Source of the DNA: Rodentibacter genomosp. 1
GTDB lineage: Bacteria; Pseudomonadota; Gammaproteobacteria; Enterobacterales; Pasteurellaceae
DNA length: 64,000 bases
Direction: 5' to 3'
NCBI RefSeq assembly: GCF_001999285.1
Contig: NZ_MLHN01000009.1
Span: 1 to 64,000, forward strand
Shown: in pieces, positions 1 through 64,000 of the stretch
Layout: every line of letters begins with the position of its first letter
Numbering within the stretch: position 1 is the first letter of the stretch
Position numbers and translations under genes: made by a program
Notes under the pieces: generated by a model
The model's database searches: none
The model's input: only the letters and a program-made list of their open reading frames with translations
Told to the model about the DNA's origin: nothing

Positions 1-54
1 CGCACTTTAATCTCCAATAGACATTGAATATTCGGTGATTTCTTATCCCCTCAC

Positions 55-381
55 CTATGTTAGAATACGACCACTTTTCCCTTGTGAATAAAATTTTATG
101 AGACATTTAAAATCTCTTGCTCACGCTGTAGTGACATCATGTAAATATTCAATGCCAAATAGCAAATGACTTTCCTTCTGAGCCATGTATCTCATCTTAC
201 CTACAGTAAGAATTAAAAAATCTTCTTTGAAGAGCAGTTCCAAAATGGGGGCAATTTTAATATTAATCTCAATTTTATTGATTTACATTGAAATCTGCAG
301 GGGAATGATTAGCATGAAAAAATTTAGCCTTGATAAGATCTTCACGTTAGAATAATTTAATTTTATAAGAAAGATTCTTTA
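55..381 (-). pseudogene. Unidentified decayed reading frame
   Basis: On the minus strand one frame stays open between in-frame stops at 379-381 and 55-57 except for TAA at 283-285 and TGA at 121-123. In DNA this AT-rich many more stops would be expected in a non-coding frame, and the translation reads like protein (for example LFKEDFLILTVGKMRYMAQ). I do not recognise the family and see no clear start codon or ribosome binding site. It is most likely a remnant of a lost gene. A chance open frame is possible. Confidence 0.3.
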
Positions 382-590
382 AGAATATCCAAGCTTACCT
401 TTTATTGATTACTCTAAATTCTGTGTTCTTTACCTCATTATTAAATCTCTTTATATTAATCTAAAATAATAAATCCTATAAAGCAGACCACACTTTTATA
501 TACCTATTATAATTAATATACCCTATATCCCACCTTCAATGAAGGCAAAGTTTATTCTTTACCTAATGCTCAAAATATAGCCTATTTGCA
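382..590. other. AT-rich intergenic stretch, nothing recognised
   Basis: Very AT-rich sequence with no credible reading frame, RNA gene or repeat visible by eye. It separates the decayed minus-strand frame from the paired palindromes before the 63-residue gene and may hold that gene's promoter, but I could not choose convincing -35 and -10 boxes. Confidence 0.4.
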
Positions 591-630
591 AACAGTGTAC
601 ACTGTTTTTGTTCTTTCTTGCAGAAAGAAC
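591..630. promoter_or_regulatory. Two adjacent palindromes before a small gene
   Basis: AACAGTGTACACTGTT (591-606) is a perfect 16-base palindrome. It is followed at 610-630 by a perfect 8-bp inverted repeat, GTTCTTTC / GAAAGAAC, with a 5-base loop. The first could be a dimeric repressor operator or, with the T run after it, a short terminator. The second has no T run on either strand, so it is more likely an operator or an mRNA leader hairpin. Both lie within 85 bases of the next start codon. No known regulator is recognised from the sequence. Confidence 0.45.
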
Positions 631-671
631 AAATAACCCTTGGTTAAAAATAAATTTAGAGAATAAATAAA

Positions 672-863
672 ATGATCTATCAAATTGAATATACTTACCC
701 ACAACAAGAGGCTATTGGGGCTATTGGAAGTTTTCATTTTGTTGAAGCAGTATCAGAGAAAATTGCTATGTATAAGGCACAAGCCTTTATTGCCGAGCAA
801 TTATATTATTATTTTGATCAGGATGTTGATTTTGAGATTAAATCAATTGAATTGGTGAAATAA
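672..863 (+). CDS. Small hypothetical protein, 63 residues
   Basis: A short acidic, tyrosine- and phenylalanine-rich protein starting MIYQIEYTY. It has no signal peptide, membrane segment, cysteine or recognisable domain. The start ATG follows TTTAGAGAATAAATAAA, where GAGAA can serve as a weak ribosome binding site. A clear intrinsic terminator lies 9 bases after the stop, and two palindromes lie just upstream, so it looks like a complete single-gene unit rather than a chance frame. Its neighbours are decayed sequence on one side and a Sel1-type pseudogene on the other, which suggests a small accessory locus. No function can be assigned. Confidence 0.55.
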   Translation: MIYQIEYTYPQQEAIGAIGSFHFVEAVSEKIAMYKAQAFIAEQLYYYFDQDVDFEIKSIELVK

Positions 864-872
864 TTAAATCTC

Positions 873-902
873 ACAGCCTTAATTTATTAAGGCTGTTTTT
901 TA
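873..902 (+). terminator. Intrinsic terminator
   Basis: ACAGCCTT (873-880) pairs with AAGGCTGT (889-896) around an 8-base loop and is followed by a run of T. It ends the 63-residue gene. Confidence 0.8.
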
Positions 903-919
903 GTTGAAAAATAGGGGGA

Positions 920-1727
920 ATGATGAATATTTTAAATAAATTAAAAACTAGGAAAAATCTGTTTTAGCTGTAGTCATTATAAGTATTAGTATCATTGTTT
1001 AGTATAGTATGGGTTATAAAACGCGGCTTAATATTTTATCTCAATTAGGTAGTGCTAATGCAGAATATGAGCTTCATAGTAATTAGTTTTGCTTATGGGA
1101 GATGAGGAACAGAAAAAAGAAGCAGAGTTTTACCTCGCTATGCTGTCTTATTATAGCCGTTCCGAAATAGAGAAGCAGGATGGACTAAATAAAATGCAAT
1201 CACTCGCATCTGAAAATTATTCTCCTGCATTAGTATTTTTAGGAGATGATCTTGCAAGATATTTGGTAAGAGATAATGATTCTTTGGGTCGTGCTAGAGC
1301 ATATTATGAAAAAGAGTGGAATTTAGGAGAGGAGAATCGGGAATATACAAGTAGTGATATTTTAATAAAAATTTATCATACATATTCTCAGGAAGAGAAA
1401 AAATATATGTATCATTTATTAGAAAGAGCAAGATGTGGTGAACTTTCTGGATCTTGGTATGATGATGAGATTTATTGCTCACGTGATTTGGCAGACATTT
1501 ACGTTGAGGTAGGTAAATATGATAAAGCCAGAACTATTTATGAAAAGATACTAGAATATGAGATGGATAATATGCATTCACTGTCTGGTTTAGCACAAAT
1601 CTATTATAAAGGATTGGGCATTCGTCAAGATTTAGAAAAAGCGAAGGAATACTATGGTAAACTCTGCGATTTAAAAAAGCAGGAATATTGTGACCTATTC
1701 CGTGAAGTCAATGAAAAAATTCGTTAA
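920..1727 (+). pseudogene. Sel1/TPR-repeat protein, broken
   Basis: A good ribosome binding site (GGGGGA) precedes ATGATG at 920, but the frame stops at 965. The downstream frame from 967 encodes a membrane-anchor-like stretch (AVVIISISIIV), hits TAG at 1000-1002, continues through LGSANAEYELHSN and stops at 1084. The third frame is then open to 1727 and encodes about 210 residues with helical repeats, including a Sel1-like unit near the C terminus (LAQIYYKGLGIRQDLEKAKE). Two frameshifts and one internal stop are therefore needed to restore one protein: N-terminal anchor plus Sel1/TPR repeats. The intact 3' part could still be translated from TTG 1089 or ATG 1095, but without the anchor. Sel1 proteins are usually scaffold or exported proteins; no specific role is visible. 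Confidence 0.6.
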
Positions 1728-1777
1728 TTTTTCAACGGTTTTCTTATAAAAGACGAAATAAGGGAATTAAATTTATT

Positions 1778-1810
1778 AAAGCGTTTTCTTTAATGGGAAA
1801 ACGCTTTTTA
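1778..1810 (+). terminator. Intrinsic terminator, possibly bidirectional
   Basis: AAAGCGTTTT (1778-1787) and AAAACGCTTT (1798-1807) form a 10-bp stem flanked by A and T runs. It lies between the Sel1 pseudogene and the end of mreD and can serve both strands. Confidence 0.8.
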
Positions 1811-1833
1811 TTGTGTAATTCTTGTAACTAAAG

Positions 1834-2322
1834 CTAATGAAGCCCTACTTTTCGGCGGATTTTTCTCATCAGTAAAAATACCCAAGGCCATAAAATGCCC
1901 GATGCGATTGCACCAAAAATTTCTTGCCAATTAAAGGTTGCACTATGTAAAAATAGTTCCACCAGAAAAATTAAAAAACGAATAACGAAAACAAAAATAA
2001 TGATTAATAAGCTTTGAAACCACAGAGAAAGATTACGTAGTATCAGATGATTTTTGGCAATAAAATAAAAAGCAATGGATAGAACCAGCGCATGGATACC
2101 TAATGTTGAACCTAATACAAGATCCCATATTACCCCAGCCAAAAATGCGAGGCCGATATTAATTTTATTAGGAATTGCAAGTACCCAATAGGTCAGCACT
2201 AAAATTAGCCAAGCAGGTTTAAAGGCTTGAAATCCGATCGGCCAAGGGGCGAGTTCCATAACTAATGCAATGACAAAAAAGAATAGGATTGTTGCCCATT
2301 GAAAAATTAAACGCATCTGCAT
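1834..2322 (-). CDS. mreD: Rod shape-determining protein MreD
   Basis: A 162-residue, very hydrophobic inner-membrane protein with five or six predicted helices and a basic tail (MRKIRRKVG), the normal size for MreD. It is part of the elongasome with MreB, MreC, RodA and PBP2 that drives lateral cell-wall growth. Its ATG overlaps the mreC stop in a TAATG arrangement, so the two are translationally coupled and MreD is the last gene of the mreB-mreC-mreD set. The two Met codons (M1, M3) leave a small ambiguity about the start. Confidence 0.95.
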   Translation of the reverse strand: MQMRLIFQWATILFFFVIALVMELAPWPIGFQAFKPAWLILVLTYWVLAIPNKINIGLAFLAGVIWDLVLGSTLGIHALVLSIAFYFIAKNHLILRNLSLWFQSLLIIIFVFVIRFLIFLVELFLHSATFNWQEIFGAIASGILWPWVFLLMRKIRRKVGLH

Positions 2323-3377
2323 TAGTCTTCCTCTCTATGTTCTTGCTGTTCCGGTGAAATCATCTCATCTAGTGGTGCTTCAAGAGGAATTTCAGGTTCA
2401 GCCCCCTCTTTATTATTTTCTGTTATTGGTTCTTGAGCATCAGTAGTCATCTTTGTTTTACGCACAATAGTATTGGAGCCATTCGTTTGGCTTTCCAGAC
2501 GTTTTTGCACCAATTCGCGAACTTCTTCCGGTGACATTGACTTCACTTTTGACATATCCAGACTGCTCGGCCATAGCAGAAGAACGTAACGTAAGCGATC
2601 TAAAGAGGCGAGGGGCTTAGCTTTTATAGTGGCAAAATAATTAGAACCATCACGTGATACATTTTGTACAATAGCAACGGGATAGCCTTCAATGAAGCGG
2701 CCACCCAATCCCGAGGTAACTAGCAGATCGCCTTTTTCAATATCCACGGAGCGTGGCACATTATCTAGTGTTAATTCATCAGTATGTCCTGTTCCGCTTG
2801 CGATTATCCGCACATCATTACGAAGTACTTGTACAGGAATGGAATGAGTAACATCTGTTAGCAATAGTACACGGCTAGTTTCAGCGCCAACAGAAATAAT
2901 TTGTCCTATCACACCCTTCTCATCAATCACCGGCTGACCAACATAAGCCCCATCTTTTTCTCCCTGATTTATGACAATTTGTTGACGATATACGTCGGTT
3001 TCTGCTGTCAACACTTCGGCAATTTTTTTGTATTCATCGGTTCTTAATGGGGAATTAAGCAACAAGCGTAAACGTTGATTTTCAACCTTTAGTTGATCTA
3101 ACAACAATAAATCTGCATTTTTTTCACGAAGTTGCTCACGTAAAACTTTATTTTCAATTTGTAGCTTGCCGGTATCAACGAAATTATCTGACACGCTATC
3201 CAATACTGTGCGAGGCGTATTTGCTAAATAGTATAAACCGCCAACCGCCGTTTCCATTACACTGCGGGCTTTATTCATTGAATTTTGCTCATCAGCCAAA
3301 ATCAATGCGATAGAGGCAATGACAGTAAGAGTTAAACGAACACCTAAGGGCGGGGATTTACCAAAAATCGGTTTCAT
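2322..3377 (-). CDS. mreC: Rod shape-determining protein MreC
   Basis: 351 residues: a short cytoplasmic start, one membrane anchor at about residues 14-30, a periplasmic coiled coil at about 65-110 (many Leu/Glu/Arg heptads), then the MreC beta domain with its conserved glycine-rich turns (VTSGLGGRFIEGYPVA). MreC links cytoplasmic MreB to PBP2 in the periplasm. The last 50 or so residues form an acidic, low-complexity tail (EPITENNKEGAEPE) that is probably disordered. It follows mreB after 73 bases, with an inverted uptake-sequence hairpin between them that may lower its expression relative to mreB. Confidence 0.95.
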   Translation of the reverse strand: MKPIFGKSPPLGVRLTLTVIASIALILADEQNSMNKARSVMETAVGGLYYLANTPRTVLDSVSDNFVDTGKLQIENKVLREQLREKNADLLLLDQLKVENQRLRLLLNSPLRTDEYKKIAEVLTAETDVYRQQIVINQGEKDGAYVGQPVIDEKGVIGQIISVGAETSRVLLLTDVTHSIPVQVLRNDVRIIASGTGHTDELTLDNVPRSVDIEKGDLLVTSGLGGRFIEGYPVAIVQNVSRDGSNYFATIKAKPLASLDRLRYVLLLWPSSLDMSKVKSMSPEEVRELVQKRLESQTNGSNTIVRKTKMTTDAQEPITENNKEGAEPEIPLEAPLDEMISPEQQEHREED

Positions 3378-3407
3378 GAAAATACCTGAACTACAGATGA
3401 CTTAAAA

Positions 3408-3440
3408 CAAAAGTGCGGTCAAAATCAACCGCACTTTTAT
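3408..3440 (-). terminator. Inverted uptake-signal pair between mreB and mreC
   Basis: AAGTGCGGT and ACCGCACTT are arranged head to head around a short AT spacer, forming a strong stem with A and T flanks. Such paired uptake signals commonly serve as terminators in this family. Here it would give partial termination between two co-functional genes. Confidence 0.65.
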
Positions 3441-3450
3441 AGGTAATATA

Positions 3451-4542
<1,092 letters not shown>

Positions 4543-4655
4543 TCATATTTGAGCGTGAAAAAATTGCGCTAAATGTACCAAAAAATCGCTATTGATAATA
4601 GTATTTTTACACTGAGTAAGGAAAAATGCTGTAAAAAATAACCGCACTTTCCCTA

Positions 4656-6476
4656 TTATCTCTCGATCTTACTTAGCGACCATTCCCCTTTGGATAAAAT
4701 ATCAAGCTGTTGTTGGTGAAACGCTTTTAATGTTGAGCGATGTCCTACGCTGATGATAGTCATTGTCGGTCGTTCCTCTCTCAGTAGTCGATACATGGCA
4801 TCTTCCAACCCTTCATCCATACTTGCTGTGGCTTCATCTAAAAAGGCGACTTTCGGTTTATGTAGCAATAAACGGGCAAATGCCAAACGTTGTTGCTCAC
4901 CAAGGGAGAGAATTCGTGTCCAGTCCTGCTTTTGCTCAATGCGGGTAAGTAAATGCCCCAGTTGAACTTTACGTAAGGTTTCTTCCGCCGAAGTGCGGTC
5001 GATTTCTTCCACATTTTTTGGGTATGCCAATGCTGCCAGCAGGCTACCTTGCGGTAGATAAGGTTTTTGTGAGAGGAAAAGTTGTTCTTGAGGGCAATAA
5101 ATTTTTCCTAGGGAATAAGACCAAAGCCCCGCAGCTGTACGTAATAAGGTGGTTTTCCCAACACCGGAATTTCCTTGAATTAATAGGCTTGTACCCTGTG
5201 GCAAAATAAGATTGAGATCTTCAATAAGTGTTTGTCCGAAGGGATTTTTTATACTTAAATGTTCGAAAATCACCTCATTTTCAGTCGTCTGAATTTTGGT
5301 TTTTGATTCTCTATTTGCCATATCAATGGCATAAGTAAAGCCGGTTAAGCGGTCAAGAGTTGCTTTATAGCCGGCAAAATTATCATAGGTATTACGGAAG
5401 AAAGACAAGTTAGAATGTAATTGACCAAATACCTGAAAAGTTTGCATTAAATCACCAAGTTTGATTTGTTTCTCAAAATATCGACCGACTTGAATTAATA
5501 GAGGAAAGACAACAGATGTTTGGCTGACCACCAAGTTGAAACCGGAGAATTTTAGCGTTCTAAATACAATATTCCACATATTAGCGATAACCGCACGGAA
5601 CTGGCGATAAAGTAAATTTTGTTCGACTTTTTCACCGGCATAAAATGCAATGCTCTCCGCATATTCTTTAACACGAATCAGAGAATAGCGATAGTTTGCA
5701 TTAAGACGTTCATTGGCAAAATTGAGACTGATTAATGGGCGACCAAGTCGAAATGCGATTAATGTGGTAAAGATGACGTAAGCAAAAACTAAAAAAACCA
5801 TCATGTGTGGAATATTGACGCCAAATACCCGCATTGGTCCAGCCAATCCCCATAATAAAATTGTATAGGAAATCATGGAGGTGACGGCATCAATAACACC
5901 GGTGCTTAGTGATAATGTGGTTTTAACGTAAGATTGTACGTCTTGTTGAATACGTTGATCGGGGTTGTCTAGATTTGCTGATAGATATTGTGTTTTATAA
6001 TAGGCACGATTTCCCATCCATTTACCGGCAAGTTCATCGTTTAGCCAAGTAATCCAATCAATCACAAAACGTTGTTCAATGTAATAGCTGATTAAATAGA
6101 CAGAGACGGCACTTGCTGCAATGACACAAAATAAGCCCATTTGTTGCCAGAAGACGGGTTCATTAAATTCTTGTAGCGAAGTGTACATACTATTGTTCCA
6201 TTCTGAATACACCAAGCTTATACGCACACTGACTAGGGTGAGTGCCACAATCAACAAGAAAAATAACAATGGCTTAATGCTACGTTTAGGTGAAAGGTAA
6301 CCACCGGCAAACATCCAAAATTGTTTTCCCCAATGGGTAAAGCGTACGAGCAAAAAAATTCCGGCACTAAATGTGACTGAGGTAATCATGAGGGTTTTTA
6401 AAACCCATAGGAGGGAAGTGATCGCTTCTTGTCCGTAATCCATAAATTTATCCGAAAAAAATAAAAGTGCGGTCAT
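4656..6476 (-). CDS. ABC transporter, fused permease and ATPase (SbmA/BacA-like)
   Basis: 606 residues in one chain. The N-terminal 390 or so form a membrane domain of the SbmA/BacA type (conserved stretch NPDQRIQQDV near 155). The C-terminal part is an ATPase with Walker A GNSGVGKTT near 440, signature LSLGEQQRL near 530 and Walker B VAFLDEATASMDE near 547. This is the YddA-type layout, half-size and thus probably a homodimer. I recall a homologue beside mreB in H. influenzae. Its substrate is unknown; relatives import peptides or vitamin B12-like compounds. An uptake signal overlaps codons 2-6. It is divergent from the YidE-type gene. Confidence 0.88.
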   Translation of the reverse strand: MTALLFFSDKFMDYGQEAITSLLWVLKTLMITSVTFSAGIFLLVRFTHWGKQFWMFAGGYLSPKRSIKPLLFFLLIVALTLVSVRISLVYSEWNNSMYTSLQEFNEPVFWQQMGLFCVIAASAVSVYLISYYIEQRFVIDWITWLNDELAGKWMGNRAYYKTQYLSANLDNPDQRIQQDVQSYVKTTLSLSTGVIDAVTSMISYTILLWGLAGPMRVFGVNIPHMMVFLVFAYVIFTTLIAFRLGRPLISLNFANERLNANYRYSLIRVKEYAESIAFYAGEKVEQNLLYRQFRAVIANMWNIVFRTLKFSGFNLVVSQTSVVFPLLIQVGRYFEKQIKLGDLMQTFQVFGQLHSNLSFFRNTYDNFAGYKATLDRLTGFTYAIDMANRESKTKIQTTENEVIFEHLSIKNPFGQTLIEDLNLILPQGTSLLIQGNSGVGKTTLLRTAAGLWSYSLGKIYCPQEQLFLSQKPYLPQGSLLAALAYPKNVEEIDRTSAEETLRKVQLGHLLTRIEQKQDWTRILSLGEQQRLAFARLLLHKPKVAFLDEATASMDEGLEDAMYRLLREERPTMTIISVGHRSTLKAFHQQQLDILSKGEWSLSKIER

Positions 6477-6561
6477 TTTAGGCAGTGTTTATGATTAAGC
6501 AAGAAAAATTGTGATGAAGTTATCATTTTTTGAGTTTGATTAAGTTTTCAAAAAATCAAGT

Positions 6562-6570
6562 TGTTATAAT
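6562..6570 (+). promoter_or_regulatory. Extended -10 promoter before the YidE-type gene
   Basis: TGTTATAAT (6562-6570) is a consensus extended -10 box (TGN-TATAAT), 34 bases before the next start codon. No good -35 lies at standard spacing, which fits an extended -10 promoter. Confidence 0.55.
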
Positions 6571-6603
6571 CCGTTATAGGTAAATTTAGTTTATGAGGTC
6601 ACT

Positions 6604-8259
6604 ATGAGTGAAATTGCAATTACGATTAGTCTCCTTGCCCTTGTCGCAGTCATTGGTTTATGGATAGGGCATTGGAAGATTAGGGGCGTTGGTCTAGGAA
6701 TAGGCGGTGTATTATTTGGTGGTATTATTGTTGCGCATTTTACTAATCAGTATGGGTTGAAACTTAATGAACATACTTTGCATTTTGTGCAAGAATTCGG
6801 CTTGATTTTATTCGTTTATACTATTGGGATTCAGGTTGGCCCCGGTTTTTTTGCCTCTTTACGCCAATCAGGCTTAAAGCTCAATGGGCTTGCCATTTTA
6901 ATTGTTATTATTGGTTCACTGTCTGTTTTTATTTTGCACAAAATGGCGGATGTTCCCTTGGATATCGCATTAGGTATTTATTCCGGTGCAGTGACCAATA
7001 CGCCATCTTTAGGGGCGGGACAACAAATTTTAAGTGAATTAGGTATGCCGCAGGCGACAGCCACGATGGGGATTGCATATGCAATGGCATATCCTTTCGG
7101 GATTTGTGGGATTTTACTTGCAATGTGGTTAATTCGTTTATTTTTTAGAATTAAAATTGATGAAGAAGCTCAACGTTTCAATAAAGAGAGTGGACAAGAT
7201 AAAGAAAGTTTACATACCATTTCGGTAAAAGTAACCAATCGTAATTTAGACGGCATTACGTTAGTTGGAATTCCGGGGTTTGATGATGAAGACGTAGTAT
7301 GTTCTCGTTTAATACGTGGGGAAAGTGCTATTGTTCCCAAAGCAGATACGGAAATTCATCTTGATGATATATTGCATTTGGTTGGTGATGAACAAGGTCT
7401 AAAAAAAATGCGTCTTGTCATTGGTGATGAAGTGGATGTTCCCGTTATTTCCACTAGTGGAGAAATTCGTGCAGAGCGGGTTGTTGTGACAAATGAGAAA
7501 GTGCTGGGGAAAAAAATTCGAACACTTCATATTCACCAAAAATATGGGGTGGTAATTTCCCGCCTCAATCGTACCGGAGTGGAATTAGTACCAAGTGGGA
7601 ATACCTCGTTACAATTTGGTGATGTATTGCATATGGTGGGTCGTGCTGAGGTGCTTAATAAAGCCATTTCTATTATTGGTAATGCGCAACAAAAGCTCCA
7701 GCAAGTACAAATGTTGCCGGTATTTCTTGGTATTGGATTAGGTGTTTTGTTGGGATCTATTCCTTTCTATATTCCTGGTTTTCCTGTTGCCCTAAAACTG
7801 GGGTTAGCCGGTGGCCCTCTTGTTGTTGCTTTAATTCTTGCTCGAATTGGTAGTATTGGAAAACTTTATTGGTTTATGCCGCCAAGTGCGAACCTTGCCT
7901 TGCGTGAAATAGGTATTGTGCTTTTCCTTGCGGTGGTAGGTTTAAAATCCGGTGGTAATTTTGTTGATACCTTAGTCAATGGTGCAGGGCTTGAATGGAT
8001 GGGATATGGTATGTTTATTACTTTCATTCCTTTGATGATTGTAGGGGGGATTGCACGTATCTATGCCAAACTTAATTATCTCAGTATTTGTGGGTTGCTC
8101 GCCGGTTCGATGACCGATCCCCCGGCTCTTGCTTTCGCCAATGAAATCAAAGAAGATAATGGTGCGGCTTCACTTTCTTACGCAACAGTTTATCCGTTAG
8201 TGATGTTCCTGAGGATTATCTCTCCGCAACTACTGGCAGTATTGCTCTGGGTGGCTTAG
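6604..8259 (+). CDS. yidE: YidE/AspT-family membrane transporter
   Basis: 551 residues in the typical split layout of the aspartate:alanine exchanger family: five or six helices (about 1-170), two RCK_C/TrkA-C ligand domains (about 205-285 and 290-370), then five or six further helices carrying the family glycine motifs ([12 protein letters not shown] near 128 and the C-terminal [14 protein letters not shown]). The start ATG follows GAGGTCACT. Members exchange small carboxylates or amino acids; the substrate of the YidE branch is not established. It is transcribed alone, away from the ABC gene, and ends at a strong terminator. Confidence 0.9.
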
Positions 8260-8266
8260 GCCGATA

Positions 8267-8300
8267 AAAAATGGGTTGCTTTAAAAAGCAACCCATTTTA
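8267..8300. terminator. Bidirectional terminator, yidE / lipA
   Basis: A stem of AAAATGGGTTGCT against AGCAACCCATTTT with A and T tracts on both sides lies between the convergent yidE and lipA genes. Confidence 0.85.
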
Positions 8301-8334
8301 CTTAGTAAAAGTGCGGTCATTTTTGATGCCGTTT

Positions 8335-9297
8335 TTATTTTACTAAACCGCCACTGGCTTGGAGATCCGCATGATACGAGGAACGTACAAAAGGCCCACA
8401 AGCCGCATGTTCAAAGCCCATAGCATTGGCTTTGTCCCGGAATTCATCAAATTCTGCAGGCGGTACATAACGAGCAACCGGAAGATGGTGTCGGCTTGGC
8501 TGTAAATACTGCCCTAGAGTGAGCATTGTCACACCGTTATCACGTAGATCTTGCATCACGTCTAAAATTTCCTCGTTAGTTTCCCCCAAGCCAACCATTA
8601 AGCCTGATTTTGTTGGGATATTAGGAAACATTTCCTTAAATTCACGAAGGAGTTTTAGTGACCATTCGTAATCTGCGCCCGGACGAATTTCTTTGTATAG
8701 ACGGGGGACATTTTCTAAATTGTGATTAAATACATCCGGGGGATTCTCTTTTAATTTTTCTAATGCTTGGGAAATTCGACCACGAAAATCAGGCACTAAA
8801 ATTTCAATTTTAATTCCCGGATTCAATGCCCGCACCTCTTTTACACATTCTGCAAAATGTCCAGCACCACGATCCGGCAAATCATCCCGATCTACGGACG
8901 TAATCACCACATATTTCAATTTCATATCTTGAATCGTTTCAGCGAGTTTACGTGGTTCTTCCGGATCAGGCGGTAAAGGTTTTCCATGTGCAACATCACA
9001 AAACGGGCAACGGCGGGTACAAATCGCCCCCAAAATCATAAAAGTAGCGGTACCATGATTAAAACACTCATGTAAATTCGGGCAAGAAGCCTCTTCGCAA
9101 ACCGAGTGCAATCCATGACGACGCATACCATTTTTAATATTTTCAATTTTCAGTGAACTTGCCGGTAATTTGATTTTCATCCATTCCGGTTTTTTCAGTA
9201 ACTCTTGATTGGGATCAATATTTTTTACAGGAATAATGGAAGTCTTTGCAGCGTCACGATATTTGACGCCTCGTTCCATTTTAAACGGCGTTGACAT
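8335..9297 (-). CDS. lipA: Lipoyl synthase
   Basis: 320 residues. It inserts two sulfur atoms into protein-bound octanoyl groups to make lipoate for 2-oxoacid dehydrogenases and the glycine cleavage system. Both iron-sulfur sites are visible: the auxiliary-cluster cysteines C67, C72 and C78 ([13 protein letters not shown]) and the radical-SAM CxxxCxxC at C93, C97 and C100 (CTRRCPFC). The C-terminal RSSYHAD motif supplies the serine ligand typical of LipA. The length matches the family. It lies 44 bases after lipB, so octanoyl transfer and sulfur insertion are in one transcript. Confidence 0.98.
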
Positions 9298-9341
9298 GAT
9301 TCTTTCCTAAAGAAAAATGCCTAAACTAGACATTTTTATTG

Positions 9342-9983
9342 TTAAAAATTCGTTACATTATAGCCCAAAAGTTCGGTAAAGTGTTTAATTAATTTAGGGG
9401 AGACGTTATCTAATGTTGCTTCTTCTTTCGAGATAAAATCGGCAAGTTGGCACATTTCTAAACCGGCATAGCCACAAGGGTTAATATAATGAAATGGCGT
9501 TAAGTCCATATTGATATTAAATGCCAATCCGTGGAAAGAACAACCTTTACGAATACGCAATCCTAATGAACAAATTTTCTTACCGTCAATATAGACACCC
9601 GGTGCATCAGGTTTAGGGTATCCTTGAATACCGTAATCCGCTAAAGTTTTTACCACTGCCTGTTCAAGTGCGGTCACTAATTGACGAACATTTAAGTCTT
9701 GATGGCGGCGAATATCGATCAACACATACATAATTTGCTGACCCGGCCCATGATAAGTAATTTGCCCACCACGATCGGATTGTACAACAGGGATATTAGA
9801 ACTTTGCAGCAAATGTTCAGGTCTTCCCGCTTGCCCTTGGGTAAATACCGAAGGATGTTCTACCAACCAGATCTCATCTGTGGTTTCAGCATTGCGATTG
9901 TCCGTAAAACTTTGCATTTTATGCCAAGTTTCTTGATAATCCTGTAAACCAAGTTGGCGGACGATAAGGGGTAATTTAGCCAT
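9342..9983 (-). CDS. lipB: Octanoyl-[ACP]:protein transferase LipB
   Basis: 213 residues. It moves octanoate from acyl carrier protein to lipoyl domains, the step before LipA. The substrate loop [12 protein letters not shown] (near 71-82), the catalytic lysine in [11 protein letters not shown] (near 136) and the acyl-enzyme cysteine C170 in [11 protein letters not shown] are all present. The gene starts one base after the ybeD stop, so it is tightly coupled to that gene. Confidence 0.97.
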
Positions 9984-9984
9984 A

Positions 9985-10263
9985 CTAAATCACCATTTTT
10001 ACACCTTCAACTTTAGCGAGTTCTTTATAGAGGGTTTCCACTTGCTCGAAGTTTTGTGCAATGACATCAATAGAAACAGAATTGTATGTGCCTTTACTAC
10101 TGCGTTTTTCTTTGGGGATATAGTCCCCCGGAAGATATTTTTGTACGACAGCAATTAAATCTTGTGCTAGATTCTCGCGGTTTATGCCGGCGATTTTAAA
10201 CGTCATTGCAGCAGGGAATTCCATTAATTCTTTCAGTTTTTCGTAATCTTGTTCTGTTGCCAT
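9985..10263 (-). CDS. ybeD: YbeD/DUF493 family protein
   Basis: 92 residues, the usual size for this small ferredoxin-like-fold family, with the conserved opening [17 protein letters not shown] and closing [11 protein letters not shown]. It sits between dacA and lipB as in enteric bacteria. The family has no firmly established function; its position before lipB has prompted ideas of a role in lipoate metabolism or ACT-like allosteric sensing, which is inference. The ATG has a GAGAGGACAATT leader with a good ribosome binding site. Confidence 0.93.
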
Positions 10264-10293
10264 AATTGTCCTCTCTATTTTGGGTGAGATAAA

Positions 10294-10314
10294 GGGCAGA
10301 TCTTAAATCTGCCC
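10294..10314 (-). terminator. Hairpin between dacA and ybeD
   Basis: GGGCAGAT and ATCTGCCC form a perfect 8-bp stem in the dacA-ybeD gap. Only a weak T run follows on the minus strand, so it may be a partial terminator or an mRNA-processing or stability element. Confidence 0.4.
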
Positions 10315-10373
10315 GGTTTGAGATAATAAATTCCTTTGTAAAATGGGGAAGTGCGGTTGAAATTCAAGGTATT

Positions 10374-11561
10374 TTAGAAAAGACTTTTTATCGTTAATAC
10401 TAACCAATCCCAAGCATTGCCGAAAAATCCCCCTTCTTTGACTTCTTGCATGGCTTGTAAATTAACGACTGCAACGTCTTTGCCATCAAGCTGATAAATG
10501 ACTTTCCCGACGACTTGACCTTTCGCTAAAGGGGCTTGTAAGTATTTGCTATCTAATTCGTAACGGGCTTTTAATTCAGTTTGTTTACCTTTTGGCACGG
10601 TAATAAAACTATCTTGTAATACCCCTAATTTCACACTACTTTCATCGCCGTAATAAACTGGTTGTTCTGAAATTTCTTTATTCGCCTCAAGGGTTTTTAA
10701 AGTCTCAAAATTCGCAAAACCCCATTGCAATAGTTTTTTACTTTCAACTTCACGACCTTTATAAGTTGGTACGCCCATTACAACAGAAATTAAACGCATA
10801 TTGCCCGGATTTGTTGCTGAAGCTACGAGATTATAACCTGCTTGACTGGTATGACCGGTTTTCATTCCATCCACGTTCATGGTTTTGTCCCATAACAAGC
10901 CATTACGGTTAGGTTGCTTGATTTTATTAAAGGTAAAATCTTTTTCAGCATAGATTTTATATTCATCAGGCAAATCACGAATAAGATGTGTACCGATAAT
11001 CGCCATATCACGTGCGGAAGAATATTGATTTGGATCATCTAAACCATGTGGAGTAGTGAAGTTGGTATTTTTTAAACCAAACTGTTGGACATATTTATTC
11101 ATGGTGTCCACAAAGTTTAACACTGTACCTGAGATATGTTCTGCTAGTGCCACACTGGCATCATTTCCGGAAACAATAATTACGCCCTTGTTTAGATCTT
11201 GCACTGATACTTGTTGGTTCAGATTTAAGAACATTTTAGACGAGTCAGGGAAATTACGTCCCCAAGCACTTTCGCCAATGGTCACCATATCGGTATTGTG
11301 AATTTTTCCTTGTTTTAAGGCTTGCCCGACAACATAGCTTGTCATCATTTTTGTTAATGAGGCGGGATATTGGCGTTGATCCGGATTTAATGCAGCGAGT
11401 ATAGCCCCGGAATGGTAATCCATCAAAACATAGGTTTGGGCGTTGACCTGCGGCGGTGTAATGCCATATTGCATATCCTCTTGCGCAATGGCAGTAGAAG
11501 ATACCGCAATAATTCCAGAAAGAAGAGCAGTTTTAGTGAATTTAGCACTTTGCTTTAACAT
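10374..11561 (-). CDS. dacA: D-alanyl-D-alanine carboxypeptidase, PBP5
   Basis: 395 residues. It trims the terminal D-Ala from peptidoglycan stem peptides in the periplasm. It has a signal peptide (about 1-26, cleavage after SSTAIA), the SxxK motif PASLTKM with nucleophile near Ser68 and base near Lys71, SGN near 132 and KTGHT near 234. After the peptidase domain come the beta-rich PBP5 C-terminal domain and an amphipathic membrane-binding tail (FFGNAWDWLVLTIKSLF). It lies just downstream of rlpA in the cell-wall gene run, as in H. influenzae and E. coli. Confidence 0.97.
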   Translation of the reverse strand: MLKQSAKFTKTALLSGIIAVSSTAIAQEDMQYGITPPQVNAQTYVLMDYHSGAILAALNPDQRQYPASLTKMMTSYVVGQALKQGKIHNTDMVTIGESAWGRNFPDSSKMFLNLNQQVSVQDLNKGVIIVSGNDASVALAEHISGTVLNFVDTMNKYVQQFGLKNTNFTTPHGLDDPNQYSSARDMAIIGTHLIRDLPDEYKIYAEKDFTFNKIKQPNRNGLLWDKTMNVDGMKTGHTSQAGYNLVASATNPGNMRLISVVMGVPTYKGREVESKKLLQWGFANFETLKTLEANKEISEQPVYYGDESSVKLGVLQDSFITVPKGKQTELKARYELDSKYLQAPLAKGQVVGKVIYQLDGKDVAVVNLQAMQEVKEGGFFGNAWDWLVLTIKSLF

Positions 11562-11581
11562 AGCATTTCCTTAATAAAATC

Positions 11582-12445
11582 TTAATTTTTATGAGTATAA
11601 ACAATTAATGGCTTTTCACCGGCCATTTTTTGCAATTTTGCTTTTAACTGTGTGGTGAGCTGTTTATTTTCCAAAGGACCGAAATGAATTTCATACTTGC
11701 CATTACGATGATTGACTTCTGCATTAATATTATCAAGTGCAAGGCGTGTAATCATATTATTTGCCTGTTTTTCGCTAGGGAAATTTAGCATTTTTAACGT
11801 ATATTGTTCCTTAGATGCTTTAGATTCATTTAAATGGCGCTTTCCTTCATTTTCTTCTCTCTTTACAAGGCGATTAGAAGCTGACGCTGTTTTTGCAAGC
11901 TTGGCAAGGGTTTTGGTCCCCGCCCCTGAAATATTGCCATTTGGTGCGATATGAAGAGCCTCAACCTTTACTTTTCCTGTTCCTCGTGCAATCAAACCGA
12001 TTTCTTTTGCTGCCACATAAGATAAATCAATAATCCGATCATGGCTAAAAGGGCCACGGTCATTAATACGGACAATGGTTTTACGATTATTACGTAAATT
12101 GGTGACAAGTGCATAAGAGTTAATTGGCAGAGTTTTGTGTGCTGCAGTATAGAGATTTGAATTATAGGTTTCACCACTTGAGGTTCGGCGACCATTAAAT
12201 TTACGATGGTAATAACTTGCTACACCGGTTTTGGAATAGTTTTTGGCCATTATGTGGCTTTGTGTTGTATAGGTTTTTCCTCTCACTGTATAGCTGCGAG
12301 GGGAGTGATGAGGCGTTGTTTGGTTGAGGTTCGCCCCCTTGATACCATATAATTTATTGGTATCATTTTTAGCCTGTGCCGGCAAAATTCCCATTGATAT
12401 GGTCAAAAAAAGTGCGGTTAATTTTACAAATGTTTTTAATGTCAT
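11582..12445 (-). CDS. rlpA: Septal ring lytic transglycosylase RlpA family
   Basis: 287 residues from the ATG at 12445, chosen because it starts directly with a signal peptide (MTLKTFVKLTALFLTISMG). An in-frame TTG/ATG at 12499/12496 would add a polar extension before it. The mature protein has a double-psi beta-barrel domain (TGVASYYHRKFNGRRTSSGE onward, ending NDRGPFSHDRIIDLS) and a C-terminal SPOR domain that binds denuded glycan. No lipobox cysteine follows the signal peptide, so unlike E. coli RlpA it should be soluble in the periplasm. In some bacteria RlpA cleaves naked glycan strands; activity here is inferred. It lies between rodA and dacA. Confidence 0.9.
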   Translation of the reverse strand: MTLKTFVKLTALFLTISMGILPAQAKNDTNKLYGIKGANLNQTTPHHSPRSYTVRGKTYTTQSHIMAKNYSKTGVASYYHRKFNGRRTSSGETYNSNLYTAAHKTLPINSYALVTNLRNNRKTIVRINDRGPFSHDRIIDLSYVAAKEIGLIARGTGKVKVEALHIAPNGNISGAGTKTLAKLAKTASASNRLVKREENEGKRHLNESKASKEQYTLKMLNFPSEKQANNMITRLALDNINAEVNHRNGKYEIHFGPLENKQLTTQLKAKLQKMAGEKPLIVYTHKN

Positions 12446-12499
12446 CAGTGAATTATTCCAGTTAAGTGTGTTGTATGTAAAGAACCTTAAAAACATCAA

Positions 12500-13615
12500 T
12501 TAGTTCCCGTTCATAAATTTTGTGCGGTGTGTATGGATAGACATAACCAATCCAAAACTTGCCATAATTGCCACATAAGATGTGCCACCATAGCTAAACA
12601 AAGGCAAAGGGACACCTACCACTGGCAAAATGCCGCTTACCATACCAATATTTACGAACAAATACACGAAAAAAATTAATGTTGTAGCACCGGCCAAAAT
12701 TCGCCCAAAAGAGGTTTGGGCATGAATGGCAATCATTAACCCTCTAATAATAATAAAGAGATAAATAGCAATTAAAATGCCAAAGCCTACCATGCCATGC
12801 TCTTCGCTCATGACGGCAAAGATAAAATCAGTGTGAGGTTCTGGCAGAAACTCCAATTGAGATTGTGTGCCTTGCATCCATCCTTTACCCCAGATCCCCC
12901 CAGAACCAATAGCAATTTTAGATTGTAAAATATGGTAGCCCGCCCCAAGGGGATCTTTTTCCGGATCAAGTAGTGTCAAGACACGGGTTCGTTGATAATC
13001 ATGCATTAAATAAAGCCACATAATGGGGATAAATCCGGCTAATCCTACAACCGCAGCAAAAATTAACCACCAACTCATTCCCGCGAGGAAAACAACGAAC
13101 AATCCGGATGCACTGACTAATATTGATGTACCTAGATCGGGTTGAATCGCCACTAATAAGGTAGGGACAAGAATCATTGCAATAGCAATAAAGGTTTCGC
13201 TTAACTTAGGTGGAAGCGGGCGATTGCCTAGATAAACCGCTACCATTAAGGGTACCGCTAATTTGACAATTTCCGAAGGTTGAAAACGGATAAAACCAAG
13301 ATCCAACCAACGTTGTGCCCCCTTACTGATTGTTCCAATAGCATCAACTAAGATGAGTAAAATAAATCCGATCAAATAAAGATAAGGGGCAATTCGTTGA
13401 TAAAACTTAGGTGGCAATTGGGCCATCACGAGTAGAACGATAAAACCGAGGCAAACTTGGATAATTCGATTGCGGAACATTGTTTCACTTGCACCGGAAG
13501 CACTATAAAGCACGAGCATACCATAGCCTGTGATCGCGATAAGCCCTAATAATAACCAAAAGTCTAAGTGTAGCGGCCTCCATAAACGAAGCCAAAGTGG
13601 TGTTTTTTCTTCCAT
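12500..13615 (-). CDS. rodA: SEDS peptidoglycan glycosyltransferase RodA
   Basis: 371 residues with about ten membrane helices. RodA polymerises lipid II in the elongasome and works with PBP2, whose gene lies directly upstream. SEDS family marks are visible: [18 protein letters not shown] near 110-127, QPDLGTS near 160 and the C-terminal [13 protein letters not shown] near 335. The stop codon is followed almost at once by candidate rlpA starts, so translation may be coupled. Length is standard for the family. Confidence 0.97.
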
Positions 13616-13623
13616 TATTCTAT

Positions 13624-15576
13624 TTACCTATTTTCTCTATTTGGCATTTCATTTGCTTTATGAGGGGGATTTTCCAAATTTACTTTATGTTCAATTTCAG
13701 GTAAACGTTTGTTGAGATAGTAATCCATAATTTTGCGAACCATTGGGGCGGCATTACTCGAACCGCTGCCTGCATTTTCTAAAATAATCGCAACTACAAT
13801 TTTGGGATTTTCATAAGGTGCGTAAGCGGTAAACCAAGCATGATCATGTAATTCTTTTTTCAACCCTGCTGCATTATATTTTTGGTTTTCTTTCAAACTG
13901 AATACTTGTGCTGTACCGGATTTCCCTGCCACATGATAATTTGCCCCAATAAAGGCTTTACGCCCTGTACCCGCCCCGGAATGTACCACATTAAACATTC
14001 CTCGTTTAGCGGCATCCCAATAAGCCTGTTTAGGTTCGGTGATATCTTCATAAAGTAAAGGATCTTGATAAGGTTCAATAATTGCCCCTTCCACTGACTT
14101 CATTAAATGCGGTGTATTAACTTTGCCATTATTGACTAAAATTGCAGTAGCTTTGGCAACTTGTAATGGGGTGGCGGTCCAATAACCTTGTCCGATACCC
14201 ACTGAAATCGTATCCCCTTGTACCCATTGACGTTTATAACGTTTTTGTTTCCATTCTTTGGTTGGCATATTGGCTGACACTTCTTCATTGATTTCTATCC
14301 CTGTCGGCATACCAAAACCAAAGCGTTTCATCCAAGAGGATAAGCGATCTATCCCTAGATTATAAGCAACTTGGTAGAAGTAGGTATCAGAGGATTCGGT
14401 AATTGCCTTGTTTAAATCTGTGTAGCCATGACCTGATTTTTTCCAGTCACGAAAGCGTTTTGTGGTGTTGGGTAACATCCAGTAACCGGGGTCGAAAATC
14501 GTCGTATGTTGAGTAATCACATTTTCCGTTTGTGCTGCGACAGCAATAAATGGTTTTACCGTTGAAGCAGGAGGATATACCCCTTGTGTTGCCCGACTAT
14601 AAAGCGGACGGGCGGGATCTTCTAATAAACGTTTATAATCGGCACTGGAAATGCCATCTACAAATAAATTATTGTCGTAACTTGGCGTTGAAACCATGGC
14701 TAACACACTACTATCTTTGGGATCAAGAACCACAACGGCTCCTTTTTGTCCGCTCAGTAAATCGGTAATGTAACGTTGAAGTGCGAGATCAATGGTTAGG
14801 TGAATACTTTTTCCTGCAACAGCCGGCTGTTCACGTAATTTACGAATCACTTTACCACGATTATTAATTTCAACTTCTTCAAAACCGGTTGTTCCGTGTA
14901 ATTGATCTTCATAGTAACGTTCAATTCCCAATTTTCCCATATCATGAGAGCCGGCGTAATTAGCAAATTTTTCGTTCTTTTTTAGCTTCTCAACATCTTT
15001 GTCATTAATTTTCCCGACATAACCGAGAATATGTGTCATGACATCGCCATATAAATAGTTACGTTTAAAATAAGGGCGAACTTCAAGACTTGGAAATTGG
15101 TACTGATTCACAGCAAAACGAGCAATTTGCTCTTCCGTTAAATTCGGTTTAAGCATGATAGAGGTGTAGCGGGAGCCTCTGCGACGCTCTTTTTTAAAAT
15201 TGTCGATGTCTTCATCCGTTAAGCCAATAATATAGCGAAGCTCATCAAAAGTGCGGTCTAAATTTTCCGTTTTTTCAGGCACGATATACAACCCAAAAAA
15301 AGTGAGATTTTCTGCTAAAAGCTCACCGTAGCGGTCGTAAATTAACCCACGAGTAGGGGGAACGGGTAAAAGTTTGATTCGATTGCCGTTGGAGCGAGTT
15401 TGGTAAGTATCAAAATTAACCACTTGAAGGTGATAGATATTGGCAAATAGCACGCCCGTAAGTGCGAGAATACCGATAAACGCGACTAGAGTTCGGCGTA
15501 CAAAAAGATTCCGTTCCGCTTTTTTATCACGAATCGGATCATTTGTAGGAGATGAGAAGAATTTCTTAAAATTCAT
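13624..15576 (-). CDS. mrdA: Penicillin-binding protein 2 (elongasome transpeptidase)
   Basis: 650 residues: cytoplasmic start, one anchor at about 29-50, a PBP dimerisation domain, then the transpeptidase with active-site Ser in PPASTVKPF, the SSD motif (TESSDTYFY) and KSGTAQ. It cross-links the new strands made by RodA, and MreC activates it. The gene lies 8 bases before rodA in the same direction, the expected operon. Length agrees with H. influenzae and E. coli PBP2. Confidence 0.97.
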
Positions 15577-15594
15577 CTAAAATTGACCGCGCTT

Positions 15595-16062
15595 TTATTC
15601 TCGATGATAGGGATGATTCGTTGTGAGCGACCACGCACGATATAAACTTTCTGCGACAACCACTCGAACAAGCGGATGAGGTAAGGTCAAAGGGGAAAGC
15701 GACCAACTTTGCTCTGCGGCTACCTTACATTCCGTTGAAAGCCCTTCTGGTCCACCAATGAGTAAGCACACATCACGCCCATCATTTTTCCAAGATTCCA
15801 ATTGTTCTGCGAGTTGGGGAGTGGTCCAAGGCTTACCGGGAATATCAAGGGTTACGATTTTGCTTTTTCCACAAGCTGCCAACATTGCCTTTCCCTCTTG
15901 CTCTAAAATACGTTTAATATCCGCATTTTTTCCCCGTTTCCCAGCCGGTATCTCAATCAACTCAAAAGGCATATCTTTAGGAAAACGGCGTTGATATTCC
16001 TCAAATCCGGTTGTGACCCAAGCCGGCATTTTGGTTCCGACAGCAATTAGTGTGATTTTCAC
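15595..16062 (-). CDS. rlmH: 23S rRNA pseudouridine-1915 N3-methyltransferase
   Basis: 155 residues, the full size of RlmH. It is a small SPOUT methyltransferase that modifies helix 69 of assembled 70S ribosomes. The knot motifs are clear: [10 protein letters not shown] near 105 and the C-terminal [18 protein letters not shown]. It lies between rsfS and mrdA, the classic ybeB-ybeA-mrdA order, and an uptake signal fragment fills the short gap before mrdA. Confidence 0.97.
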
Positions 16063-16114
16063 TGATGTTCCTTTTGATCAAGTACAGTTAAATTTAACGC
16101 TGTTATGGTCACAC

Positions 16115-16423
16115 TTATGCCCAAAGTTTTTCTAATTGGTAGAGTTCTCGGGCATCTCGTTGCATAATATGAACGATAGTTTGTCCTAAATCGACCACAA
16201 TCCAATCAGCAGTATTCTTCCCCTCTTCACCAAAGGTTTCTACGCCGGCTTTTTTGCATTCAGCAATTAAATTATCTGCCATTGCGGAGACCTGGCGGCT
16301 GGATGTTCCTGTGCAGATCACCATATTTTCTGTGATTGATGATTTTCCACGCACATCAAAATGCATGATATCAGTGCCTTTTAAATCATCTAAGGTATCT
16401 ATGATAAACTTAACTAATGACAT
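16115..16423 (-). CDS. rsfS: Ribosomal silencing factor RsfS
   Basis: 102 residues with the RsfS/Iojap core: KGTDIMHFDVRGKSSITENM, then GEEGKNTADWIVVDLGQTIV and HIMQRDARELYQLEKLW. It binds ribosomal protein uL14 and keeps the subunits apart when nutrients are low. It is the first gene of the nine-gene minus-strand run that continues to lipA; the following rlmH is also a ribosome-acting protein. Confidence 0.97.
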   Translation of the reverse strand: MSLVKFIIDTLDDLKGTDIMHFDVRGKSSITENMVICTGTSSRQVSAMADNLIAECKKAGVETFGEEGKNTADWIVVDLGQTIVHIMQRDARELYQLEKLWA

Positions 16424-16654
16424 TGTTTTTCCTTACCCATAAAAATGCGAAATTCTACCATCGAATCAAGTTAAGGACTAGAGCTTGTCGAAATTTTTGC
16501 CGATAATATAAATAAAATAAAGGCTTAGCAAAGCGAAGAAAATCTAGTCGCCTAAGTTCGCACTTTATTTCAAAATAGGTAAGATGCGATGTCTATTGTG
16601 GAAAATAATTTATGTATACCTTTCGCTACAAACAGTAAATAAAGTGAGTGGGCA

Positions 16655-17092
16655 ATGACTTATAAAAATAATCAATCCGTTCTTGTAGTAGTTTATTGTA
16701 AAAATTCCAAACGTGTTTTAATGCTTCAACGTTGCGATGATCCAGATTTTTGGCAATCGGTGACGGGAACAATCGAAAAAGATGAAACACCAAGAGATAC
16801 CGCAAGACGGGAGCTTTGGGAGGAAGTGCGGTTAAAAATTTCAGCGAATTCCACCGCACTTTTTGATTGTAATCGGTGTGTAGAATTTGAAATTTTTCCG
16901 CATTTCCGCTATAAATACGCACCGAATGTGACTCACTGTCGCGAGCATTGGTTTTTGTGTGCTGTGAAAGAGGAATTTATTCCTCAATTAACGGAACATT
17001 TAGATTTTAAATGGGTGCCCGTGGACGAGGCGATACGAATGACGAAATCGCCGAATAATGCAGTGGCAATGAAAACATATTTAGGTGAATGA
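16655..17092 (+). CDS. nudB: Dihydroneopterin triphosphate pyrophosphatase NudB
   Basis: 145 residues of the Nudix family. It removes pyrophosphate from dihydroneopterin triphosphate, an early folate step. The Nudix box is at about 38-60 (GTIEKDETP then RRELWEEVRL); the usual late glycine is replaced, as I recall it is in E. coli NudB. The motif CVEFEIFPHFRYKYAP and the EHW pattern that follows match NudB closely. It leads the nudB-yebC-ruvCAB series on the plus strand. Confidence 0.93.
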   Translation: MTYKNNQSVLVVVYCKNSKRVLMLQRCDDPDFWQSVTGTIEKDETPRDTARRELWEEVRLKISANSTALFDCNRCVEFEIFPHFRYKYAPNVTHCREHWFLCAVKEEFIPQLTEHLDFKWVPVDEAIRMTKSPNNAVAMKTYLGE

Positions 17093-17160
17093 AAAAGGGC
17101 AGAATCTGATGCCGATAATAGGTGATATTCACCCAAGATTAGAAAATAGAAGGAAATCAA

Positions 17161-17901
17161 ATGGCAGGTCATAGTAAGTGGGCTAATATTAAGCACCGCA
17201 AAGCAGCGCAAGATGCACAACGTGGTAAAATTTTTACAAAATTAATTCGTGAATTGGTGACAGCAGCAAAATTAGGTGGCGGCGATGTTAGTGCCAACCC
17301 GCGTTTACGTGCCGCAGTCGATAAGGCACTGAGTAATAATATGACGCGCGATACCATTAATCGTGCGATTGATCGTGGTGTAGGTGGTGGCGATGACACC
17401 AACATGGAGACGAAAGTTTACGAAGGTTATGGGCCGGGTGGTACAGCCGTGATGGTGGAGTGCTTAAGTGATAATGCAAACCGTACCATTTCACAAGTTC
17501 GCCCTAGCTTTACGAAGTGCGGGGGAAATTTAGGAACGGAAGGTTCTGTAGGTTATCTGTTTAGCAAAAAAGGATTAATCTTAATTGCAGAAGGCGATGA
17601 GGATACCTTAACAGAAGCTGCGATTGAAGCCGGTGCAGATGATATTCAACCACAAGATGATGGTTCATTTGAAATCTACACAGCTTGGGAAGAATTAGGT
17701 AATGTGCGCGATAATATTGAAAAAGCCGGTTTTAAAATTCAAGAAGCGGAAGTCACCATGATTCCTTCCACAACCGTTGCGCTTGATCTTGAAACTGCAC
17801 CGAAACTTCTACGTTTAATCGAAATGCTGGAAGATTGTGATGATGTACAAAATGTGTATCACAATGGTGAAATTAGTGACGAAGTTGCTGCACAACTTTA
17901 A
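17161..17901 (+). CDS. yebC: YebC/PmpR family regulator or translation factor
   Basis: 246 residues, full length, starting with the signature [14 protein letters not shown] and including [11 protein letters not shown]-type (here [13 protein letters not shown]) and NRT motifs. YebC-family proteins have been described as transcriptional regulators and, in some bacteria, as factors that relieve ribosome stalling at proline stretches; which applies here is not visible. The ribosome binding site is AGAAGGAAATCAA. It lies between nudB and ruvC, as in H. influenzae. Confidence 0.95.
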
Positions 17902-17909
17902 TGACGTGA

Positions 17910-17940
17910 TAAATGGGTAGATTTCCTACCCATTTTTTTA
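17910..17940 (+). terminator. Terminator between yebC and ruvC
   Basis: AAATGGGTAG and CTACCCATTT flank a short loop and are followed by T. The hairpin ends yebC and sits immediately upstream of the ruvC ribosome binding site, so ruvC expression probably depends on readthrough or its own promoter. Confidence 0.75.
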
Positions 17941-17948
17941 TGGGAAAT

Positions 17949-18521
17949 ATGAGTATTATTTTAGGCATCGATCCCGGTTCACGAGTGACCGGCTATGGGG
18001 TGATTCGCCAAACCGGTCGCCATTTAGAATACTTAGGCAGTGGAGTGATTCGTACACAAGTGGAGGATCTCCCTACCCGGTTAAAACGCATTTATGCGGG
18101 AGTGACGGAAATTATCACTCAATTTCAGCCGGATATGTTCGCTATTGAACAGGTTTTTATGGCGAAAAATGCAGATTCTGCATTAAAACTGGGACAGGCT
18201 CGAGGGACAGCAATTGTGGCAGCGGTAAACCATGATTTACCCGTGTTTGAATATGCCGCACGCTTGGTGAAACAAACTGTCGTGGGTATTGGTTCTGCAG
18301 ATAAAATTCAAGTTCAAGATATGGTAACCCGTATTTTGAAATTATCCGACAAACCTCAGGCTGACTCAGCCGATGCCTTAGCGATTGCGATTACTCATGC
18401 GCATTCAATACAACATTCGTTGCATATTGCAAGTTCTGTCAAAATAACAGAAACACAGGAAAAAATGACCGCACTTTTGAAGGCTCGATATAGCCGAGGT
18501 CGCTTTAGATTAAAAATTTAA
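17949..18521 (+). CDS. ruvC: Holliday junction resolvase RuvC
   Basis: 190 residues from ATG 17949; an upstream in-frame start at 17913 would run through the yebC terminator and is rejected. It cuts Holliday junctions delivered by RuvAB. The acidic active-site residues are in place: Asp8 in LGIDPGSR, Glu in FAIEQVF near 66, and two Asp in DSADALAIA near 138-141. The ribosome binding site is GGGA. An uptake signal lies within the gene near the C terminus. Confidence 0.96.
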
Positions 18522-18547
18522 CTGGATGTTCGTCCAGTTTTATTTTA
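18519..18547 (+). terminator. Hairpin after ruvC
   Basis: AACTGGA (18520-18526) and TCCAGTT (18533-18539) form a stem followed by TTATTTTATT. It overlaps the ruvC stop codon and precedes ruvA by 40 bases, so it may separate ruvC from ruvAB transcription. Confidence 0.65.
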
Positions 18548-18582
18548 TTCTACGCACAAAATTTACGTGTTATGGATGAATT

Positions 18583-19197
18583 ATGATTGGTCGTTTGCAA
18601 GGCGTTCTGTTAGAGAAACAACCTCCTGAAATTCTACTTGATGTTCAAGGCGTGGGCTATGAATTGCTTCTGCCGATGACAAGTTTCTATAATTTGCCGG
18701 AAATCGGGCAAGAAATCACCTTATTTACCCATCTTGTTGTACGTGAAGATGCGCATTTGCTTTTTGGATTTGCCCAAAAAACTGACCGCACTTTATTCCG
18801 TGAACTGATTAAAACCAATGGTGTTGGGCCTAAATTAGCATTGGCGATTCTTTCCGCAATGTCTGTTGATCAATTTATTTATGCGATTGAGCGTGAAGAA
18901 CTTTCCAAACTCACTAAAATTCCAGGGGTCGGGAAGAAAACCGCAGAGCGTTTACTTGTGGAATTAAAAGGGAAATTCAAAGGTGTGAAACAAAGTGATT
19001 TCTTTGTAGAAAGCTCCCATATCCCAACCGAATCCTCCTCATTTTCTGCACAAGAAAATTCGGTAGATGAAGCGATTTCTGCATTGATTGCGCTTGGATA
19101 TAAACCAATGGATGCAGAGAAAATGGTAAAACGTGTTGCAAAACCGGAATTAACGAGTGAACAGCTTATTCGGGATGCCCTAAAAGCCGCATTATAA
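18583..19197 (+). CDS. ruvA: Holliday junction binding protein RuvA
   Basis: 204 residues in three domains: OB fold (1-63), double helix-hairpin-helix (about 64-140, with [13 protein letters not shown] and [12 protein letters not shown]), and the C-terminal RuvB-binding three-helix domain ([13 protein letters not shown] onward). It tetramerises on four-way junctions and loads the RuvB motor. It has an uptake signal near codon 65 and lies 13 bases before ruvB. Confidence 0.97.
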
Positions 19198-19210
19198 TTA
19201 GAGTTAAGTC

Positions 19211-20218
19211 ATGATTGAAACAGATAGAATTATTAGTGGTCAGGCTAAATTTGATGAGGATATTCAGGATCGTGCTATTCGTCCAAAATTATTGGCTGAT
19301 TATGTGGGGCAACCTCAAGTGCGTGAACAGATGGATATTTTCATTAAAGCTGCCAAACTGCGTCAGGATGCACTGGATCACTTGTTGATTTTTGGTCCTC
19401 CAGGGTTAGGGAAAACAACACTTGCGAATATTGTTGCCAATGAAATGGGAGTAAATATTAGGACGACCTCCGGCCCTGTATTGGAAAAAGCTGGGGATTT
19501 AGCGGCAATGCTAACGAACCTTGAACCTCATGATGTGCTGTTTATTGATGAAATTCATCGCCTTTCTCCAGCTATAGAGGAAGTACTTTATCCTGCTATG
19601 GAAGATTACCAGTTGGATATTATGATCGGCGAAGGGCCGGCGGCACGTTCAATTAAATTAGATCTCCCCCCGTTCACATTGGTTGGTGCAACCACCCGAG
19701 CAGGTTCTTTAACCTCTCCTTTACGTGATCGCTTTGGCATTGTGCAACGCTTAGAATTTTATTCTGTTGATGATTTAACCTCTATTGTGGCACGCAGTGC
19801 AGCATGTCTGAACCTTGAATTAGAAAAAGAAGCCGCGTTTGAAATTGCACGTCGTTCACGTGGTACCCCGCGTATTGCGAATCGCCTGTTACGCCGAGTT
19901 CGAGATTATGCGGATGTACGTAATAATGGTGTGATTTCTGTGGATATTGCGAAACAGGCACTTTTAATGCTAGATGTGGATGATGCTGGTTTTGATTATC
20001 TCGATCGAAAATTGCTTTCAGCAGTCATCGAACGTTTTGATGGAGGACCGGTTGGATTAGATAATCTCGCCGCGGCCATTGGTGAAGAGCGTGATACCAT
20101 TGAAGATGTATTAGAACCCTATTTAATTCAGCAGGGTTTTTTGCAGCGTACACCACGTGGGCGCATTGCTACTTCACAAACCTACCGTCATTTTGGCATA
20201 CAAAAATTAACCGACTAG
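19211..20218 (+). CDS. ruvB: Holliday junction helicase motor RuvB
   Basis: 335 residues, AAA+ ATPase with Walker [10 protein letters not shown] near 62, Walker [10 protein letters not shown] near 110, sensor 1 GATTRAG near 157 and the arginine finger region PLRDRFG near 168, followed by a winged-helix domain (TPRGRIAT). It drives branch migration with RuvA. Start ATG 19211 follows GAGTTAAGTC. It is the last gene of this run and ends at a terminator. Confidence 0.98.
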
Positions 20219-20221
20219 ATA

Positions 20222-20260
20222 AGAAAAGGCTTACCAAATAATTGATAAGCCTTTTCTATT
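20222..20260 (+). terminator. Terminator after ruvB
   Basis: AGAAAAGGCTTA and TAAGCCTTTTCT form a 12-bp stem with flanking A and T. It lies between ruvB and the convergent small exported-protein gene and may serve both. Confidence 0.85.
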
Positions 20261-20279
20261 AATATGGAAGTGGGTGATG

Positions 20280-20579
20280 TTATTCAGAATAGTTTTTCAT
20301 ATTGGTTAATCGGGCTAAACCAATATCACAACTTTTTAACTGGGTAGCAAGTTCCATTTCGAGAATTTGTTTTTTACTTTGGTTTAACTTGCTTTTTATT
20401 TTGTTTACTTGAGTATGTGTACCCGGCTGTTTTTCTGCTTGAGCGATTAAGCTCTCGGTCTCTTTAAATAATTGTACACATTGTTTTGGTAGGAAGGTGC
20501 TTATTTTTTGTGGCGTAGCAAAGACAGAAAGTGATACCGCTGAAAAAAGTGCGGTTAAAATCATTGAAATTTTTTTCAT
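20280..20579 (-). CDS. Small exported protein with two cysteines (DUF5339-like)
   Basis: 99 residues. A clean signal peptide (about 1-22, cleavage after SVFA) is followed by a helical, lysine- and glutamine-rich mature part with two cysteines (near 34 and 84) that could form a disulfide. Size and pattern resemble small Pasteurellaceae periplasmic proteins of the DUF5339 type; that match is from memory. The ATG has AAAGGATTTCATA before it, a good binding site. The function is unknown, and it appears to be transcribed alone. Confidence 0.75.
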   Translation of the reverse strand: MKKISMILTALFSAVSLSVFATPQKISTFLPKQCVQLFKETESLIAQAEKQPGTHTQVNKIKSKLNQSKKQILEMELATQLKSCDIGLARLTNMKNYSE

Positions 20580-20960
20580 TATGAAATCCTTTTGGGCAAA
20601 CTCTCCAAATATGAGTGGCGAGAAAATATCAAAATCTTTTATGAATGTCTAGTTATAAGGGAAGACTTTTTGTAAATTTGTGAAGTTAGCACAAAAATTT
20701 ATTAAAGCCTGTCAGTGTATTATTTTTCTCATGACAACGAGGAAGGTTGATAATCGTGAACATTATCGAAAAATAGGCTAGTTCATTAACAATAAGAGTG
20801 TGCAACTAAAATGTAAAGCAAAACTCAACCGCACTTTATTATGAAACTGTAACATAGAGTAGATTTCCAAGCTACTTGAGGGACACGGTGTGTCCCTATA
20901 TGTCGTTCAAATTCCACGGCTTGTATATTTGCTACATGATATCAAATAGCTTTCAACCGA
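20580..20960. other. Intergenic stretch before hfq end
   Basis: A 381-base gap between the exported-protein gene and the hfq stop, which are both on the minus strand. It holds a degenerate uptake signal near 20829-20837, a solo palindromic repeat (separate entry) and otherwise AT-rich DNA that must include the promoter of the exported-protein gene. I see no further reading frame with a ribosome binding site. Confidence 0.5.
20876..20943. repeat. MITE/REPIN-like element, copy 1 (solo, partial)
   Basis: The hairpin GGGACACGGTGTGTCCC (20880-20896) plus a tail TTTGCTACATGATATC (20928-20943) matches one arm and the right end of the complete copy at 43888-44031. The second hairpin is missing. It lies about 65 bases downstream of the hfq stop. 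Confidence 0.6.
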
Positions 20961-21239
20961 CTATTCCGTTTTTGTTTCAGTTGTTTCTACAACTTCTGTC
21001 GCTTGTACATTATGGTGGTTATTATTGTGATGGGAAACGGAACGGGCAGGAACCACAGTAGAAATTGCGTGTTTATATACCATTTGATTAACAGTATTTT
21101 TTAATAGAATCACAAATTGATCGAATGATTCAATTTGACCTTGCAATTTAATCCCATTGACAAGATAAATTGACACGGGAATACGTTCGCGACGTAATGC
21201 ATTCAAGTAAGGATCTTGTAAAGATTGTCCTTTTGCCAT
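20961..21239 (-). CDS. hfq: RNA chaperone Hfq
   Basis: 92 residues. The Sm1 region ([20 protein letters not shown] to [10 protein letters not shown]) and Sm2 motif [12 protein letters not shown] are intact, and the C-terminal tail is short, His/Asn-rich and acidic at the end. Hfq hexamers pair small RNAs with mRNAs and guide them to RNase E, whose gene is 1.5 kb away. Unlike enteric genomes, no miaA or hflX flanks it here; it seems to be a single-gene unit divided from rluC by 89 bases. Confidence 0.98.
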
Positions 21240-21328
21240 TTTGCTATCCTTTTTGTTGTCGTTATTATGAAAATGTTGATAGAAACCTGCTGTCTCCGCG
21301 CCAATATAGCAATAAATGTTAAATTTGT

Positions 21329-22297
21329 CTATTTGCTTTCCCTTAACTTTTTCAGTATTGTCTTCATCTTTTCATCAAGAGGAGCGTTTATCCGCAATGT
21401 TTCATTTGTTTTTGGGTGTTCAAAACGAATAGAGAAAGCGTGCAAAAATAAACGATTTAAGCCAAGAGTTTTCATTTTTTCATCAAAATCTTTATCACCA
21501 TATTTATCGTCTAGTGCAATTGGATGCCCCATGTATTGAGTGTGGACACGAATTTGATGGGTTCGCCCGGTGATCGGTGACGCTTTTATTAATGTGGCAT
21601 TCGGATAACGTTCTTCAATAGAAAAACGGGTTTCAGAAGGTTTACCTTGTTCATTGACTCGTACAATACGTTCGCCACTAGAAAGTTCATTTTTTAATAA
21701 TGGCGCTTTCACTATTTTTATATGGGACTGCCATTGTCCACGCACCAAAGCCAAATAATCTTTTTGCATTGTTTTCAGACGAAGTTGTTCGTGTAGATTT
21801 CGTAGTGCCGAACGCTTTTTCGCGATAAGCAGAATACCGGATGTATCCCGATCTAAACGATGTACTAACTCTAAAAAACGGGCCTCCGGACGTAAGGCAC
21901 GTAATGCTTCAATTACACCAAAATTTAACCCGCTTCCCCCGTGTACAGCAATACCGGAAGGTTTATTTAGCACAATTAAACAATCATCCTCAAACAAAAT
22001 TTTATATTCAAGATCCGCAACTTTATTTAAGTTTTTCGATACCGGTGCGTTATTTTTTTCTGTTGTGCGCACAGGCGGTATGCGCACCACATCATTCGTT
22101 TGTAATTTATACTCAGGCTTAATGCGTCCTTTATTCACTCTCACTTCACCTTTGCGAACGATGCGATAAATCAAACTTTTTGGTACACCTTTGAGTTTCG
22201 ACAACAAATAATTATCTATGCGCTGACCGGCTTCATCTTCACTGATTGTGAGTATTTTTACAGAGGCATTGATGATGTTTTCTTTCTGTTCTGTCAT
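21329..22297 (-). CDS. rluC: 23S rRNA pseudouridine synthase RluC
   Basis: 322 residues. An S4 domain (about 20-80, [20 protein letters not shown]) precedes an RluA-type catalytic domain with the active-site aspartate in [12 protein letters not shown] near 145 and the GRTHQIRVH motif near 242. RluC modifies U955, U2504 and U2580 of 23S rRNA in E. coli. It is divergent from rne, the same arrangement as in enteric bacteria. The RluD paralogue is less likely given that neighbour. Confidence 0.93.
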
Positions 22298-22700
22298 TTT
22301 TTCACCTTTCTAAAATTGGTGCGAATCATATCATAAAAGACTTATTGAGGGTAATTCTCACCTTGCTAATTTATTGGTTTCTATGGATAATAGGGCGTCT
22401 TTTTACGCATAAAATTCCGTGTAGAAAATGACAAGTTTTGTTGATGGCGATTCAATGCAGCATTTGGCATAAGACATTGATAATCAGCATTTTTTCTCTA
22501 AATAAATGTGCCGCTTGCAGCGCGTGAAGAAATATCGCGTTGTTTTATAAAACAGTCCTTTTATTGTTTCATAACGTTATCAATGCACCCAGCAACATAC
22601 AATCGTGAGATTGACTGGCGCGAGAAACACGAGGTCGATAACGAAGCAAAGTGCGGTTTATTTTGAGGTACCTTTTAAAATTTAAGAAAGAGAATTGACA
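22298..22700 (+). promoter_or_regulatory. rluC-rne intergenic region with structured rne leader
   Basis: A 403-base divergent region. Near rne three helices nest: CGTTATC (22575-22581) with GATAACG (22637-22643), CCAG (22589-22592) with CTGG (22615-22618), and CAATC (22600-22604) with GATTG (22609-22613) closed by a GTGA loop. In E. coli a structured rne leader lets RNase E cut its own mRNA; this layout suggests an equivalent. An uptake signal lies at about 22649-22658. The pairings are seen in the sequence; the role is inference. Confidence 0.5.
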
Positions 22701-25469
22701 ATGAAAAGAATGTTAATTAATGCAACTCAAAAAGAAGAGTTGCGGGTGGCGCTTGTTGATGGACAACGCCTTTTTGATTTGGACATCGAAAGTCCGGGTC
22801 ATGAACAGAAAAAAGCGAATATCTACAAAGGAAAAATTACCCGAGTGGAACCGAGTCTTGAAGCGGCATTTGTCGATTATGGTGCAGAACGTCACGGTTT
22901 TTTACCTTTAAAAGAAATTGCCCGTGAATATTTTCCGGCAGATTATGTTTTCCAGGGGCGTCCAAATATTCGTGATATTTTGAGTGAAGGACAAGAAATT
23001 ATTGTTCAAGTGAATAAGGAAGAGCGCGGTAATAAAGGTGCGGCGCTCACAACCTTTGTTTCCCTTGCTGGAAGTTATTTGGTGATTATGCCAAATAACC
23101 CACGTGCTGGTGGTATTTCCCGTCGTATTGAAGGTGATGAACGTACTGAACTAAAAGAGGCATTAAGTTCTTTAGTGGTGCCGGAAGGTGTGGGGTTGAT
23201 TGTACGTACCGCAGGGGTTGGTAAATCACCGGAGGAACTGCAATGGGACTTAAAAGTATTGCTACACCATTGGGAGGCAATTAAACAAGCGTCACAAAGT
23301 CGACCGGCACCTTTCTTAATTCATCAAGAAAGTGATGTGATTGTTCGTGCGATTCGTGATTATTTACGCAGAGATATTGGTGAGATTTTAATTGATAGTC
23401 CGAAAATTTTTGAAAAGGCAAAAGCCCATATCAAATTGGTTCGTCCGGATTTTATCAATCGAGTGAAACTCTATCAGGGGGAGGTGCCACTTTTTAGCCA
23501 TTATCAGATTGAATCTCAAATTGAATCGGCATTCCAACGTGAAGTGCGTTTACCATCCGGTGGTTCTATTGTGATTGATGTCACAGAAGCTTTAACTGCG
23601 ATCGATATTAACTCGGCTCGTTCGACCCGGGGTGGTGATATTGAAGAAACGGCACTTAATACTAATCTTGAAGCGGCAGATGAAATTGCTCGTCAATTGC
23701 GTTTGCGTGATTTAGGGGGACTGGTCGTTATTGACTTTATTGATATGACACCGGTTCGCCACCAAAGAGAGGTGGAAAATCGTATACGTGATGCGGTACG
23801 CCAAGACCGTGCTCGGATTCAAATTAGTCGAATTTCTCGTTTCGGTTTATTGGAAATGTCCCGTCAACGTTTAAGTCCATCATTGGGGGAATCTTCTCAT
23901 CATATTTGCCCTCGTTGTCAGGGTACGGGGAAAGTCCGAGATAATGAATCTCTGTCTTTGTCAATTTTACGCTTAATTGAAGAAGAAGCGCTAAAAGAAA
24001 ATACCAAGCAAGTTCATACGATTGTGCCGGTGCAAATTGCTTCTTACCTTTTAAATGAGAAACGTAAAGCTATCAGTAGTATTGAAAAGCGTCATAGTGT
24101 TGATGTGATCGTGGTGCCAAATGAAGCGATGGAAACGCCTCATTTCAGCGTATTTCGCGTCCGCGATGGAGAAGAAGTGAATGAACTTAGCTACAATTTA
24201 GCGAAAATTCATTGTTTGCAAGATGATACGGGAGACGAAGCTTTAACGTCTCGAAATTCTGATACCATTGTGGTGCAAGAGCAAGTAGCGGTAGAAAGTG
24301 CGGCTGTATCACTTTCTATTTCGGAGGCTGCTCCAACACCGTTAGAGCGTAAATCAAAAGAGCCATCGTTACTTGTAAAATTTATGGCTAAAATTAAACG
24401 CTTATTTACTTCTGAGAATGTAGAGGAAGAAAAAAATAAAAGCAAAAATAATCGCGCTCGTCATAATCGAACCCCGCGCCGGCCACAAGAACAGCGTGTG
24501 ATACGTCGCACCAAAGTGGAAAATAATGATACGCCAAAATTTGAAGAGGATAATGTGCGTTTAACGCGTGAGCGTAACCAACGTCGTTCTCGTCGAAATA
24601 ATACTGTGGATGAAAGTATTATTGAAAGTGCGGTCAATTTGCCTCCTGTTTTAGAGAATAAACCGGAAGAGAAAACGGAGCAAACTGTTGTACAACGTCG
24701 TCAACGTCGCGATTTAAATAAACGTGTACGAATAGATGATAATGAGCCAAGTGTTGAAACGGTTCAAACAGCGACTGAAGAAAAACAACCTCATCAGGAA
24801 CGTCAAGAACGTCAGCGCCGTATGCCACGTCATCTACGTGTCGCAAATAATCAACGCCGTCGTCGTTATGAAGCTAAATCTCCAATGCCATTGTTTGCAG
24901 CAGTTGTTTCACCTGAATTAGCAAGTGGTAAGGTATGGATGGATTATTCAACGGTAAATGCCTCCTCTCCTAAAGAGAATCAATTCTTATCCGTCGATGA
25001 ATTGCTTGAGCAAGAGAAAACCAAGAAAGGGTTTATTACACCGGCTACCGGCATTGTGATTGAGGAGAGTCCTGTGGAAATTAAACCTGCATTGGACTTC
25101 ATTACACAACCGGCAAATGAATCAGTACAGAAAAAAGTCCAAGAGTCATTAGAACGTCTTCACGCTAAAGATAACGCTCAAAATGACGAACCTTCTGTGG
25201 TATTAATGCAGCCTGAAAAGCCGGAGATAGGAAATACCGTAGAATTTGCCCGCACTTATACATTTGACGGTCGCTTAGGGACAGTTTCTTCTGTTGTTCA
25301 TACAAAAGCGGAAATGACACTCGCAAAAGCAAGTGAGGAAATGGGCAAACCTTTTGCTATTATTGAATGGATGGAATCTCGCTATTATTTTTATGGTAAA
25401 GGTTCTGCCGGTCATCATAGTGCGATTAGTCATGTCTATTCTGAGCCAACCCAAGCGAAGATTGAATAA
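22701..25469 (+). CDS. rne: Ribonuclease E
   Basis: 922 residues from ATG 22701 ([10 protein letters not shown]); a TTG two codons upstream is not needed. The catalytic half has an S1 RNA-binding domain (about 37-120), a 5'-sensor region, the DNase I-like domain with acidic residues in [18 protein letters not shown] (near 303) and VVIDFIDM (near 346), and the zinc-link CPRCQGTG near 405. After about 530 comes the disordered scaffold with Arg-rich RNA-binding stretches ([26 protein letters not shown]). It is shorter than the E. coli enzyme because of a reduced scaffold. Essential for mRNA decay and tRNA/rRNA processing. Confidence 0.97.
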
Positions 25470-25559
25470 GAAAAATAAGATTGGCACAGTAATGTGCCAA
25501 TTTTTTCATCTAAAATTGAGGTAAAATTAATCATTCGAAAAAATATTGTTTTTTTACTA

Positions 25560-25588
25560 TTGACGAGGTTAGGTAAAAAACGTATTAT
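25560..25588 (+). promoter_or_regulatory. Sigma-70 promoter of the tRNA gene
   Basis: TTGACG (25560-25565) and TATTAT (25583-25588) stand 17 bases apart, a near-consensus promoter about 18 bases before the tRNA 5' end. Confidence 0.75.
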
Positions 25589-25606
25589 CCACCTCGCTTA
25601 AATCAC

Positions 25607-25696
25607 GGAGGAATGGTCGAGTGGTTGAAGGCACCGGTCTTGAAAACCGGCGAGGGTTTACGCCCTCCGTGAGTTCGAATCTCACTTCCTCCGCCA
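25607..25696 (+). tRNA. serT: tRNA-Ser (anticodon UGA)
   Basis: 90 bases including an encoded CCA. The acceptor stem GGAGGAA pairs with TTCCTCC, and G73 is the serine discriminator. The anticodon stem CCGGT/ACCGG encloses loop CTTGAAA with anticodon TGA at 25641-25643. The long variable arm (CGAGGGTTTACGCCCTCCG) and GTTCGAATC T arm confirm a class II serine tRNA. It has its own promoter and terminator and reads UCA and related serine codons. Confidence 0.98.
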
Positions 25697-25707
25697 TTAA
25701 ATTTTTA

Positions 25708-25743
25708 AGATCCCCTAATCAAAAGTTAGGGGATTTTGCTTTT
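25708..25743. terminator. Terminator after tRNA-Ser
   Basis: ATCCCCTAA (25710-25718) and TTAGGGGAT (25726-25734) form a 9-bp stem followed by TTTTGCTTTTTT. It also faces the convergent priC gene. Confidence 0.85.
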
Positions 25744-25786
25744 TTATTATCAATAATTTTCAGTGGAATAGAGTGGTTGGTGACGG

Positions 25787-26368
25787 TTATTTTTCTGAGT
25801 TATTTTTAATTTCTTGTTCTTCTTTAAAAGCTAAATATTCCTCTAATAGATCAATTGCTTCTTGGCATTTTTGACGGCGGTATTTATAGCCCTCTGCTAA
25901 TCTTATTATTTTTTTCTGTTCTTCAGGATTTTTTTCAATACTTATCAGATCTTTCTGCTGTAGGTATAAATTGTTCAGCTGTTCGAGAGCCTCATAATAT
26001 TTTTCTAAACGTTCACGTGGTGGCAGTTTGTGAACATCGTGATGTGCTTTTTTTACCGGGGATGTTTTAGGTTTTGGTGAAATAGGTTGATGTTGTTTTC
26101 GATTTAGCGCCTCAGATAGTGCGCGACATTGTTTGAGTAAATGCTCGGTAATGAACTTGTAGTGATCAATATCAGTTGAATAAAGGGATTTTATTTTTTT
26201 TAAGGTTGTCTCAATTTCAGCAAAATAAAATGCAGTAGTTTGTCCATTTTCGCTAAATAAAGTACGGTCAAATTTAGTGAAAATTTTTTCTTCTTGTCGT
26301 GATGAATAGATTTGTTGTAGCTGTTGAACCTTTTGTTCTAGCGTGTTGATGAGTTGTTGAATGCGCAT
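25787..26368 (-). CDS. priC: Primosomal replication protein PriC
   Basis: 193 residues from ATG 26368 (MRIQQLINTL); the frame extends upstream through a terminator, so the longer start is rejected. The protein is almost all helix, with the PriC pattern: an N-terminal bundle (LEQKVQQLQQIY, LFSENGQTTAFYFAEIE), a basic Pro-rich linker near 115 and a C-terminal bundle (LPPRERLEKYYEALEQLN, YKYRRQKCQEAI). PriC helps reload DnaB at stalled forks together with PriA or Rep. Its ribosome binding site lies inside the terminator hairpin of the upstream transporter gene. Confidence 0.88.
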   Translation of the reverse strand: MRIQQLINTLEQKVQQLQQIYSSRQEEKIFTKFDRTLFSENGQTTAFYFAEIETTLKKIKSLYSTDIDHYKFITEHLLKQCRALSEALNRKQHQPISPKPKTSPVKKAHHDVHKLPPRERLEKYYEALEQLNNLYLQQKDLISIEKNPEEQKKIIRLAEGYKYRRQKCQEAIDLLEEYLAFKEEQEIKNNSEK

Positions 26369-26370
26369 AA

Positions 26371-26393
26371 AAAAATCCCCCTGAGGGGGGATT
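26371..26393 (-). terminator. Terminator of the YuiF-type gene overlapping the priC ribosome binding site
   Basis: On the minus strand AATCCCCC and GGGGGATT form a stem with loop near CTCA, followed by seven T. The GGGGGA in the 3' arm is also the only ribosome binding site for priC, whose ATG follows at once. Confidence 0.8.
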
Positions 26394-26400
26394 ATAATCG

Positions 26401-27753
26401 TTAAAGGTACATTGCGGCAATCCAGCCGAAGATAATGAGTGGAATATTGTAGTGAATGAACGTAGGTACAACAGAATCCCAAATGTGGTCGTGTTTACCA
26501 TCCATATTTAAACCTGATGTTGGCCCTAATGTCGAGTCAGAGGCAGGCGATCCTGCGTCACCTAATGCAGCGGCAACCCCTACAATAGAGACCGTCGCTA
26601 ATGGAGAGAAGCCAAAGGATAAGCAAAGTGGCACATAAATTGAGGTAATAATAGGAACTGTTGAGAAAGAAGAGCCTATTCCCATGGTGATGAGCAAACC
26701 AACAAGTAACATCAAAAATGCGGCCAAGCCCTTACTTTGAATTGCACCATTACTAAGGTTTTGCACTAAATCTGTCACACCTGTGGTGGCATTAATGACG
26801 TTAGCAAATCCTGAAGCAGCAATCATCACAAATCCAATCATCGCCATTAAACGCAAGCCTTGTTGGAAGATATCATTACTTTCTTTGAGTTTGAAGATAC
26901 CAAATACAGCGAAAATAACCAAACCGATCAAGCCACCAATGATTGTTGAGCTGGTGACTAATTGTGTTGCGAAGGTTGCGACAATAGCAATTAAACTTGT
27001 CGTGATGTGTTTTGGTTGAATATTCGCAATATGCGCTTCAATTTCCTTGGTAGTCGGTTCTTTAATAGCTACATTGTATTCACGAGGTTTGCGATAAGTG
27101 ATGAAGACTGCTGTTAATAGCCCCAAGATCATGCCGGCGACCGGTAGTAACATTGCCAGTGAAACTTGGGCGACATCAGTTTGTAAGCCGAGCGATGCTC
27201 CTGCTTGATTGATATTTTTCACCAAAATACTTTCAATAAAGATTTTACCAAAGCCCACCGGTAAAAGCATATAGGTAGCGGTTAAACCAAAGGTGAGTAC
27301 ACATGCCACTGCTCGGCGATCAATTTTTAGACGATTAAAGATTGATAATAGTGGCGGGATAATAATAGGAATAAAGGCAATATGTACCGGTAATAGGTTT
27401 TGAGATGAAATCGCAAATAGAGCCAATATTGCAAAAATTAAATACTTAAACCAAGCAAGATTGTTGCCTGTTGGCGTTTTATTAATTTTTTTGATGATTT
27501 TATAGGCGAGTAAATCAGTGATGCCTGATTTCGAGATTGCGATAGCAAAGGCGCCAAGCATGGCATAATTCATGGCAACTTCAGCACCACCCCCTAATCC
27601 TCCGGTGAAGGTTTCGATGGTTTTTGTTAAACCAAGATCACCGAATAAACCGGCGGTGAGTGCAGCGATCACGAGAGCGATCACAACATTGATACGTAGT
27701 AGACTCAGTGCAAGTAGCACAATTATTGAGATAACAACGGGGTTTGATAACAT
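26401..27753 (-). CDS. yuiF: YuiF-type Na+/H+ antiporter-family transporter, probable histidine transporter
   Basis: 450 residues with about eleven membrane helices and the family motifs GGLGGGAEVAMNYAMLGAFA near 50-70, and LGDAGSPASDSTLGPTSGLN near 405-425. The family is annotated as Na+/H+ antiporters. A His-rich leader peptide with a complete attenuator stands before it, so histidine uptake is the likely job here; I recall comparative-genomic proposals to that effect for YuiF homologues. The start ATG has AAGGAAAAAACACA upstream. A homologue beside rnt is known to me from H. influenzae. Confidence 0.85.
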   Translation of the reverse strand: MLSNPVVISIIVLLALSLLRINVVIALVIAALTAGLFGDLGLTKTIETFTGGLGGGAEVAMNYAMLGAFAIAISKSGITDLLAYKIIKKINKTPTGNNLAWFKYLIFAILALFAISSQNLLPVHIAFIPIIIPPLLSIFNRLKIDRRAVACVLTFGLTATYMLLPVGFGKIFIESILVKNINQAGASLGLQTDVAQVSLAMLLPVAGMILGLLTAVFITYRKPREYNVAIKEPTTKEIEAHIANIQPKHITTSLIAIVATFATQLVTSSTIIGGLIGLVIFAVFGIFKLKESNDIFQQGLRLMAMIGFVMIAASGFANVINATTGVTDLVQNLSNGAIQSKGLAAFLMLLVGLLITMGIGSSFSTVPIITSIYVPLCLSFGFSPLATVSIVGVAAALGDAGSPASDSTLGPTSGLNMDGKHDHIWDSVVPTFIHYNIPLIIFGWIAAMYL

Positions 27754-27765
27754 TGTGTTTTTTCC

Positions 27766-27825
27766 TTATAGATTAATGTGTGAATAGAGGGAAACGTTCA
27801 AGAAACAAAAGGGATAATGTCGCAT
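27766..27825 (-). CDS. Possible 19-residue upstream peptide
   Basis: After the attenuator, CAGGAG followed nine bases on by ATG opens a 19-codon frame (MRHYPFCFLN...) that stops 12 bases before the yuiF start. The ribosome binding site is stronger than many real ones here. It could couple translation into yuiF or be fortuitous. Nothing else supports it. Confidence 0.3.
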   Translation of the reverse strand: MRHYPFCFLNVSLYSHINL

Positions 27826-27847
27826 TGTTAATTTACTCCTGTATTAT

Positions 27848-27926
27848 AAAAGAAACCCCTCGAAAGTTGCCTTCCGAGGGGTAAGATTTTTCACTATCCT
27901 TTTGGCTCGGAAGATGTCTTCCAAGC
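27848..27926 (-). promoter_or_regulatory. Histidine attenuator: antiterminator and terminator hairpins
   Basis: On the minus strand four segments follow the leader peptide. Segment 1 (27926-27917, GCTTGGAAGA) pairs with segment 2 (27914-27905, TCTTCCGAGC). Segment 3 (27882-27870, with CCTCGGAAGG) pairs with segment 4 (27867-27855, with CGAGGGGT) and is followed by TTTCTTTTAT, a terminator. Segment 2 can instead pair with segment 3 (CTTCCGAG with CTCGGAAG), which prevents termination. UCUUUC at 27945-27940, just after the leader stop codon, can pair with GGAAGA of segment 1. A ribosome waiting at the His codons leaves that pairing free and so favours the antiterminator; this last step is inference. 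Confidence 0.85.
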
Positions 27927-27945
27927 ACGCCACATACCTGAAAGA

Positions 27946-27984
27946 TTATTCAGTGAAATGGTGATGATAGCGGATAATGTTCAT
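27946..27984 (-). CDS. His leader peptide, 12 residues
   Basis: MNIIRYHHHFTE, with three consecutive histidine codons (CAT CAC CAT), preceded by a good ribosome binding site (GGAG, eight bases before ATG). It lies just before mutually exclusive hairpins and upstream of a transporter gene, the standard arrangement of an attenuation leader. The peptide itself probably has no function. Confidence 0.85.
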   Translation of the reverse strand: MNIIRYHHHFTE

Positions 27985-28014
27985 ATTTAAATCTCCAAGT
28001 AAGAATTGTCTTTT

Positions 28015-28043
28015 AAACTACTGGAAAACGAAAACGATTGCAA
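28015..28043 (-). promoter_or_regulatory. Candidate promoter for the leader peptide and yuiF
   Basis: On the minus strand TTGCAA (28043-28038) and TAGTTT (28020-28015) are 17 bases apart, about 30 bases before the leader ATG. The -10 box is weak. Confidence 0.4.
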
Positions 28044-28061
28044 CCCCTCTTTTGGAAAAAT

Positions 28062-28745
28062 TTAAAGTGCGGTTGATTTTTCCTTCGTTTTTTCGTTTTC
28101 CGCTCTATTTAAGTGGGGAAATCCACCAAGATCTTTTAAATGATTTACCATATAACAGAACAATTCCGCAGTACGTTCAGTGTCATAGAGTGCAGAATGA
28201 GCTTGTTTGCCGTCGAAAGGGATGTTTGCGGCTTGGCAGGCTTTCACGAGTACCGTTTGTCCGAACATTAATCCTGCCAGACTTGCGGTATCAAACATTC
28301 CAAAGGGATGAAATGGGTTGCGTTTGACGCCGGTACGCTCCGCTGCAGCCATGACAAAACTTTGATCGAAAGCCGCATTATGTGCCACGATAATAGAACG
28401 CTGACAATCTGCTTCTTTTTGCCCACGGCGTACCATTTGGAATAACGCAGTGATCGCTTCTAATTCGGATACGGCACCGCGTAATGGATTGTGAATATCA
28501 ATGCCATTGAATTTCAATGATTCGGGGTTGATATTTGCCCCTTCAAAAGGTTCGATATGAAAATGACATTTTTGATCGGGCTGTAAATAGCCATTTTCAT
28601 CCATTTTTAGCGTAATAGCCGCCAGTTCTAATAGCGCATCTTTTTTAGCCTCAAAACCAGCCGTTTCCACATCAATAATGACAGGGAAATAGCCTCTGAA
28701 GCGATTTTTTAATTGATGATGATAAGGAATTTGAGAATCGGACAT
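28062..28745 (-). CDS. rnt: Ribonuclease T
   Basis: 227 residues, a DEDDh 3'-exonuclease that trims tRNA and other stable RNA ends. Exo I is [10 protein letters not shown] near 20-29, Exo II includes [13 protein letters not shown] near 120, and Exo III ends in [17 protein letters not shown] near 185-200. Length fits RNase T of gamma-proteobacteria. An uptake signal overlaps the C-terminal codons. It lies between yuiF and gloA on the same strand, as I recall for H. influenzae. Confidence 0.96.
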
Positions 28746-28819
28746 AATCGTATCCTAAAAAAATAAAATAACGTAGACAACGCTACGTTATTAAAACCTT
28801 GCGGAAACTGACCGCACTT

Positions 28820-29227
28820 TTAATTACCGAGCCCGGCCTTTGCACTTTTATTTTCAATAAATTCGATTTTATAACCGTTAGGATCTTCTACAAAGGCTAT
28901 CACCGTACTACCGCCTTTTACCGGACCCGGTTCACGGGTGACTTTTCCACCCATAGTACGAACAGCTTCACAGGTGGTATAAATATCATCTACCCCGATA
29001 GCAATATGGCCATATGCTGTGCCGAGATCATATTCTGTCACCCCCCAATTATAAGTCAGTTCAATGACTGAGGATTTATCTTCATCATCGTAACCGAGAA
29101 AGGCTAAAGAGTATTTGTATTCAGGGTTTTCGCTGGTACGTAATAAACGCATGCCCAAAACCTCTTGATAAAATTTAATTGAGCGATCTAAATCGCCCAC
29201 ACGTAACATCGTATGTAAAATTCGCAT
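28820..29227 (-). CDS. gloA: Lactoylglutathione lyase (glyoxalase I)
   Basis: 135 residues from ATG 29227 ([14 protein letters not shown]), which has AAAGGACAAACCC before it; a longer frame from 29284 has no such site. It converts the methylglyoxal-glutathione adduct to lactoylglutathione. The four metal ligands are visible: His5, Glu in [11 protein letters not shown] near 56, His in [10 protein letters not shown] near 74 and Glu in GYKIEFIEN near 122. This is the short, nickel-type bacterial form. Confidence 0.97.
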
Positions 29228-29492
29228 GGGTTTGTCCTTTATAAATAATGTGAGGAAACGAAGTAAAATTATGCCATAGATCAAACTATAAATCAGTAAA
29301 AGTGGTGAAAGGCTTCAATTTATTAAGTCCGTTGGAAAAAATCCGACATTGTTTGATTTAAAATAAAATTGGAGTCTGATATGAGGGTTATACTTTACTT
29401 GGGTTGTTGAGATTTTACTTGAATGTTTTTGTAACGAAACGTTTATATTCTATTTCAATGAGCGTGTTTGGATTTTATACAGGGAGTTTGAT

Positions 29493-30824
29493 ATGTTTTC
29501 TTTTTTAAAAGCCTCTCCACCGGCACCACGAATGGAGCATTCTAAAACCGATGCAGCGTATAAAAAATTACGTTGGCAGGTTTTTGCCGGGGTGTTCATC
29601 GGTTATGCTGCATATTATCTTATTCGTAAAAACTTTTCTCTGGCGATACCTTATTTAATTGATGAATATGGTTTTACTAAAGCGGATTTAGGAACTGTTG
29701 GTGTGGCATTATCTCTTGCGTATGGCTTTAGTAAGTTCATTATGGGGAATGTGTCTGATCGAAGTAATCCAAAATATTTTATTACGATAGGTTTGCTTGG
29801 CTCTGCCGCAGTGAGTTTAATTTTTGGATTAGTGCCCGGAGTATTAGCCTCCATTCCATTGATGATTATTTTAGCCGCCTTTAATGGCTGGTTTCAGGGC
29901 ATGGGATATCCCCCGGGTGCAAAAACCATGACGAATTGGTTCTCCATATCCGAGCGGGGTGTTTGGTGGAGTTGGTGGAATGTCTCCCATAATTTAGGTG
30001 GTGGTTTAATTGGGCCTTTAGCGATCCTAGGTTTAGCGATTTTTGGTACATGGCAATCTTTATTTTATTTGCCGGCATTAATTGCTATTGTGTTGGCTTT
30101 TATTATGTTTTGGCTGATGCGGGATACACCGGAATCTCAGGGGCTACCACCTGTGGATGAATGGAAAGGCGAAAAAATCGTACAACATGTTGAATCTGCA
30201 CATACACTTTCCTCTAAAGATATTTTCAAAAAATATATCATTAATAACAAATTCTTATGGGCAATTGCTATTGCTAACGTTTTTGTCTATTTCATTCGTT
30301 ACGGCATTATTGATTGGGCACCAACTTACCTAAAAGAAGTGAAACATTTTTCGGTTGATAAGCAGAGTTGGGCATATTTCTTATATGAATATGCCGGGAT
30401 TTTCGGTATGTTAACCAGTGGTTATTTAAGTGATAAAGTCTTCAAAGGTCACCGTGCCCCACCAATGTTATTGTTTCTAACCGGGGTATTCATCGCCATT
30501 ATTGTTTACTGGAAAAATCCGGCAGGTAATCCATTAGTGGATAATATTTGTCTCGTTGCGATTGGTTTCTTAATTTATGGCCCGGTTATGATGATTGGGT
30601 TACAAGCCGCTGATTTAGTGCCACGTATCGCAACGGGGACGGCAACAGGTTTAACCGGCTTGTTTGGTTATTTATTGGGATCGGCGAGTGCGGGTTATGT
30701 GATGGGTAAACTGGTTGATTTGTTTGGATGGGATGGGGGATTTTATGCACTCATTGTATCTTGTTTCTTAGGATTCCTCTTTATTGCATTCACCTTATTT
30801 CATAAACCAAGTGGCTCAAACTAA
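29493..30824 (+). CDS. glpT: Glycerol-3-phosphate transporter
   Basis: 443 residues, twelve helices, major facilitator superfamily, organophosphate:phosphate antiporter branch. The family signature runs through GYAAYYLIRKNFSLA near 35 and GWFQGMGYPPGAKTMTNWF near 135-153; the two phosphate-binding arginines are in the expected places (R45 and the YFIRYG region near 270). It imports glycerol-3-phosphate in exchange for phosphate. UhpT/UhpC-type hexose-phosphate carriers are the alternative, but similarity to GlpT is closer by eye. The ribosome binding site is AGGGAG. It is flanked by gloA and a terminator, with no glpQ beside it. Confidence 0.88.
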   Translation: MFSFLKASPPAPRMEHSKTDAAYKKLRWQVFAGVFIGYAAYYLIRKNFSLAIPYLIDEYGFTKADLGTVGVALSLAYGFSKFIMGNVSDRSNPKYFITIGLLGSAAVSLIFGLVPGVLASIPLMIILAAFNGWFQGMGYPPGAKTMTNWFSISERGVWWSWWNVSHNLGGGLIGPLAILGLAIFGTWQSLFYLPALIAIVLAFIMFWLMRDTPESQGLPPVDEWKGEKIVQHVESAHTLSSKDIFKKYIINNKFLWAIAIANVFVYFIRYGIIDWAPTYLKEVKHFSVDKQSWAYFLYEYAGIFGMLTSGYLSDKVFKGHRAPPMLLFLTGVFIAIIVYWKNPAGNPLVDNICLVAIGFLIYGPVMMIGLQAADLVPRIATGTATGLTGLFGYLLGSASAGYVMGKLVDLFGWDGGFYALIVSCFLGFLFIAFTLFHKPSGSN

Positions 30825-30840
30825 CTCTTAGTTTTTTATA

Positions 30841-30886
30841 AAAAGCGCTCATTTTTTTAAACCCATGTGAATTGAGCGCTTTTTTA
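30841..30886. terminator. Bidirectional terminator, glpT / cmoA
   Basis: AAAAGCGCTCA and TGAGCGCTTTT (with AATT beside it) form a strong stem with A and T flanks between the convergent genes. Confidence 0.85.
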
Positions 30887-30891
30887 TTTTG

Positions 30892-31617
<726 letters not shown>

Positions 31618-31781
31618 TTATATGCTATTTATTGGAGGGGCGGGTAATAAGATACGACATTTTATACAAGCACAGTTTTTAACATCACGTCCCCTCGGTT
31701 AAAAGTGCGGTTATTTTAGGGAAAGTTTTCAGTGGGTCAAATAAATTTCTGTTTCTGATTTAAAATGAATGGCTTTTTCCG

Positions 31782-31787
31782 TATAAT
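31782..31787 (+). promoter_or_regulatory. Candidate -10 box for aspS
   Basis: TATAAT at 31782-31787 lies 46 bases before the chosen aspS start. The region 17 bases upstream (TTTAAA) is a poor -35, so the assignment is moderate. Confidence 0.4.
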
Positions 31788-31832
31788 TCGGTGATATTTT
31801 CCACTTTTACAGAATATTTAAGGAACAAGAGT

Positions 31833-33599
31833 ATGATGCGTACACATTATTGCGGATCGTTAAACCGTAACAACATCGGACAAGAAGTAACACTAAGTGG
31901 TTGGGTTCATCGACGCCGTGATTTAGGTGGCTTAATTTTTATTGATATGCGTGATCGTGAGGGTATTGTGCAAGTGTGCTTTGACCCGAAATATCAAGAA
32001 GCATTAACTGCTGCGGCAAGTTTGCGTAACGAATTTTGTATTCAAATTAAAGGGGAAGTTCTGTCCCGCCCGGAGAATCAAATCAACAAAAATATGGCAA
32101 CGGGTGAAGTGGAGATTCTGGCAAAGGCATTGCGTATTTATAATGCCTCTGAGGTATTACCACTTGATTTCAATCAGAATAATACAGAAGAACAACGCTT
32201 AAAATATCGTTATCTTGATTTACGTCGTCCGGAAATGGCGCAGCGTTTGAAAACCCGTGCGAAAATTACCAGTTTTGTGCGTCGTTTTATGGATGATAAC
32301 GGTTTCTTGGATATTGAAACCCCAATGCTGACCAAGGCAACACCAGAGGGCGCGCGCGATTATCTTGTACCAAGTCGTGTACATAAAGGCAAGTTCTATG
32401 CTTTACCTCAATCTCCACAGCTTTTCAAACAGTTGCTGATGATGTCCGGTTTTGATCGCTATTATCAGATAGTGAAATGTTTTCGTGATGAAGACTTGCG
32501 TGCAGATCGCCAACCTGAATTCACTCAAATTGATGTGGAAACCTCTTTTTTAACAGCCCAAGAAGTACGTGACATTATGGAGCGTATGGTGCATGGCTTG
32601 TGGTTGGATACCATTGGTGTCGATTTAGGAAAATTCCCTGTGATGACATGGCAAGAAGCGATGCAACGTTTCGGTTCGGATAAACCGGATTTGCGTAACC
32701 CATTAGAAATGGTTGATGTCGCTGATATTGTGAAAGATGTGGATTTTAAAGTATTTCAAGGTCCGGCAAATGATCCTAATGGTCGGGTTGCCGTTATTCG
32801 AGTGCCAAACGGCAATGAAATTACCCGTAAACAAATTGATGAATATACCCAGTTTGTTGGTATTTATGGGGCGAAGGGTTTAGCTTGGTTAAAAGTGAAT
32901 GATGTAAATGCAGGGCTTGAAGGGGTACAAAGTCCGATTGCGAAATTCCTAAATGAAGACGTATTAAAAGCCTTATTTGAACGCGTAGGTGCACAAACTG
33001 GTGATATTCTTTTCTTCGGTGCAGATAAGTGGCAAATTACAACGGATGCGATGGGAGCACTACGTTTAAAACTTGGTCGTGATCTGGGATTAACCCGTTT
33101 AGATGAGTGGCAACCGCTTTGGGTGATTGATTTCCCAATGTTTGAACGTGATGATGAAGGTCATCTCGCGGCAATGCACCATCCGTTTACTTCACCAAAA
33201 GATTTCACACCTGAGCAATTGGAAGCTACACCTACGGAGGCTGTCGCAAATGCTTACGATATGGTGATTAACGGTTATGAAGTGGGCGGCGGCTCGGTGC
33301 GTATTTTCGATCCGAAAATGCAGCAAACGGTATTTCGTATTTTAGGTATTGATGAGGAGCAACAACGTGAAAAATTCGGCTTCTTGTTGGAGGCATTAAA
33401 ATTTGGTACGCCACCCCATGCCGGTCTTGCTTTTGGATTAGATCGTTTAACGATGTTATTAACCGGTACGGACAATATTCGTGATGTCATTGCCTTTCCG
33501 AAAACGACGGCAGCGGCTTGTTTAATGACTGAAGCACCAAGTTTTGCGAACCCACAAGCCTTGGATGAACTTGCTATCTCAGTTGTGAAAGGGGAATAA
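31833..33599 (+). CDS. aspS: Aspartyl-tRNA synthetase
   Basis: 588 residues from ATG 31833 ([11 protein letters not shown]), preceded by AAGGAACAAGAGT; the in-frame start at 31791 is further from any binding site. It has the N-terminal OB anticodon domain, class II motif 2 ([20 protein letters not shown] near 216-235), the bacterial GAD insertion (about 300-415) and motif 3 ([15 protein letters not shown] near 530). It is the bacterial-type, tRNA-Asp-specific enzyme rather than the archaeal form. Confidence 0.98.
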
Positions 33600-33711
33600 A
33601 AAAGTAGCGTTATTATTTAGCCAATGCACAAGGAATCTCAATGGAAGATACCATAAAGCATAATAAACTTATTTGTAAAAAATCGCTAAATTAACGCCAC
33701 CGATTAAATAA
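33600..33711. other. Intergenic stretch after aspS
   Basis: This is the first part of the 374-base gap between the convergent aspS and rho genes. It holds only a short unsupported frame (ATGGAAGATACC at 33641) without a good ribosome binding site. The remainder of the gap holds a repeat element and a paired uptake signal, entered separately. Confidence 0.4.
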
Positions 33712-33843
33712 CCTTAGTGGTAGGGACGCACAGCATGCGTCCGCTTGATAATCCACTGAAATTGTTTTTTATAACCGACATACGCAGTGTGTCTCTATAA
33801 ACAAATACAAAATCAGTGTTGTGCAACGGCTACATAATTCCGG
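33712..33843. repeat. MITE/REPIN-like element, copy 2
   Basis: Hairpin GGGACGCACAGCATGCGTCC (starting 33722, preceded by GGTA) and an inverted partner near 33776-33797 (GACATACGCAGTGTGTCTC) flank a short spacer. The right end GTGCAACGGCTACATAATTCCGG resembles the end of the full copy. The first hairpin differs in stem sequence but keeps pairing, a compensatory pattern that argues for selection or shared mobility. Confidence 0.7.
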
Positions 33844-33850
33844 TTTTAAG

Positions 33851-33884
33851 AAAAAGTGCGGTCAATTTTGACCGCACTTTTTTA
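33851..33884. terminator. Inverted uptake-signal pair, aspS / rho
   Basis: AAAAAGTGCGGTCA and TGACCGCACTTTTT form a perfect stem with flanking A and T. It can terminate both convergent genes and also offers two DNA-uptake sites. Confidence 0.8.
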
Positions 33885-33973
33885 TCTCTGGATTTATGTC
33901 AACAAAAAAGGAAACATTGCGTTTCCCTTTCGTATTTATTTTGATGTTGATTTTAAGCCTCTTGGCATATCAT

Positions 33974-35236
33974 TTATGAACGTTTCATAATTTCAAAAAA
34001 CTCTTCGTTGGTTTTGGCTACGCCGAGTTTATCAATGAGCCATTCCATTGCTTCCACCTCACCCATCGGGTTAAGGATTTTGCGAAGAATCCACATTTTT
34101 TGTAGTTCATCAGGTGTGGTGAGGAGATCTTCTTTACGTGTACCCGAACGGTTGAAGTCAATCGCTGGGAAGACACGTTTTTCAGCAATCTTACGGGAAA
34201 GATGGAGTTCCATATTACCCGTCCCTTTAAATTCTTCAAAAATCACTTCGTCCATTTTTGAGCCGGTATCCACAAGTGCGGTTGCAATAATCGTTAAACT
34301 GCCACCTTCCTCTACATTACGTGCTGCACCGAAGAAACGTTTAGGACGATGTAATGCGTTCGCATCCACACCACCGGATAAGATTTTACCGGAAGCCGGG
34401 GTAACAGTATTGTAAGCTCGAGCTAAACGTGTGATTGAGTCGAGCAAAATCACCACATCTTTTTTATGTTCGACAGAGCGTTTGGCTTTTTCGATCACCA
34501 TTTCAGCGACTTGAACGTGACGAGCCGCCGGTTCATCAAAGGTTGAGGCAATGACTTCGCCTTTTACCGAGCGTTGCATTTCTGTCACTTCTTCCGGACG
34601 CTCATCAATTAACAGAACGATGAGCTCACATTCCGGATAGTTATGGGTGATGCTTTGTGCAATATTTTGCAAGAGCATGGTTTTACCCGCCTTTGGTGGT
34701 GCGACAATCAAACCACGCTGACCTTTACCAATAGGCGAGGCTAAATCTAAAATACGGGCGGTTAAATCTTCTGTCGAACCATTGCCTCTTTCCATTTTTA
34801 GACGGGAATTGGCATGGAGCGGTGTTAAGTTTTCAAAGAGAATTTTGCTGCGGGAAACTTCAGGCTTGTCGTCATTGACTTGATCGACTTTAAGCAGGGC
34901 AAAATAGCGTTCGCCTTCTTTAGGTGGACGAATTTTGCCTTCAATTTTGTCACCGGTTTGTAAGTTGAAACGACGGATTTGGCTTGGGGAAACATAAATA
35001 TCGTCAGGACCGGCTAAGTATGAACTATCAGCAGAACGCAAAAAGCCAAAGCCATCGGGTAAAATTTCTAACACGCCACCGCCAAAAATATCTTCACCAC
35101 TTTTTGCGTGTTGTTTTAAGATAGCAAAGACAATGTCTTGTTTACGCAAACGGGCTAAATTTTCTAAGCCCATTTGCTCCTCGCCTAGCTTCACAAGATC
35201 CGAAACCGGCGTATTTTTAAGTTCTGTTAAATGCAT
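33974..35236 (-). CDS. rho: Transcription termination factor Rho
   Basis: 420 residues: N-terminal helix domain ([18 protein letters not shown]), a cold-shock RNA-binding domain ([20 protein letters not shown] near 60), then a hexameric ATPase with Walker [13 protein letters not shown] near 180, Walker [16 protein letters not shown] near 260 and the Q and R loops. It ends untranslated transcripts. All RNA-binding and ATPase residues that can be recognised by eye are present. Confidence 0.98.
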
Positions 35237-35367
35237 AATGAGTAATCGTTGAGATTAATTAAGAGTTGAGTTAATGAATGGTGGGCTGAGCCCCTGAAAT
35301 CTGTGCGTAAGGTATCACTAAAATGGGATAGTGTCTAGTTTTCAGCACAAACTTTTACAAAATTATT

Positions 35368-36261
35368 TTATTTTTTACGGTATTGTCCTGGCGTTAATTG
35401 ATAATATTTTTTAAATGCTTTACCAAAATTACTTTCTGATTGAAAACCACAATTTAGTGCGACACTAAGTATGGATTGCTGAGAGTGTTTCAGTAATTCC
35501 GCTGCTTTTTGCAATCTCATATTATTGACAAAATTATAAGGACTGACCCCAATTTGCTGATTAAACAACCTTATAAGTTGGGCTTTGGATAGATTCGCTA
35601 TATGGCAAAGTGTTTCAATTTTCCATTCCTGTTCCGGTTTTGCGATGATATTCGATATCACGCTATAAAGACGTTTATCTCGTAATCCCTTTAGAGAGCC
35701 GTTGAGTTGTGCATTATCTTGTTGCAAATAGGTGCGAATTAACAGGGTGAGCAATACACTGAGTAAGGCATTGATAATATTGGCAGAACCGGCTTGATAA
35801 TCATCGGCTTCACGCTGCAATATGTCTAATAACGGTTTTAAAGAGGCGTCCCGCAAATTTAATAAGATCATCTCAGGGAGATTATTAAATAATTCTGATT
35901 GTTTATCATAAGTAAAGTTAGCACAAAATAAACTTAAATCAGGTCTTGCATTGCCGCATTGTTTTAAGGTAAAAGCTCCCTTCATTTGGGTATTTATTGG
36001 AGTTGGGTGATGGTAGTTTGGTTGATGTGTTAAGGTATGCCCGAGAGAGTGGGGGAAAAAGACCACATCATTTGCTTTCAGCTTTATTGCTTTTTCAATT
36101 CCATCAATATGTAAATAGCCTTGCCCTTGTGAAACAATGTGCACAATCCCGTGGCAAGATTGCCATTCATGGCGAATATACCAGGCTTCTTGTAATTGAC
36201 ATTGAACATTAATACTCCCGGATATTTGGGCAAATTTAATAAGCTGATCGAGAATATTCAT
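35368..36261 (-). CDS. rclR: AraC-family regulator, RclR-like
   Basis: 297 residues: an AraC-type cupin domain (about 1-180; KLKANDVVFFPHSLGHTL) and a C-terminal double helix-turn-helix (about 205-297, ending TPGQYRKK). Cysteines lie at 21, 36, 102 and 113. Cys21 matches, by position, one of the redox cysteines of E. coli RclR, the activator responding to hypochlorous acid, and Cys113 may match the other. The gene follows an RclC-like membrane protein on the same strand, supporting a reactive-chlorine response. No rclA or rclB is in the window. The functional assignment is inference. Confidence 0.75.
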   Translation of the reverse strand: MNILDQLIKFAQISGSINVQCQLQEAWYIRHEWQSCHGIVHIVSQGQGYLHIDGIEKAIKLKANDVVFFPHSLGHTLTHQPNYHHPTPINTQMKGAFTLKQCGNARPDLSLFCANFTYDKQSELFNNLPEMILLNLRDASLKPLLDILQREADDYQAGSANIINALLSVLLTLLIRTYLQQDNAQLNGSLKGLRDKRLYSVISNIIAKPEQEWKIETLCHIANLSKAQLIRLFNQQIGVSPYNFVNNMRLQKAAELLKHSQQSILSVALNCGFQSESNFGKAFKKYYQLTPGQYRKK

Positions 36262-36283
36262 TACTTACCTCTGTAAAGAAAAA

Positions 36284-36308
36284 CAGGGAGAACGCTCCCT
36301 ATTTTTCG
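36284..36308. terminator. Hairpin between the rclC-like and rclR-like genes
   Basis: AGGGAG and CTCCCT enclose AACG, with A and T tracts on both sides. It may end the membrane-protein transcript before the regulator gene. Confidence 0.6.
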
Positions 36309-36314
36309 TTTTTC

Positions 36315-36947
36315 TTACGCAAGTCCATCTGCTTTCTTACGTAGAATTCGATTTGCGCATTCTGCTGCGACGGTTAATCCACCTGACATCATAATAATAT
36401 CTTTTAAAATCAAACGTCCTGCTGCAGATAAATAAGGGAAACCGTAATTAGGGGTAGGTAAATCACCCCCTAGATTAGGCACCCAAGTTTCCGGGGTGGT
36501 AATCAAGAACGAAAGCGTAACAATTGACATTCCGAAGGTCAATAGCCCACCAATCAGCCCAATATTGGCATTCCAAATCCCCATTAGTGTTAAAATCCCG
36601 ATAGACACAATCACGATGCCCAATGCGTAAGAGAAGGTATAAGTTCCGTTTTGTTTATGCCATTCAATATTTTTTTGAACCATTTTCCCTTCAGGGTTTT
36701 TGTGCAAAACATATTCTTTAACCATTTCGCCTTTTTCATTTGGTGCGTATTTGTCGCTGTTATTATAAAAAAAGCTCATAAAAGGGCTATTGGATACGAA
36801 ATGTGCAATCCCGTCCGCTTCGTATTGGAAGGCTTTTAAGCCTCCAATCCAAGCCATAACAATAAAAATGGCAATACGGATAAAATTGATAAATTGACGT
36901 TGCCAAGGGGCAATAATTTTAGCAATAAATTCGATCAACACTTGCAT
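36315..36947 (-). CDS. rclC: DUF417 membrane protein, RclC-like
   Basis: 210 residues with four predicted helices (about 20-38, 105-125, 128-150, 175-195) and the DUF417 pattern: WIGGLKAFQYEADGI near 38 and LSFLITTPETWVPNLGG near 146. An internal hydrophilic segment (about 68-100) carries charged repeats. In E. coli the homologous RclC (YkgB) is an inner-membrane protein induced by hypochlorous acid; its biochemical role is not settled. Here it sits 54 bases upstream of an RclR-like gene. The ATG has AGGAGTTATCTT before it. Confidence 0.8.
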   Translation of the reverse strand: MQVLIEFIAKIIAPWQRQFINFIRIAIFIVMAWIGGLKAFQYEADGIAHFVSNSPFMSFFYNNSDKYAPNEKGEMVKEYVLHKNPEGKMVQKNIEWHKQNGTYTFSYALGIVIVSIGILTLMGIWNANIGLIGGLLTFGMSIVTLSFLITTPETWVPNLGGDLPTPNYGFPYLSAAGRLILKDIIMMSGGLTVAAECANRILRKKADGLA

Positions 36948-37184
36948 AAGATAACTCCTAATTATTAATGATAAATCGGGGGCGGATTTTAAAGTAATTA
37001 AACTGAAGTTATTAGATGATTTGTCTTAATCTATCCATAAATTGTCTCATTTTATCCTCAAAGATATTGGCGATTTTTTTAAAATATTTCACTTATTTAG
37101 GGGGAATTGATAGAATGTTCCCTTCAAAAATTCCGTATATTTTGACCGCACTTTGGGGTCATTGATGATAAGAAAGAGGATATT

Positions 37185-38558
37185 ATGGCACTTTGGGGTG
37201 GGCGTTTTACACAAGCCGCAGATAAGCGTTTTAAAGATTTTAATGATTCATTACGTTTTGATTATCGTTTAGCCGAACAAGATATTGAAGGATCAATCGG
37301 CTGGTCGAAAGCCTTAGTCAAAGTGAATGTATTAACGCAAGAGGAACAGCAACAATTAGAACAAGCATTAAATGAATTATTGCTTGAAGTGCGATCAAAT
37401 CCGCAAGCGATTTTGCAAGATGAAGCGGAAGATATTCATAGCTGGGTGGAAAGTAAACTGATTGATAAAGTCGGTAATCTTGGCAAAAAATTGCATACCG
37501 GACGTAGTCGTAATGATCAGGTCGCACTTGATATTAAAATGTGGTGTAAACAACGAGTGACCGAATTACAGGATTCGATTCGGAATTTACAACGCCATTT
37601 AGTGCAAACCGCTGAAAATACCCAAGAAGCCGTGATGCCGGGCTATACGCATTTACAGCGTGCACAGCCCATCACTTTCGCCCATTGGTGTATGGCTTAT
37701 GTAGAAATGTTTGATCGGGATTACACTCGTTTGACTGATGCTTATAAACGTATGAACACTTGCCCGCTTGGTAGTGGTGCGTTGGCCGGTACGGCTTATG
37801 CGGTGGATCGTGATGTGTTGGCTCAGGATTTAGGCTTTAGTTTTGCCACCCGCAATAGTTTAGACAGCGTATCGGATCGCGATCATATCGTAGAATTACT
37901 TTCTACCTCCTCTCTGAGTATGGCGCATCTTTCCCGTTTTGCGGAAGATATGATTATTTTCAACAGTGGTGAAGCGAATTTTGTGGAATTATCGGATCGT
38001 GTCACTTCAGGTTCATCGTTAATGCCACAAAAGAAAAATCCTGATGCTTGCGAATTGATTCGTGGTAAAGCGGGTCGAGTAATGGGGGCGTTAACCGGTA
38101 TGCTGATGACATTAAAGGGCTTACCGCTCGCTTACAATAAAGATATGCAGGAAGATAAAGAAGGGATTTTTGATGCCCTCGATACTTGGCAAGATTGTGT
38201 CGATATGGCGACCTTTGTACTGGATGAATTAAAAGTGAATGTTGAACGTACCCGTGAAGCAGCACTAAAAGGTTATTCCAATGCCACAGAATTGGCTGAT
38301 TATCTTGTGGCAAAAGGCGTACCTTTCCGAGATTCTCATCATATTGTGGGTGAAACAGTGGTTTATGCCATTGAGAAAGGTAAGGGATTAGAGGATCTTA
38401 CTATTCCGGAATTCCGTCAATTTAGCGAAGTGGTGGGCGATGATGTGTATGATATTCTTTCCCTTCAATCTTGTTTGGATAAACGTTGTGCGAAAGGTGG
38501 GGTTTCACCACTGAGAGTGGCAGAGGCGATTGCAGAAGCGAAAGCAAGATTTGCTTAA
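37185..38558 (+). CDS. argH: Argininosuccinate lyase
   Basis: 457 residues. It splits argininosuccinate into arginine and fumarate, the final arginine step. Family marks are complete: start [21 protein letters not shown] near 108, catalytic His in [11 protein letters not shown] near 152, and the flexible signature loop [12 protein letters not shown] near 278-289 with its serine. No other arginine gene is near, so it is a lone copy here. An uptake signal lies just upstream. Confidence 0.98.
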
Positions 38559-38607
38559 CGGATAAAGCAAATAAAAAAGTGCGGTCAGGAAAATATTTGA
38601 ATTTCTG

Positions 38608-38735
38608 GCCATTATAATAGTGGCACAAATCTGTTTTTTGGGTGAGTAGGGACACACTGCGTGTGTCCGAATTTTAATCTATTGAAATGATTTGATTTTG
38701 TAACGGACACACGCAGTGTGTCCCTACATAATACC
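38608..38735. repeat. MITE/REPIN-like element, copy 3
   Basis: GTAGGGACACACTGCGTG opens a hairpin at 38646-38668, and its inverted match ends in CCCTAC at 38705-38727. The left arm (ATTATAATAGTGGCACAAAT) matches the full copy. On the right, CCCTAC runs directly into ATAATACCG, so the right spacer of about 40 bases is deleted. Inverted uptake signals bracket the element (38577-38587 and 38743-38755). It separates the convergent argH and yajQ genes. Confidence 0.8.
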
Positions 38736-38768
38736 GGAATTTCTGACCGCACTTTTTAGGTAAAAGAA

Positions 38769-39272
<504 letters not shown>

Positions 39273-39278
39273 TTAACG

Positions 39279-40223
39279 TTAAATTCTTTCTCTTGCACTT
39301 AAAAGACATAAAAGTGCAGTTAAGTCAGCGAAGTTTACCACAATTTGCGCTTGTTGTTGCACTTTCGGCTTAGCGTGGAAAGCGACCCCTAATCCGGCGA
39401 CGTTCATCATGGCTAAATCGTTCGCGCCGTCACCAATAGCAAGGGTATTTTCAGCACTAATGCTGTATTCATCGCGTAAACGCTGAAGTGTGTGGGCTTT
39501 ATATTGTGCATCCACAACATCGCCTTTGACTAAACCGGTGAGCTTACCATCTACAATGTCGAATTGATTGGAGACAGCACAGTCTAAGTTCAATAAATCT
39601 TTCAAATAATCGGCGAAGTAAGTAAAACCGCCTGAGGCAATGGCTGTTTTCCAGCCATATTGTTGTAAAGTTTGAATGGTTTCCTGCAAACCGGACATTA
39701 AGGGTAAATTTGCCCGTACTTCTTGTAAAATAGTTTCAGGGGCATCTTTTAATGTGCTGACCCGACGGCGTAAACTCTGTTCAAAATCAAGTTCGCCCCG
39801 CATTGCACTTTCGGTAATTGTGGATACTAATTCCCCCGTACCGGCAAGCTTGGCGATTTCATCAATACATTCAATTTGGATGGCAGTGGAATCCATATCC
39901 ATCACTAATAATCCTTTTTCTGATAATTTTGCTTCAAAGTTGAGTAAAGCAATATCTAAACCTAGTTCGTGAGCGGTAGAAAGGAAGGTATCATGCCATT
40001 TTCCTTTAAGTAAAACGACCGTATTTTTCGCGATATTCCAAGCATCAAAACACTGAAAATTTTGACCGCACTTTTGCTGAAATTGAGTGAGTGTTGAAAG
40101 GTTTAATTGTGTGCCGTAGAGAATGAAACTATCTTCTAATGAGACAAGGGGCGAATCGGACGAAAGTGCGGTTGGAAATGCTGGGTATTTTTGTGTAATA
40201 CTTGCAAGGTTTTGAATTTGCAT
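39279..40223 (-). CDS. serB: Phosphoserine phosphatase
   Basis: 314 residues. The C-terminal HAD domain carries the nucleophile motif VMDMDSTAIQ near 109, the serine/threonine motif IASGGFTYFAD near 195, and GDGANDLAMM near 265. The N-terminal 95 residues form the ACT-like region seen in enteric SerB. It makes L-serine from phosphoserine. An uptake signal sits within codons for residues near 20 and another near 50. It is divergent from a YtjB homologue, as in E. coli. Confidence 0.96.
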   Translation of the reverse strand: MQIQNLASITQKYPAFPTALSSDSPLVSLEDSFILYGTQLNLSTLTQFQQKCGQNFQCFDAWNIAKNTVVLLKGKWHDTFLSTAHELGLDIALLNFEAKLSEKGLLVMDMDSTAIQIECIDEIAKLAGTGELVSTITESAMRGELDFEQSLRRRVSTLKDAPETILQEVRANLPLMSGLQETIQTLQQYGWKTAIASGGFTYFADYLKDLLNLDCAVSNQFDIVDGKLTGLVKGDVVDAQYKAHTLQRLRDEYSISAENTLAIGDGANDLAMMNVAGLGVAFHAKPKVQQQAQIVVNFADLTALLCLLSARERI

Positions 40224-40293
40224 AGAAAATCCTGTAAATTGTGAAAATTAAAACTATTCTAGCCGATTTAAGGGCGAATTGGGGAAAAATAAC

Positions 40294-40962
40294 TTGCATT
40301 TAATCAAAGAAAAATTAACAAAATCCGTGATGTTAGTGCTGATTGTGATCCTTTGCACTGCTGCCTTTGCCGTCATTTTATTTGGTGTGCAACAGTTTAA
40401 GATTGGTTCGCAGTTTGCGAGTGTGAATCAGGTTTCTCATTTATCCCATATTTTAGTCCGTCAACAAGCGAATTTATTTGCCGTGTTATTAGTGAATAAT
40501 GCACAAACTGAAAAGCTTACGGAAAATCTAGATAATTTAGTGCAGGAACATTTTGTATTGGATGCCTCAATTTATGATGCTCAAGGGAAATTGCTCGCAC
40601 AAAGTACAGACTCTGAGCGTTTACGTAAAAGATTGGGATTAGAACAACGGGATGGGGAGCAAAACTCTCAGCAAATTGTCGAGCCTATTTACTCTAACTT
40701 AGGGATTCAAGGTTTTTTACGTGTCACTTTTGATGGGCAGTATGCCCAATCTCCTCAAAGTAAAATTAATCAAATTTTTCGCCAACTTTACGGTGAATTG
40801 ATCGTCGTATTTTTGTTAGGGGTAGTGGTAGCAAGTTCCATTCATTATTTTTTAAGTCATTACCGTCGTACCTATCGTGCATCAAATGAACCTAAAAGAG
40901 CGGTCAATTTACCCATGAAATCAAATACTCAGCGTTATCATCAAAGACGGCGTAGGGGATAG
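40294..40962 (+). CDS. ytjB: YtjB/SMP-family membrane protein
   Basis: About 222 residues from TTG 40294, which follows GGGGA at good spacing; a TTG at 40279 is the alternative, and no ATG is close. Two membrane helices (about 12-33 and 170-190) enclose a periplasmic domain of about 130 residues with the pattern LDASIYDAQGKLLAQS and QQIVEPIYSNLGIQGFLRV seen in E. coli YtjB. The C terminus is very basic (YHQRRRRG). It is divergent from serB as in E. coli. The function is unknown; older 'haemolysin' labels are not supported by anything visible. Confidence 0.8.
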   Translation: MHLIKEKLTKSVMLVLIVILCTAAFAVILFGVQQFKIGSQFASVNQVSHLSHILVRQQANLFAVLLVNNAQTEKLTENLDNLVQEHFVLDASIYDAQGKLLAQSTDSERLRKRLGLEQRDGEQNSQQIVEPIYSNLGIQGFLRVTFDGQYAQSPQSKINQIFRQLYGELIVVFLLGVVVASSIHYFLSHYRRTYRASNEPKRAVNLPMKSNTQRYHQRRRRG

Positions 40963-41058
40963 ATTAAATAATTGTATAAAATTTCAATTATTTTGCCTAA
41001 ATTCTGACGCAAATGAGGTAGAATGCAGAAAACTATTTTTAATCACAGGAGAAACAAT

Positions 41059-43056
41059 ATGGCGACTCGTAAACAACTCGCAAACGCAATTCGTTTTTTA
41101 AGTATGGATGCCGTACAAAAAGCAAAATCAGGCCACCCCGGTGCGCCAATGGGCATGGCAGATATTGCTGAAGTATTATGGCGTGATTTCTTAAAACATA
41201 ATCCGACCAATCCAAAATGGGCAGATCGTGACCGCTTTGTTTTGTCCAACGGGCATGGTTCAATGCTGATTTACAGCTTGTTACATTTAACCGGTTATGA
41301 TCTTTCCACTGAAGATTTAAAACAATTCCGTCAACTACATTCTAAAACACCGGGTCATCCTGAATATGGTTACGCACCGGGCGTTGAAACCACAACCGGC
41401 CCGCTAGGTCAAGGGATTACCAATGCGGTAGGTATGGCGATTGCAGAAAAAACGTTAGGCGGTCAATTTAACCGCGAAGGCCATGATATTGTCGATCACT
41501 ATACTTATGTATTCTTAGGCGACGGTTGTTTAATGGAAGGCATTTCTCACGAGGCTTGTTCTTTAGCGGGGACACTCGGTTTAGGCAAATTAATTGCTTT
41601 CTATGATGACAACAATATTTCTATTGACGGTCATGTTGACGGCTGGTTTAGTGATGACACGGCAGCCCGTTTTGAAGCTTACGGCTGGCAGGTTATTCGC
41701 AATGTAGATGGTCACGATGCTGAACAAATTCGTGCGGCGACCATTCTTGCCCAAGCAGAAAAAGAAAAACCGACCTTAATTATTTGCAAAACCATTATCG
41801 GTTTTGGTTCACCAAACAAAGCAAATTCTCATGATAGCCACGGTGCACCTTTAGGTGATGAAGAAATCGCCTTAACCCGTCAAGCATTAAATTGGGATTA
41901 TGCACCGTTTGAAATTCCGGCAGAATACTATGCCGAGTGGGATGCAAAAGCGAAAGGTGCGGCAGCTGAAAAATCGTGGGAAGAAAAATTTGCTGCGTAC
42001 GAAAAAGCCTATCCTGAGTTAGCGGCTGAGTTTAAACGTCGTACGACTGGTGAATTACCGGCGGATTGGTCAACATATTCTCAAGCCTTCATTGAAAAAT
42101 TACAAGCTAATCCGGCAAGTATTGCAAGCCGTAAAGCCTCACAAAATGCGATTGAAGCCTATGCACAAGTATTGCCCGAGTTTTTAGGTGGTTCGGCGGA
42201 TTTAGCAAGTTCTAACCTCACCTTATGGAGCGGTTCAAAACCAATCCGTGCAAATGAAAATGTGGATGGCAATTACATCAACTATGGTGTACGTGAATTT
42301 GGTATGTCAGCCATCATGAACGGTATTGCTTTACACGGTGGCTTCATTCCTTATGGTGCAACCTTCTTAATGTTCTATGAATACGCTCACAATGCAGTGC
42401 GTATGGCGGCATTAATGAAACAACGCGCATTGTTTGTTTACACCCACGATTCTATCGGCTTAGGCGAAGATGGTCCAACCCATCAACCTATTGAGCAGAC
42501 GGCTTCATTACGCTTAATTCCAAATCTTGAAACCTGGAGACCTTGCGATCAAGTTGAATCAGCGGTGGCGTGGCAACAAGCAGTAGAACGTCAAGACGGC
42601 CCGAGTGCATTAATCTTCACCCGTCAAAACTTGGCACAAATGGACCGCACTTCTGAGCAATTAGCGAATGTGGCGCGCGGTGCTTATATCTTAAAAGACA
42701 GCAACGGCACACCGGATTTAATCTTAATTGCAACAGGTTCGGAAGTGGAACTTGCCGTTAAAGCGGCAGATGTGCTTGCCGCAGAAGGTAAAAACGTGCG
42801 TGTGGTTTCAATGCCAAGCACCAACCGTTTCGATAAACAAGACGAAGCATACCGTGAAAGTGTCTTGCCTTCCTCTGTCACTAAGCGTGTTGCGATTGAA
42901 GCGGGAATTTCTGATTTCTGGTATAAATATGTGGGCTTTGCCGGTCGTATCGTGGGAATGAATTCATTCGGTGAGTCTGCGCCGGCTGATCAGTTATTCA
43001 AATTGTTCGGTTTCACTGTGGATAACGTGGTAGCGACAGCGAAAGAAATTCTTTAA
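41059..43056 (+). CDS. tktA: Transketolase
   Basis: 665 residues from ATG 41059 ([10 protein letters not shown]), which follows CAGGAGAAAC; the frame is open upstream but lacks a binding site. Thiamine diphosphate motif [13 protein letters not shown] with the far NNIS near 155-188, the central HDSHGAPLG near 260 and the pyrimidine-domain GEDGPTHQP near 470 are intact. It moves two-carbon units in the non-oxidative pentose phosphate pathway. It is transcribed alone and ends at a strong terminator. Confidence 0.98.
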
Positions 43057-43068
43057 TTTTAAACTTAG

Positions 43069-43094
43069 AAAGGTGGGATATTCCCACCTTTTTT
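43069..43094. terminator. Terminator after tktA
   Basis: AAAGGTGGGA and TTCCCACCTTT form a stem followed by TTTTT; it may also serve the convergent flavin reductase gene. Confidence 0.85.
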
Positions 43095-43135
43095 ATGCAA
43101 TAGTGCTTTTTTGATCGGAAAATGCGTTCTATCCT

Positions 43136-43708
43136 TTATTCTTCTCCACTTGTTACATTCACCCCTTTTCCTATTTTGTAAAACTGTCCACCTGCAATAT
43201 AGTGCAAGGTTCTCAGTTCATCAGGTGCATCATCAAATTGCCAATGTCCCTTGTTAAAAATACGATCATCTGCCCATGATGCAAGCACTTCACCGATAAA
43301 CATATCGTGTTTCTCGTGATTTTCAGGCTCGGGAATCACTTTACAGATAATCCAAGCAGCACAGCCTTCCACCAAGGGAACATCGAAGCCTTCTTGATAA
43401 AATAGCCTCAATTTATCTAATTTGTCCGGATTTTCTTTACGGCTCAGTCCCATTTCGACAACTAATTTAGCTTGTTTCGCGATGGGAATTTGTACGGCAA
43501 AATAACCGCTCTTTTCAATCAATTTTCGTGTATAAGCGGCTTTGTCGATGATTACCATTAATTTGGCTTTCGGGAGATAGTCCACTGCACAGACCCACGC
43601 TGCAGACATCACATTTTCAATGCCGTCTGCTTTAGCGGAAATCATCGTTGTTGGACCGTGGTTGATTAAGCGATAGAATTTTTCCAGTTCAACAGGTTTA
43701 ATTGCCAT
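43136..43708 (-). CDS. Flavin reductase-like domain protein
   Basis: 190 residues of the FMN-binding split-barrel type: N-terminal strand region (NHGPTTMISAKADGIENVMSA with AWVCAVDYLPKAKLMVII), then YFAVQIPIAKQAKLV and GCAAWIICKVIPEPENHEKHD near 120-145, typical of the flavin reductase-like family. It probably binds FMN and reduces it or another acceptor with NAD(P)H. Nearby is a flavin-dependent Old Yellow Enzyme gene, which could use the product. The two are on the same strand but about 370 bases apart, with a repeat element between them. Confidence 0.8.
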   Translation of the reverse strand: MAIKPVELEKFYRLINHGPTTMISAKADGIENVMSAAWVCAVDYLPKAKLMVIIDKAAYTRKLIEKSGYFAVQIPIAKQAKLVVEMGLSRKENPDKLDKLRLFYQEGFDVPLVEGCAAWIICKVIPEPENHEKHDMFIGEVLASWADDRIFNKGHWQFDDAPDELRTLHYIAGGQFYKIGKGVNVTSGEE

Positions 43709-43790
43709 TTTTTGTTCCTTGTTTATTGATAAAAGTGCGGTTGGTTTTTACCGTGTTTTGAGTTCTTAGTAAATATACAAAGGGGAAAAT

Positions 43791-43873
43791 ATAGGGTGAC
43801 CGTGACGTTATTTTTTTCAACATATTGAGATTGTCGGTTTTTATAACGGACGTCATCGTTACGCCCCCTACCG
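43791..43873. repeat. Possible diverged REP-like doublet
   Basis: ATAGGGTGACCGTGACGTTA at 43791 and the inverted TAACGGACGTCATCGTTACG ending in CCCCCTACCG at 43873 resemble the ends of the nearby repeat family (GTAGGG...GTCCG) but with different stems. It could be an older or different subfamily. The evidence is weak. Otherwise the gap from 43709 holds only an uptake signal near 43733. Confidence 0.35.
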
Positions 43874-43887
43874 AATCAACAACTATT

Positions 43888-44031
43888 CGGTATTATCCGT
43901 TGCACAAATCTGTTTTGGGGGTAGGGACACACTGCGTGTGTCCGTATTTCAATATGTTATAAGCGGACACAGGCAGTGTGTCCCTACATATCATTGAAAT
44001 GTCTATTTTGTGCATTTGCTACATAATACCG
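43888..44031. repeat. MITE/REPIN-like element, copy 4 (complete, type copy)
   Basis: 144 bases. Terminal inverted repeats: CGGTATTATCCGTTGCACAA (43888-43907) against the complement of TTGTGCATTTGCTACATAATACCG (44008-44031). Inside, a GTAG-led hairpin at 43921-43943 (7-bp stem GGACACA/TGTGTCC) is matched by an inverted hairpin at 43965-43987 ending CCCTAC. It has no reading frame. GTAG at the foot of a hairpin and paired inverted hairpins are the marks of REP elements moved by RAYT transposases. No clear target duplication is seen. It lies between the flavin reductase and Old Yellow Enzyme genes. Confidence 0.85.
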
Positions 44032-44079
44032 CAACGATTAGATAGGTTCGTGTTGACAATTTTATTGAAAATTATTTTG

Positions 44080-45217
44080 TTAAATATCTACCGGTTGCCA
44101 TGCTTTCCCTTTCACTGGTGGTAACCAAGCACCACCCACTACGCACATTTCCCACAATCGGTTTGGAATACCATAATGATCTGCTTGATTTGGATCAAGC
44201 TCGGTGATGATTTCTTGTACGCGATTTTCTTGAATTAACGTGGCAATGTTGGGATTAATCATCACAGTTTTACCGAGACCAATAAATTCTGCCCAACCTG
44301 TTTGATAGGCGGCGAGGATTTGTTCTGCGGTGAATAGATTACCAACACCGATAAGCGGTAGTTTACCGTTGATGCGTTCGTGTATTAATGCTAAGCGGGT
44401 TTGATTGCTGTCGGCACCACGACGGGCTTTTTTGTAAAAATCCCACAGGGAAACGTGCAAATATTGCAACGGTTTTTGAACTAATTCGTCAATGAGTGCA
44501 AAGGTATCCACCATTGTTAACCCATTGTCGCCACTTTCTTCAGGAGAAAAACGATAGCCGATGATGAAATCTGGACGATGATATTTTTCACGCATAGCGA
44601 TGACTGCATCGACTATAGCAAGGGGAAAACGCAAACGATTTTCTAGGCTACCTCCCCATTGATCAGTACGTCGGTTGCTTTGGGCTGATAAAAACTGTTG
44701 GATTAAGTAACCGTTTGCGCCGTGGATTTCCACCCCGTCAAAACCAGCTTTGATAGCTAATTCTGTGGCGTTAGCAAAATTTGAGATTAGCTCATGGATT
44801 TCATTATTGGTCAATGCTCGGCTACCGCTGCTTTCATCTTCAGAGGGGGCGACTTTATCTTTGCCGTTTAACAATTCCGTAATGGCAAGTTTACCCCCAT
44901 GGTGAATTTGCAAAATGGCTTTTGCACCCTGGTTTTTGATTATATCTGCGGTTGCTTTTAAACTATCTAATTGGCTTTCGTGAATGGCTTCGGGCTGTCC
45001 GTAAAAGGCTTTGCCACCATCTGCCACGAGGGTTGCGGCGGCAATAAATAAGCCAATGTCACTGGCACGATTGCTTAGAAAAACACGTTCTTCCTCGCTG
45101 ATTGTGCCATCATTGTGTGAGGAAAAATGAGTCATTGGGGGCAACAGCAAGCCGGTTTTTAATTGTGATGCCATTGTTTAATGTATAAGGCTCTAGGATC
45201 GGTTGAAATTTGTTCAT
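44080..45217 (-). pseudogene. Old Yellow Enzyme family oxidoreductase, single-base frameshift
   Basis: From ATG 45217, preceded by AAAGGAGAT, the frame reads MNKFQPILEPYTLNNGIT then IKNRLAVAP, the usual OYE start. At a run of five C on the minus strand (45141-45137) the frame is lost. The next frame resumes with MTHFSSHNDGTISEE and continues to the end, so one extra C splits the gene. The 364-residue open part still has the FMN/substrate motifs (QIHHGGK near 93, VEIHGANGYLIQQFLS near 150-165, GSLENRLRFP). Removing one C gives about 378 residues, normal size. It is either a true pseudogene, a phase-variable tract or a sequencing error. It probably reduced enones or nitro compounds with FMN. 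Confidence 0.8.
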
Positions 45218-45239
45218 AATTTATCTCCTTTAATAGCGT

Positions 45240-45260
45240 AAAAGGCGGAATTTCCGCCTT
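45240..45260 (-). terminator. Hairpin between NTF2-like and OYE genes
   Basis: On the minus strand AAGGCGGAAATTCCGCCTTT folds into a perfect stem followed by TTA. It sits just before the OYE ribosome binding site, so it may cut OYE transcription relative to the first gene. Confidence 0.6.
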
Positions 45261-45265
45261 ATGGA

Positions 45266-45649
45266 TTAATAATGAGCATGGAAAATTTTACTTACAATTT
45301 GCCATGTTCCATTTATTTTTAACAAGTTGAAATAATCAGTAAAACCATAGCCGCTTAGATTGTCGGTATCTACACGGGCGGAAGCTGCGTTGCCGGTAAT
45401 ATCAATATAGGCAATCGCAACAGTCGGATTTTCTGAGGGAGTAAAGTGGTTGTCAATCACAGGGAATAAACTTTCTGTTACAGATCCGCCTGCGATTGCT
45501 CCGTTTTCACCCACGCTATACATTGTTGCGACTTCGTGAAAAGCGGGCTGCATAATCTCGCTTTTCGCTTGTTTCCCGCCTTCACTGTATTCGTTTAATA
45601 AAACTTGTTCGATGGCTTTATATTCCGTTGTGTAAGTTGGTTTCGTCAT
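45266..45649 (-). CDS. NTF2-like (lumazine-binding-type) small protein
   Basis: 127 residues from ATG 45649 (MTKPTYTTEYKAIEQVL), chosen because AGGAAAATAAAG precedes it; an ATG 12 codons earlier lacks that. A cone-shaped NTF2/SnoaL fold is suggested by the helix start, central strands (AIAYIDITGNAASARVDTDN) and ending GYGFTDYFNLLKINGTWQIV. These proteins bind small ligands; the specific one is unknown. It is first in a two-gene unit with the OYE gene and divergent from a LysR regulator. Confidence 0.75.
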   Translation of the reverse strand: MTKPTYTTEYKAIEQVLLNEYSEGGKQAKSEIMQPAFHEVATMYSVGENGAIAGGSVTESLFPVIDNHFTPSENPTVAIAYIDITGNAASARVDTDNLSGYGFTDYFNLLKINGTWQIVSKIFHAHY

Positions 45650-45692
45650 CTTTATTTTCCTCTGTTGTTTAAAAGATGGTGGCATTATAGTG

Positions 45693-45755
45693 ATCTAATT
45701 TAGATTGACTAGATACCAAATTTAAACTAACTTGTTCAATAATATTTGACAATCT
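45693..45755. promoter_or_regulatory. Candidate LysR operator region
   Basis: ATCTAATTTAGAT (45693-45705) is a perfect 6-bp inverted repeat around one base, and AGATTG (45702-45707) is repeated inverted as CAATCT (45750-45755). Both lie in the divergent gap between the LysR gene and the NTF2-like gene, where a LysR protein normally binds. The role is inference. Confidence 0.45.
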
Positions 45756-45765
45756 ATCTTTAGCT

Positions 45766-46656
45766 ATGCAAGAAAACTTAAACGATTTACGCACTTTTTT
45801 GCTTGTTGCTCAAACGGGTAGTTTTACCAAAGTGGCGGCTCAATTGAATCTTTCACGAGCAGCGGTAAGCCATACTATTAGTCAGTTAGAACGCCGTTTA
45901 GGCTTGAAACTTTTCAATCGAACTACCCGAAGCGTTGCCACGACTGAGGCAGGGCAGCAGCTTTATCAGCAGCTTTGTCCATTATTTCAAGACATTGATA
46001 GCCGTTTACTCAATATTTTAAATAATCAAAACCAACAACGTGGCGTGCTGAGAATTAATGGCACTATTCATGCGATTTCAGTTGTCCTTTGGCAAAAATT
46101 CCGCCGTTTTTTGGAACATTATCCGAATATTACTCTGGAACTTGCGGCAGAGATGAAGTTTATTGATATCGTAGCAGAACGCTATGATGCCGGTATTCGT
46201 GAGGGAGGATTAATGGATAAAGATATGATTGCCGTGAGAGTATCGGAGGCTGTCCGAATGTGTTATGTAGCTACACCCGAATATCTTTCCCGCCACGGTA
46301 CACCTCAAACGCCGGAGGCGCTGCTTAAACATAACTGTATTCGCTTACGTATTCCCACTTACAACAACTTGTTACCGTGGGAATTTGAACACTCAAAAAC
46401 AGGCGAACGGTTTAAATTAGCCATGCAGGGGAATTTGATTGTTAATCAGCCTCCCATGACCCGTCAAGCGGCCTTAGACAATATAGGGATTTCATGGGAA
46501 ATGGCAGATGAAGTAGAAGCCGACATTCAGTCAGGCAGACTTTGCCGTATATTAAGTGATTGGGAATGCATTTATCCCGGTTATTATCTCTACTTTCCTA
46601 ATCGTACTGAATATTCACCACTGTTAAAAACTTTGGTGGAATGGCTTCGGATATAA
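45766..46656 (+). CDS. LysR-family transcriptional regulator
   Basis: 296 residues: N-terminal winged helix-turn-helix (LRTFLLVAQTGSFTKVAAQL onward to LERRLGLKLFNRTTR, about 6-60), linker helix, and a substrate-binding domain. It resembles the PecT/CrgA-like branch that often controls neighbouring oxidoreductase genes. It is divergent from the NTF2-like/OYE pair with a palindrome between, so local regulation in response to a small electrophile or quinone is plausible, but the inducer is unknown. The ribosome binding site is weak. Confidence 0.9.
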   Translation: MQENLNDLRTFLLVAQTGSFTKVAAQLNLSRAAVSHTISQLERRLGLKLFNRTTRSVATTEAGQQLYQQLCPLFQDIDSRLLNILNNQNQQRGVLRINGTIHAISVVLWQKFRRFLEHYPNITLELAAEMKFIDIVAERYDAGIREGGLMDKDMIAVRVSEAVRMCYVATPEYLSRHGTPQTPEALLKHNCIRLRIPTYNNLLPWEFEHSKTGERFKLAMQGNLIVNQPPMTRQAALDNIGISWEMADEVEADIQSGRLCRILSDWECIYPGYYLYFPNRTEYSPLLKTLVEWLRI

Positions 46657-46785
46657 AACATCATAAATATTGACCGCACTTTTTAGCTATTTTCTCTGTG
46701 CTTGACAATTGATTGAAGTCTTTGGTTTTGCTAAAATCCTCCCCGTTTTTCCTGATGAATCAGAGAAAAATGAGTTCGGATGAAG

Positions 46786-46984
46786 GTAGCTGGAGAGTAG
46801 GGAATTAACCCTACGCCGACGATGTAAAATCTTTCAGGCGCACATCAGTGCAGGGACTGTTACTGGACGAACCCTTGGAGAGATCCATTGCCCTATAGAT
46901 AGTGGGGTAAATGGACGCCGAAGGCGCAAAAGAGCGGTGGTTTTTCACGCCGTTTTTCAAACGCTCAGGCAAAAGGACAGGGGC
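46786..46984 (+). promoter_or_regulatory. Tandem glycine riboswitch
   Basis: Two glycine aptamers in series. Aptamer 1 (about 46786-46868): GTAGCTGGAGAGTAGGG, then CCCTACGCCGACG, TTTCAGGCGCA and a closing ACTGGAC. Aptamer 2 (about 46871-46984): CCCTTGGAGAGATCC, GGACGCCGAAGGCGCAA and ACGCTCAGGCAAAAGGACAG. The GGAGAG, GCCGA and CAGGCAAAAGGAC elements are the family core. The downstream gene is an amino-acid:sodium symporter, a known target class. Confidence 0.93.
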
Positions 46985-47030
46985 TAAAAGACAATCTGTA
47001 TTTTATTTCTTTTCACGGATGCTTTTCGTC

Positions 47031-47066
47031 TCCTTGTTGCGTTTATTTGTTTTTAGACAACGAGGA
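47031..47066 (+). promoter_or_regulatory. Ribosome-binding-site-masking hairpin (riboswitch output)
   Basis: TCCTTGTTG (47031-47039) can pair with CAACGAGGA (47058-47066; one G-U pair), which contains the ribosome binding site of the symporter ATG at 47073. No strong terminator lies between the aptamer and the gene, so control is probably at translation. Confidence 0.6.
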
Positions 47067-47072
47067 ATCACA

Positions 47073-48452
47073 ATGTCATTCACGACAATTTTATCTACGA
47101 TTGATAGCTTTATTTGGGGGCCACCGTTACTGATTTTATTATCGGGTACAGGGCTTTATTTCACCTTACGTTTAGGCTTTATTCAAGTCCGCTATTTACC
47201 ACTTGCAATCAGTTATTTGTTTAAAAAAGAACGTGGCGGAAAAGGGGATGTGTCTTCTTTTGCGGCACTGAGTACGGCTTTAGCGGCAACTATTGGGACG
47301 GGGAATATTGTCGGTGTTGCGACAGCGGTGCAAGCGGGCGGGCCCGGTGCGATCTTTTGGATGTGGCTGGTGGCATTGCTTGGTATGGCGACTAAATATG
47401 CGGAATGTTTACTGGCGGTGAAATATCGGGTGAAAGATCGCCGTGGGTTTATGTCCGGTGGCCCGATGTATTACATTGAGCGTGGCCTAGGCATCAAATG
47501 GCTTGCCAAGATGTTTGCGGTGTTTGGTGTGTTAGTCGCCTTTTTTGGTATCGGCACATTTCCACAAGTGAATGCGATTACGCACGCCATGGAAGATACC
47601 TTTCATATTCCGGTCATTATCACTGCTGTTGTGGTGACGGTATTGGTGGCAATGATTATCTTAGGTGGTGTAAAGCGTATTGCCACTACATCATCAATCA
47701 TTGTGCCTTTTATGGCGATTTCCTATGTATTCGTATCAATTATTATCATTTTACTAAATTGGGAACGAGTGCCGGATGCAGTAATGTTGATTATTCGTAG
47801 TGCTTTTGATCCGCAATCTGTGCTGGGTGGGGTATTAGGTTTTACCGTAATGAAAGCCATTCAATCGGGGGTGGCACGGGGGATTTTCTCCAATGAATCC
47901 GGTTTAGGGAGTGCGCCGATTGCTGCCGCTGCAGCCCAAACACGAGAGCCGGTTCGTCAGGGGCTTATTTCAATGACCGGAACCTTTTTAGATACTATTA
48001 TTGTGTGTTCAATGACAGGTATTGTATTGGTGTTGACCGGAGCGTGGAGTAATGCCGAACTTGCCGGCGCAACGGTAACCAACGCGGCATTTTCACAAGG
48101 GTTGGGATTAGATTTCGGGGCGACCATTGTCACCATAGGCTTATTATTTTTTGCATTCACGACAATTTTAGGTTGGTGTTACTATGGTGAGCGCTGTTTC
48201 GTGTATTTGGTCGGAACACGTGGTATTCGTTTATATCGCTTAATATTTATTATTTTGGTGGGGATCGGCTCTTTCTTGAAATTGGATTTAATTTGGATTT
48301 TAGCGGATATTGTGAATGGCTTAATGGCATTTCCGAATTTAATTGCCTTAATCGGATTACGTAAGATCGTAGTTGAAGAAACCAAAGATTATTTCAATCG
48401 TTTAAAGATTAATCATCACGATCAAGATGAACAATCCCCCTCTCAGTTGTAA
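47073..48452 (+). CDS. Alanine/glycine:Na+ symporter (AGCS family)
   Basis: 459 residues from ATG 47073 (MSFTTILSTIDSFIWGPP). The frame is open back into the riboswitch, but GAGGAATCACA sets this start. About eleven helices; family motifs: SSFAALSTALAATIGTGNIVG near 60-80, the GGPGAIFWMW segment, and the FSNESGLGSAPIAAAAA signature near 275. It imports alanine or glycine with sodium. The glycine riboswitch upstream implies glycine as a substrate or signal. Confidence 0.95.
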   Translation: MSFTTILSTIDSFIWGPPLLILLSGTGLYFTLRLGFIQVRYLPLAISYLFKKERGGKGDVSSFAALSTALAATIGTGNIVGVATAVQAGGPGAIFWMWLVALLGMATKYAECLLAVKYRVKDRRGFMSGGPMYYIERGLGIKWLAKMFAVFGVLVAFFGIGTFPQVNAITHAMEDTFHIPVIITAVVVTVLVAMIILGGVKRIATTSSIIVPFMAISYVFVSIIIILLNWERVPDAVMLIIRSAFDPQSVLGGVLGFTVMKAIQSGVARGIFSNESGLGSAPIAAAAAQTREPVRQGLISMTGTFLDTIIVCSMTGIVLVLTGAWSNAELAGATVTNAAFSQGLGLDFGATIVTIGLLFFAFTTILGWCYYGERCFVYLVGTRGIRLYRLIFIILVGIGSFLKLDLIWILADIVNGLMAFPNLIALIGLRKIVVEETKDYFNRLKINHHDQDEQSPSQL

Positions 48453-48464
48453 TCACTCAAAAAG

Positions 48465-48491
48465 AAAAGGATGCCAAAAGGCATCCTTTTT
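48465..48491 (+). terminator. Terminator after the symporter
   Basis: AAAAGGATGCC and GGCATCCTTTT form an 11-bp stem with four-base loop, followed by T. Confidence 0.9.
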
Positions 48492-48679
48492 GCAGTTCTC
48501 TATCATAACAATTCTCGAAGAAAAGAAAATTGGCAATCTTCAGAAATTAGAGCTAGATCATATTTTTACATATTAGTATTTTTTTCATTAAAAAATGGCT
48601 TGAAAAATCCTATTGAAGAGACTATTTTGATCTTGAATCAAACCGAACCTAAAGGTTCTTAACACGAAGAGGTACAGCT

Positions 48680-49000
48680 ATGACATTAAATATCACCAGC
48701 AAACAAATGGAAATCACGCCTGCAATTCGTGAACATGTGGAAGGTCGTCTGGCGAAATTGGAGAAATGGCACACGCAGCTAATTAATCCGCATTTTATAC
48801 TCAATAAAGTACCAAATGGTTTTAGTGTTGAGGCTTCCATTGGTACGCCACTTGGTAATCTGATTGCGACTGCAACGGCTGATGATATGTATAAAGCGAT
48901 CAATGAGGTGGAAGAAAAATTAGAGCGTCAATTAAATAAATTGCAACATAAAGGTGAATCTCGCCGTGCTGATGAACGTTTAAAGGATTCTTTTAATTAG
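48680..49000 (+). CDS. raiA: Ribosome hibernation/associated inhibitor, RaiA/HPF type
   Basis: 106 residues, the short form, beginning [20 protein letters not shown] and with the YfiA beta-alpha-beta core ([37 protein letters not shown]). It binds the 30S decoding centre in stationary phase and blocks translation. The tail after residue 95 is short ([12 protein letters not shown]), so it lies between the classic RaiA and HPF lengths; RaiA (YfiA) is the nearer match. It has AAGAGGTACAGCT before the start and ends near a strong terminator. Confidence 0.92.
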
Positions 49001-49034
49001 AAGTGCGGTCATTTTTGATGCACTTTTCTAAAAC

Positions 49035-49065
49035 AAAATGCCAAGGTAAATACCTTGGCATTTTT
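49035..49065. terminator. Terminator after raiA, facing the MHS transporter
   Basis: AAAATGCCAAGG and CCTTGGCATTTT form a 12-bp stem with A and T flanks between convergent genes. Confidence 0.9.
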
Positions 49066-49075
49066 GCTTAATATG

Positions 49076-50392
49076 CTAGATCTGCGTTAAATCAACGTTT
49101 TTTGTTTCTTTTGAGGCAAGCAGTGCTAATAAGGTCATTAGTGCGTTAATCGCTAAATAAATTCCCACACCTATGACACCAAATGAGGCATTAATTTTCA
49201 ACGAAATCATGGCTGCAATGGTGGCACCAATAATAGAAGCTAAATTATAAGCAAGAGAAGCACCGGAATAGCGCACCTCGGTTGGAAATAATTCCGGCAA
49301 TAGCGCCGCCATTGGGCCAAAAGTCATTCCCATGATTGCCATTCCGATAACCAGAAAAGCGAATACGCTGGTTGGCGTCCCGTTTTGTAAGAATAGCGGC
49401 ATAGATAACCCGAGTGCGCCAATGGCAAGAGTCACCCAAATCAGCCATTTACGACGCCCGATTTTATCGGCATAAATACCGGAAATACTGATAAAAATAC
49501 CAAAAACAATAGCGCTGATTAATAATAAACCCGTGAAAGTATTTGCCGGAATCCCTAATCCGAGAGGATGACCGGCTTCGGAAAGATTTGGTGCAGTACG
49601 TGAATAAGCCTGTGCAAAGGCGGTCATAATGTAGAAAAGGGAATAGGTTGCCACCATAATGAATGTGCCAATCACCATCGGTTTTAAGTGTTTGGTAAAG
49701 ACAACGCTGACCGGAGCATTTAATTTTTTACCTTTTTGTTCCGCCTCAATGAAAACATGGCTTTCGTGTAAGGTTAAACGGACGTATAAGCCGACAAATA
49801 CCAATAACAAGGAAGAGATAAACGGAATTCGCCAAGCCCATTCAACCAGTGCTTCTTGCCCCCAAAAATAGCTGACTAAGAAGAAGGTTCCATTGGCGAC
49901 AAATAAACCAATAGGTGCGCCTAATTGTGGAAACGTACCATACCACGCACGTTTCCCTTCCGGTGCATTTTCCGTTGCCACTAAAGCCGCACCACCCCAT
50001 TCACCACCAAGGCCAATTCCCTGACCAACACGGCAAAGACAAAGCAAAATAGGTGCCCAGATACCAATTTGGGAATAGCTGGGTAGTAAGCCGATAATCA
50101 CGGTTGAGCCACCCATGAGTAAGAGGGAAGCGACAAGGGTTTTTTTACGCCCAATTTTATCCCCAAAGTGTCCGAACAATGCTGAGCCAATAGGACGGGC
50201 AAAAAAAGCCAAAGCGAGAGTTGAGAGGGAAAGAAGATCATTTGAAAGGGGATCATCGCTGTTGAAAAACTGGGTATTAAATACCAGTACTGCAGCTGCT
50301 GCATAGATATAATAATCAAAAAATTCAATTGCTGTACCGACCATTGAGGCAAGCGCCACCTTCATCGGGTTATTGCGAAGTTGTGCTGTCAT
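49076..50392 (-). CDS. Major facilitator, metabolite:H+ symporter (MHS) family
   Basis: 438 residues, twelve helices. MHS marks: start with GTAIEFFDYYIYAAAA near 18-34, the loop GHFGDKIGRKKTL near 75 and the GQGIGLGGEWGGAALV region near 125. The family includes the proline/betaine carrier ProP, the shikimate carrier ShiA and citrate or ketoglutarate carriers; ShiA/YhjE-like proteins are the closest by eye. The menaquinone genes next to it start from chorismate, so a shikimate-type substrate is tempting but unproven. Confidence 0.85.
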   Translation of the reverse strand: MTAQLRNNPMKVALASMVGTAIEFFDYYIYAAAAVLVFNTQFFNSDDPLSNDLLSLSTLALAFFARPIGSALFGHFGDKIGRKKTLVASLLLMGGSTVIIGLLPSYSQIGIWAPILLCLCRVGQGIGLGGEWGGAALVATENAPEGKRAWYGTFPQLGAPIGLFVANGTFFLVSYFWGQEALVEWAWRIPFISSLLLVFVGLYVRLTLHESHVFIEAEQKGKKLNAPVSVVFTKHLKPMVIGTFIMVATYSLFYIMTAFAQAYSRTAPNLSEAGHPLGLGIPANTFTGLLLISAIVFGIFISISGIYADKIGRRKWLIWVTLAIGALGLSMPLFLQNGTPTSVFAFLVIGMAIMGMTFGPMAALLPELFPTEVRYSGASLAYNLASIIGATIAAMISLKINASFGVIGVGIYLAINALMTLLALLASKETKNVDLTQI

Positions 50393-50461
50393 ATTACTTT
50401 CCTTAGAAAATACAAGATAAAAAATGTGATAAATGAAAAGGCTTAAATCCTAGCATTTCCT

Positions 50462-51205
50462 TTAAAGTTGAGCAATTTCTAAAATCAGTTTCTCAAGTTT
50501 GTGAGCGAATAGGAGAGGGTTTTCTGAATGGGCATTGTGACCGGCATTGGGAATGCTCGTTAAATTGAGTTGTTCGGAATGGGCAAGGGCTTGGAATTTA
50601 AGATCTTGTTCACCACAAAAATAAAAAAACGGCAGAGAACTTGACCGCACTTTGTCTCGGAAATTCGGTTGTTTGGCGAGGCTAGTGGCAAGTAACATTT
50701 TTCCAATGTTCGCACCACAATTCGCTTTTCGTTTTTCAACAAGTGTTGTCCGTTGATGGGCGGTTAAATGGGAAAATACGGGCTGTTGATACCAATCCTC
50801 CAACACATTCTCAGGCGGTTCATGGGTAAATCGCATTGCCCAATGGGTATCGTTTTGCCAGCGTACTTGTTTCTCCTCTTCTGTTTTTAAGCCTAAATTA
50901 GCCCCTTCCAAAATGATGGCTTGCAAGTTCCCTTTTTCCACATAAGCTTGTAAAGCATAATGCATAGCAATACGCCCACCAAGGGAATAGCCCACGAGAA
51001 AATAGGGTTCATTTTTGACTGCACTTTGGATTTTTTGGGAAAGATATTCAGCGGTATCATTAAAACTTTGGACGGTGGTTTCCTTTGCTTTGCCGTGGAA
51101 GGGTAAATCAACAGAAACGCAATGAAAGTGCGGTAGATTTTCGATAACTTTTTGCCAATCGGAAGAGGTGCCGAGAAGACCGTGGAGAAAAATAATATTC
51201 ATCAT
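50462..51205 (-). CDS. menH: SHCHC synthase MenH
   Basis: 247 residues, alpha/beta hydrolase fold with oxyanion region FLHGLLGTSSDW near 5, nucleophile elbow VGYSLGGRIAMH near 86 (Ser) and the catalytic His in NAGHNAHSENP near 222. It removes pyruvate from SEPHCHC in menaquinone synthesis. The gene directly follows menD; a hairpin in the 33-base gap may attenuate it. An uptake signal interrupts the C-terminal third without a frame change. Confidence 0.95.
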   Translation of the reverse strand: MMNIIFLHGLLGTSSDWQKVIENLPHFHCVSVDLPFHGKAKETTVQSFNDTAEYLSQKIQSAVKNEPYFLVGYSLGGRIAMHYALQAYVEKGNLQAIILEGANLGLKTEEEKQVRWQNDTHWAMRFTHEPPENVLEDWYQQPVFSHLTAHQRTTLVEKRKANCGANIGKMLLATSLAKQPNFRDKVRSSSLPFFYFCGEQDLKFQALAHSEQLNLTSIPNAGHNAHSENPLLFAHKLEKLILEIAQL

Positions 51206-51208
51206 AAA

Positions 51209-51230
51209 AACAAGGGCGGGATTCGCCCTT
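51209..51230 (-). terminator. Hairpin between menD and menH
   Basis: On the minus strand AAGGGCG and CGCCCTT enclose AATCC and are followed by GTTTTTATG, which leads straight into the menH start. It is terminator-like and leaves almost no room for a separate menH binding site. Confidence 0.6.
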
Positions 51231-51237
51231 AATTTCC

Positions 51238-52944
51238 TTATTCACCAATCACAGCATGGCTGATTTGTTCAATTAAACGTTTGTAAATATTGCTACCATC
51301 GTTTGGATTTGTTTTGATTTCAATCAATGTCGTTTTACGACGGGTGTAGGCTTGTTTTAACACGCTACTTAAATCTGCCCAAGTATAAGGGTGAGCATAT
51401 TTAATATCAAACATTGCTGCAATTTGTGAGAAATCACTGTTATGGGGTAAGCGATAAAAACGATCTTTGACCTCTTCCTCCACCGGTAACATATCAAAAA
51501 TCGCCCCGCCATTATTGTTGATGACAAAAACAATGGTCGGTTGTGTGACATTTTTAAAAAGTGCAAGGGAATTGAGATCGTACAGGGTTGAGGTATCACC
51601 AATCATTGCTACAACGGGTTGGTTGCTTCCTACGCCAATACCGGCAGCGGTCGCCAGTAAGCCATCAATCCCACTTGCGCCACGATTGGTATAAATTGGG
51701 TAGCCTTCAGGGAGTTTGGTGAGTGCATCGACAAGACGTACAAATAAACTATTGCCGAGGAACAAGATCCCATTGTAAGGCAACACTCGCTCAATATGAT
51801 GGGCAAGGGAGGCTTCGTTTAAATTTCCACCGACTTGTTGTTCAATAAAACCGGCACAGAATTTAGATAATGCAAGGGGTTCCAGCAACCAAGATTTTTG
51901 ACGAAGAGGCGGATGAGCTCTCAACCAATGGTGAGCTTTCGCATTAAAACGTGTATGGGTATGATGGTAAGGATCGACTGCTTTTTGCGTTTGTTCCACA
52001 ATCCAAAATTCGCCTTTAAAGGCTTGTAAAAATTGATTAATACGCTTGCTGATAAAACGAGAGCCAAGCTGAATCACAATATCAGCCTGTAATAATTTTT
52101 CACGCACGGTTTGGTTGGCGAGCCAAATATCGGCATAAGGTGTCATGGGTTCTACGCCGGATTGAATATCCGTTAATAACACCCAGCCCATAGTCGTTGC
52201 CCAAGCATTGATACCCATAGCTTGTTCCATTGGGAGTTGCCCGACGACAATCACCCCACGTTTGGTACGCCAGTGATCCCAATTTTCATGCATCATTACT
52301 TCTTGTTGTTGAGATTCGTGACTAATCCAAGGTTTATTGTGTGCAAGCCAACGTTGAAGTGGTTGTAGCCAAGGATGTGTATCAATCGCATCTTCCGAAG
52401 CCTCATAAAGTGGTTCGGCAAAAGGTACATTAATATGAACTACGCCACCTTGTTGGGTTTGCTGAAATATTGCTTGCTCAATCAGAGAAACTAGCCATTG
52501 TACAGAATAGTCGGCATTTGGCTTGGGTAGGTTGACATTGGCAACAGGGTAGTCGCCAAACATATTTTGTTGCAAGATGGCTTGATTGGCGCCACATTCC
52601 CATAATTCAGGTGGACGATCTGCCGTTAAAACAATGAGATTGACACCACTTTGGCGTGCTTCAATGATTGCCGGATAAAGGTTTGCTGCTGCTGTACCGG
52701 AAGTGACGATAATTGCCACGGGAGCTTGAGTGGATTTAGCAATACCGAGAGCAAAAAAGCCTAAACCACGCTCATCAAAATGGCTATAACAGGTGGCGCG
52801 GCCAGCGTTTTGTAAGCGGACGGCCTCAAGGGTTAAAGGGGTTGAGCGTGAGCCGGGGGCAATACAGAAATGGGAGACACCTTGGCGACCCAAGGTCTCT
52901 AACACCACTTTTGACCAACAACGATTAAACACGCTTACAGACAT
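51238..52944 (-). CDS. menD: SEPHCHC synthase MenD
   Basis: 568 residues, thiamine diphosphate enzyme joining isochorismate and 2-oxoglutarate in menaquinone synthesis. N-terminal pyrimidine domain (HFCIAPGSRSTPLTLEA near 27 and the catalytic Glu region FDERGLGFFALGIAKS near 55), central domain, and ThDP domain with GDTSTLYDLNSL near 440 and FVINNNGGAIF near 470. Its ATG lies inside the last codons of menF (10-base overlap), so it is translationally coupled. Confidence 0.97.
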   Translation of the reverse strand: MSVSVFNRCWSKVVLETLGRQGVSHFCIAPGSRSTPLTLEAVRLQNAGRATCYSHFDERGLGFFALGIAKSTQAPVAIIVTSGTAAANLYPAIIEARQSGVNLIVLTADRPPELWECGANQAILQQNMFGDYPVANVNLPKPNADYSVQWLVSLIEQAIFQQTQQGGVVHINVPFAEPLYEASEDAIDTHPWLQPLQRWLAHNKPWISHESQQQEVMMHENWDHWRTKRGVIVVGQLPMEQAMGINAWATTMGWVLLTDIQSGVEPMTPYADIWLANQTVREKLLQADIVIQLGSRFISKRINQFLQAFKGEFWIVEQTQKAVDPYHHTHTRFNAKAHHWLRAHPPLRQKSWLLEPLALSKFCAGFIEQQVGGNLNEASLAHHIERVLPYNGILFLGNSLFVRLVDALTKLPEGYPIYTNRGASGIDGLLATAAGIGVGSNQPVVAMIGDTSTLYDLNSLALFKNVTQPTIVFVINNNGGAIFDMLPVEEEVKDRFYRLPHNSDFSQIAAMFDIKYAHPYTWADLSSVLKQAYTRRKTTLIEIKTNPNDGSNIYKRLIEQISHAVIGE

Positions 52945-54227
52945 TCTTTTTCTCCATTATTATTTTCTGCAAAAAGGGTTATTAATCCTGATGCCTTACG
53001 TTCAATTTCTTTCCACTCTGCTAAAGGTTCGGAGCCTTCAACAATACCGGCTCCGGCAAAGACACGAATTCGGTTTCCCTCAATAAATGCGGAACGAATC
53101 GCGACACAAAATTCCGAATAAGCCTCGCTCATTAATCCTAATGTGCCGGCATACCACCCACGATCAAAGGTTTCAATTTCCGATAAAATCATTCTCGCTT
53201 GTTGTTGAGGTAAACCGGAAACTGCCGCAGTGGGGTGAATCGATTTGAGTAGTGCGGAATCTCGATAATGTGCGGTCAAATTTGCCCGAATTTTTCGCAA
53301 CAAATGTTGAACTTTGCGTAAAGGTTTAAGCTCTACTTCACTGACATCAATAGATTCCACCATAGATTTGATATTCTGTGAAATATCTTGAACCACAAGC
53401 CAGTTTTCGTTTAAATTTTTTTCATCATTTAATAACCACTCTGCTTGTTGTTGATTTTCTTTTGAGTCAGCCGTAATCGGTGCGGTACCGGCAAGGGCTT
53501 CAGTTAAAAATAAATTATATTCACGGGCAAATAGGCGCTCAGGCGTTGAGCCTACGAATGTGGAATGAGGACTTTCCGCCCATAAAAAATGGTAACAGCC
53601 CTGATTCCGGCGCTCGCTTTCTGCAAGGAAATCATAGGCATTGACGGCTTGTTTTAAGTGAAAAACCGTTTCATTCGCTAATACCAGTTTTGTGAGTTCG
53701 CCTTGTTTTATTTCATAAAGTGCCTGATTAACCCAATCGCACCACATTTGTTTATTTGCCCGTTGCTCTGTATGGAGCGGTATTTGTTTTGGCGGTTCGC
53801 AAAGTGCGGTTATTTTAGGCAAAGTTTTCAATTGTTCCAAAGCCGTTTGTGCAGACGCTCTGCCTTCTACAAAGCAACTTATCGTGATAGTTTTATCATT
53901 TTTTTCTATCATCAATTGCGGCAGAATAAATTGTCCGTATCCTTGAAATTGCAGTCCGCCTAGCAGAGGAAAATCAAATGTCTCAATAAATTCTTGTGCT
54001 ATATTTAATTGGCAAAAAGACCGTACTTCCCCCAATGCCGCGATGACTTTATTTTCATCACGAAAGCGCAAATAGAATTGTGGATAAGTGGTTTGTGATT
54101 TTAGCCATGCCAATAAATTGATATTGGCGATCGTGGCTTGAAAACGCACAATATCAGTTTTCCCTTGTTGCAAATAAGTTTCAATTTGAGAACTTAATTG
54201 GCTTTTGGCTTGCTCTAAACTACCCAT
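52935..54227 (-). CDS. menF: Isochorismate synthase MenF
   Basis: 430 residues, chorismate-binding enzyme that starts menaquinone synthesis. C-terminal signatures: TAAVSGLPQQQARM near 328, RGWYAGTLGLMSEAYSEF near 352-369 and FAGAGIVEGSEPLAEW near 390-405; the basic Lys in LTKLVLANET near 180 is the MenF/EntC catalytic type. A siderophore EntC role is unlikely because menD follows. An uptake signal lies within the N-terminal third. The gene is divergent from alaA. Confidence 0.95.
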   Translation of the reverse strand: MGSLEQAKSQLSSQIETYLQQGKTDIVRFQATIANINLLAWLKSQTTYPQFYLRFRDENKVIAALGEVRSFCQLNIAQEFIETFDFPLLGGLQFQGYGQFILPQLMIEKNDKTITISCFVEGRASAQTALEQLKTLPKITALCEPPKQIPLHTEQRANKQMWCDWVNQALYEIKQGELTKLVLANETVFHLKQAVNAYDFLAESERRNQGCYHFLWAESPHSTFVGSTPERLFAREYNLFLTEALAGTAPITADSKENQQQAEWLLNDEKNLNENWLVVQDISQNIKSMVESIDVSEVELKPLRKVQHLLRKIRANLTAHYRDSALLKSIHPTAAVSGLPQQQARMILSEIETFDRGWYAGTLGLMSEAYSEFCVAIRSAFIEGNRIRVFAGAGIVEGSEPLAEWKEIERKASGLITLFAENNNGEKECL

Positions 54228-54371
54228 TTTAACTTGTTCAAAATAGACAAAAAATTAGCCCGTATTCTACCGTAATTTATCTGACACAAAAAATTTTTTT
54301 ACAAAATCTTTGCAAGATTGAAAATTCAGCGTAAATTAACCGCACTTATCACAAAAATAAAAGGAATTGAT

Positions 54372-55586
54372 ATGCGATTATTCCCTAAGTCCGATAAATT
54401 GGAACACGTTTGTTATGATATTCGTGGCCCTGTACATAAAGAAGCGCTCCGTTTGGAAGAAGAGGGCAATAAAATTTTAAAATTAAATATTGGTAATCCT
54501 GCCCCATTCGGTTTTGAAGCGCCGGATGAAATCTTGGTAGATGTCTTGCGTAACTTGCCTTCTGCGCAAGGCTATTGCGATTCAAAAGGCTTGTATTCAG
54601 CCCGTAAGGCTATTGTGCAATATTATCAATCAAAGGGTATTCAAGGCTCAACGGTGAACGATGTCTATATTGGCAACGGCGTGTCTGAGTTGATTACGAT
54701 GGCAATGCAAGCCTTATTAAATGATGGAGATGAAGTGTTGGTTCCTATGCCGGATTATCCATTATGGACGGCGGCAGTGACGCTTTCCGGTGGCAAAGCC
54801 GTGCATTATCTGTGTGACGAAGATGCCAATTGGTTTCCCGCAGTAGATGATATTAAGGCTAAAATTAATGCGAAAACCAAAGCTATCGTGATTATCAACC
54901 CAAATAACCCAACGGGAGCGGTGTATAGCAAAGCCTTGTTGGACGAAATCGTGGAAGTGGCTCGCCAACATAATCTGATTATTTTTGCGGACGAAATTTA
55001 CGATAAAATTTTATACGATAATGCGGTTCATCATCACATTGCGGCATTAGCGCCGGATTTATTAACAGTGACGTTTAACGGCTTGTCAAAATCTTACCGT
55101 GTCGCCGGTTTCCGCCAAGGCTGGATGATTCTAAATGGCCCGAAAAATCATGCACAAGGTTATATTGAGGGTTTGGATATGCTTGCCTCAATGCGTTTGT
55201 GTGCCAATGTACCAATGCAGCATGCGATTCAAACAGCACTGGGCGGTTATCAAAGTATTAATGAGTTTATTTTGCCGGGCGGACGTCTATTGGAGCAACG
55301 TAATAAAGCTTATGAATTGATAACACAAATTCCCGGTATTAGCTGCGTGAAACCTATGGGAGCGCTTTATATGTTCCCGAAAATTGATGTGAAAAAATTT
55401 AATATTCATAGTGATGAAAAAATGGTGCTGGATTTACTTCGCCAAGAAAAAGTGTTGCTTGTGCATGGTAAAGGATTTAACTGGCATTCACCGGATCACT
55501 TCCGCATTGTCACCTTGCCTTATGTGAACCAGTTGGAAGAGGCGATTACCAAATTAGGGCGTTTCTTAGAAAACTATCATCAATAG
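54372..55586 (+). CDS. alaA: Glutamate-pyruvate aminotransferase AlaA
   Basis: 404 residues from ATG 54372 (MRLFPKSDKLEHVCYD), chosen for AAGGAATTG before it; the longer frame to 54318 reads through an uptake signal. PLP class I fold: NPNNPTGAVY near 178-187, the Lys in FNGLSKSYRVAGFRQGW near 240 that binds PLP, and the final Arg region HFRIVTLP near 380. It makes alanine from pyruvate and glutamate. Matches E. coli AlaA in start and length. Confidence 0.95.
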   Translation: MRLFPKSDKLEHVCYDIRGPVHKEALRLEEEGNKILKLNIGNPAPFGFEAPDEILVDVLRNLPSAQGYCDSKGLYSARKAIVQYYQSKGIQGSTVNDVYIGNGVSELITMAMQALLNDGDEVLVPMPDYPLWTAAVTLSGGKAVHYLCDEDANWFPAVDDIKAKINAKTKAIVIINPNNPTGAVYSKALLDEIVEVARQHNLIIFADEIYDKILYDNAVHHHIAALAPDLLTVTFNGLSKSYRVAGFRQGWMILNGPKNHAQGYIEGLDMLASMRLCANVPMQHAIQTALGGYQSINEFILPGGRLLEQRNKAYELITQIPGISCVKPMGALYMFPKIDVKKFNIHSDEKMVLDLLRQEKVLLVHGKGFNWHSPDHFRIVTLPYVNQLEEAITKLGRFLENYHQ

Positions 55587-55633
55587 GAAAAGTGCGGTCA
55601 AAAACGTCATATTTTTAATTATTATGGGGAAAA

Positions 55634-55782
55634 TACACAAAATAGGGGATTAGTGAAATGTGGAGACACACTGCGTGTGTCCGTTATAAAGCCAAATTAT
55701 TTCAATAGGTTAAAATTTGGACACACGCAGTGTGTCCCTATCTACCCCAAAAACAGCTTTGTGTGACTGCTACATCATACCG
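55634..55782. repeat. MITE/REPIN-like element, copy 5
   Basis: Hairpin at 55660-55682 (GTGGAGACACACTGCGTGTG) and its inverted partner 55719-55741 (GGACACACGCAGTGTGTCCC) stand 36 bases apart. The right arm (TACCCCAAAAACAGCTTTGTG then GCTACATCATACCG, ending 55782) is the complement of the left arm of copy 4, so either arm can carry this sequence. The left end is less well preserved. It lies between the convergent alaA and typA genes beside an inverted uptake pair. Confidence 0.8.
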
Positions 55783-55792
55783 AACAACAGAA

Positions 55793-55820
55793 AAAGTGCG
55801 GTAGAAATTGACCGCACTTT
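55793..55820. terminator. Inverted uptake-signal pair after copy 5
   Basis: AAAGTGCGGT and ACCGCACTTT around a short spacer form a perfect stem between alaA and typA. It may terminate either gene, but a stronger terminator for typA stands just beyond. Confidence 0.6.
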
Positions 55821-55826
55821 CAATGT

Positions 55827-55857
55827 AAAAATGGAATCATCACTGATTCCATTTTTT
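55827..55857. terminator. Terminator after typA
   Basis: AAAATGGAATCA and TGATTCCATTTT form a 12-bp stem with four-base loop and A and T flanks, directly after the typA stop. Confidence 0.85.
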
Positions 55858-55859
55858 GT

Positions 55860-57710
55860 TTAGTGGGTGCTTGTACTGGTTGTGGTACGATTTGCCCGTT
55901 TACGATCGTTTTCCGTCAAAAGTTTTTTGCGAATACGGATCGATTCCGGTGTCACTTCCACTAATTCATCGTCATCAATAAATTCAATGGCTTGTTCAAG
56001 GCTAAATTTCACTGGTGTGGTGAGGACAATGGCGTCATCTTTACCTGAAGCACGCATATTGGTGAGTTTTTTACCTTGTAAGCAGTTAACGGTTAAATCG
56101 TTTGAACGGCTATGGATACCAATAATCTGACCTTCATAGACTTCCACGTTGGCATCGATCATTAATTTGCCTCGTTCTTGTAAGCCGAACAATGCATAAG
56201 CGAGAGCTTTACCTGTGGCGTTAGAAATTAACACACCATTTTTACGTTGACCGATTTCGCCGCCTTTGATGTCATCATAATGGCTGAAACTGGAGTAAAG
56301 CAAACCGGTACCGGAAGTCATGGTCATAAATTCGCCACGGAAGCCGATTAAGCCACGACTTGGAATAATATATTCTAAACGAACACGCCCTTTACCATCC
56401 GGCAACATATCACGCACTTCACCTTTACGGATACCTAAGGCTTCCATCACAGAACCTTGGTGCTGTTCTTCCACATCAATGGTCACTTGCTCATAAGGTT
56501 CTTGTTTTTTGCCATCAATTTCACGATAGATAACTTTTGGACGGGAAACGGCAAGTTCATAGCCTTCACGGCGCATATTTTCAATCAATACGGAAAGATG
56601 TAATTCGCCTCGACCGGATACACGGAACTCATCCGGGTTTGGGGTTTCTTCCACACGTAACGCTACGTTGTGAACCAATTCTTTATTTAAACGTTCAAGA
56701 ATTTGACGTGAAGTGACATATTTTCCTTCTTGACCGGCAAATGGAGATGTATTCACACAGAAGAACATCGTCACAGTTGGTTCATCAACGGTTAATGAAG
56801 GCAGTGCTTCAACGGCATTGATATCGCAGATGGTATCGGAAATATTGAGTTCGCCTAAACCGGTGATAGCTACGATATCGCCGGCATAGGCCATTTCTTC
56901 TTCATAACGTTGTAAACCCAGATGTCCAAGCACCTGACCAACACGCCCTTGACGGGTTTTCCCCTCGCTATTAATGATAGTGACCGGTTGATTTGGTTTA
57001 ATTGAACCACGTTTAATGCGACCAATGCCAATGACCCCAACATAGCTATTGTAGTCTAATTGGGAAATTTGCATTTGGAACGGCGCATCTAATTCCACTT
57101 TTGGTGGTTCAACATGTTTAACAATGGCTTCAAATAATGGGGTCATGTCTTCTGCCAATTCTTCATGTTCTAAACCTGCAACACCATTTAACGCAGAGGC
57201 ATAAATGATCGGAAAGTCTAGCTGTTCATCCGTTGCACCAAGATTGACAAATAAATCGAAGACTTGATCCACAACCCAATCAGGGCGGGCACCCGGACGG
57301 TCAACTTTGTTGATGACGACAATCGGTTTTAATCCGTGAGCGAAAGCTTTTTGAGTAACGAAACGGGTTTGCGGCATCGGACCATCAAAAGCATCGACCA
57401 CTAAAAGAACTGAGTCAACCATTGAAAGCACGCGTTCTACTTCACCACCAAAGTCAGCATGTCCCGGTGTATCGACAATGTTAATACGGTAGTCATTCCA
57501 ATTAATCGCCGTGTTTTTGGCAAGGATCGTAATACCACGCTCTTTTTCGAGATCATTAGAATCCATGACACGTTCATCTATGTCGCCACGTGTTGCTTCA
57601 AAAGTACCGGATTGTTGAAGAAGTTTATCTACAAGCGTAGTTTTACCATGGTCAACGTGCGCGATAATCGCAATATTGCGTAGTTTATTAATATCAATTT
57701 TGTTTGTCAT
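55860..57710 (-). CDS. typA: Ribosome-associated GTPase TypA/BipA
   Basis: 616 residues, translational GTPase with G1 [15 protein letters not shown] near 17, G2/G3 (RGITILAKN and [10 protein letters not shown] near 80), G4 NKVDRPGA near 133, EF-G-like domains and the BipA-specific C-terminal domain. It assists 50S assembly and growth at low temperature or stress. It is transcribed away from glnA, the same neighbour relation as in many gamma-proteobacteria. Confidence 0.97.
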
Positions 57711-57993
57711 TGCTTATTCTGAATAGGTTATGTAAGGTGTGTGAAACGATGTTTCACGCACGAATTAAACGGTTTGTTGTTTTCATGCGTGGGTTGAAGA
57801 CCATTCACACGCTTTTGTGATAAATAGCCCTTATTTTGAGCACGAAAGGGCGAGGATTATACATGACTTTTATATTGCCCGCTATGTTAAATAATAAAAA
57901 TAAATCCAATGAAAAGCAGCAGAGATTAAGCTATAATGCGACCTATTTTTTAATAATCCTTACCTAGCAAAATAAATAATAGAGGAACGACTT
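57711..57993. promoter_or_regulatory. typA-glnA divergent region
   Basis: 283 bases. GTGAAAC and GTTTCAC around GAT (57741-57757) form a perfect 7-bp inverted repeat near the typA start. TATAAT at 57932-57937 is a likely -10 for glnA, without a good -35. I do not see a convincing sigma-54 (GG-N10-GC) promoter of the enteric glnA type. Confidence 0.4.
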
Positions 57994-59412
57994 ATGTCAA
58001 ACGCAAATGCCATCGCTAATGTATTTAAACTGATTGAAGAAAATGATATTAAATTTGTGCTTCTTCGGTTTACTGATATTAAAGGCAAGGAACACGGTGT
58101 ATCTATTCCGGTTAATCTTGTGGATGAAGATATGTTTGAAGACGGTAAAATGTTCGATGGTTCATCCGTAGAAGGTTGGAAAACCATCAATAAAGCCGAT
58201 ATGCTTTTAATGCCAATGGCTGAAACTGCCGTTGTTGACCCATTTGCGCAAATCCCGACTCTTTCTCTTCGTTGTAGCGTGTATGAACCGACCACGATGC
58301 AAAGTTATGATCGCGATCCTCGTTCTATTGCGATTCGTGCTGAAAATTATATGCGTTCTACCGGTATTGCCGATCAAGCATTCTTTGGTCCTGAACCTGA
58401 ATTTTTCTTATTTGATGATGTGCGTTTTGATGTGTCGATGAACCGCGCATCTTTTTCCGTTGATGATGTGGAAGCGGCTTGGAATACCAACAAAAAATAT
58501 GAGGGGGGGAATAATGGTTATCGCCCTCTGAAAAAAGGTGGGTATTGTGCCGTTGCTCCTATTGATAGTGCACATGACATTCGCTCTGAAATGTGTCTGC
58601 TTTTAGAAGAAATGGGATTAGTCATAGAGGCTCACCATCACGAAGTGGCAACAGCAGGTCAAAACGAAATTGCAACGAAATTTAATAGCTTAACGTTAAA
58701 AGCAGATGAGACTCAAATCTATAAATATGTGGTGCAAAATGTCGCACTTGAACATGGTAAAACTGCGTGCTTTATGCCGAAACCAATCACCGGCGACAAT
58801 GGTTCGGGTATGCACTGTAATATGTCATTAAGCAAAGAAGGTAAAAATATCTTCCAAGGCGATAAATATGCCGGTCTTTCTGAAACCGCACTTTACTATA
58901 TTGGCGGCATCATTAAACATGCTAAGGCATTAAATGCGTTTACAAATCCAAGTACCAACTCTTATAAACGCTTAGTACCGGGTTATGAAGCACCGGTATT
59001 ATTGGCTTATTCAGCAAGTAACCGTTCCGCCTCAATCCGTATTCCTGCAGTGACAAGCCCGAAAGCGATTCGTATTGAAGCCCGTTTCCCTGATCCAATG
59101 GCAAACCCATATCTTGCATTTGCCGCTTTATTAATGGCGGGATTAGACGGTATCGTGAATAAAATCCACCCGGGTGATGCGATGGATAAAAACCTTTACG
59201 ATTTGCCACCGGAAGAACTTAAAGACATTCCTGCTGTAGCAAGCTCACTTGAAGAAGCCTTGAATGCTTTGGAGAAAGACTACGAATTCTTAACTCACGG
59301 TGATGTATTCAGTAAAGAGTTTGTGGATGCTTTCATCAGCATTAAACGCAAAGAAGTAGAACGCTTAAATATGACCCCACATCCTGTGGAGTTTGAGATG
59401 TATTATGCGTAA
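57994..59412 (+). CDS. glnA: Glutamine synthetase, type I
   Basis: 472 residues, dodecameric GSI. Visible motifs: latch and metal residues in [12 protein letters not shown] near 50-61, [10 protein letters not shown] near 130, [10 protein letters not shown] near 265 and the arginine flap SIRIPA near 345. The adenylylation tyrosine is present in [10 protein letters not shown] near 398, so activity can be switched off by GlnE. It is the ammonia-assimilating enzyme. A paired uptake signal terminates it, and a sugar-polymer locus begins right after. Confidence 0.98.
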
Positions 59413-59442
59413 TTTGAGCTAGAAAACTGTATATTGAGCAAA

Positions 59443-59474
59443 GAAAGTGCGGTTGATTTTGACCGCACTTTTTA
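59443..59474 (+). terminator. Inverted uptake-signal terminator after glnA
   Basis: AAAGTGCGGT and ACCGCACTTTTT form a 10-bp stem followed by T. It separates glnA from the export locus. Confidence 0.8.
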
Positions 59475-59539
59475 TATGTATATTGTTAAATTGTGTTGCT
59501 AGTGTATAATCACGCCCCAATTAGTGATAAGGATAAAAT

Positions 59540-60331
59540 ATGCTAACGAAACTGTTTAGTAAGTTTGAACGTTTTTTCGCTTTTGATGAATTACTGAAAC
59601 AACTGATTATTCGTGATGTGAAACTCAAGTATAGACGTAGTTATCTTGGTTATCTTTGGAGTATTTTAAATCCATTGATGTTAATGATGGTGCTTGTTTT
59701 CATTTTTTCTAATTTATTTAGATTTGATATTCCTAATTTCCCTCTCTATATGATTTCGGGACAATTTTTATTTAATTTTATGACTGAAGCAACAAATATG
59801 TCTGTTGGGTCTATTACAGGAAATGCTTCTTTAATCAAAAAAACATATGTGCCTAAATATATTTTTACCGTTTCAAAAGTAGGAAGTTCATTAGTTAATC
59901 TATTGTTTTCAATAGGTGCTTTATTATTGGTAATGATTTTTACTAATGCAGAATTTTCTTGGAATCTGTTATTTTTCCCTATTATTATTCTCGAAGTCTT
60001 TATTTTTAGTTTAGGTGTAGGGCTATGGCTTGCGGCAATTACAGTTTTCTTTAGAGATATTCAATATCTTTGGGGAGTGTTTATTTCTATGTGGATGTAT
60101 TTAACTCCCTTATTCTACCCTGCTTCCATTATTCCTGAAGAATACCGTTCTCTCTACCAAAATGCAAATCCAATGTATGGTTATATTGAACAGTTTAGAG
60201 ATATTGTTTTGCATGCTAGATTTCCACAAGTGGATAGCGTTTTAATTGGGTTTACGACAGCATTTATTGTATTAATTTTAGGTGCTTGGTATTTTAATAA
60301 AAAACAAGATGAATTTATTTTATATATCTAA
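59540..60331 (+). CDS. wzm: Polysaccharide ABC transporter permease Wzm
   Basis: 263 residues, ABC-2 type, six membrane helices after an amphipathic start (ELLKQLIIRDVKLKYRRSYL, with the family's RDxKxRYxxS pattern). It carries lipid-linked O-antigen or a similar polymer across the inner membrane with Wzt. The stop codon overlaps the wzt start (TAATG), so the two are translationally coupled. It has GATAAGGATAAAAT before the ATG. GC content falls from here onward, typical of surface-polymer loci. Confidence 0.93.
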   Translation: MLTKLFSKFERFFAFDELLKQLIIRDVKLKYRRSYLGYLWSILNPLMLMMVLVFIFSNLFRFDIPNFPLYMISGQFLFNFMTEATNMSVGSITGNASLIKKTYVPKYIFTVSKVGSSLVNLLFSIGALLLVMIFTNAEFSWNLLFFPIIILEVFIFSLGVGLWLAAITVFFRDIQYLWGVFISMWMYLTPLFYPASIIPEEYRSLYQNANPMYGYIEQFRDIVLHARFPQVDSVLIGFTTAFIVLILGAWYFNKKQDEFILYI

Positions 60332-61062
60332 TGAAAAATGAAACTGTAATTAAAGTCACTAATGCCACTGTTCGCTTTAATAAGGCAACTGAAAATTATA
60401 ATGGCTTAAAAGAATATGTGATTAAAATGCTAAAAGGGGAATTAATGTTCCAAGAATTTTTGGCATTGAAGGATATTAATTTTGAAGTAAAAAGAGGAGA
60501 ATCTTGGGGACTTATTGGCACCAATGGTTCAGGCAAATCGACTTTGCTCAAACTTATTTGTGGCATATTAAAACCCTATAAAGGAACTGTAGAAGTTCAT
60601 GGCAACATTGCGCCATTAATTGAATTGGGGGCGGGCTTTGATGGTGAGCTTACTGCGAGAGAAAACATCTATCTCAATGGTGCATTACTCGGTCATAAAA
60701 AAACTTTTATGGAGCAGCATTTTGATGAAATCATTGATTTTGCAGAGCTACAAGATTTTGTTGATGTTCCGATTAAAAATTTCTCATCAGGTATGGCGGC
60801 TCGTTTAGGTTTTGCCGTAGCGACTATTGTTAAACCTGAAATACTCATTGTTGATGAAGTTCTAGCTGTAGGAGATGCAGCTTTCCAAGAGAAATGTAAA
60901 AAACGAATGGAAGAAATGCTTGCTGGAGGAACGACATTGCTCTTTGTTTCGCATTCAATCGAACAAGTGAGAGAACTTTGTCAGAATGTGATTTGGATTG
61001 ATAAGGGAATAGTAAAAACAATAGGAAGAGCTAAAGATATTATTTACAGTTATAAGATTTAA
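60331..61062 (+). CDS. wzt: Polysaccharide ABC transporter ATPase Wzt (short form)
   Basis: 243 residues with Walker A IGTNGSGKSTLLKL near 67, signature NFSSGMAARLGFAVA near 149, Walker B ILIVDEVLAVGDAAF near 170 and the H loop LFVSHS. It ends soon after the ATPase fold and lacks the C-terminal sugar-binding domain of E. coli O8/O9a Wzt. The same short form occurs in Klebsiella galactan I export, where chain length depends on the balance of synthesis and export rather than a terminal cap. It powers Wzm. Confidence 0.93.
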   Translation: MKNETVIKVTNATVRFNKATENYNGLKEYVIKMLKGELMFQEFLALKDINFEVKRGESWGLIGTNGSGKSTLLKLICGILKPYKGTVEVHGNIAPLIELGAGFDGELTARENIYLNGALLGHKKTFMEQHFDEIIDFAELQDFVDVPIKNFSSGMAARLGFAVATIVKPEILIVDEVLAVGDAAFQEKCKKRMEEMLAGGTTLLFVSHSIEQVRELCQNVIWIDKGIVKTIGRAKDIIYSYKI

Positions 61063-61443
61063 ATAATAGTGAGATACTAAAAATCTAAAAATAAAAGGTA
61101 AAGCTTTAATGAATCAATCTATATTATGAATAGTGGCATGATTTTATTATTACACTCTAATTTTTCTTCTTTTTTATCCTATAGGGATTTTTAGGAGGAG
61201 AGAAATATCTTGTTTAGATAAGATGTTTTATTTTTTATATTGTATTTAGAGTTATTTAATTTATTAATTAAGAAAGATAGTATCTTACTCATAATTTATT
61301 TATTTTTGTATTGTTATAATTAGAATGTCTAAATGTTATTTTGACGAATATTAAAACTATCTTATTGGAATGTTTTTTCTAGAGGTTTACCTAAGATAAA
61401 TTTTGAAAAATTAAATTTTTTATTAAAATCAAAAGGAAATAAT
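61063..61443. other. AT-rich gap in the polymer locus
   Basis: 381 bases, far more AT-rich than the flanks. Short frames with protein-like stretches (YFDEY, NYLIGMFFLEVYLR) are broken by stops, and a strong ribosome-site-like GGAGGAGAG at about 61193 leads only to TTG TTT AGA TAA. It may be a decayed gene or simply an intergenic region. No RNA gene or repeat is seen. Confidence 0.35.

Positions 61444-64000
<2,557 letters not shown>

Follow-up and report, generated by a model that had tools for sequence, protein, structure and literature searches.

The yuiF gene of Rodentibacter genomosp. 1 is preceded, on the minus strand, by a histidine leader. With a probability of about 0.88, we consider that this element controls yuiF as a ribosome-mediated histidine attenuator and that the gene most likely encodes a histidine importer. 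In the window, that is, the whole stretch of 64,000 nucleotides analyzed here, the Rfam family RF00514 (His_leader) matches positions 27848..27970 of the minus strand with 74.8 bits, well above the gathering threshold (cut-off 49 bits), and with an E-value of 5.3e-10 for the whole 64-kb window. The model is aligned end to end, from position 1 to 126 of 126. The source genome carries two RF00514 matches, one before yuiF and one before hisG, the latter preceding an ORF that starts MTNTTYSSNRLRIALQKKGRLSQDCAALLKQCG and is co-located with the PF01634 HisG match of this genome (G000, C49:86897). Since the two copies precede hisG and yuiF, histidine biosynthesis and yuiF appear to be placed under the same control.

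The element resembles the his operon attenuator of Enterobacteria, described by RF00514, in its His-run leader peptide, its mutually exclusive hairpins and its intrinsic terminator, but differs from it in that the target is a transporter gene instead of hisG and that the leader contains only three His codons. The his leader of E. coli has seven His codons in a row.

Leader anatomy and ribosome-position folding

The leader ORF MNIIRYHHHFTE (27946..27984, minus strand, as are all features of the leader) encodes 12 residues, with its ATG at 27984 and its stop at 27946, and is preceded by a Shine-Dalgarno-like GGAG that can be read at 27993..27996. It contains three consecutive His codons, CAT CAC CAT (27966-27958), as described in the initial annotation. 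This number is low: among the 55 of 57 yuiF leaders of the family that could be parsed by script (L127 and L135 were left out), only 3 have three His codons and most have more. Segments B to F can form two mutually exclusive sets of pairings, B:C with D:E and C:D with E:F. The B:C hairpin (27917..27945), revealed by folding, pairs UCUUUCAGGUAUG with CGUGCUUGGAAGA over 13 bp and has a 3-nt loop. The C:D hairpin (27905..27926; 27926-27918 with 27913-27905, 9 bp) is supported, like D:E and E:F, by folding and alignment. The D:E antiterminator (27871..27913) joins CUUCCGAG at 27913-27906 to CUCGGAAG at 27878-27871 over 8 bp, and E:F is an intrinsic terminator (27848..27882) with a 12-bp stem, 27882-27871 with 27866-27855, followed by a T-rich tail at 27854-27848. 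The four segments postulated initially, forming either 1:2 and 3:4 or else 2:3, were thus recovered as C:D, E:F and D:E, respectively. The additional pairing of UCUUUC with GGAAGA was correctly recognized but understated, since it belongs to the 13-bp hairpin at 27945-27917.

Chance structure was excluded by the RF00514 score together with two comparisons with shuffled sequences. Indeed, the 151-nt leader folds with -53.4 kcal/mol (z = -6.75), none of 200 shuffles being as stable, and it contains one terminator-like site versus a mean of 0.2 in shuffles. The leader region also holds three sigma-70-like matches, a weak excess over shuffled sequences (mean 1.4, sd 1.1). The only one near the leader start, at 27991-27964, overlaps the leader codons, and no promoter is claimed.

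According to the proposed mechanism, a scarcity of charged tRNA-His would stall the ribosome on the three His codons, allowing B to pair with C. With B:C formed, D would remain free and could pair with E before F is made, so that no terminator would form and yuiF would be transcribed. When histidine is plentiful, the ribosome would reach the leader stop and cover B; C:D would then form, and E:F would terminate transcription ahead of yuiF. This order of events would hold if the mechanism operates in the cell as it does in silico.

The dependence on ribosome position was examined with ViennaRNA by forcing the ribosome-covered positions to be single-stranded in an RNA ending before segment F. With the ribosome stalled on the His codons, the window RNA forms B:C with a probability of 0.97 and D:E with 0.997. 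With the ribosome at the stop codon, a placement that covers B by construction, C:D reaches 0.72 and D:E only 0.13; the corresponding values in the absence of a ribosome are 0.83 and 0. The ribosome-position switch suggested by the initial annotation is therefore reproduced by folding, with an antiterminator in the stalled state and none at the stop codon. When the full-length RNA including F is folded, E:F prevails in each of the five cases (probability 1.0), so that the outcome would have to depend on timing, as is established for attenuators. The dependence on ribosome position is also found in related leaders: D:E is likelier with a stalled than with a finished ribosome in 55/55 parsed yuiF leaders, and its probability exceeds 0.5 in 41 of them when the ribosome is stalled and in none when it stands at the stop. 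The 14 leaders with D:E at or below 0.5 in the stalled state include L124 and L136, for which the ribosome was placed too far upstream; their correct leader frame is MNITLRNHHHRHLPE, and their alignment rows bear extra 5' letters.

Conservation and distribution of the leader in Pasteurellaceae

Of the 140 family genomes, 133 contain an RF00514 match and 138 a yuiF relative. Examination of the upstream DNA of all 138 yuiF genes revealed a histidine leader at 57 of them. To be counted, a leader had to contain a pair of adjacent His codons, a TCTTTC close to its stop and a run of T; the His runs in the 57 are thus selected by the rule itself, which could overlook degenerate leaders. The 44 distinct sequences among these positives served to build a covariance model. 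This model gave no match better than E 0.24 at the other 81 yuiF genes of the family, nor upstream of 19 yuiF genes belonging to other families in the order. The latter were hand-picked among the matches listed, represent 9 families and come from a set of 199 genomes outside the family that gave a yuiF match (233 minus 34 family members). On the other hand, the model recovered leaders of hisG, hisC, hisD, DppA-type and RhuM genes at 16 of 17 loci tried, the single miss (L188) being a weak RF00514 match below the cut-off. Extra, weaker model matches in those loci range from E 1.4e-5 to 0.91, and many of them overlap the leader on the opposite strand.

The distribution by genus is patchy. The leader is present in 13/15 genomes of the window's genus, 9/9 of g5, 10/10 of g19 and 10/11 of g22, but in only 1/7 of g29. 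Homologues lacking the His codons, which had been named as grounds for refutation, do therefore occur: no leader was found at 81/138 family yuiF genes, and two of these belong to the same genus as the window (G120 and G130, with YuiF proteins 96% and 95% identical to that of the window). We read this patchiness as lineage-specific gain or loss, and not as evidence against the attenuator where it is present. In g22, G080 (L074, L187) is the sole genome of 11 with hisG and hisD and also the sole one without a yuiF leader. Separately, a record titled Pseudomonas stutzeri NCTC11607 (L251) contains a yuiF 93% identical to that of the window, and its title is probably wrong.

Alignment of the 44 distinct yuiF leaders, the comparison across Pasteurellaceae that had been proposed initially, shows that both alternative structures are conserved. 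Paired cells amount to 98.7% in the terminator form, versus 97.4% when the 3' letters are shuffled (0/500 as high) and at most 67.9% with slid partners; in the antiterminator form the values are 92.4%, 91.3% (0/500 as high) and at most 62.9%, the structures having been drawn on the window sequence, which favors them over slid versions. The covariation score is above all 500 shuffles for the terminator form (0.133 vs 0.109) as well as for the antiterminator form (0.121 vs 0.100), an excess that relatedness alone can produce. Pairs changed on both sides number 3/21 in each form, which 11/500 shuffles match for the terminator and 109/500 for the antiterminator. The B:C pair 51:69 is A-U in 30 and G-C in 12 of the 44 rows, a change that probably reflects one clade. 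The innermost B:C pairs of the window are not conserved in its relatives, 58:62 being unpaired in 39/44. The covariation is thin; it agrees with both structures and does not amount to proof of them.

These data bear on a reading in which the element is a decaying copy of the his operon leader that no longer regulates, or a mere terminator between rnt and yuiF. The small number of His codons in the window leader, fewer than in most others, and the two same-genus genomes without such an element would fit decay. Nevertheless, both exclusive pairings are kept across the 44 distinct sequences, the start, Shine-Dalgarno sequence, stop and terminator are intact, and the window leader still switches in silico, which makes such a relic extremely improbable. 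A pure terminator relic, in particular, was rejected on the basis of the ribosome-position folding and of the conservation of both pairings. Together with the Rfam match and the second copy before hisG, these results support the identification of the element as a histidine attenuator.

Substrate of YuiF

The yuiF gene (26401..27753, minus strand) encodes a protein of 450 aa with PF03553 and an N-terminal PF13726, an architecture which we take to be the mark of YuiF. Histidine regulation is represented, at the level of sequence, by the attenuator. An NCBIfam search of the protein returned no name. The leader is situated between yuiF and a ribonuclease T gene (28062..28745, minus strand; TIGR01298, 348.7 bits), and the gene after yuiF is priC-like (PF07445). 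Using a rough motif, RNase T was detected upstream of yuiF in 39/57 cases with the leader (median gap 339 nt) and in 48/81 without it (median gap 92.5 nt). In H. influenzae, HI0325, annotated as 'sodium:protonantiporter', adjoins HI0326, 'primosomal replication protein N' (PMC3877243). Given this adjacency, the yuiF of the window is probably the HI0325 orthologue.

One argument concerning the substrate comes from genomes without hisG or hisD, a genome being counted as negative when it does not figure among the matches listed. No hisG match was obtained in 36/140 family genomes and no hisD match in 37/140; the extra one is G015, which lacks a hisD match and whose hisG match is fragmentary and close to the end of a contig. 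yuiF is present in 35 of the 36 hisG-less genomes and retains its leader in 25 of these 35, no leader being found in the other 10, compared with 32/103 genomes that have both hisG and yuiF (Fisher p 4.8e-5, a value that ignores shared ancestry). Since the hisG-less genomes with a yuiF leader are spread over seven genus groups (g5, g18, g19, g22, g35, g41 and g42), repeated loss of the his genes with retention of the leader is probable. In such genomes the leader on yuiF cannot coordinate histidine synthesis, which supports histidine import by YuiF.

Published work on a transporter of the same name points in the same direction. In S. aureus, mutation of SAUSA300_0846 almost abolished [3H]histidine uptake, which was restored by complementation (PMC10817146). 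The product is annotated there as a potential YuiF-type permease, and its tie to the YuiF of the window is the published name. For Firmicutes, PMC9413887 describes YuiF as a putative histidine permease controlled by HisR or by a T-box. The likeness thus extends to histidine control of a same-named transporter, but the regulator in those cases is a repressor or a T-box, whereas that of the window yuiF would be a ribosome-mediated attenuator. Taken together, leader retention without hisG or hisD and the S. aureus uptake reported in PMC10817146 indicate that YuiF very probably imports histidine, and they lend indirect support to the substrate proposed by the initial annotation; the YuiF of Rodentibacter genomosp. 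1 would accordingly be expected to transport it.

It could be argued that the attenuator senses histidine while YuiF moves something else, namely that it carries out Na+/H+ exchange and that its histidine control is incidental, protons or sodium driving, for example, another histidine uptake system. Pfam indeed names both YuiF domains Na+/H+ antiporter, and most family yuiF genes (81/138) have no detected histidine leader. However, the leader is kept in 25/35 yuiF genomes without hisG, the YuiF-type protein of S. aureus takes up histidine, and the authors of PMC10817146 did not ascribe the acid phenotype linked to it to cation exchange. We therefore find such an exchange function unlikely. The probable import of histidine by YuiF would support renaming the 'Na+/H+ antiporter' gene, HI0325 in Haemophilus, as a probable Pasteurellaceae histidine importer. 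This matters most for species without detected histidine synthesis genes, which depend on import.

The regulatory mechanism itself is textbook knowledge, and the histidine-substrate inference for YuiF is already in print. Vitreschak et al., in 2004, reportedly predicted yuiF orthologues to be histidine transporters from proteobacterial attenuators. For 255 genomes, PMC3766115 lists 49 His leaders, of which 9 are from Pasteurellales, as well as a class 'histidine transporters', and a His leader before hisG is reported for Actinobacillus pleuropneumoniae in PMC4809551. Among the matches listed in the open-access literature, none was seen to describe a yuiF attenuator from Pasteurellaceae. The novelty is therefore modest and consists of the patchy leader distribution, the other targets such as a DppA-like gene, and a second small ORF before yuiF.

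Second small ORF and other leader targets

Between the terminator and yuiF lies a second small ORF, MRHYPFCFLNVSLYSHINL (27766..27825, minus strand), which possibly has no role. It is preceded by AGGAG at 27840-27836, and its stop, separated by 12 nt from the start of yuiF, overlaps the likely ribosome-binding site. Using as a pattern AGGA, GGAG or GAGG followed by the core ATG-(CGA/CAG/CAA)-(CGA)-CAT, similar ORFs were identified in 21/57 leader-bearing yuiF upstreams, namely the window and L033, L036-L038, L040, L041, L046, L049, L050, L056-L060 and L062-L067. Their starts read MRH, MQH or MQRH and are conserved, while the remainder is variable. This recurrence and the position of the stop in the window would suit a control of yuiF that is wholly or partly translational and acts via the second ORF. 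Such control seems very improbable, however, since the pattern was not found in 36/57 upstreams, the length and peptide vary, and the stop is far from yuiF in several cases; transcriptional attenuation by the histidine leader remains the preferred explanation.

To survey the targets of the leader, the ORF following RF00514 was read at 60 loci, a non-random set in which the first 31 are mostly the best-scoring and the other 29 come from 20 chosen genomes. It is hisG-like by its start in 32 loci and yuiF in 16, followed by a DppA-like SBP_bac_5 protein in 4 (G049, G085, G087, G096), a hisC-like ORF by its start, presumably hisC, in 2, a RhuM-type ORF in 2 (G091, G094) and hisD in 1 (G005, PF00815 match); the remaining 3 have another ORF or nothing (one contig end, two below the cut-off). 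The DppA-like targets at L175, L185, L191 and L194 match PF00496. For these four proteins, which are cut by the locus ends, the NCBIfam DppA model is best but below its cut-off. A His_leader in this position suggests that histidine controls peptide uptake there. G085 gave no hisG match, and the leader before its DppA-like gene is the only His_leader found in this genome. The RhuM-type ORF lies directly downstream of the leader at L172 and L174 (PF13310 was checked in L172 only) and is perhaps an insertion between the leader and its former target.

It is conceivable, though improbable in our view, that the leader is a portable attenuator module which, in Pasteurellaceae, came to act on at least five kinds of target (hisG, hisC, hisD, yuiF and a DppA-like binding protein), that it governs import alone once the his operon is lost, and that the MRH-type ORF adds a translational histidine check in some species. 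Elsewhere in the window, an ordinary glycine riboswitch (RF00504, 62 bits) was detected at 46865-46990 on the plus strand; it overlaps the start of the ORF 46911-48452, which from its sequence resembles a Na+:alanine/glycine symporter.
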